Assembly (NCBI RefSeq): GCF_000160695.1
Contig: NZ_GG694006.1
Coordinates: 200,329-264,328, forward strand
Length of the DNA stretch: 64,000 bases
Reading direction: 5' to 3'
Source: Centipeda flueggei ATCC 43531
GTDB taxonomy: Bacteria > Bacillota > Negativicutes > Selenomonadales > Selenomonadaceae
Made by a program: the position numbers and the translations under genes. Positions 1 through 64,000 of the stretch are shown here, in pieces; within the stretch, counting starts at the first letter, position 1, and the number at the start of each line of letters is the position of its first letter. The notes below the pieces were generated by a model. It had not been told where the DNA came from. It ran no database searches and was given only the letters and a program-made list of their open reading frames with translations.

Positions 1-1731
1 AAGCTGGATGGCGATCATCAGATAGCCCTGATCCTCATCAGGGACAAACGTCGACGGGAGGTTGCGGTAGATGATAGCAATCAGACCGCAGACGATGAGC
101 AGGAACACGACGGCAATACGCGCCTTGCGGATGAATCTTGAGACAATACCTACATAGCCCTTGCGCGTACGGTCAAAGACACGGTTAAACCAAGCAAAGA
201 AGCGGTCGAGTACGCCCCCTGAATTGCTCTCCTTCTTTGGCTTCAGCATCATCGCACAGAGTGCGGGCGTCAGTGTCAGGGCAACGAAGGCAGAGAGTGC
301 CATCGCGATCGCAATGGTTAGAGCGAACTGCTTATAGAGCACGCCCATCATGCCGCCCAGGAATGCGACGGGGACAAAGACAGCCGCAAGGACGAAGGCA
401 ATCGCCACAACCGGCCCCTGCACCTCCGCCATGGCACGCTCCGTTGCGTCCACAGGCGAGAGTCCACTCTCCATGTGATGCTCTACGTTCTCGATAACGA
501 CAATGGCATCATCGACGACGAGGCCGATGGCAAGCACCATCGCAAAGAGCGTCAGGGTATTGATGGAAAAATCCAATAGGACGAATGTGCCGAATGTACC
601 GATGAGCGAGACCGGCACGGCGAGCAGCGGGATAATCGTTGCTCGCCAGCTCTGCAAAAAGACGAAGATGACGAGCACAACGAGCAGCAGTGCTTCGACG
701 AAAGTGTGAACCACCTCTTTGATGGAGGCATTGATGTAGTCCGTACTGTCAAAGACAGACTGCATCTTGAGTCCGGGCGGGAAACTCTTCTCTGCCTCCG
801 CGAGCACCTTGCGCACCTCGGCGAGGGTAATCATTGCATTCGCATCCGAGGTGAGCTGTATGCCGAAGCCGACAGCAGGATAGCCGTTGAACTTCGCAAC
901 GATGTTATTGTTGCGCGCTCCCGTCTCGATGCGTGCAACATCCTTCAGGCGGACAAACGAGCCGTCCTTGCCCGAGGCGATGATAACATTGCCGAACTCC
1001 TCAGGCGTTGTAAGACGTCCCTGCACCTTGCCCGTAAACTGTTTTTCCTGCCCGTTGACCGTGGGCATGCCGCCCACGGTACCGGCAGGAGCCTGTACGT
1101 TCTGCTCCTTGATCGCCGCCGTGATGTCTGCGACGGTCAGACCGAGCTCTGCAAGGCGGTCGGGATTCAGCCAGACGCGCATCGCATAGTCTGAGCCAAA
1201 GACCTGCACGTCGCCGACACCGTTGATGCGCTTTATCGCATCGAGGAAGTAGAGCGTCGCATAGTTCTTCATAAAGGTGCGGTCATACGTGCCGTCCTCG
1301 GAGTACATCGAGACAAAGTAGGCCATCTGCCCCGATGACTTACGCGTTGTGACCCCCGCAGACTGCACTGAGGAGGGCAGGCTTGCGTTGGCTCCGGCGG
1401 CATTGTTCTGCACCTTGACTGCGTCCATATCGCCGTCCGTACCGACATCAAAGGTGACAGAGAGACTGTAGCGTCCGGTATCATCGGAGGTGGAGCTCAT
1501 GTAGTCCATTCCCTGCGTACCGTTGATCTGTTCCTCGATGACCTGTGCAACCGTCTCATTGACAACGGCAGCACTCGCGCCCGTATAGGATGCCGACACC
1601 GAAACCGTTGGCGGAGAAATCTGCGGATACTGCGCAATTGGCAGCGAAAACCCGGCCAGCGTTCCGACGATAACAATGATCAGTGCGATAACAATCGCAA
1701 AGATCGGTCGGTGAATGAAAAATTTTGCCAA
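1..1731 (-). CDS. RND (HAE1-family) multidrug efflux pump, inner-membrane subunit; 3' end outside window
   Basis: Proton-driven efflux pump of the AcrB/MexB type. It works as a trimer in the inner membrane, coupled to the adaptor encoded just upstream. The protein opens with the family signature MAKFFIHRPIFAIVIAL, a first membrane helix, followed by the periplasmic porter domain. The TM4 segment GLVVDDAIVVIENVE carries the paired Asp residues of the proton relay. Reading continues without a stop to base 1, so about 577 residues of roughly 1,030 are visible. The start is a TTG, chosen because TAAGGAGG lies 7 nt upstream and because MAKFFIHRP is the usual N-terminus. It follows the adaptor gene by 12 nt, so the two form one operon. 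Substrates cannot be read from the sequence. Family assignment is secure. Confidence 0.95.
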   Translation of the reverse strand, partial: MAKFFIHRPIFAIVIALIIVIVGTLAGFSLPIAQYPQISPPTVSVSASYTGASAAVVNETVAQVIEEQINGTQGMDYMSSTSDDTGRYSLSVTFDVGTDGDMDAVKVQNNAAGANASLPSSVQSAGVTTRKSSGQMAYFVSMYSEDGTYDRTFMKNYATLYFLDAIKRINGVGDVQVFGSDYAMRVWLNPDRLAELGLTVADITAAIKEQNVQAPAGTVGGMPTVNGQEKQFTGKVQGRLTTPEEFGNVIIASGKDGSFVRLKDVARIETGARNNNIVAKFNGYPAVGFGIQLTSDANAMITLAEVRKVLAEAEKSFPPGLKMQSVFDSTDYINASIKEVVHTFVEALLLVVLVIFVFLQSWRATIIPLLAVPVSLIGTFGTFVLLDFSINTLTLFAMVLAIGLVVDDAIVVIENVEHHMESGLSPVDATERAMAEVQGPVVAIAFVLAAVFVPVAFLGGMMGVLYKQFALTIAIAMALSAFVALTLTPALCAMMLKPKKESNSGGVLDRFFAWFNRVFDRTRKGYVGIVSRFIRKARIAVVFLLIVCGLIAIIYRNLPSTFVPDEDQGYLMIAIQL

Positions 1732-1743
1732 CGGATTTCCTCC

Positions 1744-2934
1744 TTACTGCGCGGGCGTCGGTGCGCTCGCATTAAAGTCAGAGGAATCTCCCTCAAGCGT
1801 GAATCCCATATCGTCCGACGTCACCATCGTCACCGCGAGATCGCCGCCCTCCTGGAGCGTCGTGAGCCCTTCGACGACGACCGTGTCCGAGGCATCCAGA
1901 CCGTCCTTCACGACATAGTAGCTGCCGATCTTGTCCCCGAGGGTGATCGTGCGAGCTTCTGCCTTGTTGTTTGCGCCGACGACCATCACAAAGGATTTGC
2001 CGAGGAGCTGCTGCACGGCACGCTCTGGAACGAGGAGTGCATTCGGAATCGTATCGCCGATCAGCGTGACGCGCGCGAACATACCCGGCAGGAGGAGTCC
2101 GTCCGGATTGTCAAAGAGTGCCTTGACCGTCAGCGTGCCCGTCTGTGCCGTCAGTGCGCGGTCAGACGTAACGATATGCCCTGTGATCGGATACTTCGAG
2201 CCGTTCGAGAGAGTCAGCGTCACTACGACAGAGCCGATACCGCCCTGCTGTACCGCCTGCTCAACAAAATTCAGGTACTCGTTCTCTGAGAGACTAAACT
2301 TCGCATAGATGGGGTTCGACGTGCCCATGGAGACCAGCGTTGTCGAACCTGCCGACACAAAGGTGCCGACGGCAACATCATCGACGGAGAGCTGCCCCGA
2401 CATCGGTGCGTAGATCGTCGTATCGTCGAGGTTCTCCTGCGCCTGCTGCACCATTGCCTGGTGCGCCGCAACTGCAGCCTCGTAGGCATTCACCTGCGCC
2501 TGCTGGTTGCTCACGGTCTGCTCTGAGATCGCCGCGTTCGCATAGAGCTGTTGGTAACGGTCGAGATCCATACGCGCATTGGCAAGGGTAGCCTCCGCCT
2601 GCGCGAGGTTCGCCTTTGCCTGCAGAAGTGCACTCTCATACTGGCGCGAGTCGATGCGATAGAGTGCCTGTCCCGCATGCACAGGCTGCCCGCCCGTCAC
2701 GTATTTCTCGACGATATTGCCGGAGACACGCGACTGTATCTTTACCTCATCTGTACCCATGATCTGTCCGGCGTAGACGTGTGTCAGCGGCGCATCCTGC
2801 CGCAGAACATTCATCGCCTTGACGGCAGTGGGACGTGCGCCACCCTGCTTTTCCCCGCCGCAGCCTGTGAATACCACGCTGAGTGCCAATGCAGCGGCAG
2901 CAAGTGCGCCAAGTCCTTTCCTCGTCTCAAACAA
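1744..2934 (-). CDS. RND efflux periplasmic adaptor (membrane fusion) lipoprotein
   Basis: Adaptor that bridges the RND pump to an outer-membrane channel. The N-terminus MFETRKGLGALAAAALALS leads into the lipobox FTGC, so the mature protein is probably lipid-anchored in the periplasm. A lipoyl-like half-motif, a long alpha-hairpin rich in Ala/Gln (about residues 100-175), a second lipoyl half and a beta-barrel follow in the usual order. At 396 aa it is normal length for AcrA/MexA. The TTG start sits 8 nt after AGGAGG; a longer reading frame continues upstream but has no ribosome site and would bury the lipobox. No outer-membrane factor gene is seen; it could lie beyond the pump gene, outside the window. 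Confidence 0.93.
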   Translation of the reverse strand: MFETRKGLGALAAAALALSVVFTGCGGEKQGGARPTAVKAMNVLRQDAPLTHVYAGQIMGTDEVKIQSRVSGNIVEKYVTGGQPVHAGQALYRIDSRQYESALLQAKANLAQAEATLANARMDLDRYQQLYANAAISEQTVSNQQAQVNAYEAAVAAHQAMVQQAQENLDDTTIYAPMSGQLSVDDVAVGTFVSAGSTTLVSMGTSNPIYAKFSLSENEYLNFVEQAVQQGGIGSVVVTLTLSNGSKYPITGHIVTSDRALTAQTGTLTVKALFDNPDGLLLPGMFARVTLIGDTIPNALLVPERAVQQLLGKSFVMVVGANNKAEARTITLGDKIGSYYVVKDGLDASDTVVVEGLTTLQEGGDLAVTMVTSDDMGFTLEGDSSDFNASAPTPAQ

Positions 2935-3001
2935 ATCAATAACCTCCTCTTCCCATTTTCCGTAACAGGAGATAATTGTCAAAATGCTCCCATAGAAGAA
3001 G

Positions 3002-3032
3002 GGCAGGTATCCATATAGTCGGAATCCCTGCC
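3002..3032. promoter_or_regulatory. imperfect inverted repeat between efflux promoter and adaptor start
   Basis: The arms GGCAGG-TATCC and GGAATCCCTGCC face each other just downstream of the predicted transcription start of the efflux operon. The element could be a repressor operator (TetR or MarR style) or a leader hairpin. No regulator gene lies next to it. Confidence 0.35.
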
Positions 3033-3043
3033 ATAGTATGTTT

Positions 3044-3072
3044 ATCTTATCGAAATGCATGGCAAAAGTCAA
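3044..3072 (-). promoter_or_regulatory. sigma-70-type promoter of the RND efflux operon
   Basis: On the minus strand, TTGACT and TAAGAT are separated by 17 nt, in the gap between rnc and the adaptor gene. Predicted by sequence only. Confidence 0.6.
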
Positions 3073-3099
3073 GAAATGATACATGGCTTCGCCGCATTT

Positions 3100-3816
3100 T
3101 TACCTCGTCCCCAAACGTGCAAGTGCCGCTGCAGCAGCGTGCTGCTCCGCCTCTTTTTTGCTGCGTCCTATTCCTTCGCCCAGGACCTCCATCCCAATGC
3201 GAACGCGCATGGTAAACCGCTTATCATGGTCGGGACCACTCTCAGCGACCTGCTCGTAGGCAATACATTCATGCCTGTGACCTTGTACGTATTCCTGTAA
3301 CATCGTCTTGTAGTCCTGTACAGCGTGTTCCTGTCTCAGGCGCGTCACTTCTTCGGTGAACTGCCGCTGCACATAGCTATACGCCGCATCCCATCCTCGA
3401 TCGAGATAAACCGCTCCGATCACAGCCTCAAAGACATTCTCGAGGTTGTTCTGCCGCTCTGCTCCGCCGCCGAGCATCTCGCCGCGCCCCATGCGCAGAT
3501 GTGCTCCGAGGTGCAGCCGGCGCGCCAGCCGTGCGAGTGTCTCACTCTGCACGAGGCTCGCGCGCATCTTCGTCAGCTCTCCCTCCGAGCAATGTGGATA
3601 GGCAACGTAGAGATATGTACTGATGGCAAGCTCGAGGACGGCATCACCCAAGAACTCCAAACGCTCGTTATGTGTCGCACGTTCTCGCGCCTCATTAACA
3701 TAGGAGGGATGTGTCAATGCCTCTTCGAGGAGGGAGAGATCGGCAAAGTCCACGTCAAGAAAGGCCGAAAGACGCACGAGTTCCGCGCGCCTTGTTTCCG
3801 TCATGTGATGACTCAT
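3100..3816 (-). CDS. rnc: ribonuclease III
   Basis: Double-strand-specific endoribonuclease that processes ribosomal RNA precursors and some mRNAs. The catalytic signature NERLEFLGDAVLELAIS lies at about residues 50-66 and includes the metal-binding Glu and Asp. A C-terminal double-stranded RNA-binding domain ends the protein (YKTMLQEYVQG through KKEAEQHAAAAAL). At 238 aa it is full length. The start ATG overlaps the fabF stop as ATGA; a second Met four codons in is possible. B. subtilis also places rnc at the end of its fab-acp cluster, and here it is the last gene of the fatty acid block. Confidence 0.97.
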   Translation of the reverse strand: MSHHMTETRRAELVRLSAFLDVDFADLSLLEEALTHPSYVNEARERATHNERLEFLGDAVLELAISTYLYVAYPHCSEGELTKMRASLVQSETLARLARRLHLGAHLRMGRGEMLGGGAERQNNLENVFEAVIGAVYLDRGWDAAYSYVQRQFTEEVTRLRQEHAVQDYKTMLQEYVQGHRHECIAYEQVAESGPDHDKRFTMRVRIGMEVLGEGIGRSKKEAEQHAAAAALARLGTR

Positions 3817-5063
3817 AATTCCTTCGCATATTTCTTGACGACGAGGCAGGCATTGTGTCCGCCGAAGCCAAACGAGTTGGAGATCGCCGCACGCACGGTC
3901 TTAGCACGTGCCTTGTTTGGCACATAGTCCAAATCAAGCCCCTCATCCGGCGTCTCATAGTTAATCGTCGGGGGGAGCATATCGTTCTCCACAGAAAGGG
4001 CACTTGCAATCAGCTCTACGCTGCCCGCCGCACCAAGGAGATGCCCTGTCATAGACTTGATTGAGGAAACAGCGACATTCTTTGCCGCCTCACCCCAGAC
4101 TGTCTTGATTGCCTCAGTCTCGCAGAGGTCGTTCATATGGGTTGACGTACCATGTGCGTTGATGTAGTCGACCTCCTCCGGGCGCAATCCTGCATCATCG
4201 AGCGCCAGCTTCATGCACTTTGCCTGATATTCACCATGTGGTGCCGGACTCGTAATATGATAGCCGTCCGAGTTCGAGCCGTAGCCGACGAGCTCCGCAT
4301 AGATATGCGCGCCACGTTTCTCGGCGTGTTCAAGCGTCTCGAGCACAACCAGTCCTGCCCCCTCACCCATAACGAAGCCCGAACGGTTCTTGTCAAAGGG
4401 GCGCGAAGCGTGCGCAGGATCATCGTTATGATCCGTACAGAGGGCTTTCATCGCCGCAAATCCCGCGCTCGCCGCCTCGGAGATGCTTGCCTCTGTGCCG
4501 CCCGCGACCATGATGTCCGCCTCTCCGCGCTGCATAACGCGATATGCGTCACCGACACAATTCGCACCCGTAGCGCACGCCGTAACAATACAGGACACAG
4601 GACCATGGAGGCCGTAGCTGATCGCGACCTGCCCCGCTGCCATATTGGCAATCATCATGGGAATGAAAAAGGGACTGACGCGCTCCGGTCCTTTTTCAAA
4701 GAGACGTTCATAGGTGCTGTGCATCGTCTCAATGCCGCCGATACCCGCGCCGACATAGGCCCCGATACGGTCGCGGTTCTCCTTGTCGAGATCGAGCCCC
4801 GCATCCTTGAGTGCCATGCCTGCTGAAACGACGGCAAACTGCGCATAGCGATCCATGCGCTTGGCTTCCTTCTTGTCGATATAACCATCAATGGAAAAGT
4901 CCTTGACCTCGCCGGCAATCTGCGCGGCATAGCGTGTCGCGTCGAAGCGGGTAATATGACCGATGCCGTTTTTTCCTGCGAGAAGCGCATCCCAGAACGC
5001 TTTTTTGCCAATGCCGATCGGTGTGATCGGGCCGACCCCCGTAACGACAATCCTCTGTTTCAA
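3813..5063 (-). CDS. fabF: 3-oxoacyl-[ACP] synthase II
   Basis: Condensing enzyme for the elongation steps of type II fatty acid synthesis: acyl-ACP plus malonyl-ACP gives 3-oxoacyl-ACP. The catalytic triad is visible: Cys163 in VTACATGAN, His304 in NAHGTSTH and His341 in MTGHLLGAAGS, with Lys336 in SIKSM. At 416 aa it is complete. It sits 19 nt downstream of the flavoprotein gene and overlaps rnc by 4 nt. The Cys-His-His triad excludes FabH, which uses Cys-His-Asn and is encoded separately in the same block. Confidence 0.98.
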   Translation of the reverse strand: MKQRIVVTGVGPITPIGIGKKAFWDALLAGKNGIGHITRFDATRYAAQIAGEVKDFSIDGYIDKKEAKRMDRYAQFAVVSAGMALKDAGLDLDKENRDRIGAYVGAGIGGIETMHSTYERLFEKGPERVSPFFIPMMIANMAAGQVAISYGLHGPVSCIVTACATGANCVGDAYRVMQRGEADIMVAGGTEASISEAASAGFAAMKALCTDHNDDPAHASRPFDKNRSGFVMGEGAGLVVLETLEHAEKRGAHIYAELVGYGSNSDGYHITSPAPHGEYQAKCMKLALDDAGLRPEEVDYINAHGTSTHMNDLCETEAIKTVWGEAAKNVAVSSIKSMTGHLLGAAGSVELIASALSVENDMLPPTINYETPDEGLDLDYVPNKARAKTVRAAISNSFGFGGHNACLVVKKYAKEL

Positions 5064-5082
5064 ACCAACCGACTCCTTTCCG

Positions 5083-6030
5083 CTAGTCCGCTGCTGCGAG
5101 CTGCTGTTTCAGCTCCTCAAATATCTCATGAACACTCATAATCCGATCGATACGCGGCATAAACTCACCGGTAAAGACAAGCCCCGTCTCCACATCCCCC
5201 TGCTGTGCGCGTGAGAGTGCACGGATGATGCAGAAGTGGTGATCGCACTGCTTGAGGCAGTGGTCGCAGACCTTTGGCGGTACGGGTCCCGCCATAATCC
5301 GTGCGGAGAACGGGGTTCGCACAGCACGCCCAGGAAGTCCCACGGGACTATGGATGATAACTACATCTTCCTTCTTCGTCTTCAAATAGTATTCTTTCAG
5401 CGATGGTGCCGCATTGGATTCGACGCTTGCGGCAAAGCGCGAGCCGAGCTGTACGCCATCCGCGCCCATTTTATGCAAATCGGCGATATCTTGTCCCGTC
5501 AGAACGCCGCCAGCAGCAAACACAGGAATTTTTACCGCCGCACGCACATCAGAGATAATGCTGCGCACCGACTGGTCTGTACCGAGATGTCCGCCAGCCT
5601 CCTTGCCCTCGACCACGACGGCAGCTGCACCGAGTTTTTCGGAAATCTTCGCCAGTTTTGCCGAGGAGACGATCGGAACGATCGGGGTCCCCGATTCCTT
5701 GCCGTACTGGAACATATCGCGGGAGAATCCCGCACCAGCAACGACGAGATCGATGCCCTCGTCGATGGCAATTTTAACGGCATCGGCAAAGTCATTCGCC
5801 GCGACCATTTCGTTGATGCCGATAATACCATGGGGAGAAAGTGAGCGTGCAAGCCGGATCTCATAGCGAAGCTCCTTCGGCTTCATGCCGGATGCTGCGA
5901 TAAGCCCGATCCCTCCCTCGTTTGCAGCGGCAGCAGCGAGACGCGCCGTCGTAATACGAATCGCCATGCCGCCCTGAATGATGGGGATCGTAGCCACTTT
6001 CTTGCCGATCCTCACCTCGGGTAGTCTCAT
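5083..6030 (-). CDS. nitronate monooxygenase / FabK-like flavoprotein
   Basis: FMN-binding TIM-barrel protein of the 2-nitropropane dioxygenase family. It shares with FabK the start IPIIQGGMAIRITTA, the VVEGKEAGGHLG loop and the IPVFAAGGVLTGQDI phosphate-binding strand. A Cys/His-rich stretch (CDHCLKQCDHHFC) near residue 270 is unlike the real FabK in this window. The ATG at 6030 is preferred because GGAGGG stands 6 nt upstream; a longer frame from 6117 lacks a ribosome site. It lies between acpP and fabF but after a terminator, so it probably starts a separate transcript. It may detoxify nitronates or reduce another enoyl substrate; the exact role is unknown. Confidence 0.8.
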   Translation of the reverse strand: MRLPEVRIGKKVATIPIIQGGMAIRITTARLAAAAANEGGIGLIAASGMKPKELRYEIRLARSLSPHGIIGINEMVAANDFADAVKIAIDEGIDLVVAGAGFSRDMFQYGKESGTPIVPIVSSAKLAKISEKLGAAAVVVEGKEAGGHLGTDQSVRSIISDVRAAVKIPVFAAGGVLTGQDIADLHKMGADGVQLGSRFAASVESNAAPSLKEYYLKTKKEDVVIIHSPVGLPGRAVRTPFSARIMAGPVPPKVCDHCLKQCDHHFCIIRALSRAQQGDVETGLVFTGEFMPRIDRIMSVHEIFEELKQQLAAAD

Positions 6031-6200
6031 ATAAGCCCTCCAATCGGGAAAGTGCACTGCCTCCGGCAGGTCTCTCCGTAGAAGTTTTGGCTCCCCCCTC
6101 CACCCATTGTTCTTCACTGTTCCGCCGGATGGAAGTCGGATCTATTCATGCAGGGAACACAGAAGCCCTGGTTTTATGCAAAGTGAATTGAGCCTTTTGA

Positions 6201-6235
6201 GAAAAATCCCGTGCGCCTCAGCTGTCACGGGATTT
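6201..6235 (-). terminator. rho-independent terminator after acpP
   Basis: On the minus strand, AAATCCCGTG pairs with CACGGGATTT around a 12-nt loop, and the stem runs into a U-tract. It would end the fapR-to-acpP transcript, making the flavoprotein-fabF-rnc genes a separate unit or a read-through product. Confidence 0.75.
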
Positions 6236-6282
6236 CCCAAAAAGACCGATATGGTACAGAACCGCAATACGGCCGCTGTCCA

Positions 6283-6513
6283 TTACTTGTTCTGGTCGAT
6301 GTAATTGACGACATCCTGAACTGTCTTGATCTTTTCAGCAGCCTCGTCAGGGATCTCTACGTTAAATTCTTCCTCAAAAGCCATGATGAGCTCAACGATG
6401 TCGAGTGAATCAGCACCAAGATCGTCAATAAACGTCGACTCCAAGGTGACCTCATCAGCCTCCGAGCCAAGCTGCTCTACGACAATGTCGCGAACCTTGT
6501 CAAACGTTGCCAT
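6283..6513 (-). CDS. acpP: acyl carrier protein
   Basis: Carries growing acyl chains on a phosphopantetheine arm for the Fab enzymes, PlsX and other acyl transferases. It has 76 residues, is strongly acidic, and carries the attachment motif GADSLD with the modified Ser at position 36. It follows fabG by 36 nt and precedes a hairpin terminator, so it is the last gene of the FapR-controlled run. An AGGAGGTG ribosome site precedes the ATG. Length, charge and motif leave no realistic alternative. Confidence 0.98.
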
Positions 6514-6549
6514 GTGTTTTCACCTCCTTTAAATAGAATATTTTATATG

Positions 6550-7293
6550 CTACATCACCATGCCGCCATCTACGTTGAGTACCTGGCCGGTAATATACGA
6601 TGCCGCATCGCTTACAAGAAAGAGAACGGCATCGGCAACATGCTCTGGTTTGCCAAGCGCACCGAGAGGAACTTCCTCAATGAGCTTCTCACGTATGCTG
6701 TCCTTCAGGACAGCCGTCATATCAGTATCGATGAAGCCCGGTGCAACAACGTTGACCGTCACATTCCGTGAAGCAAACTCCTTCGCCGCCGCCTTCGAAA
6801 AACCGATAACGCCTGCCTTAGCAGCAGCGTAGTTCGTTTGACCGACGTTTCCGATCTCACCGACAACGGAGGAAAGATTCACGATACGCCCGCTACGTTG
6901 CTTTGTCATGAACTTTGCAGCAGCCTTGGTGCAGGCGTATATGCCTTTAAGGTTCGTGTTGATGACCGCATCAAAGTCCTCGTCCTTCATACGAAGGAGA
7001 AGTGTATCACGCGTAATGCCCGCATTGTTGACGAGGATGTCCAAGCCGCCGAGTTCCTCATGCACATGTGCAACCATCTCGGTTGCAGCCGCACTGTCGG
7101 AGACATCGGTTTGGACGATCATCGCTGTGCCGCCGTGCTGCTCGATGATCGCCTTGACCTCCTCGGCAGCAGTCTGATTGCCTGCATAGTTGACGGCGAC
7201 TTTCGCTCCCTCTTCGGCTAGACGAAGTGCGATGGCACGTCCGATCCCGCGGGATCCGCCCGTGACAAGAGCAATTTTCCCATCAAGAAGCAT
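6550..7293 (-). CDS. fabG: 3-oxoacyl-[ACP] reductase
   Basis: NADPH-dependent short-chain dehydrogenase that performs the first reduction of each fatty acid elongation cycle. The cofactor motif TGGSRGIG is at residues 11-18, NNAG at 89-92, and the catalytic Ser142, Tyr155 and Lys159 fall in NLSSVV and QTNYAAAKAG. The C-terminus SYITGQVLNVDGGMVM is typical. At 247 aa it is complete, with GAAGGAGGG just before the ATG. Its place between fabD and acpP supports FabG rather than another short-chain dehydrogenase. Confidence 0.98.
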   Translation of the reverse strand: MLLDGKIALVTGGSRGIGRAIALRLAEEGAKVAVNYAGNQTAAEEVKAIIEQHGGTAMIVQTDVSDSAAATEMVAHVHEELGGLDILVNNAGITRDTLLLRMKDEDFDAVINTNLKGIYACTKAAAKFMTKQRSGRIVNLSSVVGEIGNVGQTNYAAAKAGVIGFSKAAAKEFASRNVTVNVVAPGFIDTDMTAVLKDSIREKLIEEVPLGALGKPEHVADAVLFLVSDAASYITGQVLNVDGGMVM

Positions 7294-7327
7294 GAAAGCC
7301 CTCCTTCATAACGAATTTATTTAATCA

Positions 7328-8263
7328 TTACTTGTTAAGTGTGTCAAGTGTTTTTTGCAGAGATGCATCATCCTCGACATTCAGGCTCGTCAGAGTCTTG
7401 TCAATGCGCTTGTTAAACCCCGCAAGCGTCTTACCTGGGCCACACTCGATGTATATGTCTGCACCAAAGTCACGCATCGCAGAAACACACGCAATCCAAC
7501 GTACGGGATGATCCGCCTGTGCGACAAGATTCGCCTTGATCTCCGCCGCCGTCTGCTGCAGTCCGCCCGTATAATTCGAGACGACGGGGAACGCCGCGTC
7601 ATGGAGAGCTACCTTGTCGAGCTCTGCAGCGAGTTTCTTGGCTGCTGGAGCCATGAGCGTCGAGTGGAACGGTGCAGAGACGGGGAGAATGACCGCCTTC
7701 TTTGCCCCCTTTTCTTTGAGCAGTTCCACCGCTGTGGAAACGCCCTTCTCTGCCCCTGCGATGACCGTCTGTCCCGGGCAGTTAAAGTTGACCGCCTGTA
7801 CCGCCCCCTGTGCACTTGCCGCAGCACAGGCATCAATGATTGTCGCATCATCCAGACCAATGATTGCCGCCATCGCTCCCTCGCCCACGGGCACAGCCTC
7901 CTGCATATAGGCACCGCGCTTATGCACGAGCACGACGGCGTCACGGAAGGAAAGTGCCCCCGCAAGAACGAGCGCCGCATACTCGCCGAGGCTGTGTCCG
8001 CCGGCGATTGCAGGGGCAACACCGCGTGCCTGCAGCAACTGTGCCGCAATCACAGAGACAGTAAGGATAGCAGGCTGAGTATTCTCCGTCAGCTGAAGCT
8101 GATCTGCAGGTCCCTCAAAGCAGAGTTTGCTGATGGAGTAGCCGAGTGCATCATCTGCCTCGGCAAAACGATCCTTCGCAAGGTCATAGGCATCATAGAA
8201 ATCTCTGCCCATGCCGACAATTTGTGCGCCCTGTCCCGGGAACAAAAATGCAAGTTTTCCCAT
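7328..8263 (-). CDS. fabD: malonyl-CoA:ACP transacylase
   Basis: Loads malonate from CoA onto ACP, supplying the extender unit to FabH and FabF. The N-terminal LFPGQGAQ and the nucleophile elbow GHSLGE (Ser91) are present, and a conserved His lies in VSAPFHSTLM near residue 200. At 311 aa it is full length. It lies 11 nt downstream of fabK and 34 nt upstream of fabG. The substrate, malonyl-CoA, is also the ligand of FapR, which is encoded at the head of the same operon. Confidence 0.97.
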   Translation of the reverse strand: MGKLAFLFPGQGAQIVGMGRDFYDAYDLAKDRFAEADDALGYSISKLCFEGPADQLQLTENTQPAILTVSVIAAQLLQARGVAPAIAGGHSLGEYAALVLAGALSFRDAVVLVHKRGAYMQEAVPVGEGAMAAIIGLDDATIIDACAAASAQGAVQAVNFNCPGQTVIAGAEKGVSTAVELLKEKGAKKAVILPVSAPFHSTLMAPAAKKLAAELDKVALHDAAFPVVSNYTGGLQQTAAEIKANLVAQADHPVRWIACVSAMRDFGADIYIECGPGKTLAGFNKRIDKTLTSLNVEDDASLQKTLDTLNK

Positions 8264-8274
8264 TGTGGTACTCC

Positions 8275-9222
8275 TTAGTCGCAGATCTTACGTGCAGCAT
8301 CCATCGCACCCGGCAGATCCCGCACAATGTCCTCGATGATCTCCTTGACCGACTTGATATCCGAGAGCATGCCCGAAATCTCACCGATCATGACAGAACC
8401 GTTCTCAACATCGCCTTCATGTGTGGCGCGGTGCAGACTGCCGACACCAAGCTGTTCGAGCTCCTCATGCGACGCACCCGCAGCCTCCATCTCCTCGTAC
8501 TTGCGCGAGAGCTTGTTGTGGAGGACGCGCGCGGGATGCCCAAGCGAGCGACCCGTGACGACCGTCGAGCGGTCCTTTGCCTTGAGAACGGCATTCTTGT
8601 AGTTGGGATGAGCAATACACTCCGTGCTCAGGACGAAGCGCGACCCCATCTGGATCGCCTGTGCCCCAAGGGCAAATGCTGCCGCCATACCGCGTGCATC
8701 GCCGATGCCGCCTGCCCCAATGACGGGAACGTGGAGTGCATCTACCACCTGCGGCAGAAGTGCCATGGTCGTAATTTCGCCGATGTGACCGCCGGACTCC
8801 GTTCCCTCAGCGATCACGGCATCAACGCCCGTGCGCTCCAGGCGGCGTGCGAGTGCCACGGAAGCGACGACGGGGATGACCTTCGAGCCGATTTCCTTGA
8901 GTGCAGGGACGTATTCACCGGGATTGCCTGCGCCCGTCGTGATGACCGGCACGCGCTCCTCAAGGACGACCTGCATGACCTCTTTCACAAACGGACTCAT
9001 AAGCATCACATTGACACCAAAGGGCTTATCCGTCCATCCCTTGACCTTATGGATCTCGGCGCGGAGTGCGTCGGGCGGCATGTGACCTGCGCCGATGAGC
9101 CCAAGCCCGCCGGCATTGGAGACGGCAGAGGCAAGCTCCGCTGTGCCGATCCACGCCATGCCGCCCTGAAAAATAGGATACTTGATGCCAAGCATCTGAC
9201 AGATCGGATTATGTTCAAACAT
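8275..9222 (-). CDS. fabK: enoyl-[ACP] reductase II (FMN-dependent)
   Basis: Catalyses the last reduction of the elongation cycle with FMN and NAD(P)H. The N-terminus QMLGIKYPIFQGGMAWIG, the AEGTESGGHIG loop, VIGAGGIGDARG, and the VLHNKLSRKY tail region match FabK of streptococci. The ATG at 9222 overlaps the fabH stop (TAATG) and has AGGAGG upstream. The protein is 315 aa. No FabI-type reductase is seen in the window. FabK enzymes are known to be insensitive to triclosan, so such resistance would be expected, but that is inference. Confidence 0.93.
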   Translation of the reverse strand: MFEHNPICQMLGIKYPIFQGGMAWIGTAELASAVSNAGGLGLIGAGHMPPDALRAEIHKVKGWTDKPFGVNVMLMSPFVKEVMQVVLEERVPVITTGAGNPGEYVPALKEIGSKVIPVVASVALARRLERTGVDAVIAEGTESGGHIGEITTMALLPQVVDALHVPVIGAGGIGDARGMAAAFALGAQAIQMGSRFVLSTECIAHPNYKNAVLKAKDRSTVVTGRSLGHPARVLHNKLSRKYEEMEAAGASHEELEQLGVGSLHRATHEGDVENGSVMIGEISGMLSDIKSVKEIIEDIVRDLPGAMDAARKICD

Positions 9223-10226
9223 TAACCGTTCTCCTCCTTCGCCCACTTCATAATACACGATGCCCATGTGAGTCCCGCACCGAACCCCGCGAGGGCAATA
9301 TTGTCTCCCTTTTTAAATTGATGTGCGTGCGCCGCCTCCGCGAGGGCGACAGGGATGGACGCGGCAGACATATTGCCGTAATGATGAATATTTATAATAA
9401 CTTTTTCCATCGGCATCGCCAGTCGCTTGGCTGCCGCCTGGATAATACGGATATTCGCCTGATGCGGAACGAGATAGTCCAGCGCCTCCCGCTCCATCCC
9501 TGCACGATGCAGCGATGTCTCGACGGTCTTTCCCATAACCTTGGCGGCAAAGCGGAACACCGCCTTGCCGTCCATGTGAACGAAGTTGAGTCGCTGCGCA
9601 ATCGTCTCCGGGGTGACAGGGCAAAGGCTGCCGCTCGACGGGATATCGAGTGCATCCGCACCTGAACCGTCGCTGCCAAGGTCGAACGCGCACATGCCGT
9701 AGCCATCCTCAACCGCACCGAACACTGCCGCCCCCGCCCCGTCGCCAAAGAGAATACAGGTGTTGCGGTCCGTCCAGTCAATAACCTTCGAGAGTGTCTC
9801 ACCGCCGATCACGAGGACGTGACGATAGACACTGCTCTCGATGAACTGCGCTGCTATCGACGCAGCATAGACGAATCCGGAGCACGCCGCCGATAGATCA
9901 AATGCCGCCGCATGCTTCGCACCGAGGCGATCCTGCAGGACGCACGCCGTCGATGGAATGATGCGGTCGGAGGTGAGCGTCGCCATGATGATGAGATCGA
10001 GGTCCTCTGCCGCAACACCGGCATCGGCGAGTGCCATCTCTGCAGCGCGCTGTGCGAGAACTGAAACCGGTTCATCCGCAGCAGCGATGCGCCTCTCGTG
10101 AATTCCCGTTCGTTCGACGATCCAGGCATCATTCGTCTGCACCATCTTCTCCAGATCAAAGTTCGTCAGCACCCTCTCGGGGACATAGTACCCTGTTCCG
10201 AGGATGCCTGCACTAAGCTTAGACAC
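9222..10226 (-). CDS. fabH: 3-oxoacyl-[ACP] synthase III
   Basis: Starts fatty acid synthesis by condensing acetyl-CoA (or a branched primer) with malonyl-ACP. The Cys-His-Asn triad is visible: Cys115 in DLSAACSGF, His255 in VPHQANIR and Asn285 in HYGNMSAAS. The GTG start at 10226 follows AGGAGGAGG and gives the usual N-terminus (KLSAGILGTGYYVPERVLTN); it overlaps plsX by 8 nt. The protein is 334 aa. Primer choice, straight or branched, cannot be told from the sequence. Confidence 0.96.
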   Translation of the reverse strand: MSKLSAGILGTGYYVPERVLTNFDLEKMVQTNDAWIVERTGIHERRIAAADEPVSVLAQRAAEMALADAGVAAEDLDLIIMATLTSDRIIPSTACVLQDRLGAKHAAAFDLSAACSGFVYAASIAAQFIESSVYRHVLVIGGETLSKVIDWTDRNTCILFGDGAGAAVFGAVEDGYGMCAFDLGSDGSGADALDIPSSGSLCPVTPETIAQRLNFVHMDGKAVFRFAAKVMGKTVETSLHRAGMEREALDYLVPHQANIRIIQAAAKRLAMPMEKVIINIHHYGNMSAASIPVALAEAAHAHQFKKGDNIALAGFGAGLTWASCIMKWAKEENG

Positions 10227-11235
10227 GACCTGTTTCCTCCTCCTCCTTTGCAAGAGCATCACGAATCTGATCGAGCACCTTGCCGTTGACATAGCTGACA
10301 GTCACGCCGATCGCACTCGCAATGGATTTTGCGTCCGAAGAACCATGCCCGATCACGCAGCAGCCGTTCACGCCGAGGAGCGGTGCACCGCCGTACTCCC
10401 GGACATCAAGCCGCTTCCCCAGATGGCGCAGCGTCGGCATGAGGAGCAGCGCGCCGAGTTTTGCCATCAGGCCTGCACCGCGAATCTCCTCGCGGATCAG
10501 CCCCAGTATTGTCTTGGCAAGCCCCTCGGCGAACTTCAAAACGACATTTCCAACGAAGCCGTCGCAGACAACCACATCAAAATTCCCCTTCGGAACATCG
10601 CGCCCCTCGGCATTACCACAAAAATATATATTTGGATCCGTCTTCAAAAGAGGATAAGTTTCCTTTGCCTGTTCATTTCCCTTTGTCTCCTCCTCGCCGA
10701 TATTGAGCAGGCCGACGCGTGGACGCTCGATACCGAAGACATACTGGGCGTAGAGCGAGCCCATCACCGCACTCTGTACCAGATGCTCAGGCTTAGAGTC
10801 TACATTGGCGCCAGAGTCCAGCATCAGAGTCACACCATCTGGTGTCGGCATCGGTGTCGCGATCGTGGGTCGACTGACTCCACGAATGCGATGAAGGATG
10901 AGCTGTGCCGCTGCGACTGCAGCGCCCGTCGATCCAGCAGAGAAAACCGCGTCACAGGTTCCTTCCTTCACCATTCGCGTAGCAACGACGATCGATGCCT
11001 CCTTTTTGGAGCGTACTGCCTCCGCCGGAGCCTCGTTCATGCCGATGACATCCGCCGCGTGGACGATGGAGATATGCAATGTGTCCATATCCGCACCGCC
11101 CAGCTCCGCACGAATTTTCCTCTCATCACCGACCAGTACAATCTCACAGTCGTATTTCTTCGCTGCATCAATTGCCCCGCGGACAATCTCTTTCGGCGCG
11201 AAATCTCCACCCATCGCATCAATCGCTATACGCAT
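10219..11235 (-). CDS. plsX: phosphate acyltransferase PlsX
   Basis: Converts acyl-ACP to acyl-phosphate, the donor that PlsY uses to acylate glycerol-3-phosphate. It thus links fatty acid synthesis to phospholipid synthesis. The N-terminus MRIAIDAMGGDFAPKEIVRG and the internal GSTGA motif are diagnostic. At 338 aa it is full length. It lies 33 nt downstream of fapR and overlaps fabH. The fapR-plsX-fab order is the classic Firmicutes arrangement. Confidence 0.97.
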   Translation of the reverse strand: MRIAIDAMGGDFAPKEIVRGAIDAAKKYDCEIVLVGDERKIRAELGGADMDTLHISIVHAADVIGMNEAPAEAVRSKKEASIVVATRMVKEGTCDAVFSAGSTGAAVAAAQLILHRIRGVSRPTIATPMPTPDGVTLMLDSGANVDSKPEHLVQSAVMGSLYAQYVFGIERPRVGLLNIGEEETKGNEQAKETYPLLKTDPNIYFCGNAEGRDVPKGNFDVVVCDGFVGNVVLKFAEGLAKTILGLIREEIRGAGLMAKLGALLLMPTLRHLGKRLDVREYGGAPLLGVNGCCVIGHGSSDAKSIASAIGVTVSYVNGKVLDQIRDALAKEEEETGRV

Positions 11236-11268
11236 CCTGCACTCCCTTCTCCCCTGTCGTCACAATTC

Positions 11269-11823
11269 TCATTTCCCGAGAGAAACTACGATGAATTTGG
11301 CACGGAAAACCTCCTGCCCATCACGGTAGGTCTTGACCCAGACAAAAATTTTATTGCCGCGTACCTTCACGATCTCCGCCTGTGCAATAACTGTATCCCC
11401 CTTGTAGATTGGTGTTTTATATTTGACGTTGGCGACCCCAGTAATCGCCAGCGGTGCATCGACAATTGCAAGAGCGAGTGAGTTCGCCTGTGAAAAGAGT
11501 GCCGTCCCGCGCGCGATATCCGAATCAGCAAAGAGGTGATCGTCCATCACCTTCAGTGCTGACGTACCACGTATGCCAAGCTCGAGTGAGAGCAGATCAC
11601 CGACTACCTCTGCATGGGGAATAGCGCGCACTTTCTCACGCGCATTCTCAGCAAGTGTCCGCACACGTGCACGCAGCTCCGGAATCCCCAACTCCGTCCG
11701 ATCAAGCCGCACCGTCTGCACACTCACAGCAAGTTTTCGCGCCAGCGCTTCATCAGTGAGGAACGGTTCCTTACGTACAGCAAGAACAAGTGTCTCTTGA
11801 CGCCGTCGCTTCTTTTCCGTCAT
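11269..11823 (-). CDS. fapR: fatty acid and phospholipid biosynthesis repressor FapR
   Basis: Transcription factor that represses lipid synthesis genes and is released by malonyl-CoA. An N-terminal DeoR-like helix-turn-helix (about residues 15-50, DEALARKLAVSVQTVRLDR) is joined to a hot-dog ligand-binding fold (about 75-184; GTALFSQANSLALAIVD, YKTPIYKGDTVIAQAEIV). The 184-aa length is normal. The ATG at 11823 follows GAGAGGAGGG; an in-frame start 21 nt earlier is weaker. Its promoter is overlaid by FapR-type operators, so autoregulation is expected. Confidence 0.96.
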   Translation of the reverse strand: MTEKKRRRQETLVLAVRKEPFLTDEALARKLAVSVQTVRLDRTELGIPELRARVRTLAENAREKVRAIPHAEVVGDLLSLELGIRGTSALKVMDDHLFADSDIARGTALFSQANSLALAIVDAPLAITGVANVKYKTPIYKGDTVIAQAEIVKVRGNKIFVWVKTYRDGQEVFRAKFIVVSLGK

Positions 11824-11874
11824 CGTGCCGTTCCCTCCTCTCACACGGCTGTCACGCGAATCACGCCGATAACC

Positions 11875-11926
11875 TTTTTAGCACCTACTGCTATCAGTAT
11901 GGGAGTATTATACTAGGTGCTAAAAA
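11875..11926. promoter_or_regulatory. paired FapR-type operators upstream of fapR
   Basis: TTTTTAGCACCTA at 11875-11887 is exactly mirrored by TAGGTGCTAAAAA at 11914-11926, 26 nt apart. Each arm contains TTAGCACCTA, close to the TTAGTACCT half-site known for Gram-positive FapR operators. The left arm also continues to TGCTAT, giving a full quasi-palindrome (TTAGCA-N5-TGCTAT). The right arm lies within the fapR promoter spacer. That these sites bind FapR is inferred from similarity and position. Confidence 0.75.
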
Positions 11927-11934
11927 AAAAGCAA
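11907..11934 (-). promoter_or_regulatory. promoter of fapR-plsX-fab operon
   Basis: On the minus strand, TTGCTT and a perfect TATAAT are separated by 16 nt. The spacer contains the right-hand FapR half-operator, so bound repressor would block RNA polymerase. Confidence 0.75.
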
Positions 11935-11943
11935 GAGAAAACA

Positions 11944-11990
11944 GAAAAAAGAGCCGTTGCAAAAGATCAAAAGATTTCTTGCAACGACTC
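11944..11990 (-). terminator. rho-independent terminator after rpmF
   Basis: On the minus strand GAGTCGTTGCAA pairs with TTGCAACGGCTC and is followed by a U6 tract. It separates the rsmD-to-rpmF transcript from the fapR promoter just downstream. Confidence 0.85.
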
Positions 11991-11999
11991 AGATAATTC

Positions 12000-12179
12000 T
12001 CATTCAGCTGCCTCGGCTACAGGTTTTCCGTCATAGTAGCCGCATTCCATGCATACATGGTGCGGAAGCTTCGGCTCATGACACTGCGGGCACGATACAT
12101 AGTGCGGCGCTTCGAGCTTCCAGTTCGCGCGACGACGATCGCGGCGTGCTTTCGAGGTTTTTCTCTTTGGTACTGCCAC
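12000..12179 (-). CDS. rpmF: 50S ribosomal protein L32
   Basis: Small zinc-ribbon protein of the large ribosomal subunit, 59 aa. The N-terminus [20 protein letters not shown] is the family hallmark. Four Cys form the ribbon: CPQC and, 12 residues after it, CMEC. It starts at GTG with AAGGAGGTG upstream and ends in TGA. It lies 15 nt after the yceD gene, a pairing also found in E. coli, where yceD-rpmF precede plsX-fabH. Retention of all four Cys suggests the zinc-binding form of L32 rather than a zinc-free paralogue. Confidence 0.96.
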
Positions 12180-12194
12180 TTTGGTTACACCTCC

Positions 12195-12695
12195 TTAATC
12201 ATTCTTACGCAGGCTCTCTAAAGCCGCCAGTCGGGGATCCGGAACGAACGTATCGCAACCGCATGTCCCTTCATTCAGGTTATACCCACAGACTGGGCAT
12301 AAACCCTTACAGTCAGACTTACAAAGCTCACGCAGCGGCTCAGCCATAAGGAGGGTATCGCGCACAAGATCGTCAAGAACGATGGTTTCACCATCACAAC
12401 TTCCCGTCCCATCTGCTTCCCCCGGGGTCTTCGCATAGTCCTCAGAAAAATCACACGTACTCTCCCGTTTGCCTTCAGCAAGACAACGGTCACAGATGAA
12501 ATTGCGAACTGCCCATATTGTACCGATAACACGGTAAACGGCTCCCGTATCCACAACAGCACCTTCAACCCGAACTTTTCCACGATAAGAGGAAATATCT
12601 TCCCCCAAATCCAAGCTGTCCGCTGTGACTGTGAATGAAAACTTCCGAGCCTCTCCAGGCAATAAATCCGCCGAAGCGACATCAATCATCATCAT
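12195..12695 (-). CDS. DUF177 / YceD family protein, 23S rRNA accumulation
   Basis: Member of the YceD/DUF177 family, which bacteria encode next to rpmF and which is implicated in 23S rRNA maturation or accumulation. Two Cys pairs are visible: CDRC near residue 70, and a C-terminal cluster CKGLCPVCGYNLNEGTCGC that looks metal-binding. The protein has 166 aa and is acidic. It probably begins at one of three adjacent Met codons. It sits 15 nt before rpmF, and the context supports a ribosome-linked role. The molecular function is not established from the sequence. Confidence 0.85.
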   Translation of the reverse strand: MMMIDVASADLLPGEARKFSFTVTADSLDLGEDISSYRGKVRVEGAVVDTGAVYRVIGTIWAVRNFICDRCLAEGKRESTCDFSEDYAKTPGEADGTGSCDGETIVLDDLVRDTLLMAEPLRELCKSDCKGLCPVCGYNLNEGTCGCDTFVPDPRLAALESLRKND

Positions 12696-12762
12696 GACGC
12701 ATGACCTTTCACATTATAACGGCGGTTTACAACATTGTCAAGGATGGTTTTCACTCGGGGGC

Positions 12763-13302
12763 TTAGAGTTCCTGCTCCTCCCCCTGAGGCGCATTCATCT
12801 GTGCCTTTGCTGTACGCAGGACGTTCAATGCTTGATTTAGCCCCGCCTCTGCCTGTTGAACCCCCTTGAACGTACTGCCGACATGAGCAATCAACTGCTC
12901 GAACACCTGATTCGCATAAGCATCTGCATCCCCTTGAAGGCGCGCTGCATTTGCCTGGGACTGCTCCATCAATTCACGAGATTGTTCCTGCGCCTGCTGC
13001 ATAATCGTCCGTGCACGCTCTTTTGCCTGAATGACAATCTCGCTCTCCTCAAGCAACTGATTGGCACGCAGCTCTGCAGCATCGACAATATTTTTCGCCT
13101 GTTCGTTAGCACGCGTGATGATGCTATCCTGCTCCTTCACGATCTCTGCCGCACGACCAAGCTCCTTGGGGAGATCCATGCGCAGCTCCTCCACGAGGTG
13201 CACAATCTCATCATCATTCACCAGTGCCTTATCGCTAAAAGGAAGATGCGAGGCATCCGCAACGAGGTCTTCCAATTTCTTCAGTGTATCCGTTACCGCC
13301 AT
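12763..13302 (-). CDS. coiled-coil protein of unknown function
   Basis: A 179-aa, mostly helical protein. Residues about 60-145 form a long Ala/Gln/Glu-rich heptad region (for example NIVDAAELRANQLLEESE and QQAQEQSRELMEQSQ), resembling the stalk helices of V/F-type ATPase subunits or DivIVA-like scaffolds. There is no signal peptide or membrane segment. It lies between coaD and yceD in the same transcriptional direction. Similar proteins are often called ATPase-like, but no nucleotide-binding motif is visible here, so I assign no function. Confidence 0.7.
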   Translation of the reverse strand: MAVTDTLKKLEDLVADASHLPFSDKALVNDDEIVHLVEELRMDLPKELGRAAEIVKEQDSIITRANEQAKNIVDAAELRANQLLEESEIVIQAKERARTIMQQAQEQSRELMEQSQANAARLQGDADAYANQVFEQLIAHVGSTFKGVQQAEAGLNQALNVLRTAKAQMNAPQGEEQEL

Positions 13303-13338
13303 AAATCTAACTCCTTTTTCTGCGCACCATATAACATA

Positions 13339-13830
13339 TTATCCCCGATGGGGTTTTTCATACAGTTTCAAAATTGCCTGCTCTACAGGCAACGGAACAA
13401 TCCCCTTCACCGGCCCGCGAAAACGGATCAGTTCGCGCACACCCGAGGAACTGATAAACGTCAGATCCGGGCGCGTGAGCAAAAAAATCGTGTCGCTCTC
13501 AGGCATGAGGTGACGCACCATTGCCGCATGATTCTCCTCATATTCGAAATCCTTCACCGAGCGCAGGCCACGCACAACAACGTTAGCCTTCTTCTGCTTC
13601 ATATAGTCCGTGAGCAGACCAGAGAAAACATCTACTCGCACATTCGGCACATGCGCCGTCGCCTCACGAAGGAAGTCAATGCGCTGCTGCAGTGGGAAGC
13701 ACCCTTCTTTGCATACATTGTGGAAAATGCAGACAATGAGTTCATCAAACATGGACGCTGCGCGCTCTACGATGTCAATGTGTCCCGTCGTTACGGGATC
13801 GAAACTCCCGGCAAAAATCGCCCGTCTCAT
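13339..13830 (-). CDS. coaD: phosphopantetheine adenylyltransferase
   Basis: Fourth step of coenzyme A synthesis: 4'-phosphopantetheine plus ATP gives dephospho-CoA. The nucleotidyltransferase motif FAGSFDPVTTGHIDIV includes the T/HxGH-like site, and the C-terminal ISSSGVRELIRFRGPV is the second signature. The ATG at 13830 overlaps the rsmD stop (ATGA) and follows GGAGGAG; the protein is 163 aa. The rsmD-coaD pair is conserved in Firmicutes. CoA is also the source of the ACP prosthetic group used by the neighbouring fab genes. Confidence 0.97.
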   Translation of the reverse strand: MRRAIFAGSFDPVTTGHIDIVERAASMFDELIVCIFHNVCKEGCFPLQQRIDFLREATAHVPNVRVDVFSGLLTDYMKQKKANVVVRGLRSVKDFEYEENHAAMVRHLMPESDTIFLLTRPDLTFISSSGVRELIRFRGPVKGIVPLPVEQAILKLYEKPHRG

Positions 13831-14381
13831 CCCTGCTCCTCCTGTGTATAAAGGCATACACGCGCTGCACCATAGCGTCGTTCACGTTGTAAATGAAGCG
13901 CTCCAACCTGCAGAAGGACCTCCTCCCCCGCCCCCTGTTCAAGCACGAAGATACCATTCTCGGCAAGCAGGGCACCACGATCCACCGCCGTCAGCACACG
14001 AGCGTTATCGCCATGTGCATAGGGGGGATCGGCAAAGATGAGGTCAAAGCGCTGTCCTTCGTGCGAAAGTGCTGCCGCTGTAGCATAGACATCACTACAA
14101 CGGATTTCTGCCTGCGCTGCGAGTTTTGTGCGCACTGCATTCTCCATGATAATCGTTTGTGTCATACAGTCAACGAGCACAGCAGATGCCGCCCCACGTG
14201 AAAGTGCCTCAAGGGCAAGAGCTCCCGTACCCGCAAAAAGATCAAGTACGCACGCATCGATCACGCGGTTTCCGAGCATACTGAAGAGTGCCTCACGAGT
14301 ACGGTCAGCAGTCGGACGCGTCCTGTCTCCCAGAGGAGACTTCAGACGTGTGCCGCGCGCACTACCCGTAATGATCCGCAT
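13827..14381 (-). CDS. rsmD: 16S rRNA (guanine966-N2)-methyltransferase
   Basis: SAM-dependent methyltransferase acting on 16S rRNA in the 30S subunit. The SAM motif DLFAGTGALALEALSRGA lies at about residues 45-62, and the N6/N2-amino methylase motif DPPY (IFADPPYAHG) near 117. The N-terminal MRIITGSARGTRLKSP and RPTADRTREALFS are family-specific. The ATG at 14381 follows GGGAGGAA, giving 184 aa. It is the first gene of its operon. Confidence 0.95.
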   Translation of the reverse strand: MRIITGSARGTRLKSPLGDRTRPTADRTREALFSMLGNRVIDACVLDLFAGTGALALEALSRGAASAVLVDCMTQTIIMENAVRTKLAAQAEIRCSDVYATAAALSHEGQRFDLIFADPPYAHGDNARVLTAVDRGALLAENGIFVLEQGAGEEVLLQVGALHLQRERRYGAARVCLYTQEEQG

Positions 14382-14415
14382 CACATTCCTCCCACCCTGC
14401 CATTTAGACCTTCCT

Positions 14416-14445
14416 ATTCTACCACAATTCACATTCGCATTTCAA
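14416..14445 (-). promoter_or_regulatory. promoter of rsmD operon
   Basis: On the minus strand TTGAAA and TAGAAT are separated by 18 nt, about 35 nt upstream of the rsmD start codon. Sequence-based prediction only. Confidence 0.6.
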
Positions 14446-14734
14446 GGAATCACTGATAAAATGAAGTTCTGAGAAAATTATTCTTGCAATCCACCAAAGT
14501 TCAGAGAAAAGACGCGGTTTAGTGTATCTGTGGCATGATGGCGATATCGTTCTTTGCCCCAACCTCTTCGACACATCCACTGTAGCTATGCATGTACCAC
14601 GCAGCAAGATTCAATTCATGAGTAGGGAACCCAAGTTAAATTACAAATCATTCACAAAAAAGCACGAATCGCACTGTTTACCCTTCCACTCCCTGCGAGG
14701 CGCCTATCTTGCAAGACAGGCAATGACAGCGTAA
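14446..14734. other. non-coding stretch between rsmD promoter and CRISPR trailer
   Basis: No convincing gene. It holds a 14-nt direct repeat with one mismatch (AAGTTCTGAGAAAA at 14464 and AAGTTCAGAGAAAA at 14497, 33 nt apart) and a near-perfect 20-bp palindrome at 14702-14721 (GCCTATCTTG/CAAGACAGGC), 13 bp from the last CRISPR repeat. Short reading frames on both strands lack ribosome sites and recognisable motifs. Confidence 0.5.
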
Positions 14735-17700
14735 GTTTCAATCCACGCGCCCCATGCGGGGCGCGACAAAATCCGCGAGCTTCTTCCGATTACGATTGCC
14801 GTTTCAATCCACGCGCCCCATACGGGGCGCGACCCTGTGCGGTCATGTCAATCACCTTCCTTATTTGTGTTTCAATCCACGCGCCCCGTGTGGGGCGCGA
14901 CCCGCTTGCATCAGACACGAACAACCAAGACGGGCTGTTTCAATCCACGCGCCCCGTGTGGGGCGCGACATGTGCTGGCGGCAGATGGCGAGCACTTTAT
15001 CTGTTTCAATCCACGCGCCCCGTGTGGGGCGCGACTGTACGCCAATGCCTTTATCTATCCGCAGTTTGGCGTTTCAATCCACGCGCCCCGTGTGGGGCGC
15101 GACATTTCTGGTGTTGGGATTGCGTTCTCAGACAGATGTTTCAATCCACGCGCCCCGTGTGGGGCGCGACATACTATATCACAGGTCATATAGGCAATTC
15201 TAGGCGTTTCAATCCACGCGCCCCGTGTGGGGCGCGACCGTGGCAACATCATCAAGTACGCATCGCGGTGCGGTTTCAATCCACGCGCCCCGTGTGGGGC
15301 GCGACTTGCAGCGTTACTTCATGGAGTGGTTCAGGAAGGGTTTCAATCCACGCGCCCCGTGTGGGGCGCGACGAGGAAGTACGTTATCTTGCGGGCACCA
15401 TGGAAGGTTTCAATCCACGCGCCCCGTGTGGGGCGCGACTCACGGTCACGCTCCGCATCGTCGCTGCCGGAATGTTTCAATCCACGCGCCCCGTGTGGGG
15501 CGCGACGGAGGCGTGCTGATGGTTGTATGCGAGCGAGGCGTTTCAATCCACGCGCCCCGTGTGGGGCGCGACACATCGAGATAGATCGCACGGATAAGGT
15601 CGTAATCGTTTCAATCCACGCGCCCCGTGTGGGGCGCGACGTGGACGGGACGAAATTCCCGAACCTCGTCCTCATGTTTCAATCCACGCGCCCCGTGTGG
15701 GGCGCGACTCCCACGCCTTCGCGTCCATTTCACAGCGACAATGTTTCAATCCACGCGCCCCGTGTGGGGCGCGACTACACAGGGATTGGACGCGCGGCTC
15801 TTGACGGCGGTTTCAATCCACGCGCCCCGTGTGGGGCGCGACCCAAGGCTGCTCTCTATCGCTTCGTCGTCACAGGTTTCAATCCACGCGCCCCGTGTGG
15901 GGCGCGACTCCCACGGATAGACGTGGTTGCGGTCGGCTTCGACGTTTCAATCCACGCGCCCCGTGTGGGGCGCGACCATTCAGAATCTCCAATGCAGTCT
16001 CTTGTTGATCGTTTCAATCCACGCGCCCCGTGTGGGGCGCGACTCACGAATGTTATGCGTGCGGTGATATTTGACAAGTTTCAATCCACGCGCCCCGTGT
16101 GGGGCGCGACAGTACGTCCAAGAGTATGTTGATCTGTGCATTGAGTTTCAATCCACGCGCCCCGTGTGGGGCGCGACCATTCAGAATCTCCAATGCAGTC
16201 TCTTGTTGATCGTTTCAATCCACGCGCCCCGTGTGGGGCGCGACTCTGATTGGTCTTGGAAGAGACTCTTATACAGATGTTTCAATCCACGCGCCCCGTG
16301 TGGGGCGCGACTCGTTGGTCTTGGCGCAACTGTATGGGAGGAGATGTTTCAATCCACGCGCCCCGTGTGGGGCGCGACTCCGAATAAGTATGCCAACGAG
16401 CGGTTTACGTCATGTTTCAATCCACGCGCCCCGTGTGGGGCGCGACCTATAGACAGCTCTCCTTTCCAGCCCTTTTCGTGTTTCAATCCACGCGCCCCGT
16501 GTGGGGCGCGACGACGTTGTAATGCTTCAAAACATCCGCCCCGTCGTTTCAATCCACGCGCCCCGTGTGGGGCGCGACATCGTCGCATCCGAGCCCGCAT
16601 AGCCCATGATGTTGTTTCAATCCACGCGCCCCGTGTGGGGCGCGACCAAGGCTGCCAACGCTGCCGTAGAGCACGCTTGCGTTTCAATCCACGCGCCCCG
16701 TGTGGGGCGCGACTTCTCCCGTAAAGCCTGCGTCCAAAGAAAAACCGTTTCAATCCACGCGCCCCGTGTGGGGCGCGACACGTTGGGATCGGATGCGGTC
16801 TCGGCAACATCCAGTTTCAATCCACGCGCCCCGTGTGGGGCGCGACCGTGTACAGCTACGATCTGCGTCCCGGTGCAGACGTTTCAATCCACGCGCCCCG
16901 TGTGAGGCGCGACACATAAGGCGTGGTGACGTGTCACGAAAAATCATGTTTCAATCCACGCGCCCCGTGTGGGGCGCGACGAAGCCGACAGGCGTTACTA
17001 CAGCTAAGACAAACGTTTCAATCCACGCGCCCCGTGTGGGGCGCGACTTCGTCGTCACAGGAAACTTTCGGGCATGGTATGTTTCAATCCACGCGCCCCG
17101 TGTGGGGCGCGACACATCTATCCAGACTATTCACTCTATGGGGACACGTTTCAATCCACGCGCCCCGTGTGGGGCGCGACTACGCTCCTTGCGGGGTTCG
17201 TGGACAACACGGGGTTTCAATCCACGCGCCCCGTGTGGGGCGCGACACACATCGGCGCGGAGATACCCGAATGCCGACCAGTTTCAATCCACGCGCCCCG
17301 TGTGGGGCGCGACGGCGAACTATTCGACGCTCAAATCCTGCTGGAAGGTTTCAATCCACGCGCCCCGTGTGGGGCGCGACCACTCGATTTCCATGAGGGC
17401 GACGTTGTGCAGGCGTTTCAATCCACGCGCCCCGTGTGGGGCGCGACACTTCCTGCGTGACCGAATCAACACGTAGAGGTAGTTTCAATCCACGCGCCCC
17501 GTGTGGGGCGCGACATTCCCGTCTTTAACGACAATCCCGCCTTGTGTGTTTCAATCCACGCGCCCCGTGTGGGGCGCGACCTGCGCCGCAGGAGTGCCAA
17601 CCCCCTCTTTGTTCTGTTTCAATCCACGCGCCCCGTGTGGGGCGCGACCATCAGTTTTGCCGACTACCTCGACATTTGGTATGTTTCAATCCACGCGCCC

Positions 17701-18246
17701 CGTGTGGGGCGCGACTGCCCCCTCCTTACTCCACCGTGCACTTGACGGGTTTCAATCCACGCGCCCCGTGTGGGGCGCGACGCCCGTGCCCCGCACTCTG
17801 CGGATGCACTAGGAGTTTCAATCCACGCGCCCCGTGTGGGGCGCGACTTCGCCTCCTGCGCCATGCGAAGCGGCAAAATGTTTCAATCCACGCGCCCCGT
17901 GTGGGGCGCGACCTCAACATTGATGGAAATAACGTCTATGTGTTGGGTTTCAATCCACGCGCCCCGTGTGGGGCGCGACCAGCGCAGGGCTATCAGACCA
18001 CCGCCGAAATGACGTTTCAATCCACGCGCCCCGTGTGGGGCGCGACGTGCTGTCATTCCCGGGGCGCAGCTGATCGAGCGGTTTCAATCCACGCGCCCCG
18101 TGTGGGGCGCGACGAGATGGATTTGAAATGGATAACGCAGATGGCAGTTTCAATCCACGCGCCCCGTGTGGGGCGCGACTGGCGCATGAAAGGAGCGTGC
18201 TGAGATGGGGCTTGTTTCAATCCACGCGCCCCGTGTGGGGCGCGAC
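14735..18246 (-). CRISPR. type I-C CRISPR array, 53 repeats and 52 spacers
   Basis: I counted 53 repeats of 33 bp with starts 65-68 bp apart, so spacers are 32-35 nt. Read in the transcribed (minus) direction the repeat begins GTCGCGCCCCACACGGGG and ends GTGGATTGAAAC, typical of type I-C. It folds as a perfect 8-bp stem, CGCGCCCC/GGGGCGCG, with loop ACAC. The leader and cas2 lie on the high-coordinate side, so new spacers should enter near 18246. The two leader-distal repeats (14735, 14801) and the one at 16881 are variants. One spacer occurs twice (15977 and 16178). Confidence 0.99.
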
Positions 18247-18419
18247 GGCAAAAGAGGTCACGACTTCCCTCCTCTGCCACGTATTTATGGGTATTCCCCT
18301 CCACAAATACGATTTTCTCGGCACCTAAGCCCCACGCCCCTCCTGCGGCATGATTCTCGCACCTATATTTTTACATTCTATTTTCTGTTCACTTCACCTT
18401 CGCACTCAGTAATAAATGC
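18247..18419 (-). promoter_or_regulatory. CRISPR leader
   Basis: This 173-bp stretch lies between the cas2 stop and the first repeat in the crRNA direction. It holds AT-rich segments (around 18360-18400) of the kind that carry array promoters and integration signals. No gene is evident. The role is inferred from position and repeat orientation. Confidence 0.75.
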
Positions 18420-18710
18420 TCAGATGATGATGACCGCCTCCAAGTCATAGGACTCTTTAACACCATAATGTGTTACTTTCGGGCCTTTATCCTTTCCAAG
18501 GTAGTAAAATCGCAGGCTGTCTTCCTGCAAGTCAATGATATCCAGCAGCGCAAGTTCCAATTGCTTGCATTGGGTTGGATTCACCTTACACTCAAAGACA
18601 GAGTTCTGCACGCGCTGACCATAGGCTCTGCATTTTCGTGCGACCTGGCGCAGCCTCCTGCGCCCATCAGCGTCAACTGTACTGATATCATAGGTGATCA
18701 AAACATACAT
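18420..18710 (-). CDS. cas2: CRISPR-associated endonuclease Cas2 (type I-C)
   Basis: Small ferredoxin-fold protein that bridges two Cas1 dimers in the spacer-integration complex. It begins MYVLITYDIST with the conserved Asp8, and carries RLRQVARKCRAYGQRVQNS, the I-C subtype signature. At 96 aa it is complete. It follows cas1 by 9 nt and is the last cas gene before the leader, the standard I-C arrangement. Confidence 0.97.
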   Translation of the reverse strand: MYVLITYDISTVDADGRRRLRQVARKCRAYGQRVQNSVFECKVNPTQCKQLELALLDIIDLQEDSLRFYYLGKDKGPKVTHYGVKESYDLEAVIII

Positions 18711-18719
18711 AGCAAGTAC

Positions 18720-19748
18720 CTACTTCCACAAAAATGGCGGGTAGGCATCAAGATCCCCACGCAGATGGCGTGCAAGCAACATTGCCTGCACATGAGGAAC
18801 AAGCCCCCATTTGATTTTTTCCTCCAAAAAAGGATGTGTCATCATCCCCTCTTTGTGTGCATGCCATGCCTCCAGAATCTTTTTACGCCCATCATCGGTC
18901 AGATATACGGCGCCGCCCTCTTCTAGGCGAAAATCCTTGCCGCTGATCTTCTTGGTATTAACCATGGAAAATGCCGTACGATCCGCCATTGGGCGCAGTT
19001 CCTCCATGAGATCAAGTGCGAGTGACTGTCTGCCCGGGCGATCACGATGCAGAAAACCGACATAGGAGTCCAATCCCACCCCTTCAAGTGCCGCCCCTAC
19101 ATCATTCATGAGGAGGGCATAGAGGAAAGATAAGAGACAGTTCATATTGTCGAGCGGTGGTCTGCGATTACGCTCAGTAAAAAAGAACTCTCCTTTTTGT
19201 TTGAGTATCATATCATCAAACACAGAGAAATAGCTGACGGCAGCCTTACCCTCGACGCCGCGGAGTTCCTCCAAATCAGATGCACACGTTGCCTCATGAC
19301 AGGATGTCTGGAGGAAGTCACTGACACTCTGAAATTCCTCCTCATCAATTCGCATGGCATAGTCTCTGCGCGTCCGCTCGATTATCCAGCGCGCATTATA
19401 GATCTTGCCAAGGATGAAGTTCTTCGCAAGTGCAAGACTGGCAGTCTCATCATCTGCACGACGATACTGCTCCCTGCGCAGGAGGACATTGCCGTTCATC
19501 TTACCGATAACGCGCGCCTGAAATCTTCCCTCCGGACTCATAAAGGTCAGTGCAATATTCTCCTCAGCGCATTTCCGCATGAGAGCGGGGCTCGCTCCCG
19601 TGTAGCCAAAGGTTGTAATCTGCTCAAAGTTATGAAGCGGAAAACGAGCTAGTTCCTTCTCCTCCCGAACGACCACGACATTGCCGCCGTCCAACGCCAA
19701 GTACGCCTCATCCTTATTGACAAAAAGTGTGTTCAAAAGAGGCTTCAT
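18720..19748 (-). CDS. cas1: CRISPR-associated integrase Cas1 (type I-C)
   Basis: Integrase that inserts new spacers at the leader end of the array. An N-terminal beta domain precedes a helical catalytic domain. The metal-binding residues are Glu166 (RGVEGKAA), His234 (GFLHRDRPGR) and Asp246 (LALDLMEELRP). At 342 aa it is normal for I-C. It overlaps cas4 by 4 nt. All catalytic positions are intact, so the adaptation module should be functional. Confidence 0.97.
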   Translation of the reverse strand: MKPLLNTLFVNKDEAYLALDGGNVVVVREEKELARFPLHNFEQITTFGYTGASPALMRKCAEENIALTFMSPEGRFQARVIGKMNGNVLLRREQYRRADDETASLALAKNFILGKIYNARWIIERTRRDYAMRIDEEEFQSVSDFLQTSCHEATCASDLEELRGVEGKAAVSYFSVFDDMILKQKGEFFFTERNRRPPLDNMNCLLSFLYALLMNDVGAALEGVGLDSYVGFLHRDRPGRQSLALDLMEELRPMADRTAFSMVNTKKISGKDFRLEEGGAVYLTDDGRKKILEAWHAHKEGMMTHPFLEEKIKWGLVPHVQAMLLARHLRGDLDAYPPFLWK

Positions 19749-20404
19749 CCCTCTGCCAGCCTCCTCTCAAGATAATGTTTGGCAGATCCGAGCCGATTCA
19801 ATTTCGGCATACAGATATTGTTGAGAGAGCAGTTCTTGCAGCCTTTTCGGCGCTTCACGCGCGGGGTATGTCCACTCCGGATATACTGCCGCATTTCCTG
19901 CACCAGAACCGGGATCCGCGCTTTCAGTTCGTCCGAAAATATGAACTTAACCCGACGGCGAATCTCCCCATAATACAAATAGCCGAAGGGAATATCTGTC
20001 ATGAGCATATCCTCGAGGCAGAGTGCCTGCAGGGTCAGTTGGAGTACATCCTCCGCCCCCTCCTTGGGCCTTCCTCTCTTATACTCTATTGGGACGACGC
20101 GATAACTGCCCTGATAGGAGGGAATACTTACTCCTGTAGGATCCGCCTGGAATTCGACAACATCGCAGGCCCCGGAAATTCCAATCCGAGGGGATGCTAC
20201 GCGCATTCCACGTACAATGATCTTATTGCCGCGCTTCTCCTTGATGTTCTCATCGTGCGCCCTTTCGTGCAGGGCATTCCCCTCGACGGTCAGAATATTT
20301 TCCTGCCAATGCTGCTCGAGATGAATCAGCCCCCATTGACGAGGACAAAAGACATAGTGCTGAATCTCCGAGAGCATGAGATACTCTTCCTCAGCATACC
20401 CCAT
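19745..20404 (-). CDS. cas4: CRISPR-associated exonuclease Cas4
   Basis: RecB-like nuclease with an iron-sulfur cluster; in I-C systems it works with Cas1 to trim prespacers and select their PAM. Cys20 in HYVFCPRQWGLIHLE and three C-terminal Cys (GCKNCSLNNICMP, about 189, 192 and 198) would hold the cluster. RecB-type residues appear as VVPIEYKRGRPKEG and LTLQALCLEDML. The ATG at 20404 lies 1 nt after the cas7 stop codon; a Met nine codons later (with GAGGAAG upstream) is an alternative. About 219 aa. Confidence 0.93.
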   Translation of the reverse strand: MGYAEEEYLMLSEIQHYVFCPRQWGLIHLEQHWQENILTVEGNALHERAHDENIKEKRGNKIIVRGMRVASPRIGISGACDVVEFQADPTGVSIPSYQGSYRVVPIEYKRGRPKEGAEDVLQLTLQALCLEDMLMTDIPFGYLYYGEIRRRVKFIFSDELKARIPVLVQEMRQYIRSGHTPRVKRRKGCKNCSLNNICMPKLNRLGSAKHYLERRLAEG

Positions 20405-20405
20405 A

Positions 20406-21374
20406 TCAATCGACCAAGCTTCCCTCAACATATTTCTCAATGTGAATGCCGTCAATAGCGTAGAGCGCACTATCGTCAATGATGTAGTCATCCAAATGTG
20501 ATGGTGTCTCTACTCCATCCTTTTTCTGTGCCGAAACGCTGCGGTGGATCTTCGCACTCGGTGCGCAGCCGGTTTTATTGGCATGCTCAATCCAATAGAA
20601 ACGGCTCATCTCCATGCTTCCCTCAGGGCGGGCGGACGATGCATCATTCTCGAAAATTGTATAGAGAGCCTCCTTGATCTTTTCGGCATCCCCCTCGCTG
20701 AACCCCGTCTTTTCCGCCAGCTGGACGTTAATACTGCCCTGGAATTTATACACGCCAAAGTCTACGCGATACTTCATGCCCATCGTATCCGAGCCTTTCT
20801 TATCGCCTGGCTCATTGTTGACACTCTTCGTGATCTGTATACCCGTGATGGTTACAGGATCGAGGCTGACTGCCGTATGGAGAGTTACGGGGCCCCGCAC
20901 GCCGACGGATACGCCATCAGTATCTGTTGATTCAGATTCCTCTTCTTTGTTTTTTCTCTTATCCTGCTTTTTTAACGCAAAAACCTGACCAAAAGTTCGA
21001 ACATCTATCCATGCTCTGCATACTTCTCTTTCAAATTCCAGCCGCATTTCTCTTTTGTTTTCCACACCTTGACCTTTTCCTTTGCCCTTATTCATCTGCG
21101 CCAATATCAATCCAACTTTTGGATGTTTTTCTACACGAGAACGAATACTATCACAGCCATCGTCAGAACGTTCATCTGCCTGGATAAGAATTCTCTCTCC
21201 TGCATCCTGCAGGCGATTCCGTATTTTACGCTTAATGCATACATCGGACATTTCCCCATAGCCATCGTAGTCTGTACGAGGCTGATTCCCATTCAACGGA
21301 TCTCCATTCGGATTCGAGTGATCCACAATGATAAATCCAATAAAATCAATTTTCTTTTCCAAAGTAGCCATCAT
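20406..21374 (-). CDS. cas7c: type I-C Cascade backbone protein Cas7 (Csd2)
   Basis: Forms the helical filament that holds the crRNA spacer in the I-C Cascade complex. The N-terminus KIDFIGFIIVDHSNPNGDPL and the segment QPRTDYDGYGEMSDVCIKRK are the Csd2/Csh2 signature. It has 322 aa, slightly longer than many Csd2 proteins. A charged Lys/Glu/Ser-rich insert (QDKRKNKEEESESTDTD) lies near the middle, perhaps an exposed loop. The start overlaps the cas8c stop (ATGATG). The stop lies directly before the cas4 start. Confidence 0.95.
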   Translation of the reverse strand: MMATLEKKIDFIGFIIVDHSNPNGDPLNGNQPRTDYDGYGEMSDVCIKRKIRNRLQDAGERILIQADERSDDGCDSIRSRVEKHPKVGLILAQMNKGKGKGQGVENKREMRLEFEREVCRAWIDVRTFGQVFALKKQDKRKNKEEESESTDTDGVSVGVRGPVTLHTAVSLDPVTITGIQITKSVNNEPGDKKGSDTMGMKYRVDFGVYKFQGSINVQLAEKTGFSEGDAEKIKEALYTIFENDASSARPEGSMEMSRFYWIEHANKTGCAPSAKIHRSVSAQKKDGVETPSHLDDYIIDDSALYAIDGIHIEKYVEGSLVD

Positions 21375-23230
21375 TTATTCTCCTCTCTCATTGCATCCTT
21401 CTTATTCTCTTCTCGCTCTTTTCTCAACGCATGACGTTGGCAGGATAATCCCAAAAGGAATTCAACCTCTAACGGTGCATTCGAGCAAAAGTCCCCATCA
21501 TCAAACATAGAGATAATTTCATCGATAAGCGCTATTTCTTTTCCTCCATACTTTTCCCGTTTTGCCTGATAAGGAAGAAGCTTTTTTTGTATGGTTTCCC
21601 ATGTCGAAACCGGCCGCGAGGAAAAGATATTCATATAACGCATTGCGTTGGTGATACGACTCCCCTTTTCCTCTGCAGTGAATGTTTCACGCTCCATCTG
21701 ATCGGCAACAGCCAACAGCCTGCCAAACAGATATGATCGATTCGTCTTTCTCTCATTCAATGCCACAGTATATACCTCCTTTTTACGATTCAACCGATTG
21801 CAGATAATAGAGCAAGCAGGTTCTAAAATCAGATGCTCCCATTTTTCCAATGGATCACATATTGCCCTTTTTACCACTCGGCTAAACGCCATTCGCTCCA
21901 TATCTGCAGGCAATGGAACGCCTTGGACAATAGAGAAGAATATTCTATGAAGTTCCATCTTCATCTGCTTATCACTGATGTTATCACCACGATATGCATA
22001 AACCAGCTTTCGTGGACTAGGAACTCCAAAGTAAGGTGGATACCAACCTGGATTTTTCTTGTCCCTTGTATCTTGATTTCGCTGATACCACTGACCAGCT
22101 GTATGCCATTTTTCGATTCGTTCGATAAAGTCCTCGCCCGCCATCTCGCCGTAATAGCAGATAGAAAGCCGCCCCTTATCAGTCACTGCGTCTAGGATTA
22201 TGACATTAACCTGACTCGTCTTTGCACGCCGAAAATCATGCCGATAGCCATCCAACGCTTTATGCAGATTCTGAGCCCACATTTTCAGAGTATCCGGCTG
22301 CGCCGCCTCCATAGGTCTGCGCTTGTGTATCAATCCCTCCGTATCATCAAAGACCGAAGGAATCGACACGGAGTTTCTACCCCATACAAGGAACACACGC
22401 CCATCAACGTTTTTTCCTTGATTCTCAACAAGCCATCGCAATGCATTCATAGACTTTTGAACGGTTTCTTCTCCAATTGAAAGACATTCCTTTCCTAAAA
22501 CAAACCGTCCACGAAAAGTAAAATTATCTTCATCATTGGAAGAAATAAGCCTTGTCCCATCTCCATGCGTTCGAATTCCTCTGGTATCAGGTTTCTCAAT
22601 AGTTACCATCATCTTGCCTGATCCATAACAAAGAGACTTGGATGCATTCTCATAGAATAAACTACTATATATTTTTTTATAGGAGTCTTGTACCTCTTTG
22701 TCTCGCCAAGGATCAATACGCCCCTCTATCCTAAAACGAACGACCGATGATAACTTTGATGTTATTTTTCCTTTTGTCGCAATCTTCCTTTCAAGCAAAT
22801 CATGAATTAGGTCATGCTGACTGATATATGCATAAACTGCTCGCACAATCAATGGAGAATCTTCTTGCTGCACCCACTTTGTGAGAAGCTTTTTATATGC
22901 CCTATAAGACTCCATATCTTTCTTTTTTGGGTTTTCAATAAATTTATGGTAATCTTTAGATACATATGCTATTTTATCAAATAACGGATGCGGCACTGCT
23001 TTTGATGTTCTTGGGTATGGCGTACAAGGCATAGGGGTCGCCCGTTCTTCCTTAGGAAGTTCAAATGCATCAATAAATTCTCCGTTTTCTCTCAATACTA
23101 CTTCGAGCCATGCATCATGTATGCTATACCCTATCGGAGATAAAGCAACCTTCATACCCTCAACATCATCCCTGCCGGCAAAGCGCTCGTTCTCATCATA
23201 GGTCTGCACCAGCTGTTCCATCCAGCTCAT
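21371..23230 (-). CDS. cas8c: type I-C Cascade large subunit Cas8c (Csd1)
   Basis: Large subunit that recognises the PAM and helps recruit Cas3; in I-C an internal start can also yield Cas11c. It has 619 aa, close to the usual length. Family-like segments are [51 protein letters not shown] and [20 protein letters not shown]. The start ATG overlaps the cas5 stop (ATGA) and follows GGGGGGAG. The gene is visibly more AT-rich than its neighbours, as is common for cas8. No frameshift is seen. Confidence 0.94.
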
Positions 23231-23946
23231 AATCTCCCCCCTTCCAATTCCTCCCATTCATCTGCAGCAAAGGTAACGCTGTTCTTATCGAAGAGCTTGC
23301 TCTTCACCTTGCGAATGTCGCGCACAAGACGGCATTCCTCCGGGCGCGGGAAACGAATCACACCGTCTTCCATTACCGGCTGCCAAAGGCGCACCTGTAG
23401 CATATTTCCACCCGTTTCATCAACGTAGTTGAATCCGTGGAACATCGTGCCGAGCGGCATCTCACCTGCTTTATCGTAGTATCCGACGCCCTCTCCGTAG
23501 TTCACAGGCTCGACATAGCCCTGACACTCGCGCGTGCCGAGGAAGATGTCGCGCCGTCCGCCGCGTTCCACCATCCTCTTTGCGATATTGTGATGCTTAT
23601 GCTCATCCCTGTCCGCTGCCAGCTCCTTTCGATGCAGATTGAACTCGAAATGCGCACGCACCTGATAGCACACATCACTCAGATATGTATAGATGGAGAG
23701 TTCGTTGCGACCACCGCTATACTTCATCGGCTTCACACCACGCGACTGCGTTGTGATTCGATTCATGACACGCACCTCGTCAACCACCCAATATATTGTG
23801 GGTTTCCAGTAGATGCTTTCGGTAATCCCCTTCAGTACCTGATACGTCGGCACAGAATAGGAGGACCGCTCGCCACCAATCTTCGTAATCGGATCGGTAA
23901 AAAGTGCCATCCTCCCATAGACCTGAAACTCAATCGTATTTCTCAT
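23227..23946 (-). CDS. cas5c: type I-C pre-crRNA endoribonuclease and Cascade subunit Cas5c (Cas5d)
   Basis: In I-C systems, which lack Cas6, Cas5 cuts the pre-crRNA in each repeat and caps the 5' handle. Tyr46 (ESIYWKP) and the Lys117-His118 pair ([12 protein letters not shown]) line up with the catalytic Tyr46, Lys116 and His117 reported for the Bacillus halodurans enzyme. The Cas5 N-terminal fold appears as [15 protein letters not shown]. The protein is 239 aa. It lies 12 nt after cas3. No cas6 is present in the locus, which fits this role. Confidence 0.95.
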
Positions 23947-23958
23947 ATGTTCACCTCC

Positions 23959-26403
23959 TTAAATCATGCAGTAAGCATTCCCCTGCTCTTCTGTCTGCAC
24001 ACCGAATGCCTCATTGTAGTATTCCTCGCGCAGTGCCATCACCCCGCTCTCCGTCCGCCAGACTGCACCAAGTCCTGCGAGTTCTTTTATCTCATACGAA
24101 AAGAGGTTAACCATATATTGCTGCGCTGATTTCATCTGCTTTCCGATTGATTTCCTGTCGAAAATCCTGTCATCAAACGCGACAATCATATCCTTCCCGC
24201 CCGCATAGGGAACAAGTACGGCTTCGCTATGTGAATCAATGACAGTAAAGGAACGCCCCGCATCCCGAAATGCCTGCCTAAAATAAGAAGAGATCCTATC
24301 CCCGCGCCCCATACGAGCCTGCACACCTGCGCTATTGCCGCTTAATAAGTCAAATATTGTATTTTGAGTGCTCAGAGGATATCTCATTTCTTTCCCAGTA
24401 CGTCCAGCATAAAACCTGCGAAAGTACTCCTGCATGATTGAGGGGCTTAAAATTGTATTTGCCGCTCGATCATAAAGCATAACGCGGGCAATATTTTTCC
24501 CGTGACGAATGTCTTTCAAGTGATCAAGATTTTCATCGGCACATTCAAAAACCCGAACTATCCCCTTCTCCATTTCCCCGTGCCGATTACACCGCCCTGC
24601 AGCCTGCGCGATGGAGGAGAATCCTGCCAATGCACGATAAACCACGGGAAAAGACACATCAACCCCCGCTTCAATCAGCTGTGTACTGATGCAAACAAGT
24701 CTTTTCTCCGGATGATTTTTACGCTCAGCAAGCGCCCTTCGAAGTTCTTTTAAGGTTGCTTTACGATGTGCCGAGCACATCTTCGTGCTAAGGTGCACAA
24801 TTTGTATCTCTTTATCTGAAAGCTGTATCTTTTCCGAAACAGCCTGATAGATTTCCTTCGCTTTTTTCGTGAGATTCACAATACAGAGTACATCCCCGAT
24901 TTCTTCCACGCTTTTGCAGATTTCTGAGGCAATCTCCTCCGCAGACCACCCACCATCACGATAACAATTTTCAACATCTACCCTTTCGAATCCTTCAAAT
25001 GTCTTTTCAATATCCGAGGTCATGGCTGCGTTGTCACTGAGATTGATTGAAACATCTAGCTTCTCCAAAGGTGGCTGGGTTGCCGTACACAGAACCGCTG
25101 TAATGCGGCAGAAATCTTTAAGAAAATTCATAGCTGCATTGAAAAGAAAAGTACATCGTACAGGAAGAGTCTGTATCTCGTCAAAGATTACAATGCTGTC
25201 CTGCAGAGAATTCATCCTGCGAATGGAACTGTTCCCGCCAGCAAAAAGTGTGTTGAGAAACTGCACCTGTGTTGTAAAGATGATGGGCACATCCCATCGT
25301 TCTGTCAGGATACGACGCCAGTCCATACTCTCTGTGTCTTCTCCGTCCGCCTCGGTAATGACATTGGAATGATGCTCCAGAATTGCTTCATCCACGCGGA
25401 AAATATCGCGAATTTCTTTGACGTTCTGGTCGATGATCGAGGTGTAGGGTATGACGACAATGATTCGTTTCTTTTGATATCTCTGTGCATGCTGTAGGGC
25501 AAAACGCATGCTTGCCAGCGTTTTCCCTCCGCCCGTGGGAACACAAAGCCTGAAAATTCCCGGTTCCTCCTCCGCAGCTTTCAAACAATCATCGCTGATT
25601 TTTTTGCGCAGCTGTGCAATCTTCTTTGCTTTTGGTTCCTTCGGCAGAGAAAACCCCGCAAGTTTACACTCCAATTTATCAGAGAAACTCGCCCATATCT
25701 CAGCAGTTTCCCATTCATCCGTCAGTGGTCTATCCAACTCAAATTCCGCGCTGTCCAGGCGATCTGCGTCAATCAGCATACTAAGCAGGAGTTTGTGTAC
25801 CATGCCCCAGTAAAAACAATATGCTTCACTCATCTCGTCATCCGAACAATGTACGGCACACGCAATTTTCGCATCCAAATCGACAATCTCATAAATCGAC
25901 TGTTCAAATATTCTATTAAGTTCTTCCTCCGCAATCACTTCACTGAAAAAATATTTGAGATCGACCCGAGAGAGTATATCCGCCTTATCGTTACGGCGAA
26001 GAAAATCAGAAGATTCATCTTTTCCATCTTGTCCATAATAATTCAGTAAGCCAGTATGATGTGAAAAAATCACAAGCGATGCGATTTCTGCAACAAACCT
26101 ATAATCTGCATTCTTTCTTCCATACTGTACCAACAGCAACTGTCCGCCCGCCGTCGCGTGGTCGACCTCACCCCTGCGGCTGTAATCTCCCGGATGCTTA
26201 CGGCACCAGTCAAGATACTCTGCAAACTCCGCCGTACACTTGCCGAGATCATGCAGCACGCCGATCAGATAAGCAAGCGACGAGAGTCCGAGCCTCGCCG
26301 CATCTTCTTTCATTAAATTGCCCACACGAAGAAGATGATCCTCCATCGACTGTTCTTTCGAGCCATCGCGCCGAATATGTGCAAGATACTGTTTCATCTT
26401 CAT
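23959..26403 (-). CDS. cas3: CRISPR-associated nuclease-helicase Cas3 (type I-C)
   Basis: Recruited by Cascade to degrade target DNA. It has an N-terminal HD nuclease domain (His51-Asp52 in HDLGKCTAEF; DHATAGGQ near 85) and a DExD/H helicase. Walker A is VPTGGGKTLASMRFAL near 295, motif II is FDEIQTLP near 410, and motif VI is QAAGRCNRHGE near 635. At 814 aa it is complete, with no split of HD and helicase parts. TTAGGAGTGAG precedes the ATG. It is the first gene of the cas operon; the region upstream is AT-rich. Confidence 0.96.
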   Translation of the reverse strand: MKMKQYLAHIRRDGSKEQSMEDHLLRVGNLMKEDAARLGLSSLAYLIGVLHDLGKCTAEFAEYLDWCRKHPGDYSRRGEVDHATAGGQLLLVQYGRKNADYRFVAEIASLVIFSHHTGLLNYYGQDGKDESSDFLRRNDKADILSRVDLKYFFSEVIAEEELNRIFEQSIYEIVDLDAKIACAVHCSDDEMSEAYCFYWGMVHKLLLSMLIDADRLDSAEFELDRPLTDEWETAEIWASFSDKLECKLAGFSLPKEPKAKKIAQLRKKISDDCLKAAEEEPGIFRLCVPTGGGKTLASMRFALQHAQRYQKKRIIVVIPYTSIIDQNVKEIRDIFRVDEAILEHHSNVITEADGEDTESMDWRRILTERWDVPIIFTTQVQFLNTLFAGGNSSIRRMNSLQDSIVIFDEIQTLPVRCTFLFNAAMNFLKDFCRITAVLCTATQPPLEKLDVSINLSDNAAMTSDIEKTFEGFERVDVENCYRDGGWSAEEIASEICKSVEEIGDVLCIVNLTKKAKEIYQAVSEKIQLSDKEIQIVHLSTKMCSAHRKATLKELRRALAERKNHPEKRLVCISTQLIEAGVDVSFPVVYRALAGFSSIAQAAGRCNRHGEMEKGIVRVFECADENLDHLKDIRHGKNIARVMLYDRAANTILSPSIMQEYFRRFYAGRTGKEMRYPLSTQNTIFDLLSGNSAGVQARMGRGDRISSYFRQAFRDAGRSFTVIDSHSEAVLVPYAGGKDMIVAFDDRIFDRKSIGKQMKSAQQYMVNLFSYEIKELAGLGAVWRTESGVMALREEYYNEAFGVQTEEQGNAYCMI

Positions 26404-26502
26404 CTCACTCCTAAGGTCATAATTCTATTTTATTTTATTAATTCCTTTAACTATTTATTCTAATCAAAAAATTTTATACCCTTTCATGTATAGACATGAC
26501 AT

Positions 26503-26543
26503 TAAAAAATCCCCTCGTCCGAAAATCATCAGATGAGAGGATA
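26503..26543 (-). terminator. rho-independent terminator after tRNA-Met
   Basis: On the minus strand ATCCTCTCATC pairs with GACGAGGGGAT and is followed by a U6 tract. It ends the tRNA-Tyr/tRNA-Met transcript about 100 nt before the cas3 start. Confidence 0.8.
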
Positions 26544-26554
26544 TATTGTTCATT

Positions 26555-26631
26555 TGGTGGCGGCACAGAGATTTGAACTCCGGACACTGCGGGTATGAAC
26601 CGCATGCTCTAGCCAACTGAGCTATGCCGCC
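26555..26631 (-). tRNA. tRNA-Met (CAT anticodon), elongator type
   Basis: A 77-nt cloverleaf: acceptor GGCGGCA, D-arm AGCTCAGTTGGCTAGAGC, anticodon stem TGCGG/CCGCA with loop TTCATAC, T-loop GTTCAAATC, and an encoded CCA. The paired first acceptor base pair (G-C) argues for the elongator form; an ATA-decoding tRNA-Ile with modified C34 is possible but less likely. Confidence 0.93.
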
Positions 26632-26633
26632 GA

Positions 26634-26719
26634 TGGTGGGCAGGGATGGATTCGAACCATCGTAATCCGAAGATGACAGATTTACAGTCTGTTGCCTTTA
26701 ACCACTCGGCCACCTACCC
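26634..26719 (-). tRNA. tRNA-Tyr (GTA anticodon)
   Basis: An 86-nt tRNA with a long variable arm. Acceptor GGGTAGG, anticodon stem CAGA/TCTG with loop CTGTAAA, T-loop GGTTCGAATCC, and an encoded CCA. It lies 2 nt upstream of tRNA-Met. Confidence 0.96.
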
Positions 26720-26732
26720 AAAAACTTTGACA

Positions 26733-26762
26733 AGTATATGCGATAAGGCGCTCCTTTGTCAA
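26733..26762 (-). promoter_or_regulatory. promoter of tRNA-Tyr/tRNA-Met
   Basis: On the minus strand a perfect TTGACA and TATACT are 18 nt apart, ending 13 nt before the tRNA-Tyr 5' end. The -35 lies just past the lysS stop codon. Confidence 0.75.
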
Positions 26763-26775
26763 GGAGTTTTTCCCG

Positions 26776-28281
26776 TTATTCAGCAAGCGGTTTCATCGTC
26801 GGGAACAGCAGCACATCGCGGATGGACGGGCTGTCCGTCAGGAGCATGACGAGGCGGTCGATGCCGATGCCAAGTCCGCCTGTCGGCGGAAGTCCGTACT
26901 CAAGTGCCGTCACATAGTCATGATCCATGACATGTGCCTCGGCATCCCCTGCCTCGCGCTGTGCGAGCTGATCCAGGAAGCGCTGTTCCTGATCGATGGG
27001 ATCGTTCAGCTCCGTAAAGCCATTGGCGAGCTCACGCCCATAGATGAAGAACTCAAAGCGATCTGTGATGCGCGGGTCGTCCGCGTTGCGCTTGGCGAGC
27101 GGCGAGATCTCCGTCGGATGTCCCGTAATGAAGGTCGGCTGCATCAGAGACTCCTCGACCTTCTCCTCAAATGCCGCATTGAGAATTCCGCCGATGCCAT
27201 GACGCTCCTCGAACGGGACGTGAATCTCGCGCGCCATGGCGCGTGCCTCGTCCACTGTACGGCAGGAGAGGAAGTCCTTCCCCGTCGCCTCACGGACAGC
27301 ATCATTCATACTGATGGTACGCACCTGTCCAAGGTCGATCTCAACCCCCTGATACGTGATCTTCGTCGTCCCCAGTACATCCTCTGCCGCCTGACGGACA
27401 ATACCCTCCGTGATCGCCATGAGATCGTAATGATCAGCAAATGCCTGATAGATCTCAATGGAGGTAAACTCAGGGTTATGCCGTACGTCCATCCCCTCGT
27501 TGCGGAAGACGCGCCCCATCTCGTAGACGCGATCCAGTCCGCCGACGATCAGACGCTTTAGACTGAGCTCGGTCGCAATACGCAGATAGAGGTCGATGTC
27601 GAGCGCGTTGTGATGTGTGACAAAGGGACGCGCCGCTGCCCCACCCGCGAGTGTGGAAAGCACGGGCGTCTCAACCTCTAGGAAGTCGCGCGCATCGAGA
27701 TAGCGGCGAATCGATTGGAGGATTGCCGTGCGCTTACGGAATGTCTCACGCACCTCCTGATTGACCATGAGATCAAGATAGCGCTGACGATAGCGTGTAT
27801 CCACGTCCTTCAGTCCGTGGAACTTCTCAGGCAGAGGACGAAGCGCCTTGGCGAGGAGGTCAAAGTCCTCGACACGCACAGTCACCTCACCGCGCCGCGT
27901 CTTAAAGACGACACCGCGAATGCCGATGATGTCGCCGATATCGAGCCGTTTGAACTCCTCTTTGTACTTCTGCTCGCCGAGCACGTCAAGCTTAAAGTAC
28001 ACTTGAATGTTCCCCGTGCGGTCATTCAGCGTGGAGAAGGACGCCTTGCCATGTCCGCGAATCGCCATCAGACGCCCTGCGATGTGAACTTCCTTTCCCT
28101 CCTCATCCTCGGCGAGATGCACGTATTCCTTTTTCAGATTTTCCGCATAGTCCGTGACCTCATAGCGATGTCCGAACGGCGCGATACCCATGGAACGGAA
28201 TGCATCCATCTTTTCCCGACGGACGCGCATCATTTCATTCAGATCCTGTTCCTGAGCAACGGATGCATGTTCTTCAGCCAT
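26776..28281 (-). CDS. lysS: lysyl-tRNA synthetase, class II
   Basis: Charges tRNA-Lys in the cytoplasm. An N-terminal OB-fold anticodon-binding domain (about residues 60-170) is followed by the class II core. Motif 1 lies around [21 protein letters not shown], motif 2 is [12 protein letters not shown] with ..[10 protein letters not shown], and motif 3 is [13 protein letters not shown]. At 501 aa it is full length. ATG 28281 is preferred (AAAGGAAC upstream). It lies 11 nt after greA, a conserved Firmicutes pairing. Confidence 0.97.
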
Positions 28282-28292
28282 CAATGTTCCTT

Positions 28293-28763
28293 TCACTTCT
28301 TGATATCGATAATCTTGTACTGGATGACACCCGCGGGGGCATTCACATTGATGGTGCGCCCGATTTTCTGTCCGAGGAGCGCCTCGCCGAGCGGGGACTC
28401 ATTCGAGATCTTTCCCTCATCGGGATCCGCCTCCGTCGAACCGACGATGAGGAACGTCTCCTCCTCGTCAAACTCCAAATCCTTAACCGTCACACGGCTG
28501 CCCATCGTCACAGTCTTGCCGTCGCCCGCCTTGATGATGTCGGAGTTGCGAATCTTGTTCTCGAGCTCCTGAATCTCGCCCTCGAGAAATGCCTGCTCAT
28601 TCTTCGCGTCATCGTACTCAGAGTTCTCGGAGAGGTCACCGAGAGCAATGGCGGCCTTTAAACGCTCTGCGATCTCGATGCGTCGAACGCTTTTGAGATA
28701 GTTGAGTTTCTCAACGAGCTTGTTGTACCCATCTTCGGTCAGCATGACCTTTTTCTCTGCCAT
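28293..28763 (-). CDS. greA: transcription elongation factor GreA
   Basis: Rescues backtracked RNA polymerase by stimulating transcript cleavage. The N-terminal coiled coil contains the acidic tip [20 protein letters not shown] (Asp/Glu pair), and a C-terminal FKBP-like domain ends in [13 protein letters not shown]. At 156 aa it is full length. It lies directly upstream of lysS and 13 nt after the broken GIY-YIG gene. Confidence 0.97.
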
Positions 28764-28776
28764 GAAATGATCTCCT

Positions 28777-29071
28777 TCACTCTATGTGTACTTTTTTATT
28801 GATTTCATCCAGCAGTGCGGTGAGTTCCTCACCGCCTGACAGGACTAATGCTTCTCTTTGTGCATGCCGGAGTTTTTTGATCTGACATTCCCTCCGCTGC
28901 GCCTCCTCCTTCGTCGAAAAGGACTCGACATAGGCGAGGAAAACGGGGCGGTGCGCACGCGTGTACTTTGCCCCGCTGCCGTCGTTATGCGCACGAAGAC
29001 GCCGCTCAAGGTCGTTGCCAGCCCGCGTAAAGGCTCCCGTCCGCGCACCGCAGGAGGTAGGTGTAGTTCAT
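28777..29071 (-). pseudogene. GIY-YIG nuclease-family gene (YhbQ/UPF0213-like), frameshifted
   Basis: The first frame reads [18 protein letters not shown], the GIY-YIG start, but then meets a stop within three codons. A shift to another frame restores the rest: NDLERRLRAHNDGSGAKYTR, then PVFLAYVESFSTKEEAQRRE, and QIKKLRHAQREALV, ending at a proper TGA. The total span of 295 nt is not a multiple of three. A loss of 2 nt after TGG (TGGACCAAC to TGGCAAC) would explain it and restore the family motif WTNDLE. The start overlaps the cyclophilin stop (ATGA). It could be a real loss or a sequencing error. Confidence 0.85.
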
Positions 29072-29676
29072 TCGTCCGCAGACTTGATCGTGATCTTCTC
29101 GATCACGACATCATGCACGGGGCGGTCTGCATAACCGGTCTGCGTGTGTCCAATGTCGCGTACGACATCCATCCCCTTGATCACCTTTCCGAAAACGGCA
29201 TGATGATCGTCCAGCCACGGCGTCGCGGCAAGCGTGATGAAGAACTGACTTCCGCCCGTATTGGGCCCCGCATTTGCCATAGAGAGGATGCCCTCATCAT
29301 CATGACGGAGTGACGGGTCGAACTCATCGGGAATACTGTAGCCCGGTCCCCCCGTGCCATTCCCGTTCGGATCTCCGCCCTGAATCATGAATCCGTCAAT
29401 GACGCGGTGGAAAATCAGCCCGTCATAGAACCCCTTCTCCACGAGATCAGTGAAATTTTTCGTCGTGATCGGCGCCTTGTCCTCAAACAGCTCGACCTCA
29501 AATGTTCCCTTATTCGTTGTAAAAACTGCGATGTGATTTGCCACGGTGTGTTGTTCTCCTTTTTGATTCTGTGACGGCATATTGAGTGACATCCCTGCGT
29601 TCCCGCTGTGCACGATACAAAGCACGGCAGCCACAACGAAAAAAACGAGCGCAAGGACAGAAAATTTCTTTCCCAT
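29068..29676 (-). CDS. membrane-anchored or exported peptidyl-prolyl cis-trans isomerase (cyclophilin)
   Basis: Cyclophilin-type proline isomerase. An N-terminal hydrophobic segment ([16 protein letters not shown], about residues 6-22) is a signal anchor, so the enzyme acts outside the cytoplasmic membrane. The core motifs [35 protein letters not shown] and GSQFFITL are intact. About 202 aa from ATG 29676; an in-frame ATG 27 nt earlier (29703) cannot be excluded. It overlaps the GIY-YIG gene downstream. Confidence 0.92.
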
Positions 29677-29699
29677 TCTACCGAATGCTCTCCTATATT

Positions 29700-30422
29700 T
29701 CAACCAAAATTGGAAAATTTATGCCGCTCTCCCGCCGTGCAGGGGGACCACACAGGAATTTCACGCCCCTTGGCAAAGAAATCTGCGGAGGGCTGCCATG
29801 CGGGATAGCCAACGGAATGCATCGCAACGAGTGCGCGCGGGTTCGTCTCGGCGCAGAACACCTTAGCTCCGCGTTCCATGGATGGACCAAGACGCCCGTC
29901 CACAGGGAAAAATGCGACGTCACACGAAAGCCCCGCCAGCCGTTTCATCTGTTTCCGAAAGCCGTTCTCGGCAAACTTACGGTTCACCTCGGTGTCCCCT
30001 GTCCAATCCCACCAGTTAAAATCGCCGGCATGGAAGATACGCTTTCCGTCCGCCTCGACGAGGAACGATGTTCCCTCGTCCGTAGAGGAGAACGATGTCA
30101 CGGATATGCACTCATCCTGCCATGCATCGTAGCAGCCGATCCACGTGGTCTTATCCTGCGGAATCCGTGCTGCTCCTGCATTTTCACGAATGTCCTCACT
30201 GAGAATATAGCGTGTGGTGTGTGCCGAAAAATCGGCAATCATCGGGTTAAAGTGGTCAAAATGTGCATGTGACGCAAAAAAATACAACGGCGCATCCCCA
30301 TGCGCCCCAATTTGCTTCGGCAGCACGCCGGCAGGATCATCAAACGCATCAAACACGAGCAGAATCTCTCCCACACGGATGAGAAATCCGCTGTTCAGCA
30401 AATAGGTCGCTTCCACGAACAC
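29700..30422 (-). CDS. metallo-beta-lactamase-fold hydrolase
   Basis: A small MBL-fold protein of the UlaG/YtkL-like group. The metal motif HAHFDH (His52, His54, Asp56, His57 region) is intact, as are the later ligands [11 protein letters not shown] and the C-terminal MHSVGYP. No signal peptide is seen, so it is probably cytoplasmic. The GTG start at 30422 directly abuts the YitT stop and uses GGAG within the yitT 3' end, so the two are translationally coupled. The substrate is unknown. Confidence 0.85.
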
Positions 30423-31343
30423 TCATCTCCTTTCGTTTTCATCTTCGGTATTTTCATCGGATGCTGCGGCATCGTTTTGATTGATTCGCCCGAATCCGCG
30501 CCCCATAACCTCATTGGCCGACATAATGATGACGAAGGCATGAGGATCGACATTATGGACGATAAATTTCAGTTTTCCGACCTGCGTTGTCCCGACGCAA
30601 ACGAAGACAACGTTGCGCTCACGGCGCGTATATGCTCCCTGTCCATGCAGAAATGTGACACCGCGGTGCATGTTGTCGATGATACTCTCCGCGATTTCCC
30701 GATGACGATCGGAGACGATCAGCACGGCCTTGCGCTGATTGAATCCAGCGACGATCTTATCCACCATCGTCGCATTGATGAACATATAGATCAGCGTGAA
30801 CATCGCCGGCGCCATGCCAAACAGGAATGCGGCAATCAGCATGATGAGACAGTTGAGCGAGAAAAGCACGCCGCCCATGTGCAGATCATAGTACTTTCGC
30901 ACGATCGCCGCAAGAATGTCGAATCCGCCCGTGCTGCCGTTCATGCGGAATACAATGCCGTAGCCTAGTCCTGCGAATACACCGCCGTACACCGTCGTCA
31001 GCATCATATCGTTCACCGGCGCATAGGCATTGAACGGGCGTGTGAGATCAAGCAGAAAGGAAAAAATCGCCGTACCGATGATAATATCAACCGTATACGC
31101 ACGCCCCATCAGCTTCCATGCCATGAAGAGCAGCGGAATGTTATAGACGAACGTCTGCAGACCGATCGGCAGTCCAAACAGATAGTAGACAATCATCGCA
31201 ATTCCGGTTGCACCGCCCGTGAGCAGATGAGCCGGAACGAGGAAGAGATTGATCGCACTGCTCGCGATGAGACATCCCAGCGCAATGCCGGCATAGCGCA
31301 TGACGCGATGCCCCAGTATACGCATGTGCAGATGATGCGTCAT
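30423..31343 (-). CDS. YitT family membrane protein
   Basis: Integral membrane protein of the YitT/DUF161 family with a C-terminal DUF2179 domain. About five or six hydrophobic helices lie in residues 15-200, including motifs LLTGGATGIAMIVYYLFGLP and MNGSTGGFDILAAIV. A soluble tail (about 205-290; YTRRERNVVFVCVGTTQVGK) follows. At 306 aa it is typical. The stop abuts the MBL gene and the start overlaps the upstream gene by 4 nt. The transported substrate of this family is not established. Confidence 0.88.
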   Translation of the reverse strand: MTHHLHMRILGHRVMRYAGIALGCLIASSAINLFLVPAHLLTGGATGIAMIVYYLFGLPIGLQTFVYNIPLLFMAWKLMGRAYTVDIIIGTAIFSFLLDLTRPFNAYAPVNDMMLTTVYGGVFAGLGYGIVFRMNGSTGGFDILAAIVRKYYDLHMGGVLFSLNCLIMLIAAFLFGMAPAMFTLIYMFINATMVDKIVAGFNQRKAVLIVSDRHREIAESIIDNMHRGVTFLHGQGAYTRRERNVVFVCVGTTQVGKLKFIVHNVDPHAFVIIMSANEVMGRGFGRINQNDAAASDENTEDENERR

Positions 31344-31984
31344 GTTCCGTATCCTCCCAGACGAACAGGAGCAGCAGACGGCAAGGCAGTCACATCTATC
31401 TCCTTCTGTTCAATGAAATCACGCGCAAAATCCTGCACACAAAAGGGGCTGTATGGAGAACGTGCAAGTTCCTCTGTCTCCTCCTCCGTCAGCGGCAGCA
31501 TGGTCATTCGCACGGAAAGCAGCGCTCCGTGCTCGGCATCCAAATTCAATACGAGACGGCGGTGCGCATTCATCGGCTCGTCATAAACATAGCAGGTATG
31601 ATCGTCCATGAACTGCCGCTGTGCTTTTCCAAACACACGAAAGATATAGCTGCTCGTCGCACCATAGCGTACATCCTGCCGCAGACGGTACGCCCCCCCC
31701 ATGAGGCTGATGTCCACCACTTTCTTTCCCCCGGCAGTAGTCGAGACAACAACATCACCGTAAGTGAACGTGCGGAGATGAATTCCATGGACCATCTGCG
31801 TCCCCTCTGTATCCTCCTCGCCCCATGCCTGTTTAAGTGTCTGCTCTGCATCCCCGAGGGCAATGCCGCGATAGGAAAAGTCTGCGTCTTGTATCTGCCC
31901 CGCCGCTTCTCCTCTTGCAAAGAGAACACAGAATGCCAGCATACAGGAAAGAAAAAAGAGGGTACACTGCATATCGTTCCGCAT
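31340..31984 (-). CDS. secreted protein of unknown function
   Basis: A 214-aa protein with a signal peptide (hydrophobic stretch LFFLSCMLAFCVLFA, cleavage likely near GEAAG). The mature part contains a repeated-looking pattern of 'GIALGDAEQTLKQAWGEE', similar in style to periplasmic domains in which a residue-spaced 'GxxxGD' precedes an amphipathic helix. I do not recognise a family. The ATG at 31984 is preferred (GAGGTGAAG upstream). It overlaps yitT by 4 nt (ATGA), so it probably shares that transcript. Confidence 0.65.
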   Translation of the reverse strand: MRNDMQCTLFFLSCMLAFCVLFARGEAAGQIQDADFSYRGIALGDAEQTLKQAWGEEDTEGTQMVHGIHLRTFTYGDVVVSTTAGGKKVVDISLMGGAYRLRQDVRYGATSSYIFRVFGKAQRQFMDDHTCYVYDEPMNAHRRLVLNLDAEHGALLSVRMTMLPLTEEETEELARSPYSPFCVQDFARDFIEQKEIDVTALPSAAPVRLGGYGT

Positions 31985-32027
31985 ATTCTTCACCTCAACC
32001 ATCGGAAGCAATCAGATAGGGGCGTTC

Positions 32028-33260
32028 TCAAAAGGAAAAGCTGCCATGCTCCATGATCGTGATCTCCTGCCCCGTCCGCGTCCTGCCGACGACGGACAGA
32101 TCTGCCGTCCCGATCATAAAGTCCTCGTGAACAAGAGAATGATTGACTCCATGACGGAGAAGCTCCTCCTCCGTCATGCCATCTCCTCCCCTGATGCACG
32201 TCGGATATGCCTTACCAAGTGCCAAGTGGCAGGATGCATTCTCGTCAAAGAGCGTATTGTAGAAGAGGATACCGCTCGCTGAGATGGGCGACGCGTGCGG
32301 CACGAGAGCCGCCTCGCCAAGGAAGGATGCCCCCTCATCCGTCTGCAGGAGCTCGCGCAGATACTCCTCCCCGTTCTCCGCGTGGTAGTCCGTCACCTTC
32401 CCTGCACGGAATGTCAGCGAAAAACCTGAGATCAGATTTCCGTTATAGTGCAGGGGCTTCGACGCAACAACAACACCGTTCACACCGTCTCGCTTCGGCA
32501 GTGTGTAGACTTCCTCCGTGGGAATATTCGCGACAAACATCGTCCCCGATGCCGCCCGTTCCGCACCGCCCATCCAGATATGCCCCTTGGGCAGCTCCAC
32601 ATGGAGATCCGTGCCCAGACCGTTCCGATAGTGAAGTTCCGAAAAATCATGTGCATTCAGAAAATCTGCCGTCTTCTGCAGAGCGGACACGTGCTCCTTC
32701 CACGCCGCAACGGGGTCAGACTCCTCCGACACGCGCACGGCACGCAGAATCTCCGTCCAGAGCCGCGCTGCCGCTGTCTCTTCTGTCTCGTGTGGGAACA
32801 CCTTGCACGCCCACGCAGCCGTGGGGACAGAGACAACGCACCACGTATTCTGATTGCTCATCAGTCGTGCACGATAGCCCTGCAGTGCCTTGCCTGCTGT
32901 CTGCCCTGCCTCCGTCAGACGTTTCGGGTCGACATCGGAGAAAAGATCCGGGTGTTCCGCCGCAATGGAGATAAACGCCGCTCCCTGCGCCGCACTTTCA
33001 TCGTAGAATGCCTTCCGCCACGCAGGGAACTCACGGAATCGTGCAGCAGGCGCCTGACGAAAGCGGATATGTGAGAACTCCTCATCACTCCAGTTCACAG
33101 TGACATCATGCGCACCTGCACAGTAGCCCTCCTCCGCGAGCGCATGGACAAAATCTGCACAGGCAATCGGCGCATGAATAACGAGCGGTTGGTCTTCCTG
33201 AAGATTCACACCGACACGTACCACAAGAGCGGCATATTTACGAAGCAAATTCGTATTCAT
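32028..33260 (-). CDS. M29 family aminopeptidase (aminopeptidase T/AmpS type)
   Basis: Metallo-aminopeptidase that removes N-terminal residues from peptides in the cytoplasm. Family segments are LLRKYAALVVRVGVNLQEDQ at the N-terminus, NIPTEEVYTLPKRDGVNGVV (catalytic and metal Glu) and the C-terminal CHLALGKAYP and HSLVHEDFMIGTADL with metal His and Asp ligands. At 410 aa it is full length. It follows dtd directly; GAGGTG overlapping the dtd end serves as ribosome site. The metal cannot be told from sequence. Confidence 0.93.
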   Translation of the reverse strand: MNTNLLRKYAALVVRVGVNLQEDQPLVIHAPIACADFVHALAEEGYCAGAHDVTVNWSDEEFSHIRFRQAPAARFREFPAWRKAFYDESAAQGAAFISIAAEHPDLFSDVDPKRLTEAGQTAGKALQGYRARLMSNQNTWCVVSVPTAAWACKVFPHETEETAAARLWTEILRAVRVSEESDPVAAWKEHVSALQKTADFLNAHDFSELHYRNGLGTDLHVELPKGHIWMGGAERAASGTMFVANIPTEEVYTLPKRDGVNGVVVASKPLHYNGNLISGFSLTFRAGKVTDYHAENGEEYLRELLQTDEGASFLGEAALVPHASPISASGILFYNTLFDENASCHLALGKAYPTCIRGGDGMTEEELLRHGVNHSLVHEDFMIGTADLSVVGRTRTGQEITIMEHGSFSF

Positions 33261-33261
33261 T

Positions 33262-33708
33262 CTACACCTCATCTGTATCAAAGAGGAGTGTCACTGGACC
33301 GTCGTTGACTGATGCCACCTGCATATCCGCACCGAATTCTCCATGTGCGACAGAGACGCCGTGTTCCCTCAGATGCGTCATAAACGCTTCATACATAGGA
33401 ATCGCCACATCCGGCTTTGCCGCCTTGGAAAAGCCCGGGCGGCGCTTTTTGAGATCTGCAAAGAGCGTAAACTGTGAGATCACCAATACCGCACCGTTCA
33501 CCTCAGAGAGCGCACGGTTCATCTTTCCCGCATCATCGGAGAACACGCGCAGATGAACGATCTTTTCCGCCAGATGCGCTGCAGCGGCATCCGTATCCTC
33601 CGGTGCAATACCAAGCAGAATGAGATAGCCCGTCCCGATCTGTCCATGCAGGACCCCATCAATATGGACGGATGCCTCCTTGACACGCGTGACCACTGCT
33701 CGCAACAT
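33262..33708 (-). CDS. dtd: D-aminoacyl-tRNA deacylase
   Basis: Removes D-amino acids (and Gly) mischarged on tRNA. The active-site motifs SQFTLFAD (near residue 78) and the C-terminal NDGPVTLLFDT (near 135; the cis Gly-Pro) are intact, and the N-terminus MLRAVVTRVKEASVHIDG is typical. At 148 aa it is complete. In many Firmicutes dtd follows relA; here it starts its own transcript and leads the M29 peptidase gene. Confidence 0.96.
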   Translation of the reverse strand: MLRAVVTRVKEASVHIDGVLHGQIGTGYLILLGIAPEDTDAAAAHLAEKIVHLRVFSDDAGKMNRALSEVNGAVLVISQFTLFADLKKRRPGFSKAAKPDVAIPMYEAFMTHLREHGVSVAHGEFGADMQVASVNDGPVTLLFDTDEV

Positions 33709-33753
33709 ATCACCCCGTTGTATTCTCCGTATTTTCTCTACATAATGTGCTCT

Positions 33754-33782
33754 ATTATAACACGCCTTGCCGCAGATGTCTT
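33754..33782 (-). promoter_or_regulatory. promoter of dtd
   Basis: Minus strand: a perfect TATAAT with AAGACA (4 of 6 matches to TTGACA) 17 nt upstream, directly after the M18 peptidase stop codon. Confidence 0.5.
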
Positions 33783-33784
33783 TC

Positions 33785-35068
33785 TTATGCGGAGAAAAAA
33801 GCCGAAAGAAGCTGCGTAAGTGCCGCCTGATCCTCCGCTCCCATGGTCTCGCGTGCAGAGTGCATCCCGAGAACAGGGACGCCGATGTCCACTGTCCGCA
33901 TCGGCAACTGCGCCGAGAGAATCGAGCCTAGTGTCGCCCCGCCCGGCGCATCCGAGTGATTCGTAAACACCTGATAGGGAATCCCCTCGTCCTCACACAG
34001 TGCCCTTATGACAGCACGCCCGAGCGCATCCCCGGCATAGGATTGATTTGCCGCCACCTTCAGCACGACACCTCCGTTCAGCACGGGCCGATTGGTCGGA
34101 TCTGCCTTCTCCGGCACATTGGGATGGAGCGCGTGAGCAACATCCACCGAGAGACAGAATCCTTGCAGAATCGTCTCAAGATACTCCTCACGCGAGCATC
34201 CGAGCGCCGTATAGACCTGCTCCAAGATCATCCCAAGCACAGCTGAACCCGCGCCCTGCTTCGTGCGGCTGCCGACCTCCTCATTGTCAAAGAGCGCTGC
34301 AACACGGATGCCCGCCATGCCATCCCAGCCATTCACTGCATCGAGACATGCCTTGACCGAAGATAAATTATCGAGGCGCGGTGCCGACAGAACCGCATTG
34401 TCCGCCCCCAGCAGACAGCCGCACTCACAGGGATAGGCATTCAGATCATAGGACAGGATCTCCTCTGGGGGCGCGTTCAGCTCCTCAGCGAGAAGTGAGG
34501 TCAGTCTATCCTCGTCAGCGTCTTCTTCATGACCGTCGAGGAAGAGCAGCGGCAGGAGATCTTTCTGCGGCTTCAGCTCCACCCCCTCATTCACCTTGCG
34601 GTTCATATGAATCGCGAGATTCGGAACGATCATCAGCGGGCGGCGGAAATCGACACAGTGCATCTGCGGGGCAAGAGAATCTGCGCTGCGCACGGCCACA
34701 GCCCCTGCGAGTGAGAGAGGACGATCCATCCACGTACTGCGGATCATTCCGCCGTATACCTCCACATTGAGCTTGCCATATCCGTGCTCATGCATCACAG
34801 CATGCGGCTTGACGCGCAGACATGGAAAATCCGTATGGGCACAGACAATGCGAAGCGGTCCGTGCACATCTTCGCCAACCGAAACAACAACGCCGCCCGT
34901 ATCAAACAAAGGAAAATAATAACTGTGCCCCGCAGAAATCCCTTCCTCAGGAGACAGATGCGCCCCGAGCAGTGCGTTGCACGTCCTGCCTGCCACATGA
35001 TACGGCGATGTCGCCGTATCAATAAAGTCAATCAATTCCTCGGCACATTTCGTCTCTTCGTAGGTCAC
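33785..35068 (-). CDS. M18 family aminopeptidase
   Basis: Two-zinc aminopeptidase of the aspartyl aminopeptidase family. The metal and catalytic motifs follow in order: AHTDFP, RLDNLSS, FDNEEVGS, CLSVDVAHALHPNVPEK and NHSDAPGGATLG. The GTG start at 35068 follows GGAGGG, giving 427 aa and the expected N-terminus (TYEETKCAEELIDFIDTATS); a longer frame upstream runs into the tRNA-Pro terminator. It acts on peptides with acidic N-termini in characterised members; specificity here is inferred. Confidence 0.93.
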   Translation of the reverse strand: MTYEETKCAEELIDFIDTATSPYHVAGRTCNALLGAHLSPEEGISAGHSYYFPLFDTGGVVVSVGEDVHGPLRIVCAHTDFPCLRVKPHAVMHEHGYGKLNVEVYGGMIRSTWMDRPLSLAGAVAVRSADSLAPQMHCVDFRRPLMIVPNLAIHMNRKVNEGVELKPQKDLLPLLFLDGHEEDADEDRLTSLLAEELNAPPEEILSYDLNAYPCECGCLLGADNAVLSAPRLDNLSSVKACLDAVNGWDGMAGIRVAALFDNEEVGSRTKQGAGSAVLGMILEQVYTALGCSREEYLETILQGFCLSVDVAHALHPNVPEKADPTNRPVLNGGVVLKVAANQSYAGDALGRAVIRALCEDEGIPYQVFTNHSDAPGGATLGSILSAQLPMRTVDIGVPVLGMHSARETMGAEDQAALTQLLSAFFSA

Positions 35069-35094
35069 GAGAAAGCCCTCCGCTCCATAAACAG

Positions 35095-35122
35095 AAAAAG
35101 ACCCGCCCACCGGCTGGTCTTC
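35095..35122 (-). terminator. terminator after tRNA-Pro
   Basis: Minus strand: AAGACC pairs with GGGTCTT around an 11-nt loop and runs into a U-tract, 13 nt past the tRNA CCA end. Confidence 0.7.
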
Positions 35123-35135
35123 ACTAAGCAAAAAA

Positions 35136-35212
35136 TGGTCGGGATGACAGGGTTCGAACCTGCGGCCTCATCGTCCCGAACGATGCGCGCTACCAAACTG
35201 CGCCACATCCCG
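35136..35212 (-). tRNA. tRNA-Pro (CGG anticodon)
   Basis: A 77-nt tRNA: acceptor CGGGATG, D-arm GGCGCAGTTTGGTAGCGC, anticodon stem ATCGT/ACGAT with loop TCGGG, T-loop GGTTCGAACCC, and an encoded CCA. The C1-G72 pair and anticodon fit proline. Confidence 0.95.
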
Positions 35213-35224
35213 ACAACGATATGT

Positions 35225-35253
35225 ATTCTAGCAAGTTTCGTGGGAAAATGCAA
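35225..35253 (-). promoter_or_regulatory. promoter of tRNA-Pro
   Basis: Minus strand TTGCAT and TAGAAT with a 17-nt spacer, ending 12 nt before the tRNA 5' end. Confidence 0.65.
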
Positions 35254-35317
35254 GCATTATTTTTGTATAGAGGGATCGCTGATGCATGCACTGACTCTCA
35301 AAAAAAGGAAGTATTGT

Positions 35318-36031
35318 TTACCCGCGTACGGCTTTCAGCACCACAGAGAGGAGCATATCCTCTGAGGGAACTTCGGTAAATGACAGGCCTGCACCGCTTG
35401 ACGGTACACTCCTCTTGCGGCGATTGAACCAAACGGCACTCCACCCCGCTTCTGTAGAGCCTGCAACATCCAGATCAAAGGAATCACCAACATAGAGGAG
35501 CTGTGCCCCATTCAGTTCCAGCCGCTCTTCCATCAGCTGAAAAATGCGCTGATCTGGCTTACGGAACTTGAGATCTCCCGAGACGATGATCGCTTCTTCC
35601 GGCATCCACTTGGACATGCCGAGGGATGCGATTTTTTTGCGCTGATGAGTTGATTCGCCGTTTGTGATGATACCGATCTTCGCACGTGTGCGGAGATCAT
35701 TCAGCATCCGCACTATGGTAGGTGACAACTGAATCTGATACTGGAGCCCCATGTAGACACGTTGGAATGCCAATGCCTGTGCATCTGTTGTCTGAACATC
35801 TGCCTCCTCGAGCGTCTTGCGAATGCGGTAGATGTAAAACTCATCCATGCTGATCTTTCCTGTCTGTGACTCCTCAAATCGCTCGTCACTGTAACGGCGA
35901 AATGACAGGAAAAGTGCGGGCAGATCAAATGCCGAACGCTCCCCATAAAGTCTTCGGAGCGCATTATAAAAAGGCTGTGCCATATCGTACAGCGTATCGT
36001 CAACGTCGAATACTACTCCTCGTATGCTCAT
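35318..36031 (-). CDS. HAD-superfamily hydrolase (subfamily IA)
   Basis: Phosphatase-like protein with all four HAD motifs: FDVDDTLYD (nucleophile Asp near residue 9), ITNGES, the Lys in GDLKFRKPDQRIF, and YVGDSFDLDVAG. A four-helix cap lies between motifs I and II. At 237 aa it matches phosphoglycolate phosphatase or YjjG-like nucleotidases. It is monocistronic, behind its own promoter. The substrate is not identifiable. Confidence 0.88.
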   Translation of the reverse strand: MSIRGVVFDVDDTLYDMAQPFYNALRRLYGERSAFDLPALFLSFRRYSDERFEESQTGKISMDEFYIYRIRKTLEEADVQTTDAQALAFQRVYMGLQYQIQLSPTIVRMLNDLRTRAKIGIITNGESTHQRKKIASLGMSKWMPEEAIIVSGDLKFRKPDQRIFQLMEERLELNGAQLLYVGDSFDLDVAGSTEAGWSAVWFNRRKRSVPSSGAGLSFTEVPSEDMLLSVVLKAVRG

Positions 36032-36071
36032 AATCCCCTCGTTTCATGTGCATATAATACCCACTTACATT

Positions 36072-36100
36072 ATTATAAAGGAAAGGTCTGCTATATGCAA
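36072..36100 (-). promoter_or_regulatory. promoter of the HAD hydrolase gene
   Basis: Minus strand TTGCAT, 17 nt, perfect TATAAT, located in the 83-nt gap after comEC. Confidence 0.65.
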
Positions 36101-36114
36101 TCTGTCATTTTTCC

Positions 36115-38550
36115 TTAATTATGTAATATCTTCCCATCTGCAAATGTCTCCACAAAGAGATGGTGTCCGTCGGTACGAAAGACAATCGCGCCGTCCTCAT
36201 CCGTACGGAGGGTTTTTACCTGCATCTGCTTATACCGTTCCACTACGTCAGCATGCGGATGCCCGAAGCTGTTCCCCGCACCGACACAGTAGACAGCATA
36301 CATGGGATGAACGGCACGGATAAACTCCTCCGAACTGGATGTATGCGAGCCGTGATGCGGGATTTTTAGAACGGTTGCAGAGGCGTCCGTGCCCGCTGCG
36401 AGCATCCTCTGCTCATGTTCCCGAATGAGATCGCCCGTAAAGAGGAAGGACGCATCACCATAGCGGATACGGTAAACATTCGATACCTCGTTGCCTGTCG
36501 CATTGTCCAATGGATCAAGTGCCGGCGCATAGAGCACCTCCACGGTAACCCCGTCCAGAACAAAGGTATCCCCCGCCGCCGCCCGACTAAGCTTCGACAG
36601 CAGCGGATTTGCATCACCGAGGCGCATGCTCATGGCGTAGGCATGACGTCCCTCATCCGCCGTATAGACGTGTTTTACGGGAAGGCGGGAGAGAATCGCC
36701 CCCGCGCCCGCCGCATGGTCTTCGTGAGCATGCGAGAGAAAGATGTAGTCCACCTCGCGCACTCCGTAGTGGAGGAGATATGGTACATCGACACGCGCGC
36801 CAATATCAAATGCACTGTCCCTCGTTCCGCCTGTATCAAATAGCATCGCATGGCCGTGCGGTGTCACAACGAGGGCACAGTCCCCCTGCCCCACATCGAT
36901 GAAGTGTACAGCCATCTCGCGCGGCATGACCATACGCCACGCACACACACCGACAAGGAGGGCAAGGCACAGTACTGCCGCAATGCGGCGATATGCCAAG
37001 AAGCGCGATAGGATCTTCCTGCGCATCTCGGTCGGCGCACAGAGCATTAGGATCACCGCATAGTAGCAAACAGACGGAACAATCCCTATCGACGGCAGCC
37101 ATACCTTAGACAGGGGAAAAGCTGCTAAGGCACGTGTCAGCTCAAACGATATGCCGAGCAGGACGCTGTCAGCGGCAAAGAGAATTCCGCCGAAGAGCGG
37201 CAGGAGATAGGCAACAATGCCGGCAAAGAGCCCCATGATGATGATGAGTTCAACGATGGGCACGACGACGAGATTGGCGAGAAGCGCGGAGATCGACACC
37301 TGATTGAAATACCATGCCAATACGGGAAGCACCATGAGCTGCGCGGCAATTGTAATGGAAAATGCCATAGAAACGAGGCGCGGCAGACGATGCATCTTCG
37401 CGGCGAGTACAGGGGCGAGGAAGAGAAGCCCTGCTGTCGCCAAAAAAGACAGCTGAAAGCTGATGTGAAAGAGGAGCAGCGGCGACACCATAAGCATGAA
37501 CAGGCCCGTCAGAAGGAGCAGGTACTTCGCGTCGCGTTCGCGCCCGAGCACCAGCCCGAGAAAGGCGGCCCCGCCCATCATACCGGAGCGTACAGCAGGC
37601 GGCACCATGCCCGCCAGCAGAACATAGAAGAAAATCGCAGAAATCACAACGGCGGCACCGAACCATCGGGGCAGGCGCAGGATAACAGCAATCCACGCAA
37701 TCACGGCGGCAATCAGACTGATATGGGAACCCGACACCGATAAAATATGAACGATCCCCGTTGTCGTATATGCTTCCAGCAGGGCCGGGTCGATTCCCTC
37801 ATAGCCTCCGAACAGCATCGCAAAGATTGCCGCCGCATCTGTACGCGGCATGACCGCTCGCATACGCTCAAGATAATGCGTACGAATCTCTGCCGCGCGG
37901 CGCATCCACTGCTCCCACAGAGAAATATCATCACGGGACTCGATGGATACACTGCCCCGACGTGCCGACAGAGATGCCGTGATCCCCTGCGTGCGCAGGA
38001 GGAGTGCAGTGTCAATCTGTCCCGGATTTTGATACCCATGCGGACGGCGAATCTTCCCCTCTGCCGTGATCCTGTCTCCAATGCGCCCCACATCCTGCGG
38101 CATGTCCGCATCCACACGTTCGTAGAGGAGCAGCTGTCCGCTTGCCGCACGCTCTGTACTGCCTCGCCCCAGAGTATGCACCACAACCGTATAGCGAATC
38201 TGCCGCGTTCCGTCTGTACGCTCCGTGACACGCGGCATCTCGGTGATGATGCCCGAGACATGAGTCTCCTCTCCTGCCGCATGGGATATGTCCTGCACCG
38301 GCAGCTCATACGCCCCTGCAAAGCGAAACATTCCCGCAACGAAAAAAAGCCCCACAAACGTTATCCATGTCCGTTCGTGCTGTTTCAGAACAAGGATAAC
38401 GGAGGCTGAAAAAAGAATCAGTACGGCAGAGATAAGATAGATGAGATGCACGGAAAGAGAAATACCACCGCAGGCACCACAGATAATGCCGAGACAAAAC
38501 GCCGCCAACAGCCCCATGAGGAAGCGCAGCGGGTGCTGTCCCGTTTTCAT
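36115..38550 (-). CDS. comEC: ComEC/Rec2-type DNA internalisation channel
   Basis: Membrane channel that passes single-stranded DNA into the cytoplasm during natural transformation. N-terminal membrane helices and an OB-like part precede the competence domain (about residues 230-500; FGGYEGIDPALLEAYTTTGI, VSGSHISLIAAVIAW). A metallo-beta-lactamase-like domain begins near 547 (VHFIDVGQGDCALVV) with FLSHAHEDHAAGAG and KIPHHGSHTSS. At 811 aa it is full length and uninterrupted. It overlaps comEA by 4 nt. Confidence 0.96.
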   Translation of the reverse strand: MKTGQHPLRFLMGLLAAFCLGIICGACGGISLSVHLIYLISAVLILFSASVILVLKQHERTWITFVGLFFVAGMFRFAGAYELPVQDISHAAGEETHVSGIITEMPRVTERTDGTRQIRYTVVVHTLGRGSTERAASGQLLLYERVDADMPQDVGRIGDRITAEGKIRRPHGYQNPGQIDTALLLRTQGITASLSARRGSVSIESRDDISLWEQWMRRAAEIRTHYLERMRAVMPRTDAAAIFAMLFGGYEGIDPALLEAYTTTGIVHILSVSGSHISLIAAVIAWIAVILRLPRWFGAAVVISAIFFYVLLAGMVPPAVRSGMMGGAAFLGLVLGRERDAKYLLLLTGLFMLMVSPLLLFHISFQLSFLATAGLLFLAPVLAAKMHRLPRLVSMAFSITIAAQLMVLPVLAWYFNQVSISALLANLVVVPIVELIIIMGLFAGIVAYLLPLFGGILFAADSVLLGISFELTRALAAFPLSKVWLPSIGIVPSVCYYAVILMLCAPTEMRRKILSRFLAYRRIAAVLCLALLVGVCAWRMVMPREMAVHFIDVGQGDCALVVTPHGHAMLFDTGGTRDSAFDIGARVDVPYLLHYGVREVDYIFLSHAHEDHAAGAGAILSRLPVKHVYTADEGRHAYAMSMRLGDANPLLSKLSRAAAGDTFVLDGVTVEVLYAPALDPLDNATGNEVSNVYRIRYGDASFLFTGDLIREHEQRMLAAGTDASATVLKIPHHGSHTSSSEEFIRAVHPMYAVYCVGAGNSFGHPHADVVERYKQMQVKTLRTDEDGAIVFRTDGHHLFVETFADGKILHN

Positions 38551-39113
38551 AGCGTCACACGGTCTTTCAGTTTCTCAAATTTAGCCGCGCCAATCCCGCG
38601 CACCTTCTTGATATCGTCGATGGTCTGAAATGCACCGTTGCTCTCTCGGTACTCCACGATACGCGCAGACATGGCGGGACCGATGCCGGGCAGCTCCTGC
38701 AGTTCCTTCTCGGTCGCTGTATTGAGATTGATCTTTCCGTCCGCCTGCCTGCCGGAGGATGTCGCCGCCCCCTTTTCTTCCGCATCATGCAGACGCACGG
38801 GCACACGAATCTGCATCCCATCCTCAAGATGTGCTGCCATATTGATGTGGTCAACGTCCGCTGTCTCGATCACACCGCCGGCAGCGTTCACCGCATCGGC
38901 GACACGTTTGTCCTCATCCAGCGTGACGAGTCCGGGCTTCTTTACCTCACCCGAGACATAGACCGTGACTTTGCGCAGGGGCTCGACATGCTCGGTCGTT
39001 GCTGTGTCAAGCGCGATGGCATTCTGCTCTGTATAGTAGCCATAAGACGCACCAATCAGTACAGCACCAAGCAGCACCAGGAGAATCAAAAGTGATTTTT
39101 TATAGAGCGGCAT
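38547..39113 (-). CDS. comEA: ComEA-family DNA-binding competence protein
   Basis: Membrane-anchored DNA receptor that hands DNA to ComEC. An N-terminal helix (LLILLVLLGAVLIGASYGYY) anchors it, an SLBB domain follows (VTVYVSGEVKKPGLVTLDED), and a C-terminal helix-hairpin-helix pair binds DNA (INLNTATEKELQELPGIGP and IDDIKKVRGIGAAKFEKLK). It has 188 aa and overlaps comEC, so the two are coupled. Confidence 0.95.
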   Translation of the reverse strand: MPLYKKSLLILLVLLGAVLIGASYGYYTEQNAIALDTATTEHVEPLRKVTVYVSGEVKKPGLVTLDEDKRVADAVNAAGGVIETADVDHINMAAHLEDGMQIRVPVRLHDAEEKGAATSSGRQADGKINLNTATEKELQELPGIGPAMSARIVEYRESNGAFQTIDDIKKVRGIGAAKFEKLKDRVTL

Positions 39114-39124
39114 CAGATCATCTC

Positions 39125-39919
39125 CTAGTACACGTTCCTCCCGCTGAAGATCTCGATCATCTCACGGCGCAGACTCGTACTGATGAGCAAGCGCGTTTTT
39201 GGTGGAATTTCATCAACGTCTGTATTGAAGAGGTAGTTTTGGAGCTGTGGTTCCTTGATCAGCATCCGGGTATGGAAAAGACTTGCCTGATAGAGATTGA
39301 TGTCCACGGCATCATACTCGTCCAATGTCTCCTGCTTGATAAACTCCTGGATGGAGGTCATCTTAGTATCCATGAACAGCTTGCGTCCCTGTAGATCGCG
39401 CGTAAAACCACGCACACGGTAATCCATCGTAATAATATCCGAATCAAACTGACTGATGAGGTAGTCCAGCGTCTGCAGCGGCGTGATCTCTCCACAGGTC
39501 GCAACGTCGATATCTACACGGAAGGTCGCAATACTTGTATCAGGATGAAACTCAGGATAAGTATGAACGGTGACATGACTCTTGTCCAGATGGGCGAGCA
39601 TCATCTCCCCCGTGAGAGGCGTCCCATTGAGGGGTTTCTTCCTGCCCGATATGACCGCCGCCTCCTCTGCAATAAGCATCGTCACACTCGCTCCCTGCGG
39701 ATCATAGTCCTGTTTGGCGATATTCAGAATCCGCGCACCAATCATATCGGTCACCTGCGAGAGGATCTTCGTGAGACGGTCGGAGTTGTACTGTTCATCA
39801 ATGTACTTGATATAGTCCCGCTGCTCACGCGCCGACTTTGCATAACAAATATCATAAATATTGAAACTCAGCGCCTTTGTCAAATTGTTAAATCCGTACA
39901 GTTTCAGCTTCCCATCCAA
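39125..39919 (-). CDS. speD: S-adenosylmethionine decarboxylase proenzyme
   Basis: Makes decarboxylated SAM, the aminopropyl donor for spermidine. The self-cleavage site is [13 protein letters not shown]: the chain splits before Ser114, which becomes the pyruvoyl group. Length (264 aa) and motif match the E. coli-like class 1A enzyme rather than the short thermophile/Bacillus form. It lies 11 nt upstream of comEA and 56 nt after rarA. No spermidine synthase gene is adjacent. Confidence 0.95.
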
Positions 39920-39975
39920 CGCAGGAGCTCCTTCCTCTCTTCACATGACCACACATTCGATATCTATATATGATC

Positions 39976-41313
39976 TTACTTCTCGTTCTTCTTAGGGGTA
40001 TGCTCCGCCTTCCACACCTTGATCCACTCCAGACGTTCCCGAAAACGGCTCTCCATCCCCTGCTCACTTGGACGATAGTACGTACGTCCCACTAGTGAAT
40101 CAGGAAGGCACTGCATATTGGTGATATGCTCCTCGGCATCATGCGCATACTGATAGCCCTTGCCGTAATCCAGATCCTTCATCAGCCGCGTCGGTGCATT
40201 CCGTATCACCAGCGGCACGGGCTCGGCAAGCATCGTGCGCGCATCCGCAGCTGCCGTAAGATATGCTGTCTCCATGGCATTGGACTTTGGTGCGAGCGAG
40301 AGATAGATAACAGCCTCCGCCAGATGCACATTGCACTCGGGATACCCGATGTAGTGACACGCCTGGTAGACAGCGACGGCAAGTTCCAGCGCGCGAGGGT
40401 CGGCAAGTCCGACATCCTCAGCGGCAAAACGAACCACACGGCGTGCCACATAGAGCGGATCCTCTCCCGACTCAAGCATCCGCGCAAGCCAGTAGACTGC
40501 TGCATCGGGGTCCGAGTTACGCATGGATTTATGAAGTGCTGAAATGAGATTATAGTGTTCCTCGCCGTTCTTGTCATAGAGCAGAGTTTTCCGCGTGATG
40601 CACTGCGCGAGATTTTCCTCCGTGACGTACAGCTCGCCATCCCGCTCATCCGCATTGAGGAGGAGCATCTCGAGCGTCGAGAGTGCACTGCGTGCGTCAC
40701 CGTTGGCAAAGGCAGCGACGGCAGTGATCCCATCATTGGACAGATGGATGTGCATCTGCGACAGCTCTCTGTCCGTTGCAATCGCATGGCGGAGGAGGCG
40801 TTCGATGTCGGCCTCAGTCAGCCCCTGCAGGACAAAGACGCGGCAGCGCGAGAGCAGAGCGTTGTTGATCTCAAAGGAGGGATTTTCCGTCGTTGCTCCG
40901 ATGAGAACAATGCTTCCCTTCTCCACAAACGGCAGAAACGCATCCTGCTGCGCCTTATTAAAGCGATGAATCTCATCGACAAAGACGACGATGCGCTCTC
41001 CGTACATACGGCGGCGATCCGCCTCCTGCATCACCGTGCGGATTTCCTTAATCCCGCTTGTCACGGCGGAGAACGTGATGAACTCGGCCTTCGTACGAGC
41101 GGCGATGATCTGCGCCAGTGTCGTCTTGCCGACGCCCGGCGGTCCCCAAAAGATCATCGATGTGATGCGGTCACTCTCAATGAGACGGCGCAGTATCTTC
41201 CCCTGCCCAAGGAGATGCTCCTGCCCGACGAAGTCGTCAAGCGTGCGTGGACGAACGCGCTCCGCGAGCGGCTGATACGCAGCACGCGCAAAGAGCCTGC
41301 CCTGTTCGTCCAT
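39976..41313 (-). CDS. rarA: replication-associated recombination protein RarA (MgsA)
   Basis: AAA+ ATPase related to clamp-loader proteins that acts at stalled replication forks. Walker A is [17 protein letters not shown], Walker [17 protein letters not shown], sensor 1 [14 protein letters not shown], and the family C-terminal domain is seen in [23 protein letters not shown] 41313 is chosen (AGGAGG 7 nt upstream), giving 445 aa; an ATG two codons earlier is too close to that site. Confidence 0.95.
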
Positions 41314-41347
41314 AGCCATACCTCCTGTACAGAGTTTTTCACTCTGA

Positions 41348-41376
41348 ATTATCTCATAAAATTCACACTTAGGCAA
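41348..41376 (-). promoter_or_regulatory. promoter of rarA
   Basis: Minus strand TTGCCT, 17 nt, GATAAT, between the hslU terminator and the rarA start. Confidence 0.55.
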
Positions 41377-41377
41377 T

Positions 41378-41409
41378 AGAAAAACGGCTCGAACTCATCC
41401 AAACCGTTC
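41378..41409 (-). terminator. terminator after hslU
   Basis: Minus strand: ACGGTTTGGA pairs (with G-U pairs) with TTCGAGCCGT across a TGAG loop, then a U-run. It closes the dprA-to-hslU operon. Confidence 0.75.
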
Positions 41410-41429
41410 TTCATCCTTATATTCTATCG

Positions 41430-42827
41430 TCAGAGAATAAAGCGCGATACATCGTGGTCGCCGGCAATGTCTGCAAGACAGCGGTCAACATACGCCGCAT
41501 CGATGACGACCTCCTTCTCCGTGAGATCGGGCGCGTCAAAGGAAAGTTCCTCCAAAAGTTTTTCGAGCAGAGTATAGAGACGTCGTGCGCCGATGTCCTC
41601 CGTCTGCTCGTTGACGGTCTCCGCCAGCTGCGCAAGGCGGCTGACGGCATCATCTGCAAAGCGCAGAGAGACGCCCTCCGCGCCGAGCAGCGCACTGTAC
41701 TGCTTGATGAGCGCGTTGCGCGGCTCGATGAGGATGCGCTCGAAGTCCTCCTTGACAAGCGACTTCAGCTCGACGCGAATCGGAAAACGCCCCTGCAGCT
41801 CGGGGATAAGGTCCGACGGTTTTGCCGTATGAAATGCCCCCGCCGCGATGAAGAGCACATGATCGGTCTTGACAGGGCCATACTTCGTAACGACCGTAGA
41901 GCCCTCCACAATCGGCAGGATGTCACGCTGAACGCCCTCACGCGAGATGTCGGCACCCGCACTGCGTCCATTACTCACGGCGACCTTATCAATCTCATCG
42001 AGGAAGACGATGCCGCTGTATTCGGCAGCGCGCACCGCCTCCTCGGCGACGACATCCATATCGACAAGTTTGTCCGCCTCTTCTGCCGCGAAGATCTTGC
42101 GTGCCTGTGCGACTGTCACCTTGCGCTTGCGGCGGTTTTTCGGCACGAGTTTCCCGATCATGGACTGAAGATTGTCGCTCATCCCCTCTAAGGAAGAGCC
42201 GGCAAACATATTACCCATCGGCCGCGCGGATTCCTCCACCTCGACTTCGATGACATCATTCTCTAGCTCACCGGAGCGCAGTCGTTTGCGCATCCACTCA
42301 CGCCCTGCCTGATACTTCGGCGGCTCTTCCTTTTTTCCCTCCGGCTCATCTGCCTGCGAGGAGAACAGGCTGCCGAGCGGATTCGTTGACTTCTTCGGCG
42401 GCGGAACAAAGACATCGATGAGACGCTCCTCTGCGTTCTCCTTTGCCTTGTCCTCCACTTCCTCAATCTTCTGCTGGCGCACCATCCGCACGGAAGTCTC
42501 GACGAGATCGCGCACAATAGACTCCACGTCGCGTCCGACGTAGCCGACCTCGGTAAACTTGGTCGCCTCCACCTTCAGAAAGGGTGCGCGCACAAGGCGC
42601 GCCAGACGGCGGGCAATCTCCGTCTTGCCGACGCCGGTCGAGCCGATCATGAGGATGTTTTTCGGAATGATGTCCTCGCGCATATCCGCATCGAGCTGAC
42701 GGCTTCGCCAGCGGTTGCGAAGAGCGATCGCAACCGAGCGCTTTGCCTCGTGCTGACCGACAATATACTTGTCGAGCTCGGCGACAATCTCGCGCGGCGT
42801 CTGTTCGTTGACTCCGATCTGACTCAT
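41430..42827 (-). CDS. hslU: ATP-dependent protease ATPase subunit HslU (ClpY)
   Basis: AAA+ unfoldase that feeds proteins into the HslV peptidase. Walker A is [17 protein letters not shown] near residue 60, Walker [15 protein letters not shown] near 270, and the sensor region [20 protein letters not shown]. The intermediate (I) domain between them is Glu/Lys-rich. The C-terminus DVSRFIL is the tail that docks into HslV. It has 465 aa and overlaps hslV by 4 nt. Confidence 0.97.
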
Positions 42828-43363
42828 GATTCCAGTACCTCCACCGTGATGTGATGATTCGTATAGACGCAGATGTCCGCAGCAATCGAGAGGGACTCTT
42901 TGGCAATCGCGGGCGCATCCAGTGCCGAATGTGCCACGAGAGCGCGTGCCGCTGCAAGGGCAAAGAATCCGCCCGAACCGATCGCCGTGCAGTCGCCATC
43001 AGGCTCGATGACCTCGCCGTTGCCGGAGATCATGAGGATACTGTCCTGGTCCGCAACGAGGAGAAGTGCCTCCAATTTGCGCAGTACTTTGTCCGTACGC
43101 CAGTCTTTTGCCAACTCCACGGCAGCGCGTTGGAGGTTGCCGCTGTACGACTCCAGCTTGACCTCGAATTTTTCAAAAAGGGTAAATGCGTCCGCAACCG
43201 AGCCTGCGAATCCTGCAAGGATTTTCCCATGATAGAGCCGCCGCACCTTGCGTGCGTTCGCCTTCATGATCGCACGCTCGCCGAAGGTCACCTGCCCGTC
43301 ACCCGCGACAGCAACCTTTCCATCCTTTTTGACCGCCACAATGGTCGTTGCGTGAAATGTCAC
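42824..43363 (-). CDS. hslV: ATP-dependent protease peptidase subunit HslV (ClpQ)
   Basis: Proteasome-like peptidase. The N-terminus [20 protein letters not shown] implies a short propeptide, with the catalytic Thr exposed at HA-TTIVAV, as in other Firmicutes enzymes. GDGQVTFGE and [16 protein letters not shown] are conserved. It has 179 aa. The start is GTG, overlapping the trmFO stop. E. coli HslV lacks the extra propeptide residues. Confidence 0.96.
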
Positions 43364-44682
43364 AGTGTCTCTCCTTCCAGAAAATGCTTCAAATTCTCCA
43401 ATGCACGCTCTGCCAGCATCTTTTTTTTCTCCGGCTTTCGCGTGCGGCGCGGCAAGTCCGCGAGCGGCGGCAGCAGCCCGAAGTTAATGTTCATGGGCTG
43501 AAAATGTTCTGGCTCACAGGTCGTGATATAGTGTGCAAGTGCTCCGTGGCAGGTACTGGTGGGAAATAGGACAGGCGATTCCCCCCGTGCCAGCCGCGCG
43601 GCATTTTTCCCCGCGACAAGCCCCGATGCAGCGGACTCGACATACCCCTCCACACCGGTCATCTGTCCCGCGAACAACAGACGGTCATTCCCTGCATACT
43701 GGAATGTCGGACGCAAATGACGCGGTGCACTGATAAAGCTGTTGCGGTGCATCACGCCGTAGCGCAGAAACTCCGCCGCTGCCAGTCCCGGAATCATTCG
43801 AAAAACACGCCGCTGCTCCGGCCACTTGAGATGGGTCTGAAATCCGACGATGTTGTAGATCGACCCCGCTGCGTTGTCCTGCCGCAGCTGTACCACAGCA
43901 TATGGACGCTCCCCTGTTATGGGATGCTCAAGCCCGACAGGCTTCAACGGACCATAGAGAAGCGTATCTCGCCCGCGCGAAGCCATGACCTCGACCGGCA
44001 TGCAGCCCTCGAAGAAAATCGCTTTCTCAAAATCATGCGTCTCCGCCGCCTCTGCCGTCGTCAATGCCTGCCAGAATGCGTCATACTCCGCTTCGTTCAA
44101 GGGGCAGTTGATATAGGCAGGCTCGCCCTTCCCATAACGCGAGGCCCGGTACGCCACATTCATATCAATGCTGGAGAAGCTGATGAGCGGCGCCGCCGCA
44201 TCGTAGAAATACAGTCCATCATCACCGAGCAGGCGGCGGATCGCATCCACAAGCCGCCCATCCGTTAGTGGTCCGGAGGCGACGATGAGGACACTGTCAT
44301 CCGTGGACGGCAGCTCCGTGATCTCTTCGTGATGCACATGAATGAGCGGATGCTGCGTAATGCGCTCCGTCACATAGGAACTGAACGCCTCACGATCCAC
44401 CGCCAGTGCACCGCCGGCAGGGACAGCCGTATGGTCTGCCGCCTGCATGATGATGGAGTTCATGCGGCGCATCTCCTCTTTGAGTACGCCGACGGCATTC
44501 ATCAGCCCTGCCGCCCGCAGTGAGTTGCTGCAGACGAGTTCGGCAAAGGCATCCGTCTTGTGTGCCGGCGAATGGCGCAGCGGACGCATCTCAAAAAGCT
44601 CCACAGCAATTCCTGCTTCAGCCGCCTGCCATGCTGCCTCGGCACCGGCAAGCCCGGCACCGATGATGCGTACGCCACTCAC
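43360..44682 (-). CDS. trmFO: methylenetetrahydrofolate-tRNA-(uracil-5-)-methyltransferase
   Basis: Folate- and FAD-dependent enzyme that makes T54 in the T-loop of tRNAs. The FAD-binding [20 protein letters not shown] opens the protein, and [18 protein letters not shown] carries a conserved Cys. [20 protein letters not shown] is the C-terminal signature. It has 440 aa. The GTG start overlaps the topA stop. The topA-trmFO-hslVU order matches the B. subtilis topA-gid-codV-clpQY-codY cluster, minus codV and codY. Confidence 0.97.
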
Positions 44683-46967
44683 GAGTGCGTCCCCTTGCGC
44701 GCACCTTTCTTTCGTTTCGTTGTCGGCTTCTTCGCCGCAGCGTCCGTCTCCTTCGTCTTTTCAAGGGCTTCCTGTGCACGCTTTTTCTGGCGTGCCAGCT
44801 CCTTTTCGATGGGGCTGCCGATGCGCGAAGGGCACGCCTCGTTGCTGCAGTACAGGATAGCACGCCCCGTACGGTAGCGATGCTTCTGCATAAATGCGCC
44901 GCAGGTTTTGCAGGTCTCCTTCTGGGGCTCATCCCACGTCGTATAGTCACATTCAGGATAGCGGTCGCAGCCGAAGAATGCGCGCCCGCGGCGGCTCTTT
45001 CGCTCGACGATCCGCCCGCCGCACTTAGGACACAGAACCCCCGTGTCACGCAGAAGAGGTTTTGCATTACGGCACTCAGGGAAACCGGGACAGGCAAGAA
45101 ATTTGCCAAAACGTCCCTGCTTGACCACCATCATGCGGCCGCACTTATCGCAAGGAATATCGGTGACCTCCTCGGGGAGCTCCACCGTGCCGATGGCATC
45201 CTCCGCTTTTTTCAGCGTCTGTTCGAATGGTGTATAAAAGCTGCCGAGCAACTCATTCTTGTCAAGTGATCCGTCAGCGACGCCATCAAGTTCTCCCTCC
45301 AGATTTGCCGTGAACTTGACATCGACGATGTTCTTGAAATGCTCCTCAAGCATATCTGTGACGATAAAGCCCAACTCCGTCGGACGGAACTGCTTTTCCC
45401 GCCGCTCTACGTAGCCACGCTTCTGGATGGTCTCGATGATGGGCGCGTACGTACTCGGACGACCGATCCCTAATTCCTCAAGGGCCTTGACAATCGACGC
45501 ATCATTGTAGCGCGGCGGCGGCTCGGTAAAGTGCTGCTCAGGATTCAATGCTCCCAGCGTCAGGGGATCACCGTCCACGAGGTCGGGCAGGAGCGTGTCC
45601 TTCTCCTTCTTTGCCGTTTCCGCTCCAACATAGACAGCAGTGAAGCCCTTGAACTTCAGCTTCGAGCCATGCGCGCGAAGACGATAGTCCCCCGCCGCAA
45701 TCTGCGCCGCGATGGTGTCGTAGAGGGCGGCGGACATCTGACTGGCGGAGAATCGCTGCCAGATGAGCGTATAGAGACGGAGCTGATCTCGGTTCAGATA
45801 GCTCTCCACCTCTGCGGGCGTACGCAGGATACTCGTCGGTCTTATTGCTTCGTGTGCATCCTGCGCCTTCTTCCCCATCGCGTAGACATTCGGACGGGGC
45901 GGAACATACTCTTTTCCGTACTCTTCACTGAGGAAACTGCGCGCCTCGTCCACGGCAAGATTCGAAATGCGCGTCGAGTCGGTACGCATATACGTGATGA
46001 GGCCGGTCGCACCGTGACGACCAAGAACAACGCCCTCGTAGAGCTGCTGAGCGATCATCATCGTGCGCCCCGACGTAAACCCGAGCTTGCGTGCCGCATC
46101 CTGCTGCAGAGAACTGGTCGTAAAAGGCGGCGCGGCTTTCTTCCTGCGCTCACTGCGCTTGACCTCTTGTACGGAAAAGCTACGCTGTGCCAGATCGTCC
46201 GTCAAAGTCTTTGTTTCCGCTTCGTTATGGAGGGAAAGTTTTTTCCCGTATGCATGGGTCACCTCGGCGGTAAATGCATGCTTCCCCTTTTTCAGCTTTG
46301 CCTCGACCGTCCAGTACTCTTCGGATTGAAACGCCTCAATCTCGCGCTCACGGTCGCAGATCAGACGCACGGTAACCGACTGGACGCGCCCTGCGGACAG
46401 CCCCTTACGTACCTTGCGCCAGAGGAGGGGCGACAGCTGATAGCCAACGATGCGGTCCAGCATACGGCGTGCCTGCTGAGCATCCACCTGGGCCATGTGA
46501 ATTGGCCGCGGGTGATGCACCGCCTCCTCAATCGCAGGTTTTGTGATTTCGTGAAAGACGATGCGGCAGTCCGTCGCAGGATCAACGCCAAGGATATGCG
46601 CAAGATGCCATGCAATTGCCTCCCCCTCACGGTCAGGATCGCTCGCCAGATAGATTTTATCGGCATCCTTTGCCTCTTTTTTGAGTGTACGGATCAGATC
46701 GCCTTTCCCACGCACATTAATGTATTTCGGCTCAAAGTTATGTTCCACATCAATGCCAAATTGACTTTTGGGCAAATCGCGCAAATGTCCCATCGATGCA
46801 CGAACAGTATACTGTTTGCCGAGGTGCCTCTCGATGGTCTTTGCCTTTGCAGGAGACTCCACGATCACCAGAATTTTTTTCTGTGACTTTTTTTCCGCCG
46901 TTTTCACTGTCTTCGTTTTTTTCGCTGTGCCGGCTTTTGCCTTTCGGGCAGATGCTTGCGTCGCCAA
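44679..46967 (-). CDS. topA: DNA topoisomerase I
   Basis: Relaxes negative supercoils by single-strand passage. The TOPRIM motif [19 protein letters not shown] and the active-site Tyr in [17 protein letters not shown] are intact. Three C-terminal Cys4 zinc fingers are visible (CDKC, CPKC and CKTC starts). A Lys/Ala-rich N-terminal extension precedes [20 protein letters not shown]. The TTG at 46967 is preferred (AAGGA 9 nt upstream); an ATG at 47009 inside dprA is an alternative. About 762 aa. Confidence 0.95.
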
Positions 46968-46971
46968 TCCG

Positions 46972-48063
46972 TCAGTTCCTTTCGGCACGCCGATAGGCGT
47001 GCATGTCATTTTCTATGATAACTCCCTTTAGCTGCATCTGCAGGAGAAGGAGCGGGAGACTCGTTGTCGTGCTCACAGGCAGACTGTCGATAATTTCATC
47101 CATGGTCAGCGCGTGGTCGAAGGAGAGCACCTGATAGATATGGGCCTCTTCCGGCGTCAACTGGGTACGGACAGAGCGGCGCGGCGATTCAACGAGGTGC
47201 ATCTCTTCGAGAATTTCACGCGGAGATTCCACAAGGCGTGCCCCTGCACGGATGAGGTTATGGCAGCCGCCGCTCTGCGGCGAATAGATGCTGCCGGGAA
47301 TCGCATAGACCTCGCGACCCTCGCTGAGTGCCATCTCAGCGGTGATCAAGGAGCCGCTGCGTCGTGCCGCCTCAACGACAAGCACTCCCTCCGCGAGTCC
47401 GCTGATGATGCGATTGCGCGCAGGAAAGAACATGGGCAGCGGCTGCGTCCCGGGGGCATACTCTGAGAGGACTGCCCCGCCGGAAGTGCAAATCTCCGCC
47501 AACAAGCGTCGATTCTCCGACGGATAGGCAACATCCACCCCGCAGCCGAGCACCGCGACCGTCCGACCGCTGCGCAGCGCACCGCGATGTGCACGGGTAT
47601 CAATCCCGCGTGCCGCCCCGCTGACCACGGTGACACCTGCGGCGGCAAGATGCTCCGCGAACTCCAGCGCGGCGGCCTCCCCATATCCCGAAAACTTACG
47701 TGCACCGACAATACTGATGCGTCGTACATCAGGCAGCAATGTGCCGCGGCAGTATAGTACAAGCGGCGGATCAAAGATCTCACGCAGAACGATCGGATAG
47801 CGTTTATCCTCCATCGTTACCACAGCAACATCAAGGCGCCGACAGCTTTCTTCAAGTCGTTCCGGAAGATGCGGATCCGATTGAATGTGCTGTGCCAGTA
47901 CATCAGCAACAACATCCGTGAGTACCCCCGCCGCACGCAGCGCATGGGCAGACATGGACCAGATCTCCTTCGCCGAAGAATACACTGCCAGCAGCTTCCG
48001 CATACGAACACTGCCCACCTGCGGACAGCGCAGAAGTGCCGCCAGATACCACCGATCACCCAT
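46972..48063 (-). CDS. dprA: DNA processing protein DprA (Smf)
   Basis: Loads RecA on incoming single-stranded DNA during transformation. A SAM-like N-terminal domain precedes the Rossmann core: ISIVGARKFSGYGEAAALEF, VVSGAARGIDTRAHRGAL, VAVLGCGVDVAYPSENRRLL, and IISGLAEGVLVVEAARRSGS. A winged-helix DML1-like end follows. The ATG at 48063 has GGGGAG upstream and gives 363 aa. It leads the dprA-topA-trmFO-hslV-hslU run with a 4-nt gap to topA. Confidence 0.95.
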   Translation of the reverse strand: MGDRWYLAALLRCPQVGSVRMRKLLAVYSSAKEIWSMSAHALRAAGVLTDVVADVLAQHIQSDPHLPERLEESCRRLDVAVVTMEDKRYPIVLREIFDPPLVLYCRGTLLPDVRRISIVGARKFSGYGEAAALEFAEHLAAAGVTVVSGAARGIDTRAHRGALRSGRTVAVLGCGVDVAYPSENRRLLAEICTSGGAVLSEYAPGTQPLPMFFPARNRIISGLAEGVLVVEAARRSGSLITAEMALSEGREVYAIPGSIYSPQSGGCHNLIRAGARLVESPREILEEMHLVESPRRSVRTQLTPEEAHIYQVLSFDHALTMDEIIDSLPVSTTTSLPLLLLQMQLKGVIIENDMHAYRRAERN

Positions 48064-48136
48064 TCTATACACGCTCCCCATCTTACCTAAATTCAGGAAA
48101 GAATGCAACTAGCTGCCGCTGTTTTGTTCTATATTA

Positions 48137-48214
48137 TTATCTGGGAAACAACTTATCTCCAAAAGCATAATAAACCATCAAAAAGATGAGAAGGAGTAAA
48201 AAAATATCAGCCAT
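48137..48214 (-). CDS. candidate small membrane peptide, 25 aa
   Basis: An ATG frame preceded by TAGGAG (8 nt spacing) encodes 25 residues: MADIFLLLLIFLMVYYAFG, then DKLFPR, then TAA. It would form one transmembrane helix with a charged tail. It lies between the NlpC terminator and dprA on the same strand. No similar family comes to mind apart from generic one-helix peptides such as KdpF. Support is the good ribosome site and strong hydrophobic bias; chance is possible at this length. Confidence 0.45.
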   Translation of the reverse strand: MADIFLLLLIFLMVYYAFGDKLFPR

Positions 48215-48230
48215 CAAGACAGCTCCTATA

Positions 48231-48255
48231 AAAAAAGAGGGGCTGAGCCCCTCCC
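48231..48255 (-). terminator. rho-independent terminator after the NlpC/P60 gene
   Basis: Minus strand: GAGGGGCT and AGCCCCTC form a tight stem around CA, followed by a run of seven T. Confidence 0.9.
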
Positions 48256-48268
48256 AGATTCTGCATCA

Positions 48269-48931
48269 TCACATCACGCGACGTGCACCGATATAGCATG
48301 CGCCCCAATAACCGCCGTACAGATTGTCAATTGCGACACCACGGCTCGACGAGGCATTAATAAAGTTGCCATCACCAAGGTAGATGCCGACGTGTGACGG
48401 TCCGTAATCATATGTGGAGAAAAATACGAGATCGCCAGGAACCATCTCTGCCGACGAAACTGGATAGCCGACCTCATACTGAGCATCCGCTGTGCGCGGC
48501 AGGTAAATCCCCGCGTTCGCAAAAACGTAGCGGACGAAACCGGAGCAGTCAAACCCCGCCGGTGTCGTTCCACCGAACGAGTACGGCACGCCAATATACT
48601 GCATGGAGTCTGAAACAATGCGGCGGACAAAGTAGTTTGACCCGCGGCTGACCTGCGGCATTGACTTGCCAAGGAGTGCCTCATATGTTGCCGGCCCAAC
48701 AAGTCCATCCGCATCCAGTCCGTGTGCTGCTTGGAATTCCTTGACAGCCTCCGCCGTCGCTGGGCCGAAATCACCATCAGCGGCAACATCATAACCATAA
48801 TTAGAAAGCTGTCCTTGAATCTCGGCAACATCCGTTCCTTGATCACCAATCTGGAATGACTCTGCGCTCGCAATGGAGGCGAAGCAGAGAAGCATTGCGG
48901 ATAATGCAAGAATCTTGATTTTCTTTCGCAA
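48269..48931 (-). CDS. secreted NlpC/P60 peptidoglycan endopeptidase with peptidoglycan-binding domain
   Basis: Cell-wall hydrolase that cleaves stem peptides. A signal peptide (KILALSAMLLCFASIASA, cleavage before ES) is followed by a PG_binding_1 domain (about 25-85; DVAADGDFGPATAEAVKEFQ, DGLVGPATYEALLG). The catalytic NlpC/P60 domain (about 100-220) has Cys in FDCSGFVRYVF, His in PSHVGIYLGDG and a third polar residue later. The TTG start at 48931 has GGAAGG upstream and gives 220 aa. It lies 35 nt after rnpB with no terminator between. Confidence 0.93.
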   Translation of the reverse strand: MRKKIKILALSAMLLCFASIASAESFQIGDQGTDVAEIQGQLSNYGYDVAADGDFGPATAEAVKEFQAAHGLDADGLVGPATYEALLGKSMPQVSRGSNYFVRRIVSDSMQYIGVPYSFGGTTPAGFDCSGFVRYVFANAGIYLPRTADAQYEVGYPVSSAEMVPGDLVFFSTYDYGPSHVGIYLGDGNFINASSSRGVAIDNLYGGYWGACYIGARRVM

Positions 48932-48966
48932 GCAAACACTTCCTTCCATAAGTGCACAATAACATT

Positions 48967-49329
48967 GGCTACGAGAAACCAATAAGCCGAGTTCTGTTCC
49001 GCCAAAAGGAGGCGGTGACAATCATTTATCTGGGGCGCCTGTTGCCAAGCGTCTCAAGCGACACTACCCGGAAGGCCGACGGGCCGCCGGAGATCCTTCC
49101 CTATTTGGTCTTGCTCCATGTGGGGTTTACCAAAGCCAGCCGATCACCCGACTGCTGGTGCGCTCTTACCGCACCTTTCCACCCTTACCGACAGAATCGG
49201 CGGTCTAAATTTCTATGGCACTGTCCCTAAGGTTACCCTCGCTGGACGTTATCCAGCACACTGCCCTGTGGAGCTCGGACTTTCCTCATCTGCCGCATGA
49301 CAGACGCGATTGTCTCGGCCTCTCGTACC
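48967..49329 (-). ncRNA. rnpB: RNase P RNA, bacterial class A
   Basis: Catalytic RNA that matures tRNA 5' ends. On the minus strand the conserved core GAGGAAAGTCCGAGCTCCAC appears near the 5' end, ACAGTGCCATAGAAA and GGTAAACCCCAC in the middle, and ACAGAACTCGGCTTATTGG near the 3' end. The P1 helix ends GGTACGAGA and TCTCGTAGCC pair and set the approximate limits. A strong promoter lies just upstream. Confidence 0.96.
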
Positions 49330-49339
49330 AACGGTAAAG

Positions 49340-49369
49340 ATTATACCATATATGGTATGTAGGTGTCAA
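49340..49369 (-). promoter_or_regulatory. promoter of rnpB
   Basis: Minus strand: perfect TTGACA and perfect TATAAT with an 18-nt spacer. A-tract DNA further upstream (49430-49460) could act as an UP-like element. Confidence 0.85.
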
Positions 49370-49471
49370 AAACAGTCCTGTGCCATGTAGTACATGCCAT
49401 AAAGCGACTCTATAGGAACAGAATATCTATTTTTACTCAATTTTTTTTAAATTTTTTGGAAAACACATCAA

Positions 49472-50416
49472 TTAAATTGAATCCTTCCACGCTTTTCCGA
49501 CAAGATCCTGTATAGCCAACAGTTTTTTACCGTGAAGATACTGTCCAAGTCCATCACAGATTTTCATTGTAATCTTGGGATCAGCGAAATTTGCCGTGCC
49601 GACAGCAACAGCAGATGCTCCGGCAAGGAAGAATTCCACTGCATCCTGCCACGAGGCAATCCCGCCCATGCCGATCACTGGAATGTGAACGACGTGCGCC
49701 ACCTCCCACACCATACGCACAGCAATGGGTTTCACAGCGGGGCCTGAAAGCCCTCCCGTTCTGTTCCCGAGTACAGGCTGCCAGCGATGTATGTCAATCT
49801 GCATTCCTACAAGCGTATTAATGAGCGATACGGCGTCTGCGCCTGCATCCTCCACGGCAAGAGCCATCTCCGTAATACTGGTTACATTCGGAGACAGCTT
49901 AGCCATGACGGGATGATTGCTCTTTGCACGTACTGCACGCACGACCTCTGCCGCCGCACGCGGGTCCGTGCCAAAGACAATCCCTCCTTCCCTGACATTC
50001 GGACAGGAAATATTGACTTCAAGCGCCGCCACACCAGGAACGTTCAGACGATCAGCAACCTCCGCATACTCCTCAACAGAACTTCCGGAGATATTGACAA
50101 TAACGTTCATTCCATAGTCTTGAATACGCGGCAGAGTCTCGTGGAGGAAGACCTCTACCCCTGGATTCTCGAGACCGATGCAGTTAAGCATTCCCTGTGG
50201 AGTCTCTGCAATCCGCACACCGTCATTGCCGCGCCGTGGTCGGAGCGTTGTCCCTTTAACCATCACGCCGCCAAGGCGTGAGAGATCAACGAAGTCCGCA
50301 TACTCCTCGCCGAAACCGAACGTACCTGATGCCGTGAGCACGGGGGTCCTCATCTCAATGCCCGCAATATTGGTGCGAAGCAGTGCATCATAAGAAGTGT
50401 CCATGCTATAAGACAT
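49472..50416 (-). CDS. pyrD: dihydroorotate dehydrogenase, type 1B catalytic subunit
   Basis: Oxidises dihydroorotate to orotate and passes electrons through PyrK to NAD+. FMN-barrel motifs include VLTASGTFGFGEEYADF and the catalytic Cys loop VNISCPNVREGGIVFG (Cys is the class 1 base). IPVIGMGGIASWQDAVEF binds phosphate. ATG 50416 follows AGGAGGTG; 314 aa. It overlaps pyrK by 11 nt and is the last gene of the pyr operon. Confidence 0.97.
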   Translation of the reverse strand: MSYSMDTSYDALLRTNIAGIEMRTPVLTASGTFGFGEEYADFVDLSRLGGVMVKGTTLRPRRGNDGVRIAETPQGMLNCIGLENPGVEVFLHETLPRIQDYGMNVIVNISGSSVEEYAEVADRLNVPGVAALEVNISCPNVREGGIVFGTDPRAAAEVVRAVRAKSNHPVMAKLSPNVTSITEMALAVEDAGADAVSLINTLVGMQIDIHRWQPVLGNRTGGLSGPAVKPIAVRMVWEVAHVVHIPVIGMGGIASWQDAVEFFLAGASAVAVGTANFADPKITMKICDGLGQYLHGKKLLAIQDLVGKAWKDSI

Positions 50417-51170
50417 TGCTGTACACCTCCTCAGCAGAGAACACGGGGCCATCCTTGCAGACCTTGCGCCGCCCGCTGCGCGTATCTACGGCACAGGAAA
50501 GGCACGCCCCGAGTCCGCACGCCATACGGCGCTCCAACGACACCTCACAGGGCAGACTGAAGGACGCCGTCATCTGGGCGACGCGCTCCATCATGATCGG
50601 CGGGCCGCAGACGGCGACCGCATCATAATCCCCCTCCTGCAGGAGCTTCGGCAGAAGCGCTGTCACAAAGCCTTCTATACCGTACGAACCATCATCTGTT
50701 GTCGCGTGAACAGCGCGGACATGGGGACGAAACAGAGCCTCCCAGAAGAGTTCCGCCTTCGTGCGCCCCCCCATCAGTATGGAGGAACTGCCATGCGCCG
50801 CCGCAAAAAAGAGAAGGGGCGCCAGCCCCATCCCTCCTCCAACAAGCAGTGGATGTCGATACGTGACGTTAAAGCCATGCCCCAGAGGGCCGAGCACGGA
50901 GATCATCTCCCCCGCACCCGCCGCAGCGAGGAGCTCTGTCCCACGCCCGACAACGCGATAGATGATGCGGATCGCCCCCTCCTCTGCAGAGGTCTCTGCG
51001 ATGCCGAGCGGACGCCGCAGTAGTGCTCCGCCATGCGGGACGGTGACTTCAACGAACTGTCCCGGCCGTGCACTGCGGGCAATCGTCGGGGCAGACAGCG
51101 TCAGATCATAGATCCCCGCCATCGGGCTCCGCTGATGCAGGACGCGGGCATCCTCACATATCTTAGGCAA
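50406..51170 (-). CDS. pyrK: dihydroorotate dehydrogenase electron transfer subunit
   Basis: Ferredoxin-reductase-like subunit with FAD and a [2Fe-2S] cluster that couples PyrD to NAD+. The FAD motif RRPLGIAET, the NAD-binding [14 protein letters not shown], and the cluster Cys residues in CGLGACLSC and KVCKDGPVF are present. TTG at 51170 has GGAGG 8 nt upstream and overlaps the carB end; an ATG at 51176 sits too close to that site. About 254 aa. Confidence 0.93.
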
Positions 51171-54100
51171 GATCATCCCCTCCGCCGACATAGTCCTGCA
51201 GTGCGAGTGCATAGACAAGACGCCGCTTCTGCATAAACTCGAGGACGCGGAGTACCTCCCAAGCCGTATCGAGAGAAGTGAGACACGCAATCCCGTGTTC
51301 AACCGTGGCGCGGCGAATCTTAAAGCCGTCGCGTGCCGAGTGCTTTCCCTGCGTCAACGTGTTGATGACCATGCTGATGCGCCCGCTCTTGATCATCTCG
51401 ATGATGTCCGTGCTGCGCTCATGCACCTTGCCGACGATCTCAACGTCGATGCCGAGCGACGCGATGACCTTCGCCGTCCCCTCTGTCGCCGCGATCTCAA
51501 AATCGAACTCAGAGAACGCCTTTGCAAGCTGCTTGAGCTCGTCCTTATCCTTATCCGCCACCGTAAAGAGCAGGCACCCCTTGGTCGGCACATTGAGCCC
51601 CGACCCGATAATCGCCTTGTAGAGCGCACGGGCATAGTGATAGTCAATGCCCATGACCTCACCCGTGGACTTCATCTCAGGGCCAAGCGAGATATCGACA
51701 TCCGTCATCTTGGCAAAGGAGAATACGGGGGCTTTGACAGCGACATAGGGACGCGGCGGAACGAGCCCCGAGTGGAAGCCGAGTTCCTTCAGCGTATGCC
51801 CCATCGCAACCTGCGTCGCAACGTGAACCATATTGACGTTCGTGATCTTCGAAAGGAATGGAACGGTACGGCTCGAACGCGGATTCACTTCGATGATGAA
51901 CACCTCGTCATGCGCCACGACGAATTGAATGTTGAGCAGCCCTTTGACATGCAGGGCAACGGCAAGACGCTTCGTATAGTCGATGATCGTGTAGATCACG
52001 CGTGCAGACAGCGTCTGCGGCGGATAGACCGCGATACTGTCGCCCGAGTGGACGCCGGCGCGCTCGATGTGCTCCATGATGCCCGGAATCACAACATCCA
52101 CACCATCGGAAATGGCATCAACCTCGACCTCGGTGCCCTGCATATAGCGATCCACGAGCACGGGATGATCCGGCGTCACCTTGACGGCACGGCCCATATA
52201 GTCGCGCAGCTCATCCTCATTGTAGACGATCTCCATCGCACGGCCGCCGAGGACATAGGAGGGGCGAACCATGACGGGATAGCCGATGCGCGCAGCACCT
52301 GTGACAGCATCGTCGAGATTTGTCACGCTGATGCCTTCAGGACGTGAAATCTCCGTCTCTGTCAGCACCTCTTCGAACCGCTCACGATCCTCGGAGCGGT
52401 CAATATCGTCAACGGACGTGCCATAGACATGCAGGCCGGCGCGTTCAAGTTCAGCCGCGAGGTTGATGGCCGTCTGTCCGCCGAACTGGACAATGATGCC
52501 GTCCGGTTTCTCCTTGTCGGCAATGTTCAGCACATCCTCCACCGTCAGCGGCTCAAAATAGAGACGGTCGGAGATGTCAAAGTCCGTGCTGACCGTCTCC
52601 GGATTGTTGTTGATGATGATGGCTTCGATACCCATCTCGCGCAGCGCCCATACAGAATGCACCGAGCAATAATCAAACTCCACGCCCTGACCGATGCGGA
52701 TCGGCCCCGAGCCGAGCACAATCACCTTTCTCTTGTTCGATACGGCGACCTCGTCCTCCGTCCCGCGGAAGGTGGAGTAGTAGTACGGCGTCATCGCCTC
52801 GAACTCAGCAGCACAGGTATCCACCATCTTATAGCACGGCAGAATATTGTTGCTGCGGCGCATCGTGCGGATTTCATCGCGCGTCTTATGGGTGATCTCG
52901 GCAATGGAAACATCGGCAAGACCGACCCACTTTGCAGCAGCGAGAAGATCTGGCGTGAGCGGCTCCTCCGCGAGCTGACGCTCAACATCCGCGATATGCT
53001 TCAGCTTATGGATGAACCACTTGTCCACCTTTGTGATGCGCGAGATGTCGTCCACGGACAGCTTGCCGCGGCGCAGCACCTCCGCCATGACAAAGATGCG
53101 CTCATCGTTGATGAGGGCAAGCTGTTTTTCCAGACGTTCATCATCCCAGTCGGCAAAACGTTCCAGATAGAGACGGTTCACGCCGATCTCGAGGGAACGA
53201 GCCGCCTTGAGAATAGCCCCCTCAAAACTGCGGTCAATGGACATGACCTCGCCCGTCGCCTTCATCTGCGTGCCAAGGGTATGATCCGCATAGACGAACT
53301 TGTCGAACGGCCAGCGCGGGAACTTCACCACGCAGTAGTCAATGGCAGGCTCAAAGCACGCCTTCGTCTTCTTCGTTACCGAGTTGACGATTTCATCCAG
53401 CGTATAGCCTATGGCGATCTTCGACGATACCTTCGCAATCGGGTAGCCCGTTGCCTTCGACGCGAGTGCCGAAGAACGGCTGACGCGCGGGTTCACCTCG
53501 ATGACGTAGTACTGATCGCTCTTCGTATCGAGCGCGTACTGTGCGTTGCAGCCGCCTTCAATGCCGAGTTCGCGGATGATCCGTAGACTGGCACTGCGCA
53601 GCATCTGATACTCGTGGTCGGTCAGGGTCTGCGCGGGCGCAACAACGATACTGTCTCCCGTATGGACACCGACAGGGTCAAAATTCTCCATACTGCAGAC
53701 GGTAATGCAGTTGTCGTTCCCGTCACGGATGACTTCGAACTCGATCTCCTTCCATCCCGCGACACTGCGCTCGATGAGCACCTGCCCGATCATGGAGTAG
53801 TTCAGCCCCTTGATGACGATGGCGATGAGTTCTTCCTCATTCTCAGCAATGCCGCCGCCCGTACCTCCCATGGTATAGGCAGGGCGAACGATGACAGGGT
53901 AGCCGATCGTGTTGGCAAAATCCACAGCTGCGTGGACATCCTCGACAATCAGGCTCTCGGGGATCGGCTCCCCGAGTTTCTCCATCGTCTCCTTAAAGCG
54001 CTCGCGATCCTCCGCCTTCTCGATGGCATCAAGAGACGTACCGAGGAGCTCCACACCGTACTCCGCCAGGATCCCCTTCTCTGCAAGCTGAACGGCAAGG

Positions 54101-54390
54101 TTTAGCCCCGCCTGTCCGCCGAGCGTGGCGAGAAGACCATCTGGCTTCTCCTTGGCAATAATCTCCGTCAGGAACTCCACCGTCAGCGGCTCGATGTAAA
54201 CACGGTCGGCGATATTGGTGTCCGTCATGATGGTGGCGGGATTGCTGTTGACGAGGACGACCTCCAGCCCGTCTTCCTTCAATGCACGGCAGGCCTGTGA
54301 GCCGGCATAGTCAAACTCTGCGGCTTGCCCGATAATGATGGGGCCGGAGCCGATCACCATGACTTTATTGAGATTTTCCTTACGCGGCAT
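51163..54390 (-). CDS. carB: carbamoyl-phosphate synthase, large subunit
   Basis: Makes carbamoyl phosphate from bicarbonate, ammonia (from CarA) and two ATP. Two ATP-grasp halves are visible: [20 protein letters not shown] near the start and [20 protein letters not shown] near residue 555. A C-terminal MGS-like allosteric domain follows (about 930-1075). At 1,075 aa it is complete. It lies 4 nt after carA. The C-terminal domain usually binds UMP; inhibition here is inferred. Confidence 0.98.
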
Positions 54391-54394
54391 CCTC

Positions 54395-55468
54395 TCACTC
54401 CCCCTTCATCAGTGCCCAGAACTCATCAAAGAGATACATGTTATCGTCGGGTCCCGGCGCGGCCTCGGGATGATACTGCACCGAGAAGATTGGCAGCGAC
54501 GTGTGCCGCAGTCCCTCGACGGTATCATCGTTGACGTTCGTATGCGTAATGACGAGCGGTGTCCCCTCAAGCGAGGCGGGGTCAACCGCATAGCCGTGAT
54601 TCTGCGCCGAGATATGCACGCGGTTCATCCGCAGATTCTTGACAGGCTGATTGCCGCCGCGATGGCCAAACTTCATCTTATAAGTCTTTGCGCCAAAGGC
54701 GAGCGCGAGCAGCTGATGCCCGAGGCAGATGCCGAAGATCGGCTTCTTTCCCGCCATCTTCTGAATCTCCGCAACGATCTCAGGCACATCCTGCGGGTCT
54801 CCCGGTCCGTTGGACAGAAAGATGCCGTCGGGATTCAGCGCAAGCACCTCCTCGGCACTCGTATACGCAGGCAGTACCGTGATCTTCGCACCAAGGCGGT
54901 TGATATTTTCCAAAATGCTGCGCTTGACACCGAAGTCCAGCGCGGCAATATGCGGCGCGTCCTCCTGATCCGTCTCCATAATATAGACTTCGGGCGTTGT
55001 GACCATCGCCACGAGATCGCGCGGCAGCTCCTCCGCCTGCAGTGCAGCGATCTCATCCGGCTCCGTGCCGTCGGGGACGATCACTCCCTTCATCGAGCCC
55101 GCAGCGCGAATATGGCGTGTCACCGCTCGCGTGTCTACGTTATAAAGGCATGGAACCTTGCTCTGCGTGAGAAAGTCAATCAAGCTCTTCTCAGACTGCC
55201 AATTATTCGGTGCATCGCAGAGCTCACCGATGACAAAGCCGCGCACAAAGGGGCGGCGGGACTGCATAAATTTCTCTGCCGTACCATAGTTCCCAATCAG
55301 CGGGTAGGTCATCGTGAGAATCTGTCCACAGAACGACGGGTCGGTCAGACTTTCCTGATACCCCGTCATGGTCGTCGTAAAGACAACCTCCCCCACCGTC
55401 TTTGCGCTGCCGTCCAGCAGCTCTCCCGTATAGGACGAACCGTCCTCCAAAATCAGTTTTCCTCTCAT
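54395..55468 (-). CDS. carA: carbamoyl-phosphate synthase, small (glutaminase) subunit
   Basis: Releases ammonia from glutamine for CarB. A CPSase N-terminal domain ([17 protein letters not shown]) precedes a class I amidotransferase domain. The nucleophile Cys is in [15 protein letters not shown] (near 240), and the His/Glu pair in YHPEAAPGP (near 335). At 357 aa it is full length. It overlaps pyrC by 4 nt (ATGA). Confidence 0.97.
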
Positions 55469-56757
55469 ATTGTTATGACTCCGTCCTTCATCACAATATT
55501 CCCGTCCACGACCGTCAGCACAGCCTTTCCTCGAAGTTCCCGTCCGACAAACGGCGAGTGGCTTCCCCGCGTGTAAAACTTTTTCTCGTCCACCGTCCAG
55601 ACGCAGTTCGGATCAATGACCGTCACATCCGCCGGTGCCCCCTCGCGCAGCGTCCCCGCATCGAGATGAAAGATGCGCGCAGGCGCATAGGTCATACGCT
55701 CGATCAGCGTCTCAAGCGGGAGCTTCCCCGTGTGGACCAGCTCCGTCATGAGCACGCCGAGTGCCGTCTCAAGCCCCGGGAAGCCGCTCGGCGCATAGAT
55801 GTACTCGCGATCCTTCTCCTCACGTGCGTGCGGTGAATGATCTGTTACGACCATATCAATCGTCCCATCGAGCAGACCCGCCAGCATGGCCGCTGTGTCT
55901 TTTTTCGTCCGCAGCGGCGGATTGACCTTTGTCGAGCTGTCCGTTGGATCGACGCAGTCCTCCGTCATCGTGAGATGATGCGGCGTAACCTCCGTCGTCA
56001 CGTGCACACCGCGCGCCTTCGCCTCACGTACCAGCTGGACGGCACGTGCCGAACTGATGTGGGCGACGTGAACATGCGCCCCCGCGTACTCGGCGAGCAT
56101 GATGTCGCGCGCAACGGCAATATCCTCGGCGACAATCGGGCGCCCCTTGATGCCGAGCATCGCACTGCGATGCCCCTCATTCATTGCTCCCTCCTCTACG
56201 AGAGAGGTATCTTCCTCATGATTGATGATTGCCTTATCAAACGGCGCAAGATAGTCGTATGCACTGAGGAGAACCTTTGCCGACGGATCGAAATGACCAT
56301 CGTCTGAGAAGGCGACCGCTCCCGCCTCAACCATATCGCCGAGCTCTGCCAGCTCCTTGCCCTCCTGGTTCTTCGTCACGGCACCGATGATGCGGATGTG
56401 CATGACCGCCGTCTCTTCGGCGCGCTTCTGCAGGCTCTTCACCAGTGCCGCCGTATCGACGACAGGACGCGTGTTCGGCATCGTCGCAATCGTCGTATAT
56501 CCTCCTGCCGCTGCGGCGCGCGAACCGGAGGCAAAATCCTCCTTTGCCTCCTGACCGGGCTCGCGGAAATGCGTGTGCATATCGATCAGACCGGGCACAA
56601 CTACCTTTCCCGCAGCATCGTAAATCTCTGCGCCGTCGGCGGCAAGATTTGCGCCAACGGCGCGGATCACACCGTCCTCGACGAGGACATCGGCAACTTC
56701 ATTTCGTTTGGAGGCGGGATCAATCACCCGTCCCCCTTTCAGCAGCAACGCACGCAT
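55465..56757 (-). CDS. pyrC: dihydroorotase
   Basis: Closes carbamoyl aspartate to dihydroorotate. The metal motif is DMHTHFREPGQE (HxH near residue 60), with further ligands in IINHEEDTSLVEEG, VHVAHISSARAV, and Asp in VVTDHSPHAREEKD. It belongs to the class I Firmicutes type, 430 aa. The start directly follows the pyrB stop. Confidence 0.97.
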   Translation of the reverse strand: MRALLLKGGRVIDPASKRNEVADVLVEDGVIRAVGANLAADGAEIYDAAGKVVVPGLIDMHTHFREPGQEAKEDFASGSRAAAAGGYTTIATMPNTRPVVDTAALVKSLQKRAEETAVMHIRIIGAVTKNQEGKELAELGDMVEAGAVAFSDDGHFDPSAKVLLSAYDYLAPFDKAIINHEEDTSLVEEGAMNEGHRSAMLGIKGRPIVAEDIAVARDIMLAEYAGAHVHVAHISSARAVQLVREAKARGVHVTTEVTPHHLTMTEDCVDPTDSSTKVNPPLRTKKDTAAMLAGLLDGTIDMVVTDHSPHAREEKDREYIYAPSGFPGLETALGVLMTELVHTGKLPLETLIERMTYAPARIFHLDAGTLREGAPADVTVIDPNCVWTVDEKKFYTRGSHSPFVGRELRGKAVLTVVDGNIVMKDGVITI

Positions 56758-57699
56758 TCAGGCCTTCCCTCCCATCAGTACCAGTGTAAAGAGCGCCATC
56801 CGCACGGCGACCCCGTTTTTAACCTCCTCCTGGATCCGCGACTGCACACCGTAGGCGACGGACTCGGAGATTTCCCATCCCTTATTCATCGGACCGGGAT
56901 GCAGCACGAGAGCATCCGCCTTCGCCAGTGCGAGCCGCTCCTCACTGAGCCCGTAGATGCGCGCGTATTCACGCGTCGACGGGAATAGCCCGCCCTTCAT
57001 GCGCTCGAGCTGTATGCGGAGCACCTCTACTACGTCAGCCCCCTCAAGAGCATCCTCCACGCGGTCATGGATCGTGACGCCCTCCTCCTCACACAGAAAG
57101 CGCGGGAGAAGTGTGCGCGGTCCCGCGATATGGACATCCATCCCCATCTTTCGCATGCCCTGAATGTCAGAACGCGCCACGCGGCTGTGCAGAACGTCAC
57201 CGAGAATGGCAACCTTCAGCCCCGCGAGTTTCCCCTTGTTTTCCTCAATCGTATAGAGGTTAAGCAGCCCCTGTGAGGGATGCGCATGCGCGCCGTCCCC
57301 CGCATTGATGATGACAGGAGAGACCGCCTTGGCAGCGTAGGCAGCCGCGCCCTCAGCTTTATGCCGCATGACAATGGCATCCACGCCCATCGCCTCGATC
57401 GTATAAAGCGTGTCGCGCAGGCTCTCCCCCTTCACGATGCTCGATGCGCTCGCCGTGATGTTCACCACATCGGCGCCCAGATACTTTCCTGCCAGTTCAA
57501 ATGACGTCCGCGTCCGCGTGCTCGGCTCGTAAAAAAGCGTCACTATCGCCTTGCCGCGCAGCGCAGGCACCTTCTTGATGTCGCGTCCGACGATATTCTT
57601 CATTTCTCGTGCCGTACTGAGAACCAGACGGATCTCCTCGGCGGAAAAATCCCCCAGACCAAGCACATCCCGTCCTTTGAGCGATAACTCCTGTCCCAT
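56758..57699 (-). CDS. pyrB: aspartate carbamoyltransferase, catalytic subunit
   Basis: Transfers the carbamoyl group to aspartate, the committed step of pyrimidine synthesis. The carbamoyl phosphate loop [16 protein letters not shown] lies at 57-72, and the C-terminal [14 protein letters not shown] is the aspartate-side signature. ATG 57699 has AAAGGGG 6 nt upstream; 313 aa. No pyrI regulatory subunit is present, as in B. subtilis. Confidence 0.97.
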
Positions 57700-57716
57700 G
57701 TGCATCCCCTTTCAAC

Positions 57717-57758
57717 AAAAAAGCCTTCTCACGCCGAAAGAAAGGCATAAGAAAGCTT
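57717..57758 (-). terminator. attenuator terminator in the pyr leader
   Basis: Minus strand: a 15-bp stem (AAGCTTTCTTATGCC against GGCGTGAGAAGGCTT, with G-U pairs) around an 8-nt loop, followed by U6. It ends about 18 nt before the pyrB start, so it is a conditional terminator. Confidence 0.85.
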
Positions 57759-57806
57759 TGCATCCAAAATAAACTCGAATGACCGCGTCGAATATTTCAT
57801 TGAAAA

Positions 57807-57840
57807 CTCCCTTAAGGCCTCACAGGACCTCTTAAAAGGC
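57807..57840 (-). promoter_or_regulatory. PyrR-type RNA-binding hairpin (anti-antiterminator)
   Basis: Minus-strand RNA CCUUUUAAG and CUUAAGGG frame a loop AGGUCCUGUGAGGC. This matches the UCC-N-G-N-GAGG core of PyrR binding sites in pyr operon leaders of Firmicutes. With the terminator 49 nt downstream it suggests uridine-nucleotide-dependent attenuation. No pyrR gene is in the window. Confidence 0.8.
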
Positions 57841-57885
57841 AATATATAGAGAAGCAACGTGCTAGGCACTCACTTACTTTTCCTT

Positions 57886-57914
57886 ATTATACGAGGTCAT
57901 GACAAAAAAAGCAA
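57886..57914 (-). promoter_or_regulatory. promoter of the pyr operon
   Basis: Minus strand TTGCTT, 17 nt, perfect TATAAT. It yields a leader of about 180 nt containing the PyrR hairpin and the terminator. Confidence 0.75.
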
Positions 57915-58037
57915 TGGCAAAAAACGCCATACATTTGTATTATGTGCTATGCATCAATCGCTAAGGAAACAGAAAATTTTTTCCAGCCCCCTTTTCTTAA
58001 AGAAAGTCCTGCACATTCCTTGTAAATCAAAGGGTTA

Positions 58038-58066
58038 TTGAAATACGGCGCATTTTGGCGTATAAT
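58038..58066 (+). promoter_or_regulatory. promoter of the aspartokinase gene
   Basis: TTGAAA, 17 nt, perfect TATAAT on the plus strand. The short leader (about 45 nt) has a small hairpin (AATTC-CCAT/ATGG-GAATT) but no room for a lysine riboswitch. AGGGGG precedes the ATG. Confidence 0.75.
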
Positions 58067-58119
58067 GCGTTGAGAATTCACCATGATGGGAATTATACCA
58101 ATCCATAGGGGGATATTGT

Positions 58120-59352
58120 ATGTCATTAATTGTAAAGAAGTTTGGCGGAAGTTCGGTGGCTACCCCGGAAAAGATCAAGAACGTAGCAAAACGTATATTG
58201 CGTGAGAAAGCCCCCGATGACCGCATTGTCATGGTGGTATCTGCCATGGGCGATACGACAGATGATCTCATCGCGCTGGCCGGCGAGGTGGTGAAAACCC
58301 CCTATCAATACACCCGCGAGATGGATATGCTCATGACGACGGGCGAGCAGGTCTCGATTGCGCTGCTCGCGATGGCGTTCCGTGCCTTGGGACAGCCCGC
58401 CATCTCCCTCACCGGCGGCATGGCAGGAATGCGTACAGATCATGCGCATACCAAGGGGCGTATTCTCGGAATTGAGCCAAAACGCGTTCACGAGGAGCTT
58501 AAAAAGGGCAACATCGTCGTTATCGCCGGATTTCAGGGCACAGATGCCGACGGCAACCCTGTGACACTTGGACGCGGCGGGTCGGATACCTCTGCCGTGG
58601 CAATCGCGGGTGCAATCGGTGCGGATGCCTGTGAGATCTACACGGACGTTGACGGCATCTACTCCGCTGACCCGCGCATCGTCAAGGGCGCACGCCGTAT
58701 GAAGGAAATCACCTACAACGAGATGCTCGAGATGGCGCGTCTCGGCGCGGGCGTCATGCAGCCGCGCTCGGTGGAGATGGGACAGCTCTACGGCATCCCC
58801 ATCCACGTTCGTTCGACCTTTACTGCAGAACCCGGAACCATCATTAGGGAGGAATATACAGTGGAAGAAAAGTCCTTTATCATTCGCGGTGTCGCACATG
58901 ACGAGCATGTCTCAAAGATTACGGTACTTGGCGTCTCCAACGTCCCAGGTGTTGCATACAAGATTTTCTCAGCTCTCGCCGATGCAAACATCGATGTGGA
59001 CATGATTGTGCAGAGCATCCGCAGTGCCGACTCCAATGTGACCGACATGGTATTCACGGTGGCATCCATTGACGCCGAGGAAGCGCGCCGCGTTGTTGAA
59101 GGGATTTCAGCAGACATCCACGCATCCGGTGTGTCCATTGACAATGATGTCGCGAAGATCTCTATTGTCGGAGCTGGAATGCTCGGCAACCCCGGTATCG
59201 CCTCCCGCATGTTCGGTGCACTCTCCAATGCAGGCATCAACCTTGAGATCATCAGCACTTCCGAGATCAGTATCTCCTGCCTCATCAAAGGCGGCAGTGT
59301 CAAGGACGCCGTCAACCGCATCCACGACGAGTTCTTTCCGAATGAGGCATAA
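58120..59352 (+). CDS. lysC: aspartate kinase
   Basis: Phosphorylates aspartate at the head of the lysine, threonine and methionine pathway. The kinase domain starts VKKFGGSSVATPEKIKNVAK; GRGGSDTSAVAIAGAIGAD and TDVDGIYSADPRIV are core motifs. Two C-terminal ACT domains (about 265-410; ITVLGVSNVPGVAYKIF, SIVGAGMLGNPGIASRMF) would bind inhibitor amino acids. It has 410 aa. It is divergent from the pyr operon. Which amino acid inhibits it is not clear from sequence. Confidence 0.95.
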   Translation: MSLIVKKFGGSSVATPEKIKNVAKRILREKAPDDRIVMVVSAMGDTTDDLIALAGEVVKTPYQYTREMDMLMTTGEQVSIALLAMAFRALGQPAISLTGGMAGMRTDHAHTKGRILGIEPKRVHEELKKGNIVVIAGFQGTDADGNPVTLGRGGSDTSAVAIAGAIGADACEIYTDVDGIYSADPRIVKGARRMKEITYNEMLEMARLGAGVMQPRSVEMGQLYGIPIHVRSTFTAEPGTIIREEYTVEEKSFIIRGVAHDEHVSKITVLGVSNVPGVAYKIFSALADANIDVDMIVQSIRSADSNVTDMVFTVASIDAEEARRVVEGISADIHASGVSIDNDVAKISIVGAGMLGNPGIASRMFGALSNAGINLEIISTSEISISCLIKGGSVKDAVNRIHDEFFPNEA

Positions 59353-59427
59353 GAATACGTGTATACACCTGCGTGGCTTGTGGACATAAGGAGAGCCGCG
59401 CGCTATCATCATATTACGCTACGACGG

Positions 59428-59474
59428 CACGGATCAACGATGCCCTCCCCCAGTGGAGGACACGATGATCCGTG
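59428..59474 (+). promoter_or_regulatory. nested stem-loop between aspartokinase and aminotransferase genes
   Basis: CACGGATCA (59428-59436) pairs exactly with TGATCCGTG (59466-59474), and an inner CCTCC/GGAGG hairpin lies inside. No U-tract follows, so it is not a standard terminator. It could stabilise or process the mRNA, or be a leader element; function unknown. Confidence 0.45.
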
Positions 59475-59502
59475 CTTTCCATCGAAAAGGAGAGCATATA
59501 AC

Positions 59503-60744
59503 ATGGCAATTCAAATGGCAGCATCACACGCGGCGTCGCGCCGCCTGAAGGACGCGATCTTCGGAGCCAATGCGGCGTGCCGCGCCGCAATCGCAGAGCA
59601 TGGCGAAGAGCGCGTGATCAACGCGACAATCGGCGCCGTCATGGACGACAACGGAAAATTGGCGCATCTGCCGACAGTTGAACGCGTCTTCCGCTCCCTC
59701 CCCATTGAGGATTATATCGCCTATGCGCCGATCTCAGGGCTCCCGGAGTATCTCGAGGCTGCCATCGACATTACATTTGCCGGCAAGCGTCCTGCGGGCT
59801 ATCTCGCCGCCGTCGCAACGGCAGGCGGAACGGGAGCTCTGCGCACCGCCGTCGACGACTACGTCGAGCGCGGCGATCAGGTGCTCACCTCGGACTGGTT
59901 CTGGGGAACGTACAATGTCATTTGTCAGGAACTTGGCTCCTCTGTCACGACTTTTACACTGTTCGACGAAGCCAACAACTTCAATCATGCAGCGTTCTCT
60001 GCGGCAGTCGATGCCCTTTGCAAAAGACAGGACAGCCTGCTCATCATCCTCAACACACCTGCGCACAACCCGACGGGATACAGCCTTTCTGCGGAGGACT
60101 GGGATCACGTTCTGGACACGGTCAAAGCACAGGCAAAGACCGGAAAGAAGATCCAGATCCTCGTCGATATCGCCTACATCGACTTTGCAGGCGAAAAGTA
60201 TGCGACGCGTGCCTTCATGCAGAAGTTTGCAGGACTCCCCGAAAACATCCTGACACTCTTTGCGTTCTCCATGTCCAAGGCGTATACATTCTACGGACAG
60301 CGCTGCGGCGCACTCATTGCCCTCTCTGCAAGCAAGACGGTCATCGATGAGTTCAGCGAGATCAGCAAGTATACTGCACGCGCAACGTGGTCGAACATCA
60401 ACCGCGGTGCGATGACGCTTCTGACGCGCATTCAGCAGGACAGCGCAGCGTATGCCGCCTATGAAAGTGAGCGCGACGCACTATACCGCCTTGTACAGGA
60501 GCGCGGCGACATCTTCATGCAGGAGGCTGCGGCGTGCGGTCTGCCCGCCCTCCCCTATAAGGGCGGCTTCTTCCTCGCCATTCCTTCGAGTGATCCACAG
60601 GCCGTCTGCGATGCCCTCCACGAGGATCTCATCTTCGCCGTTCCGCTGAAAATGGGCGTGCGTATTGCGGCATGTTCCGTACCGAAAATAAAAATGCATG
60701 GTGTGGCAGAAAAAGTAAAGCGCGCTATGGAGAAAATTTCTTGA
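59503..60744 (+). CDS. class I/II aminotransferase (aspartate aminotransferase family)
   Basis: PLP-dependent transaminase. The N-terminus VINATIGAVMDDNGKLAHLP is characteristic of a group related to aromatic/aspartate aminotransferases. PLP contacts are Asn189 (NTPAHNPTGY), Asp222 (VDIAYIDFAG) and the Schiff-base Lys259 (FSMSKAYTFYGQR). It has 413 aa from ATG 59503 (AAAGGAG upstream). It follows aspartokinase by 150 nt, which fits aspartate metabolism, but the substrate is not proven. Confidence 0.88.
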   Translation: MAIQMAASHAASRRLKDAIFGANAACRAAIAEHGEERVINATIGAVMDDNGKLAHLPTVERVFRSLPIEDYIAYAPISGLPEYLEAAIDITFAGKRPAGYLAAVATAGGTGALRTAVDDYVERGDQVLTSDWFWGTYNVICQELGSSVTTFTLFDEANNFNHAAFSAAVDALCKRQDSLLIILNTPAHNPTGYSLSAEDWDHVLDTVKAQAKTGKKIQILVDIAYIDFAGEKYATRAFMQKFAGLPENILTLFAFSMSKAYTFYGQRCGALIALSASKTVIDEFSEISKYTARATWSNINRGAMTLLTRIQQDSAAYAAYESERDALYRLVQERGDIFMQEAAACGLPALPYKGGFFLAIPSSDPQAVCDALHEDLIFAVPLKMGVRIAACSVPKIKMHGVAEKVKRAMEKIS

Positions 60745-60769
60745 CATTCGTGTAAAAATTTCTTAGAAT
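60741..60769 (+). promoter_or_regulatory. promoter of rplM-rpsI
   Basis: Perfect TTGACA, 17 nt, TAGAAT. The -35 overlaps the aminotransferase stop codon. The leader of about 95 nt before rplM may hold an L13 autoregulatory structure, as known in other Firmicutes. Confidence 0.75.
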
Positions 60770-60871
60770 AGCGACGTGTGATATTTTTTCATGTATCCAT
60801 TAGCCCCGGAAGCGTGAGTGCATATCGCATCAACCAACATTGAAAACTCTTACTCTCTAGGGGGGAATAAC

Positions 60872-61312
60872 GTGAAAACCACGGTTATGGCAAAAGCTGC
60901 CGATATTGAGCGCAAATGGTATGTCGTAGATGCAGAGAACCAGACGGTCGGACGTCTTGCAGCGGAGATCGCAAAGGTTCTGCGCGGCAAGAATAAACCC
61001 ATCTACACACCTCATGTTGATACCGGCGACTATGTCATCGTCATCAATGCTGAGAAGGTAAAGTTCACGGGAAAGAAGCTGACGGACAAGACTTACTTCC
61101 GCCACTCCGGCTATCAGGGCGGCACGACCTTCACAACGGCCGGCCAGATGCTCGATCGCTTTCCTGTCCGTGTCATTGAACACGCGGTCAAGGGCATGCT
61201 TCCGAAGAACAGTCTCGGCGCACAGATTTTCCGCAAGCTCAACGTTTACGCCGGCCCGGAGCATCCCCATGCAGCACAAAAGCCCGAACCGCTGAAGTTT
61301 GATATTCGCTGA
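60872..61312 (+). CDS. rplM: 50S ribosomal protein L13
   Basis: Large-subunit protein that binds 23S rRNA early in assembly. Starting at GTG 60872 (GGGGGGAA upstream) it reads [20 protein letters not shown], matching the B. subtilis N-terminus. The core [19 protein letters not shown] and [20 protein letters not shown] are conserved. It has 146 aa and is followed by rpsI after 26 nt. Two in-frame upstream starts would add residues not found in L13. Confidence 0.97.
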
Positions 61313-61338
61313 GTTTTGTATAAGGAGGAATCTGTTCA

Positions 61339-61731
61339 ATGGCACAAGTCACTTATTATGGAACGGGTCGCCGCAAGACCTCGGTCGCTCGTGTACGTCT
61401 CGTTCCTGGAGACGGCAAGGTTACCATCAACGGCCGTGAGATGGCAGAGTACTTCGGGCTTAAGACGCTTGAGCTGATTGTTCGCCAGCCGCTGAATCTG
61501 ACGGAAACCGTCGATAAATATGATGTCATCGCCAATGTCGCTGGCGGCGGTGCATCCGGTCAGGCGGGTGCGATCCGTCACGGCATCACACGCGCACTGA
61601 TTGAGATGGACGCAGAGCTGCGCCCCGCGCTCAAGAAAGCAGGCTTCGTCACGCGTGACCCGCGTGAGAAGGAGCGCCGCAAGTACGGTCTCAAAAAGGC
61701 ACGTAAGGCTTCCCAGTTCTCGAAGCGCTAA
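61339..61731 (+). CDS. rpsI: 30S ribosomal protein S9
   Basis: Small-subunit protein whose C-terminal tail reaches the P-site t[23 protein letters not shown] opens the protein, [20 protein letters not shown] is central, and it ends in [11 protein letters not shown], the universal S9 tail. At 130 aa it is complete. It forms the usual rplM-rpsI pair. Confidence 0.98.
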
Positions 61732-61743
61732 GGTACGTATACG

Positions 61744-61779
61744 AAATCCCCTCATCCAAACGGAAGAGGGGATTTTTAT
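61744..61779 (+). terminator. terminator after rpsI
   Basis: AAATCCCCTC and GAGGGGATTT form a 10-bp stem around a 12-nt loop, followed by a T-tract on the plus strand. Confidence 0.9.
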
Positions 61780-61808
61780 TTGACATTCACCGTATATTAA
61801 CATATTAT
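61780..61808 (+). promoter_or_regulatory. promoter of the Rrf2-family gene
   Basis: Perfect TTGACA, 17 nt, TATTAT. The -35 begins inside the T-tract of the rpsI terminator. AT-rich DNA follows up to the start codon. Confidence 0.7.
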
Positions 61809-61846
61809 ATAGCTATAAAAAATATGTTTTAGAAGGAAGCATCGAT

Positions 61847-62290
61847 ATGAAAATCTCAGCGAAGGGCCGCTATGGAATCGCCTCTATGGTCTTTTTGGCG
61901 CGCAGCTACGGCACCTCCTCCCCTGTCACTATCATCAGCATCTCGGAACATCTTGGCATTTCAAAAATCTATCTCGAGCAGGTGTTTTCTCTTCTCAAAC
62001 GCAGCAAGCTTGTCAACTCCATCAAGGGATCACAGGGCGGCTATCAGTTGGCGAGGCCGCCACATGCCATCACTGCCTACGAGATCCTGTCTGCCATTGA
62101 AATTGCTCTGATCGAAAGAACGGGAAGTGCCTCCGAAAAGATGGAGAAGCTGAACTTCATTCTTTCCCGTGACCTCTTCGACGTACTCGATCAAAACATT
62201 CACAATACACTCAACGCCGTAACACTTGAGGATCTCCTTACTGCGTGGAAACGCGAGGAGAACAGCGAGACACTGATGTATTTCATCTAA
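61847..62290 (+). CDS. Rrf2-family transcriptional regulator
   Basis: Winged-helix regulator. The N-terminus MKISAKGRYGIASMVFLARS and the recognition region HLGISKIYLEQVFSLLKRSKLV followed by KGSQGGYQLARPP define the family. The three-Cys cluster of IscR/NsrR members is absent: I see no Cys in the 147 residues, so it does not bind an iron-sulfur cluster in the usual way. It is closer to CymR, the cysteine-metabolism repressor, but the target is not evident. It converges on and overlaps the DUF445 gene by 8 nt. Confidence 0.9.
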   Translation: MKISAKGRYGIASMVFLARSYGTSSPVTIISISEHLGISKIYLEQVFSLLKRSKLVNSIKGSQGGYQLARPPHAITAYEILSAIEIALIERTGSASEKMEKLNFILSRDLFDVLDQNIHNTLNAVTLEDLLTAWKREENSETLMYFI

Positions 62291-63569
62291 ATACCTGCGC
62301 TCCGAGGAAAATAAGCAAACCGATGCAGCCGCCGACGAGAGAGCCATTGACACGGATCCAGAGAAAGTCCTGCTCCACCTTGTCATAGACAAGACGATTC
62401 AGCTCCTCATCTGTGAGGCACATAAGCGCGTCGGACACAACGATACCGACCAATGCCTGTGCGTGGAGAGCTGACCGTGCGATGAGATCATACATCAGGC
62501 GTGTCATGATCTGCTGCAGATCACTGTGCTCCATGAGGAGCATCAGCATCCGCTGATACTCCTCATGGAGTATGCTGCGCAGCTGCTGATAAAAGGCTGG
62601 CATGTGCTCCTCCATCGGATCCACGTCACGCTGGAGATCAGCCTGCACATGTGTCCGCAGGCCGCTCAGAATACGCTCAATTGACGCATCGATGGGAAGT
62701 GTCTCTGCCAATCTCTTTTGCAGCTCGCGCACGAGTGCGGCGAGTTCCTCATCCCGCCCGAAATCAGAGAGCGCATTATGGATCAGCTCTGCCGCATGAT
62801 TCTGCAGCGGCGAATCATCCCGTCCCAGCTCGTCGAGAACATGACATGTGTGCTGCTGAATCAGTTCTGCCCCCTCATCTAGATTGATTGTATTTGTCAA
62901 AGTGAGAATATGCGACAGAAAACCGTCGCCGATCTTTTCCCGCTCCAGCTGCTCCAGTACACTCCTTATGGAGACATACGTCTCCTCTGACGCCGCCTCC
63001 CTGACAAGCATCCGTGAGATACTTGTCAGGGCTTTTTTATCCCATCCCTTCTCGCGCAGAAGCTCGTCGAGGCGCCGCACCAGCATGGCAGGATCTTCCT
63101 GCAGAAAAAAACCTTTCAAACGGGACGAAAGATAGGAGACAACCGGTGCGTTTTTACGACGCAGCAAAGAAACATGGATAAAATGGAGCACCATACCCGT
63201 CATCCGCGCCTCTGTCTCCGGTTGACGCAGATAGTTCTGCATCATCGGAAAGAGATGCATCTGTTCCATGTGATGGAAGATCTTGCGCTTGGAGAAGAAT
63301 TCCTTCTGAACCATCGTTACAATAGATTGGACAAAGCTGTCGCGGCGGCGCGGCAAAAGTGCTGTATGGTAAGGAAAGCCGAGCGGCTTCCGAAAGATCG
63401 CCGTCACTGCAAACCAGTCCGCAACCCCGCCGACCAGTGCCGCTTCGCTCACTGCAAGCAGTGCACACGCCCAGAAGGAATCCATAAACCTGATATGGAG
63501 AAAAAGAGCACACAGAAAGAGCACTGCCGAGAGCAGCAGGGCAGCATCCGCTTTATTCCACGTACGCAT
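62283..63569 (-). CDS. DUF445 family membrane protein
   Basis: A 428-aa protein of the YjiN/DUF445 family. An N-terminal helix (AALLLSAVLFLCALFLHI), the family motif EAALVGGVADWFAVTAIFRKP, and RRRDSFVQSIVTMVQKEFF precede a long helical region. A C-terminal helix (NGSLVGGCIGLLIFLGAQVF) returns to the membrane. The ATG at 63569 overlaps the stop of the upstream DUF445 gene. Function of the family is not established. Confidence 0.88.
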   Translation of the reverse strand: MRTWNKADAALLLSAVLFLCALFLHIRFMDSFWACALLAVSEAALVGGVADWFAVTAIFRKPLGFPYHTALLPRRRDSFVQSIVTMVQKEFFSKRKIFHHMEQMHLFPMMQNYLRQPETEARMTGMVLHFIHVSLLRRKNAPVVSYLSSRLKGFFLQEDPAMLVRRLDELLREKGWDKKALTSISRMLVREAASEETYVSIRSVLEQLEREKIGDGFLSHILTLTNTINLDEGAELIQQHTCHVLDELGRDDSPLQNHAAELIHNALSDFGRDEELAALVRELQKRLAETLPIDASIERILSGLRTHVQADLQRDVDPMEEHMPAFYQQLRSILHEEYQRMLMLLMEHSDLQQIMTRLMYDLIARSALHAQALVGIVVSDALMCLTDEELNRLVYDKVEQDFLWIRVNGSLVGGCIGLLIFLGAQVFR

Positions 63570-64000
63570 CAAAGCCCCCACATCCTTTCCGTCATGCAGA
63601 CGATGAGGGAAAGTGCCATACCGACTGCTGCGCCGACCACAGCCCCATTGATGCGAATCATCTGAAGATCGGTGCGTACCTTCCCTTCTACGAATAAAAC
63701 GAGCTCATCGTCCGACTTCTGGTTCAGGTAGTCGCGCACAAAGCGGGCAATCATCCCGTGATGTTTCTCGACCTCTCCCTCCGCGAGCGATTTCATCCAT
63801 CGGTCGACACGACTCTGCCATGGGGCAGAATGGGCGAACGCTTCAATTTTCTTATGCAGAAACTCTCGCACGTAGGGAATCCAGAACGGATGATTCCCTT
63901 TCATGCGGCTCTCGATGAAATCCGCCAAAATGGACTCCATGTCAATATCCTCAATCAGGTGCTCCTTCGCCCGACGCATCGTCACACGAAAATCACCATG
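63569..64000 (-). CDS. second DUF445 family protein, 5' end outside window
   Basis: The C-terminal 143 residues or so of a DUF445 protein. The reading frame is open to the window edge. It ends LVLFVEGKVRTDLQMIRING and VVGAAVGMALSLIVCM, very like the end of the gene downstream (LVYDKVEQDFLWIRVNGSLV, GGCIGLLIFLGAQ). The TGA overlaps the next ATG (TGATG-type), so the paralogues are co-translated. The missing part should contain the N-terminal helix. Confidence 0.85.
   Translation of the reverse strand, partial: HGDFRVTMRRAKEHLIEDIDMESILADFIESRMKGNHPFWIPYVREFLHKKIEAFAHSAPWQSRVDRWMKSLAEGEVEKHHGMIARFVRDYLNQKSDDELVLFVEGKVRTDLQMIRINGAVVGAAVGMALSLIVCMTERMWGL

Follow-up and report, generated by a model that had tools for sequence, protein, structure and literature searches.

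The 64-kb window, the whole stretch of DNA from the oral bacterium Centipeda flueggei that was analysed, contains the gene cluster fapR-plsX-fabH-fabK-fabD-fabG-acpP-FabK-like gene-fabF, in which fapR is the first gene; rpmF lies upstream, and all of these genes are on the minus strand. The features on which the analysis is based are the following, with candidate FapR operators scored using a matrix trained on fapR promoters.

11951..11990, minus strand, terminator-like hairpin and T tract between rpmF and the fapR promoter (inverted repeat of 83% over 18 nt, 4-nt loop, then TTTTTT)
11931..11934, minus strand, core TTGC of the −35 element (by direct reading; TTG does not vary in the alignment of 14 species)
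11907..11923, minus strand, O1, upstream FapR operator (candidate), TTAGCACCTAGTATAAT, matrix score 13.0
11907..11912, minus strand, −10 element TATAAT inside O1 (read directly; invariant in 14 species)
11878..11894, plus strand, O2, downstream FapR operator (candidate), TTAGCACCTACTGCTAT, matrix score 17.1
11269..11823, minus strand, fapR, malonyl-CoA-responsive repressor (NF003359 equivalog)
10219..11235, minus strand, plsX (TIGR00182)
9222..10292, minus strand, fabH (TIGR00747 / NF006829)
8275..9267, minus strand, fabK (TIGR03151, over cut-off)
7328..8263, minus strand, fabD (TIGR00128)
6550..7293, minus strand, fabG (TIGR01830)
6283..6513, minus strand, acpP (TIGR00517)
3813..5063, minus strand, fabF (TIGR03150)

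An earlier note on this DNA had named the gene downstream of the promoter fapR, and we could substantiate this assignment. The product of this gene (P0001) matched the FapR equivalog NF003359 / PRK04424 (NCBIfam) with 223.7 bits at a curated cut-off of 183, scored above the cut-off for 4HBT PF03061 (a hot-dog thioesterase-like effector domain), and aligned with Staphylococcus aureus FapR (4a0x) over residues 7-184, including the HTH (phmmer, E=3e-33). In the S. aureus FapR crystal, the DNA is touched by Lys10, Arg13, Gln41, and Arg56 (PMC3536700), and these residues align with K12, R15, Q43, and R58 of P0001. The fapR start was placed at the ATG at 11823, while the longest frame begins with a GTG at 11844. 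Between acpP and fabF, a second FabK-like protein is encoded at 5083-6117 on the minus strand; with 185.8 bits versus the FabK cut-off of 453.1, it is probably another nitronate-monooxygenase-type enzyme.

In the 5' to 3' direction of the minus strand, the fapR promoter consists of TTGC (11934-11931), a T-rich spacer, O1 (11923-11907), 12 bases, and O2 (11894-11878), and the −35/−10 spacer is 16 nt if the hexamer is TTGCTT. A consensus promoter scan did not call the fapR promoter, presumably because the −35 element is weak. The terminator-like hairpin at 11951-11990 was not called by a simple scan.

An inverted repeat with two FapR-like sites

The arms of the inverted repeat, TTTTTAGCACCTA at 11875-11887 and its exact reverse complement at 11914-11926, are complementary at 13/13 positions and separated by 26 nt, exactly as the earlier note had it; its placement of the right copy in the promoter spacer with the −10 element adjoining is also correct, the minus strand running from this copy into TATAAT. 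The window has no other perfect inverted repeat of 13 bp whose arms are ≤40 nt apart, and shuffling the 160-bp intergenic region yielded such a repeat in 0/20,000 cases. In the 2.16-Mb genome, TTAGCACCTA has exactly two occurrences, both in the inverted repeat, and the 10-bp core of the repeat has no further copies. Based on the arm coordinates, the two-fold axis of the repeat is at 11900/11901, which would be where the start site is predicted, 7 nt past the −10 element.

Both copies scored above 10.8, the 99% level of shuffled promoters. O2 fits the 17-bp consensus quasi-palindrome with a score of 17.1, is the best site in the genome for TTAGYACCTRSTRYTAA (one mismatch), and would be located at about +6 to +22, just beyond the predicted start site. 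O1 scored 13.0 against the same consensus; its outer half, TTAGCACC, is perfect, while its inner half is degenerate and merged with the −10 element, which makes up the last 6 bases of the site. The first 12 nt of O1 are those of Bacillus subtilis fapO, TTAGTACCTAGTCTTAA, save one C/T (fapO as in PMC12281612), and TTAGNACCTAGT is common to the two. The resemblance to FapR sites suggested in the earlier note is borne out by the scores, but its term "half-operators" is not: each site combines a perfect outer half with a weaker inner half, and each copy is better read as a degenerate full 17-bp operator, O1 less clearly than O2. The centers of O1 and O2 are 29 bp apart.

The search proposed in the earlier note, for copies ahead of other lipid genes, found none: no second locus in the genome has an exact copy, and those fatty-acid genes that we identified all belong to the fapR operon. 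Searching the whole genome for the 17-mer at ≤3 mismatches gave 18 matches versus 63 for a reversed control pattern, i.e., there is no enrichment and a wider regulon is unsupported. Among the listed ORFs flanking these matches, we identified no other fatty-acid gene.

Conservation in the genus and alternative readings

The earlier note had made its proposal depend on the motif being kept upstream of fapR in close relatives, and this check favored the note. We found fapR, O1, and O2 in 14/14 species genomes of the genus (the named relatives in the sample being Selenomonas felix, S. noxia, S. infelix, S. artemidis, S. massiliensis, and Centipeda periodontii), with the stretch from O1 to O2 ungapped and the spacing fixed. 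Across the 14 species, invariant columns amounted to 10/11 in O1 up to the −10 element, 6/6 in the −10 element, and 14/17 in O2; in the flanks, the corresponding numbers were 0/9 before the −35 element, 0/5 in the spacer before O1, 2/12 from the −10 element to O2, and 0/14 after O2. The single variable position of the O1 core is the C/T of TTAGYACC, and the same C/T position also varies in O2, as expected if one protein recognizes both sites. Among non-redundant promoters of the genus, 11/11 had a secondary site at −29, for which the null is 0.0004 per promoter; a p-value for this count is not to be taken literally because the species are related. At ≤1 mismatch, the only matches to the operator pattern common to all 14 genomes were the two fapR sites. 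We note that conservation within the genus counts as few independent events and that the invariance of the inner half of O1 could be due to the −10 element.

From these sites and their conservation, we infer with considerable confidence that the inverted repeat is a head-to-head pair of FapR operators across the promoter of an autoregulated fatty-acid operon. An alternative is that only O2 works as an operator, while O1 is a T-rich spacer running into TAGTATAAT with a likeness to a FapR half-site that arose by accident or from AT-richness. It is O2 that has counterparts in nearly all Selenomonadaceae fapR promoters and the inner half of O1 is weak (reverse half mean −0.4), but the outer eleven bases of O1, TTAGYACCTAG, are located upstream of the −10 element where sigma-70 does not need conservation, and yet all but one of them are invariant while the preceding five spacer bases all vary. 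Together with the sequence shared with B. subtilis fapO and the presence of TTAGKAC in the spacer of other genera, mostly one helical turn farther, this makes a fortuitous O1 unlikely. A regulator other than FapR would fit with the FapR-like palindromes that are also present near non-lipid genes in the genus; however, the repeat matches the FapR consensus from phylum-wide fapR promoters as well as B. subtilis fapO, fapR is the adjacent gene, and the base-contacting residues of FapR are conserved, and we consider a different regulator very improbable. 

Between the two 10-bp cores, 10/10 positions match in mirror image only in C. flueggei, compared with 8-9/10 in the relatives, and no pair was altered on both sides across species, arguing that the sites are kept and the mirror symmetry is not. 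This bears on the least credible of the alternatives, in which the repeat would form a hairpin in RNA, or a cruciform, and serve as attenuator or terminator: although the strand folds with −30.2 kcal/mol with the 13-bp stem included, and 9/10 core pairs are kept in all species when G-U is allowed, the fold energy does not stand out (z −1.8), covariation does not surpass that of shuffles (335/500), A/G and no U run come after the 3' arm, and the upstream arm precedes the predicted start, so that the fapR mRNA would carry one arm only, which together with the lack of covariation argues for a pair of protein sites.

For the operator pair, we propose that at low malonyl-CoA, FapR dimers would occupy O2, the stronger site, and O1, which spans spacer and −10 element. 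FapR on O1 would hide the −10 element from RNA polymerase, and FapR on O2 would block the initial transcribed region; together, they may constitute a tight double lock. As malonyl-CoA increases, FapR would leave both sites and the operon would be turned on. A cooperative contact between the two dimers is conceivable, although we regard it as somewhat less probable than its absence. Looping between O1 and O2, raised in the earlier note, is unlikely with centers only 29 bp apart, a distance that is too short, and is also not needed.

Comparison with known systems and other lineages

Within the literature covered, searching for FapR together with Selenomonas or Negativicutes gave nothing relevant and turned up no binding data for a Negativicutes FapR. 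The B. subtilis fapR operon is similar in repressor family, in being a lipid operon headed by fapR, in the operator consensus, and in having the site inside the promoter or immediately beyond it (PMC5052256, PMC12281612); however, a single 17-bp inverted repeat is described there, whereas Selenomonas has two separate repeats, one of which holds the −10 element. In S. aureus, two FapR dimers bind one promoter with Kd of 0.5 and 51 nM (PMC3536700), but the FapR-PfapR complex (4a0x/4a0y/4a0z/4a12) differs in having one recognizable inverted repeat over half its protected stretch. Engineered counterparts are also known. In promoters with fapO in the −35/−10 core and a further fapO downstream (core_+8 and core_TSS, PMC12281612), repression is at least 97-99% and output very low, in line with the double lock proposed; in PFR1 (Liu 2015, cited in PMC5052256), fapO copies flank the −10 element. 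All of these come close to the Selenomonas geometry and are repressed very strongly. These promoters are man-made, whereas the Selenomonas pair is natural, has opposed orientation, and includes the −10 element within the upstream operator. The genus would have a natural double FapR operator resembling engineers' malonyl-CoA sensor promoters. Judged by sequence, the arrangement is most likely a double FapR operator, a lineage-specific variant of known regulation and not a new system.

To map where a second site lies in each lineage, we used 166 distinct fapR upstream regions, in which the best site was held fixed and the flanks were shuffled to obtain a null. In other Negativicutes, a second FapR-like site was located 13 bp upstream in 25/52 non-redundant promoters (null rate 0.003), while other Bacillota had one 13 bp downstream in 8/24 promoters (null 0.002). 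In an extra 40 promoters, the 13-bp upstream site was present in 17, which is a weak replicate as these promoters are mostly from genera sampled before. The site at the 13-bp offset overlaps the main operator (e.g., L078, L125, L143, L140, and L183) and is not described in the literature searched; it may be the seat of the second dimer in the S. aureus complex. Promoters of the Selenomonas genus had no 13-bp site (scores about −20) and instead the 29-bp upstream site. Outside the genus, the fapR upstream regions collected had a complete second site at 29 bp in L117 and the closely related L196 alone. The double-site arrangement, which each of the 14 species sampled from the genus has, is rare in other bacteria with FapR, most of these lineages having different spacings. 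Several Selenomonadaceae genera are without any full FapR match (genomes G005, G006, G009, G012, G013, G020, and G030), which suggests loss or replacement of FapR control in these.

In several sister genera, TTAGKAC lies in the spacer with 56 bp between the outer edges, compared with 46 bp in this genus, a difference of 10 bp or one helical turn; 24 further promoters have the 56-bp distance. The 46-bp distance is composed in three ways (11+6+12+17 in the genus, 15+6+8+17 in L034, and 12+6+11+17 in L117), a hint that helical phase is under selection. In the extra 40 promoters, a distance of 56 was found five times and 46 once. Strict 10-bp phasing of spacer half-sites is suggested by the dominance of 46 and 56 but is left as a hypothesis and not claimed, as 30, 51, and 53 also occur. 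A broader reading, which we offer as speculation and think rather doubtful, is that fapR promoters follow a geometric code that places two dimers in a fixed rotational relation: many Bacillota would use the 13-bp overlapping site, and Selenomonas would have re-invented it as a second operator, 29 bp upstream, that does not overlap the first (in sister genera 39 bp, a further turn), with O1 and O2 acting as one cooperative malonyl-CoA switch. The comparative map of second-site positions illustrates one route by which an operator may be moved while autoregulation stays, and simple spacing experiments could address the purpose of having two FapR dimers on a single promoter.

Other loci in the genus were also noted. 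The FapR-like palindromes TTAGTACCTAGCACTAA, TTAGCACCTGGCACTAA, and TTAGCACCTGACGCTAA (L235, L236, L246, and L247; four species) are flanked on one side by an argininosuccinate-lyase-like gene and on the other by a gene whose product is probably a small outer-membrane protein (identities assigned by eye). In two species, TTATTACCTAGTACTAA and TTATTACCTAGTGCTAA (L233 and L234) precede a porin-like outer-membrane gene with an SLH domain, and a FapR link to envelope proteins through these two sites is possible. In at least 7/14 genus genomes, a tyrosine-recombinase-like gene has TTRWCACCTGTTGCTAA at what looks like its −35 (G000:C7:40195-40211, L046 and L243; L237-L242). Finally, the window contains a large CRISPR array at ~14790-18250 with ~50 repeats of the GTTTCAATCCACGCGCCCCGTGTGGGGCGCGAC type.
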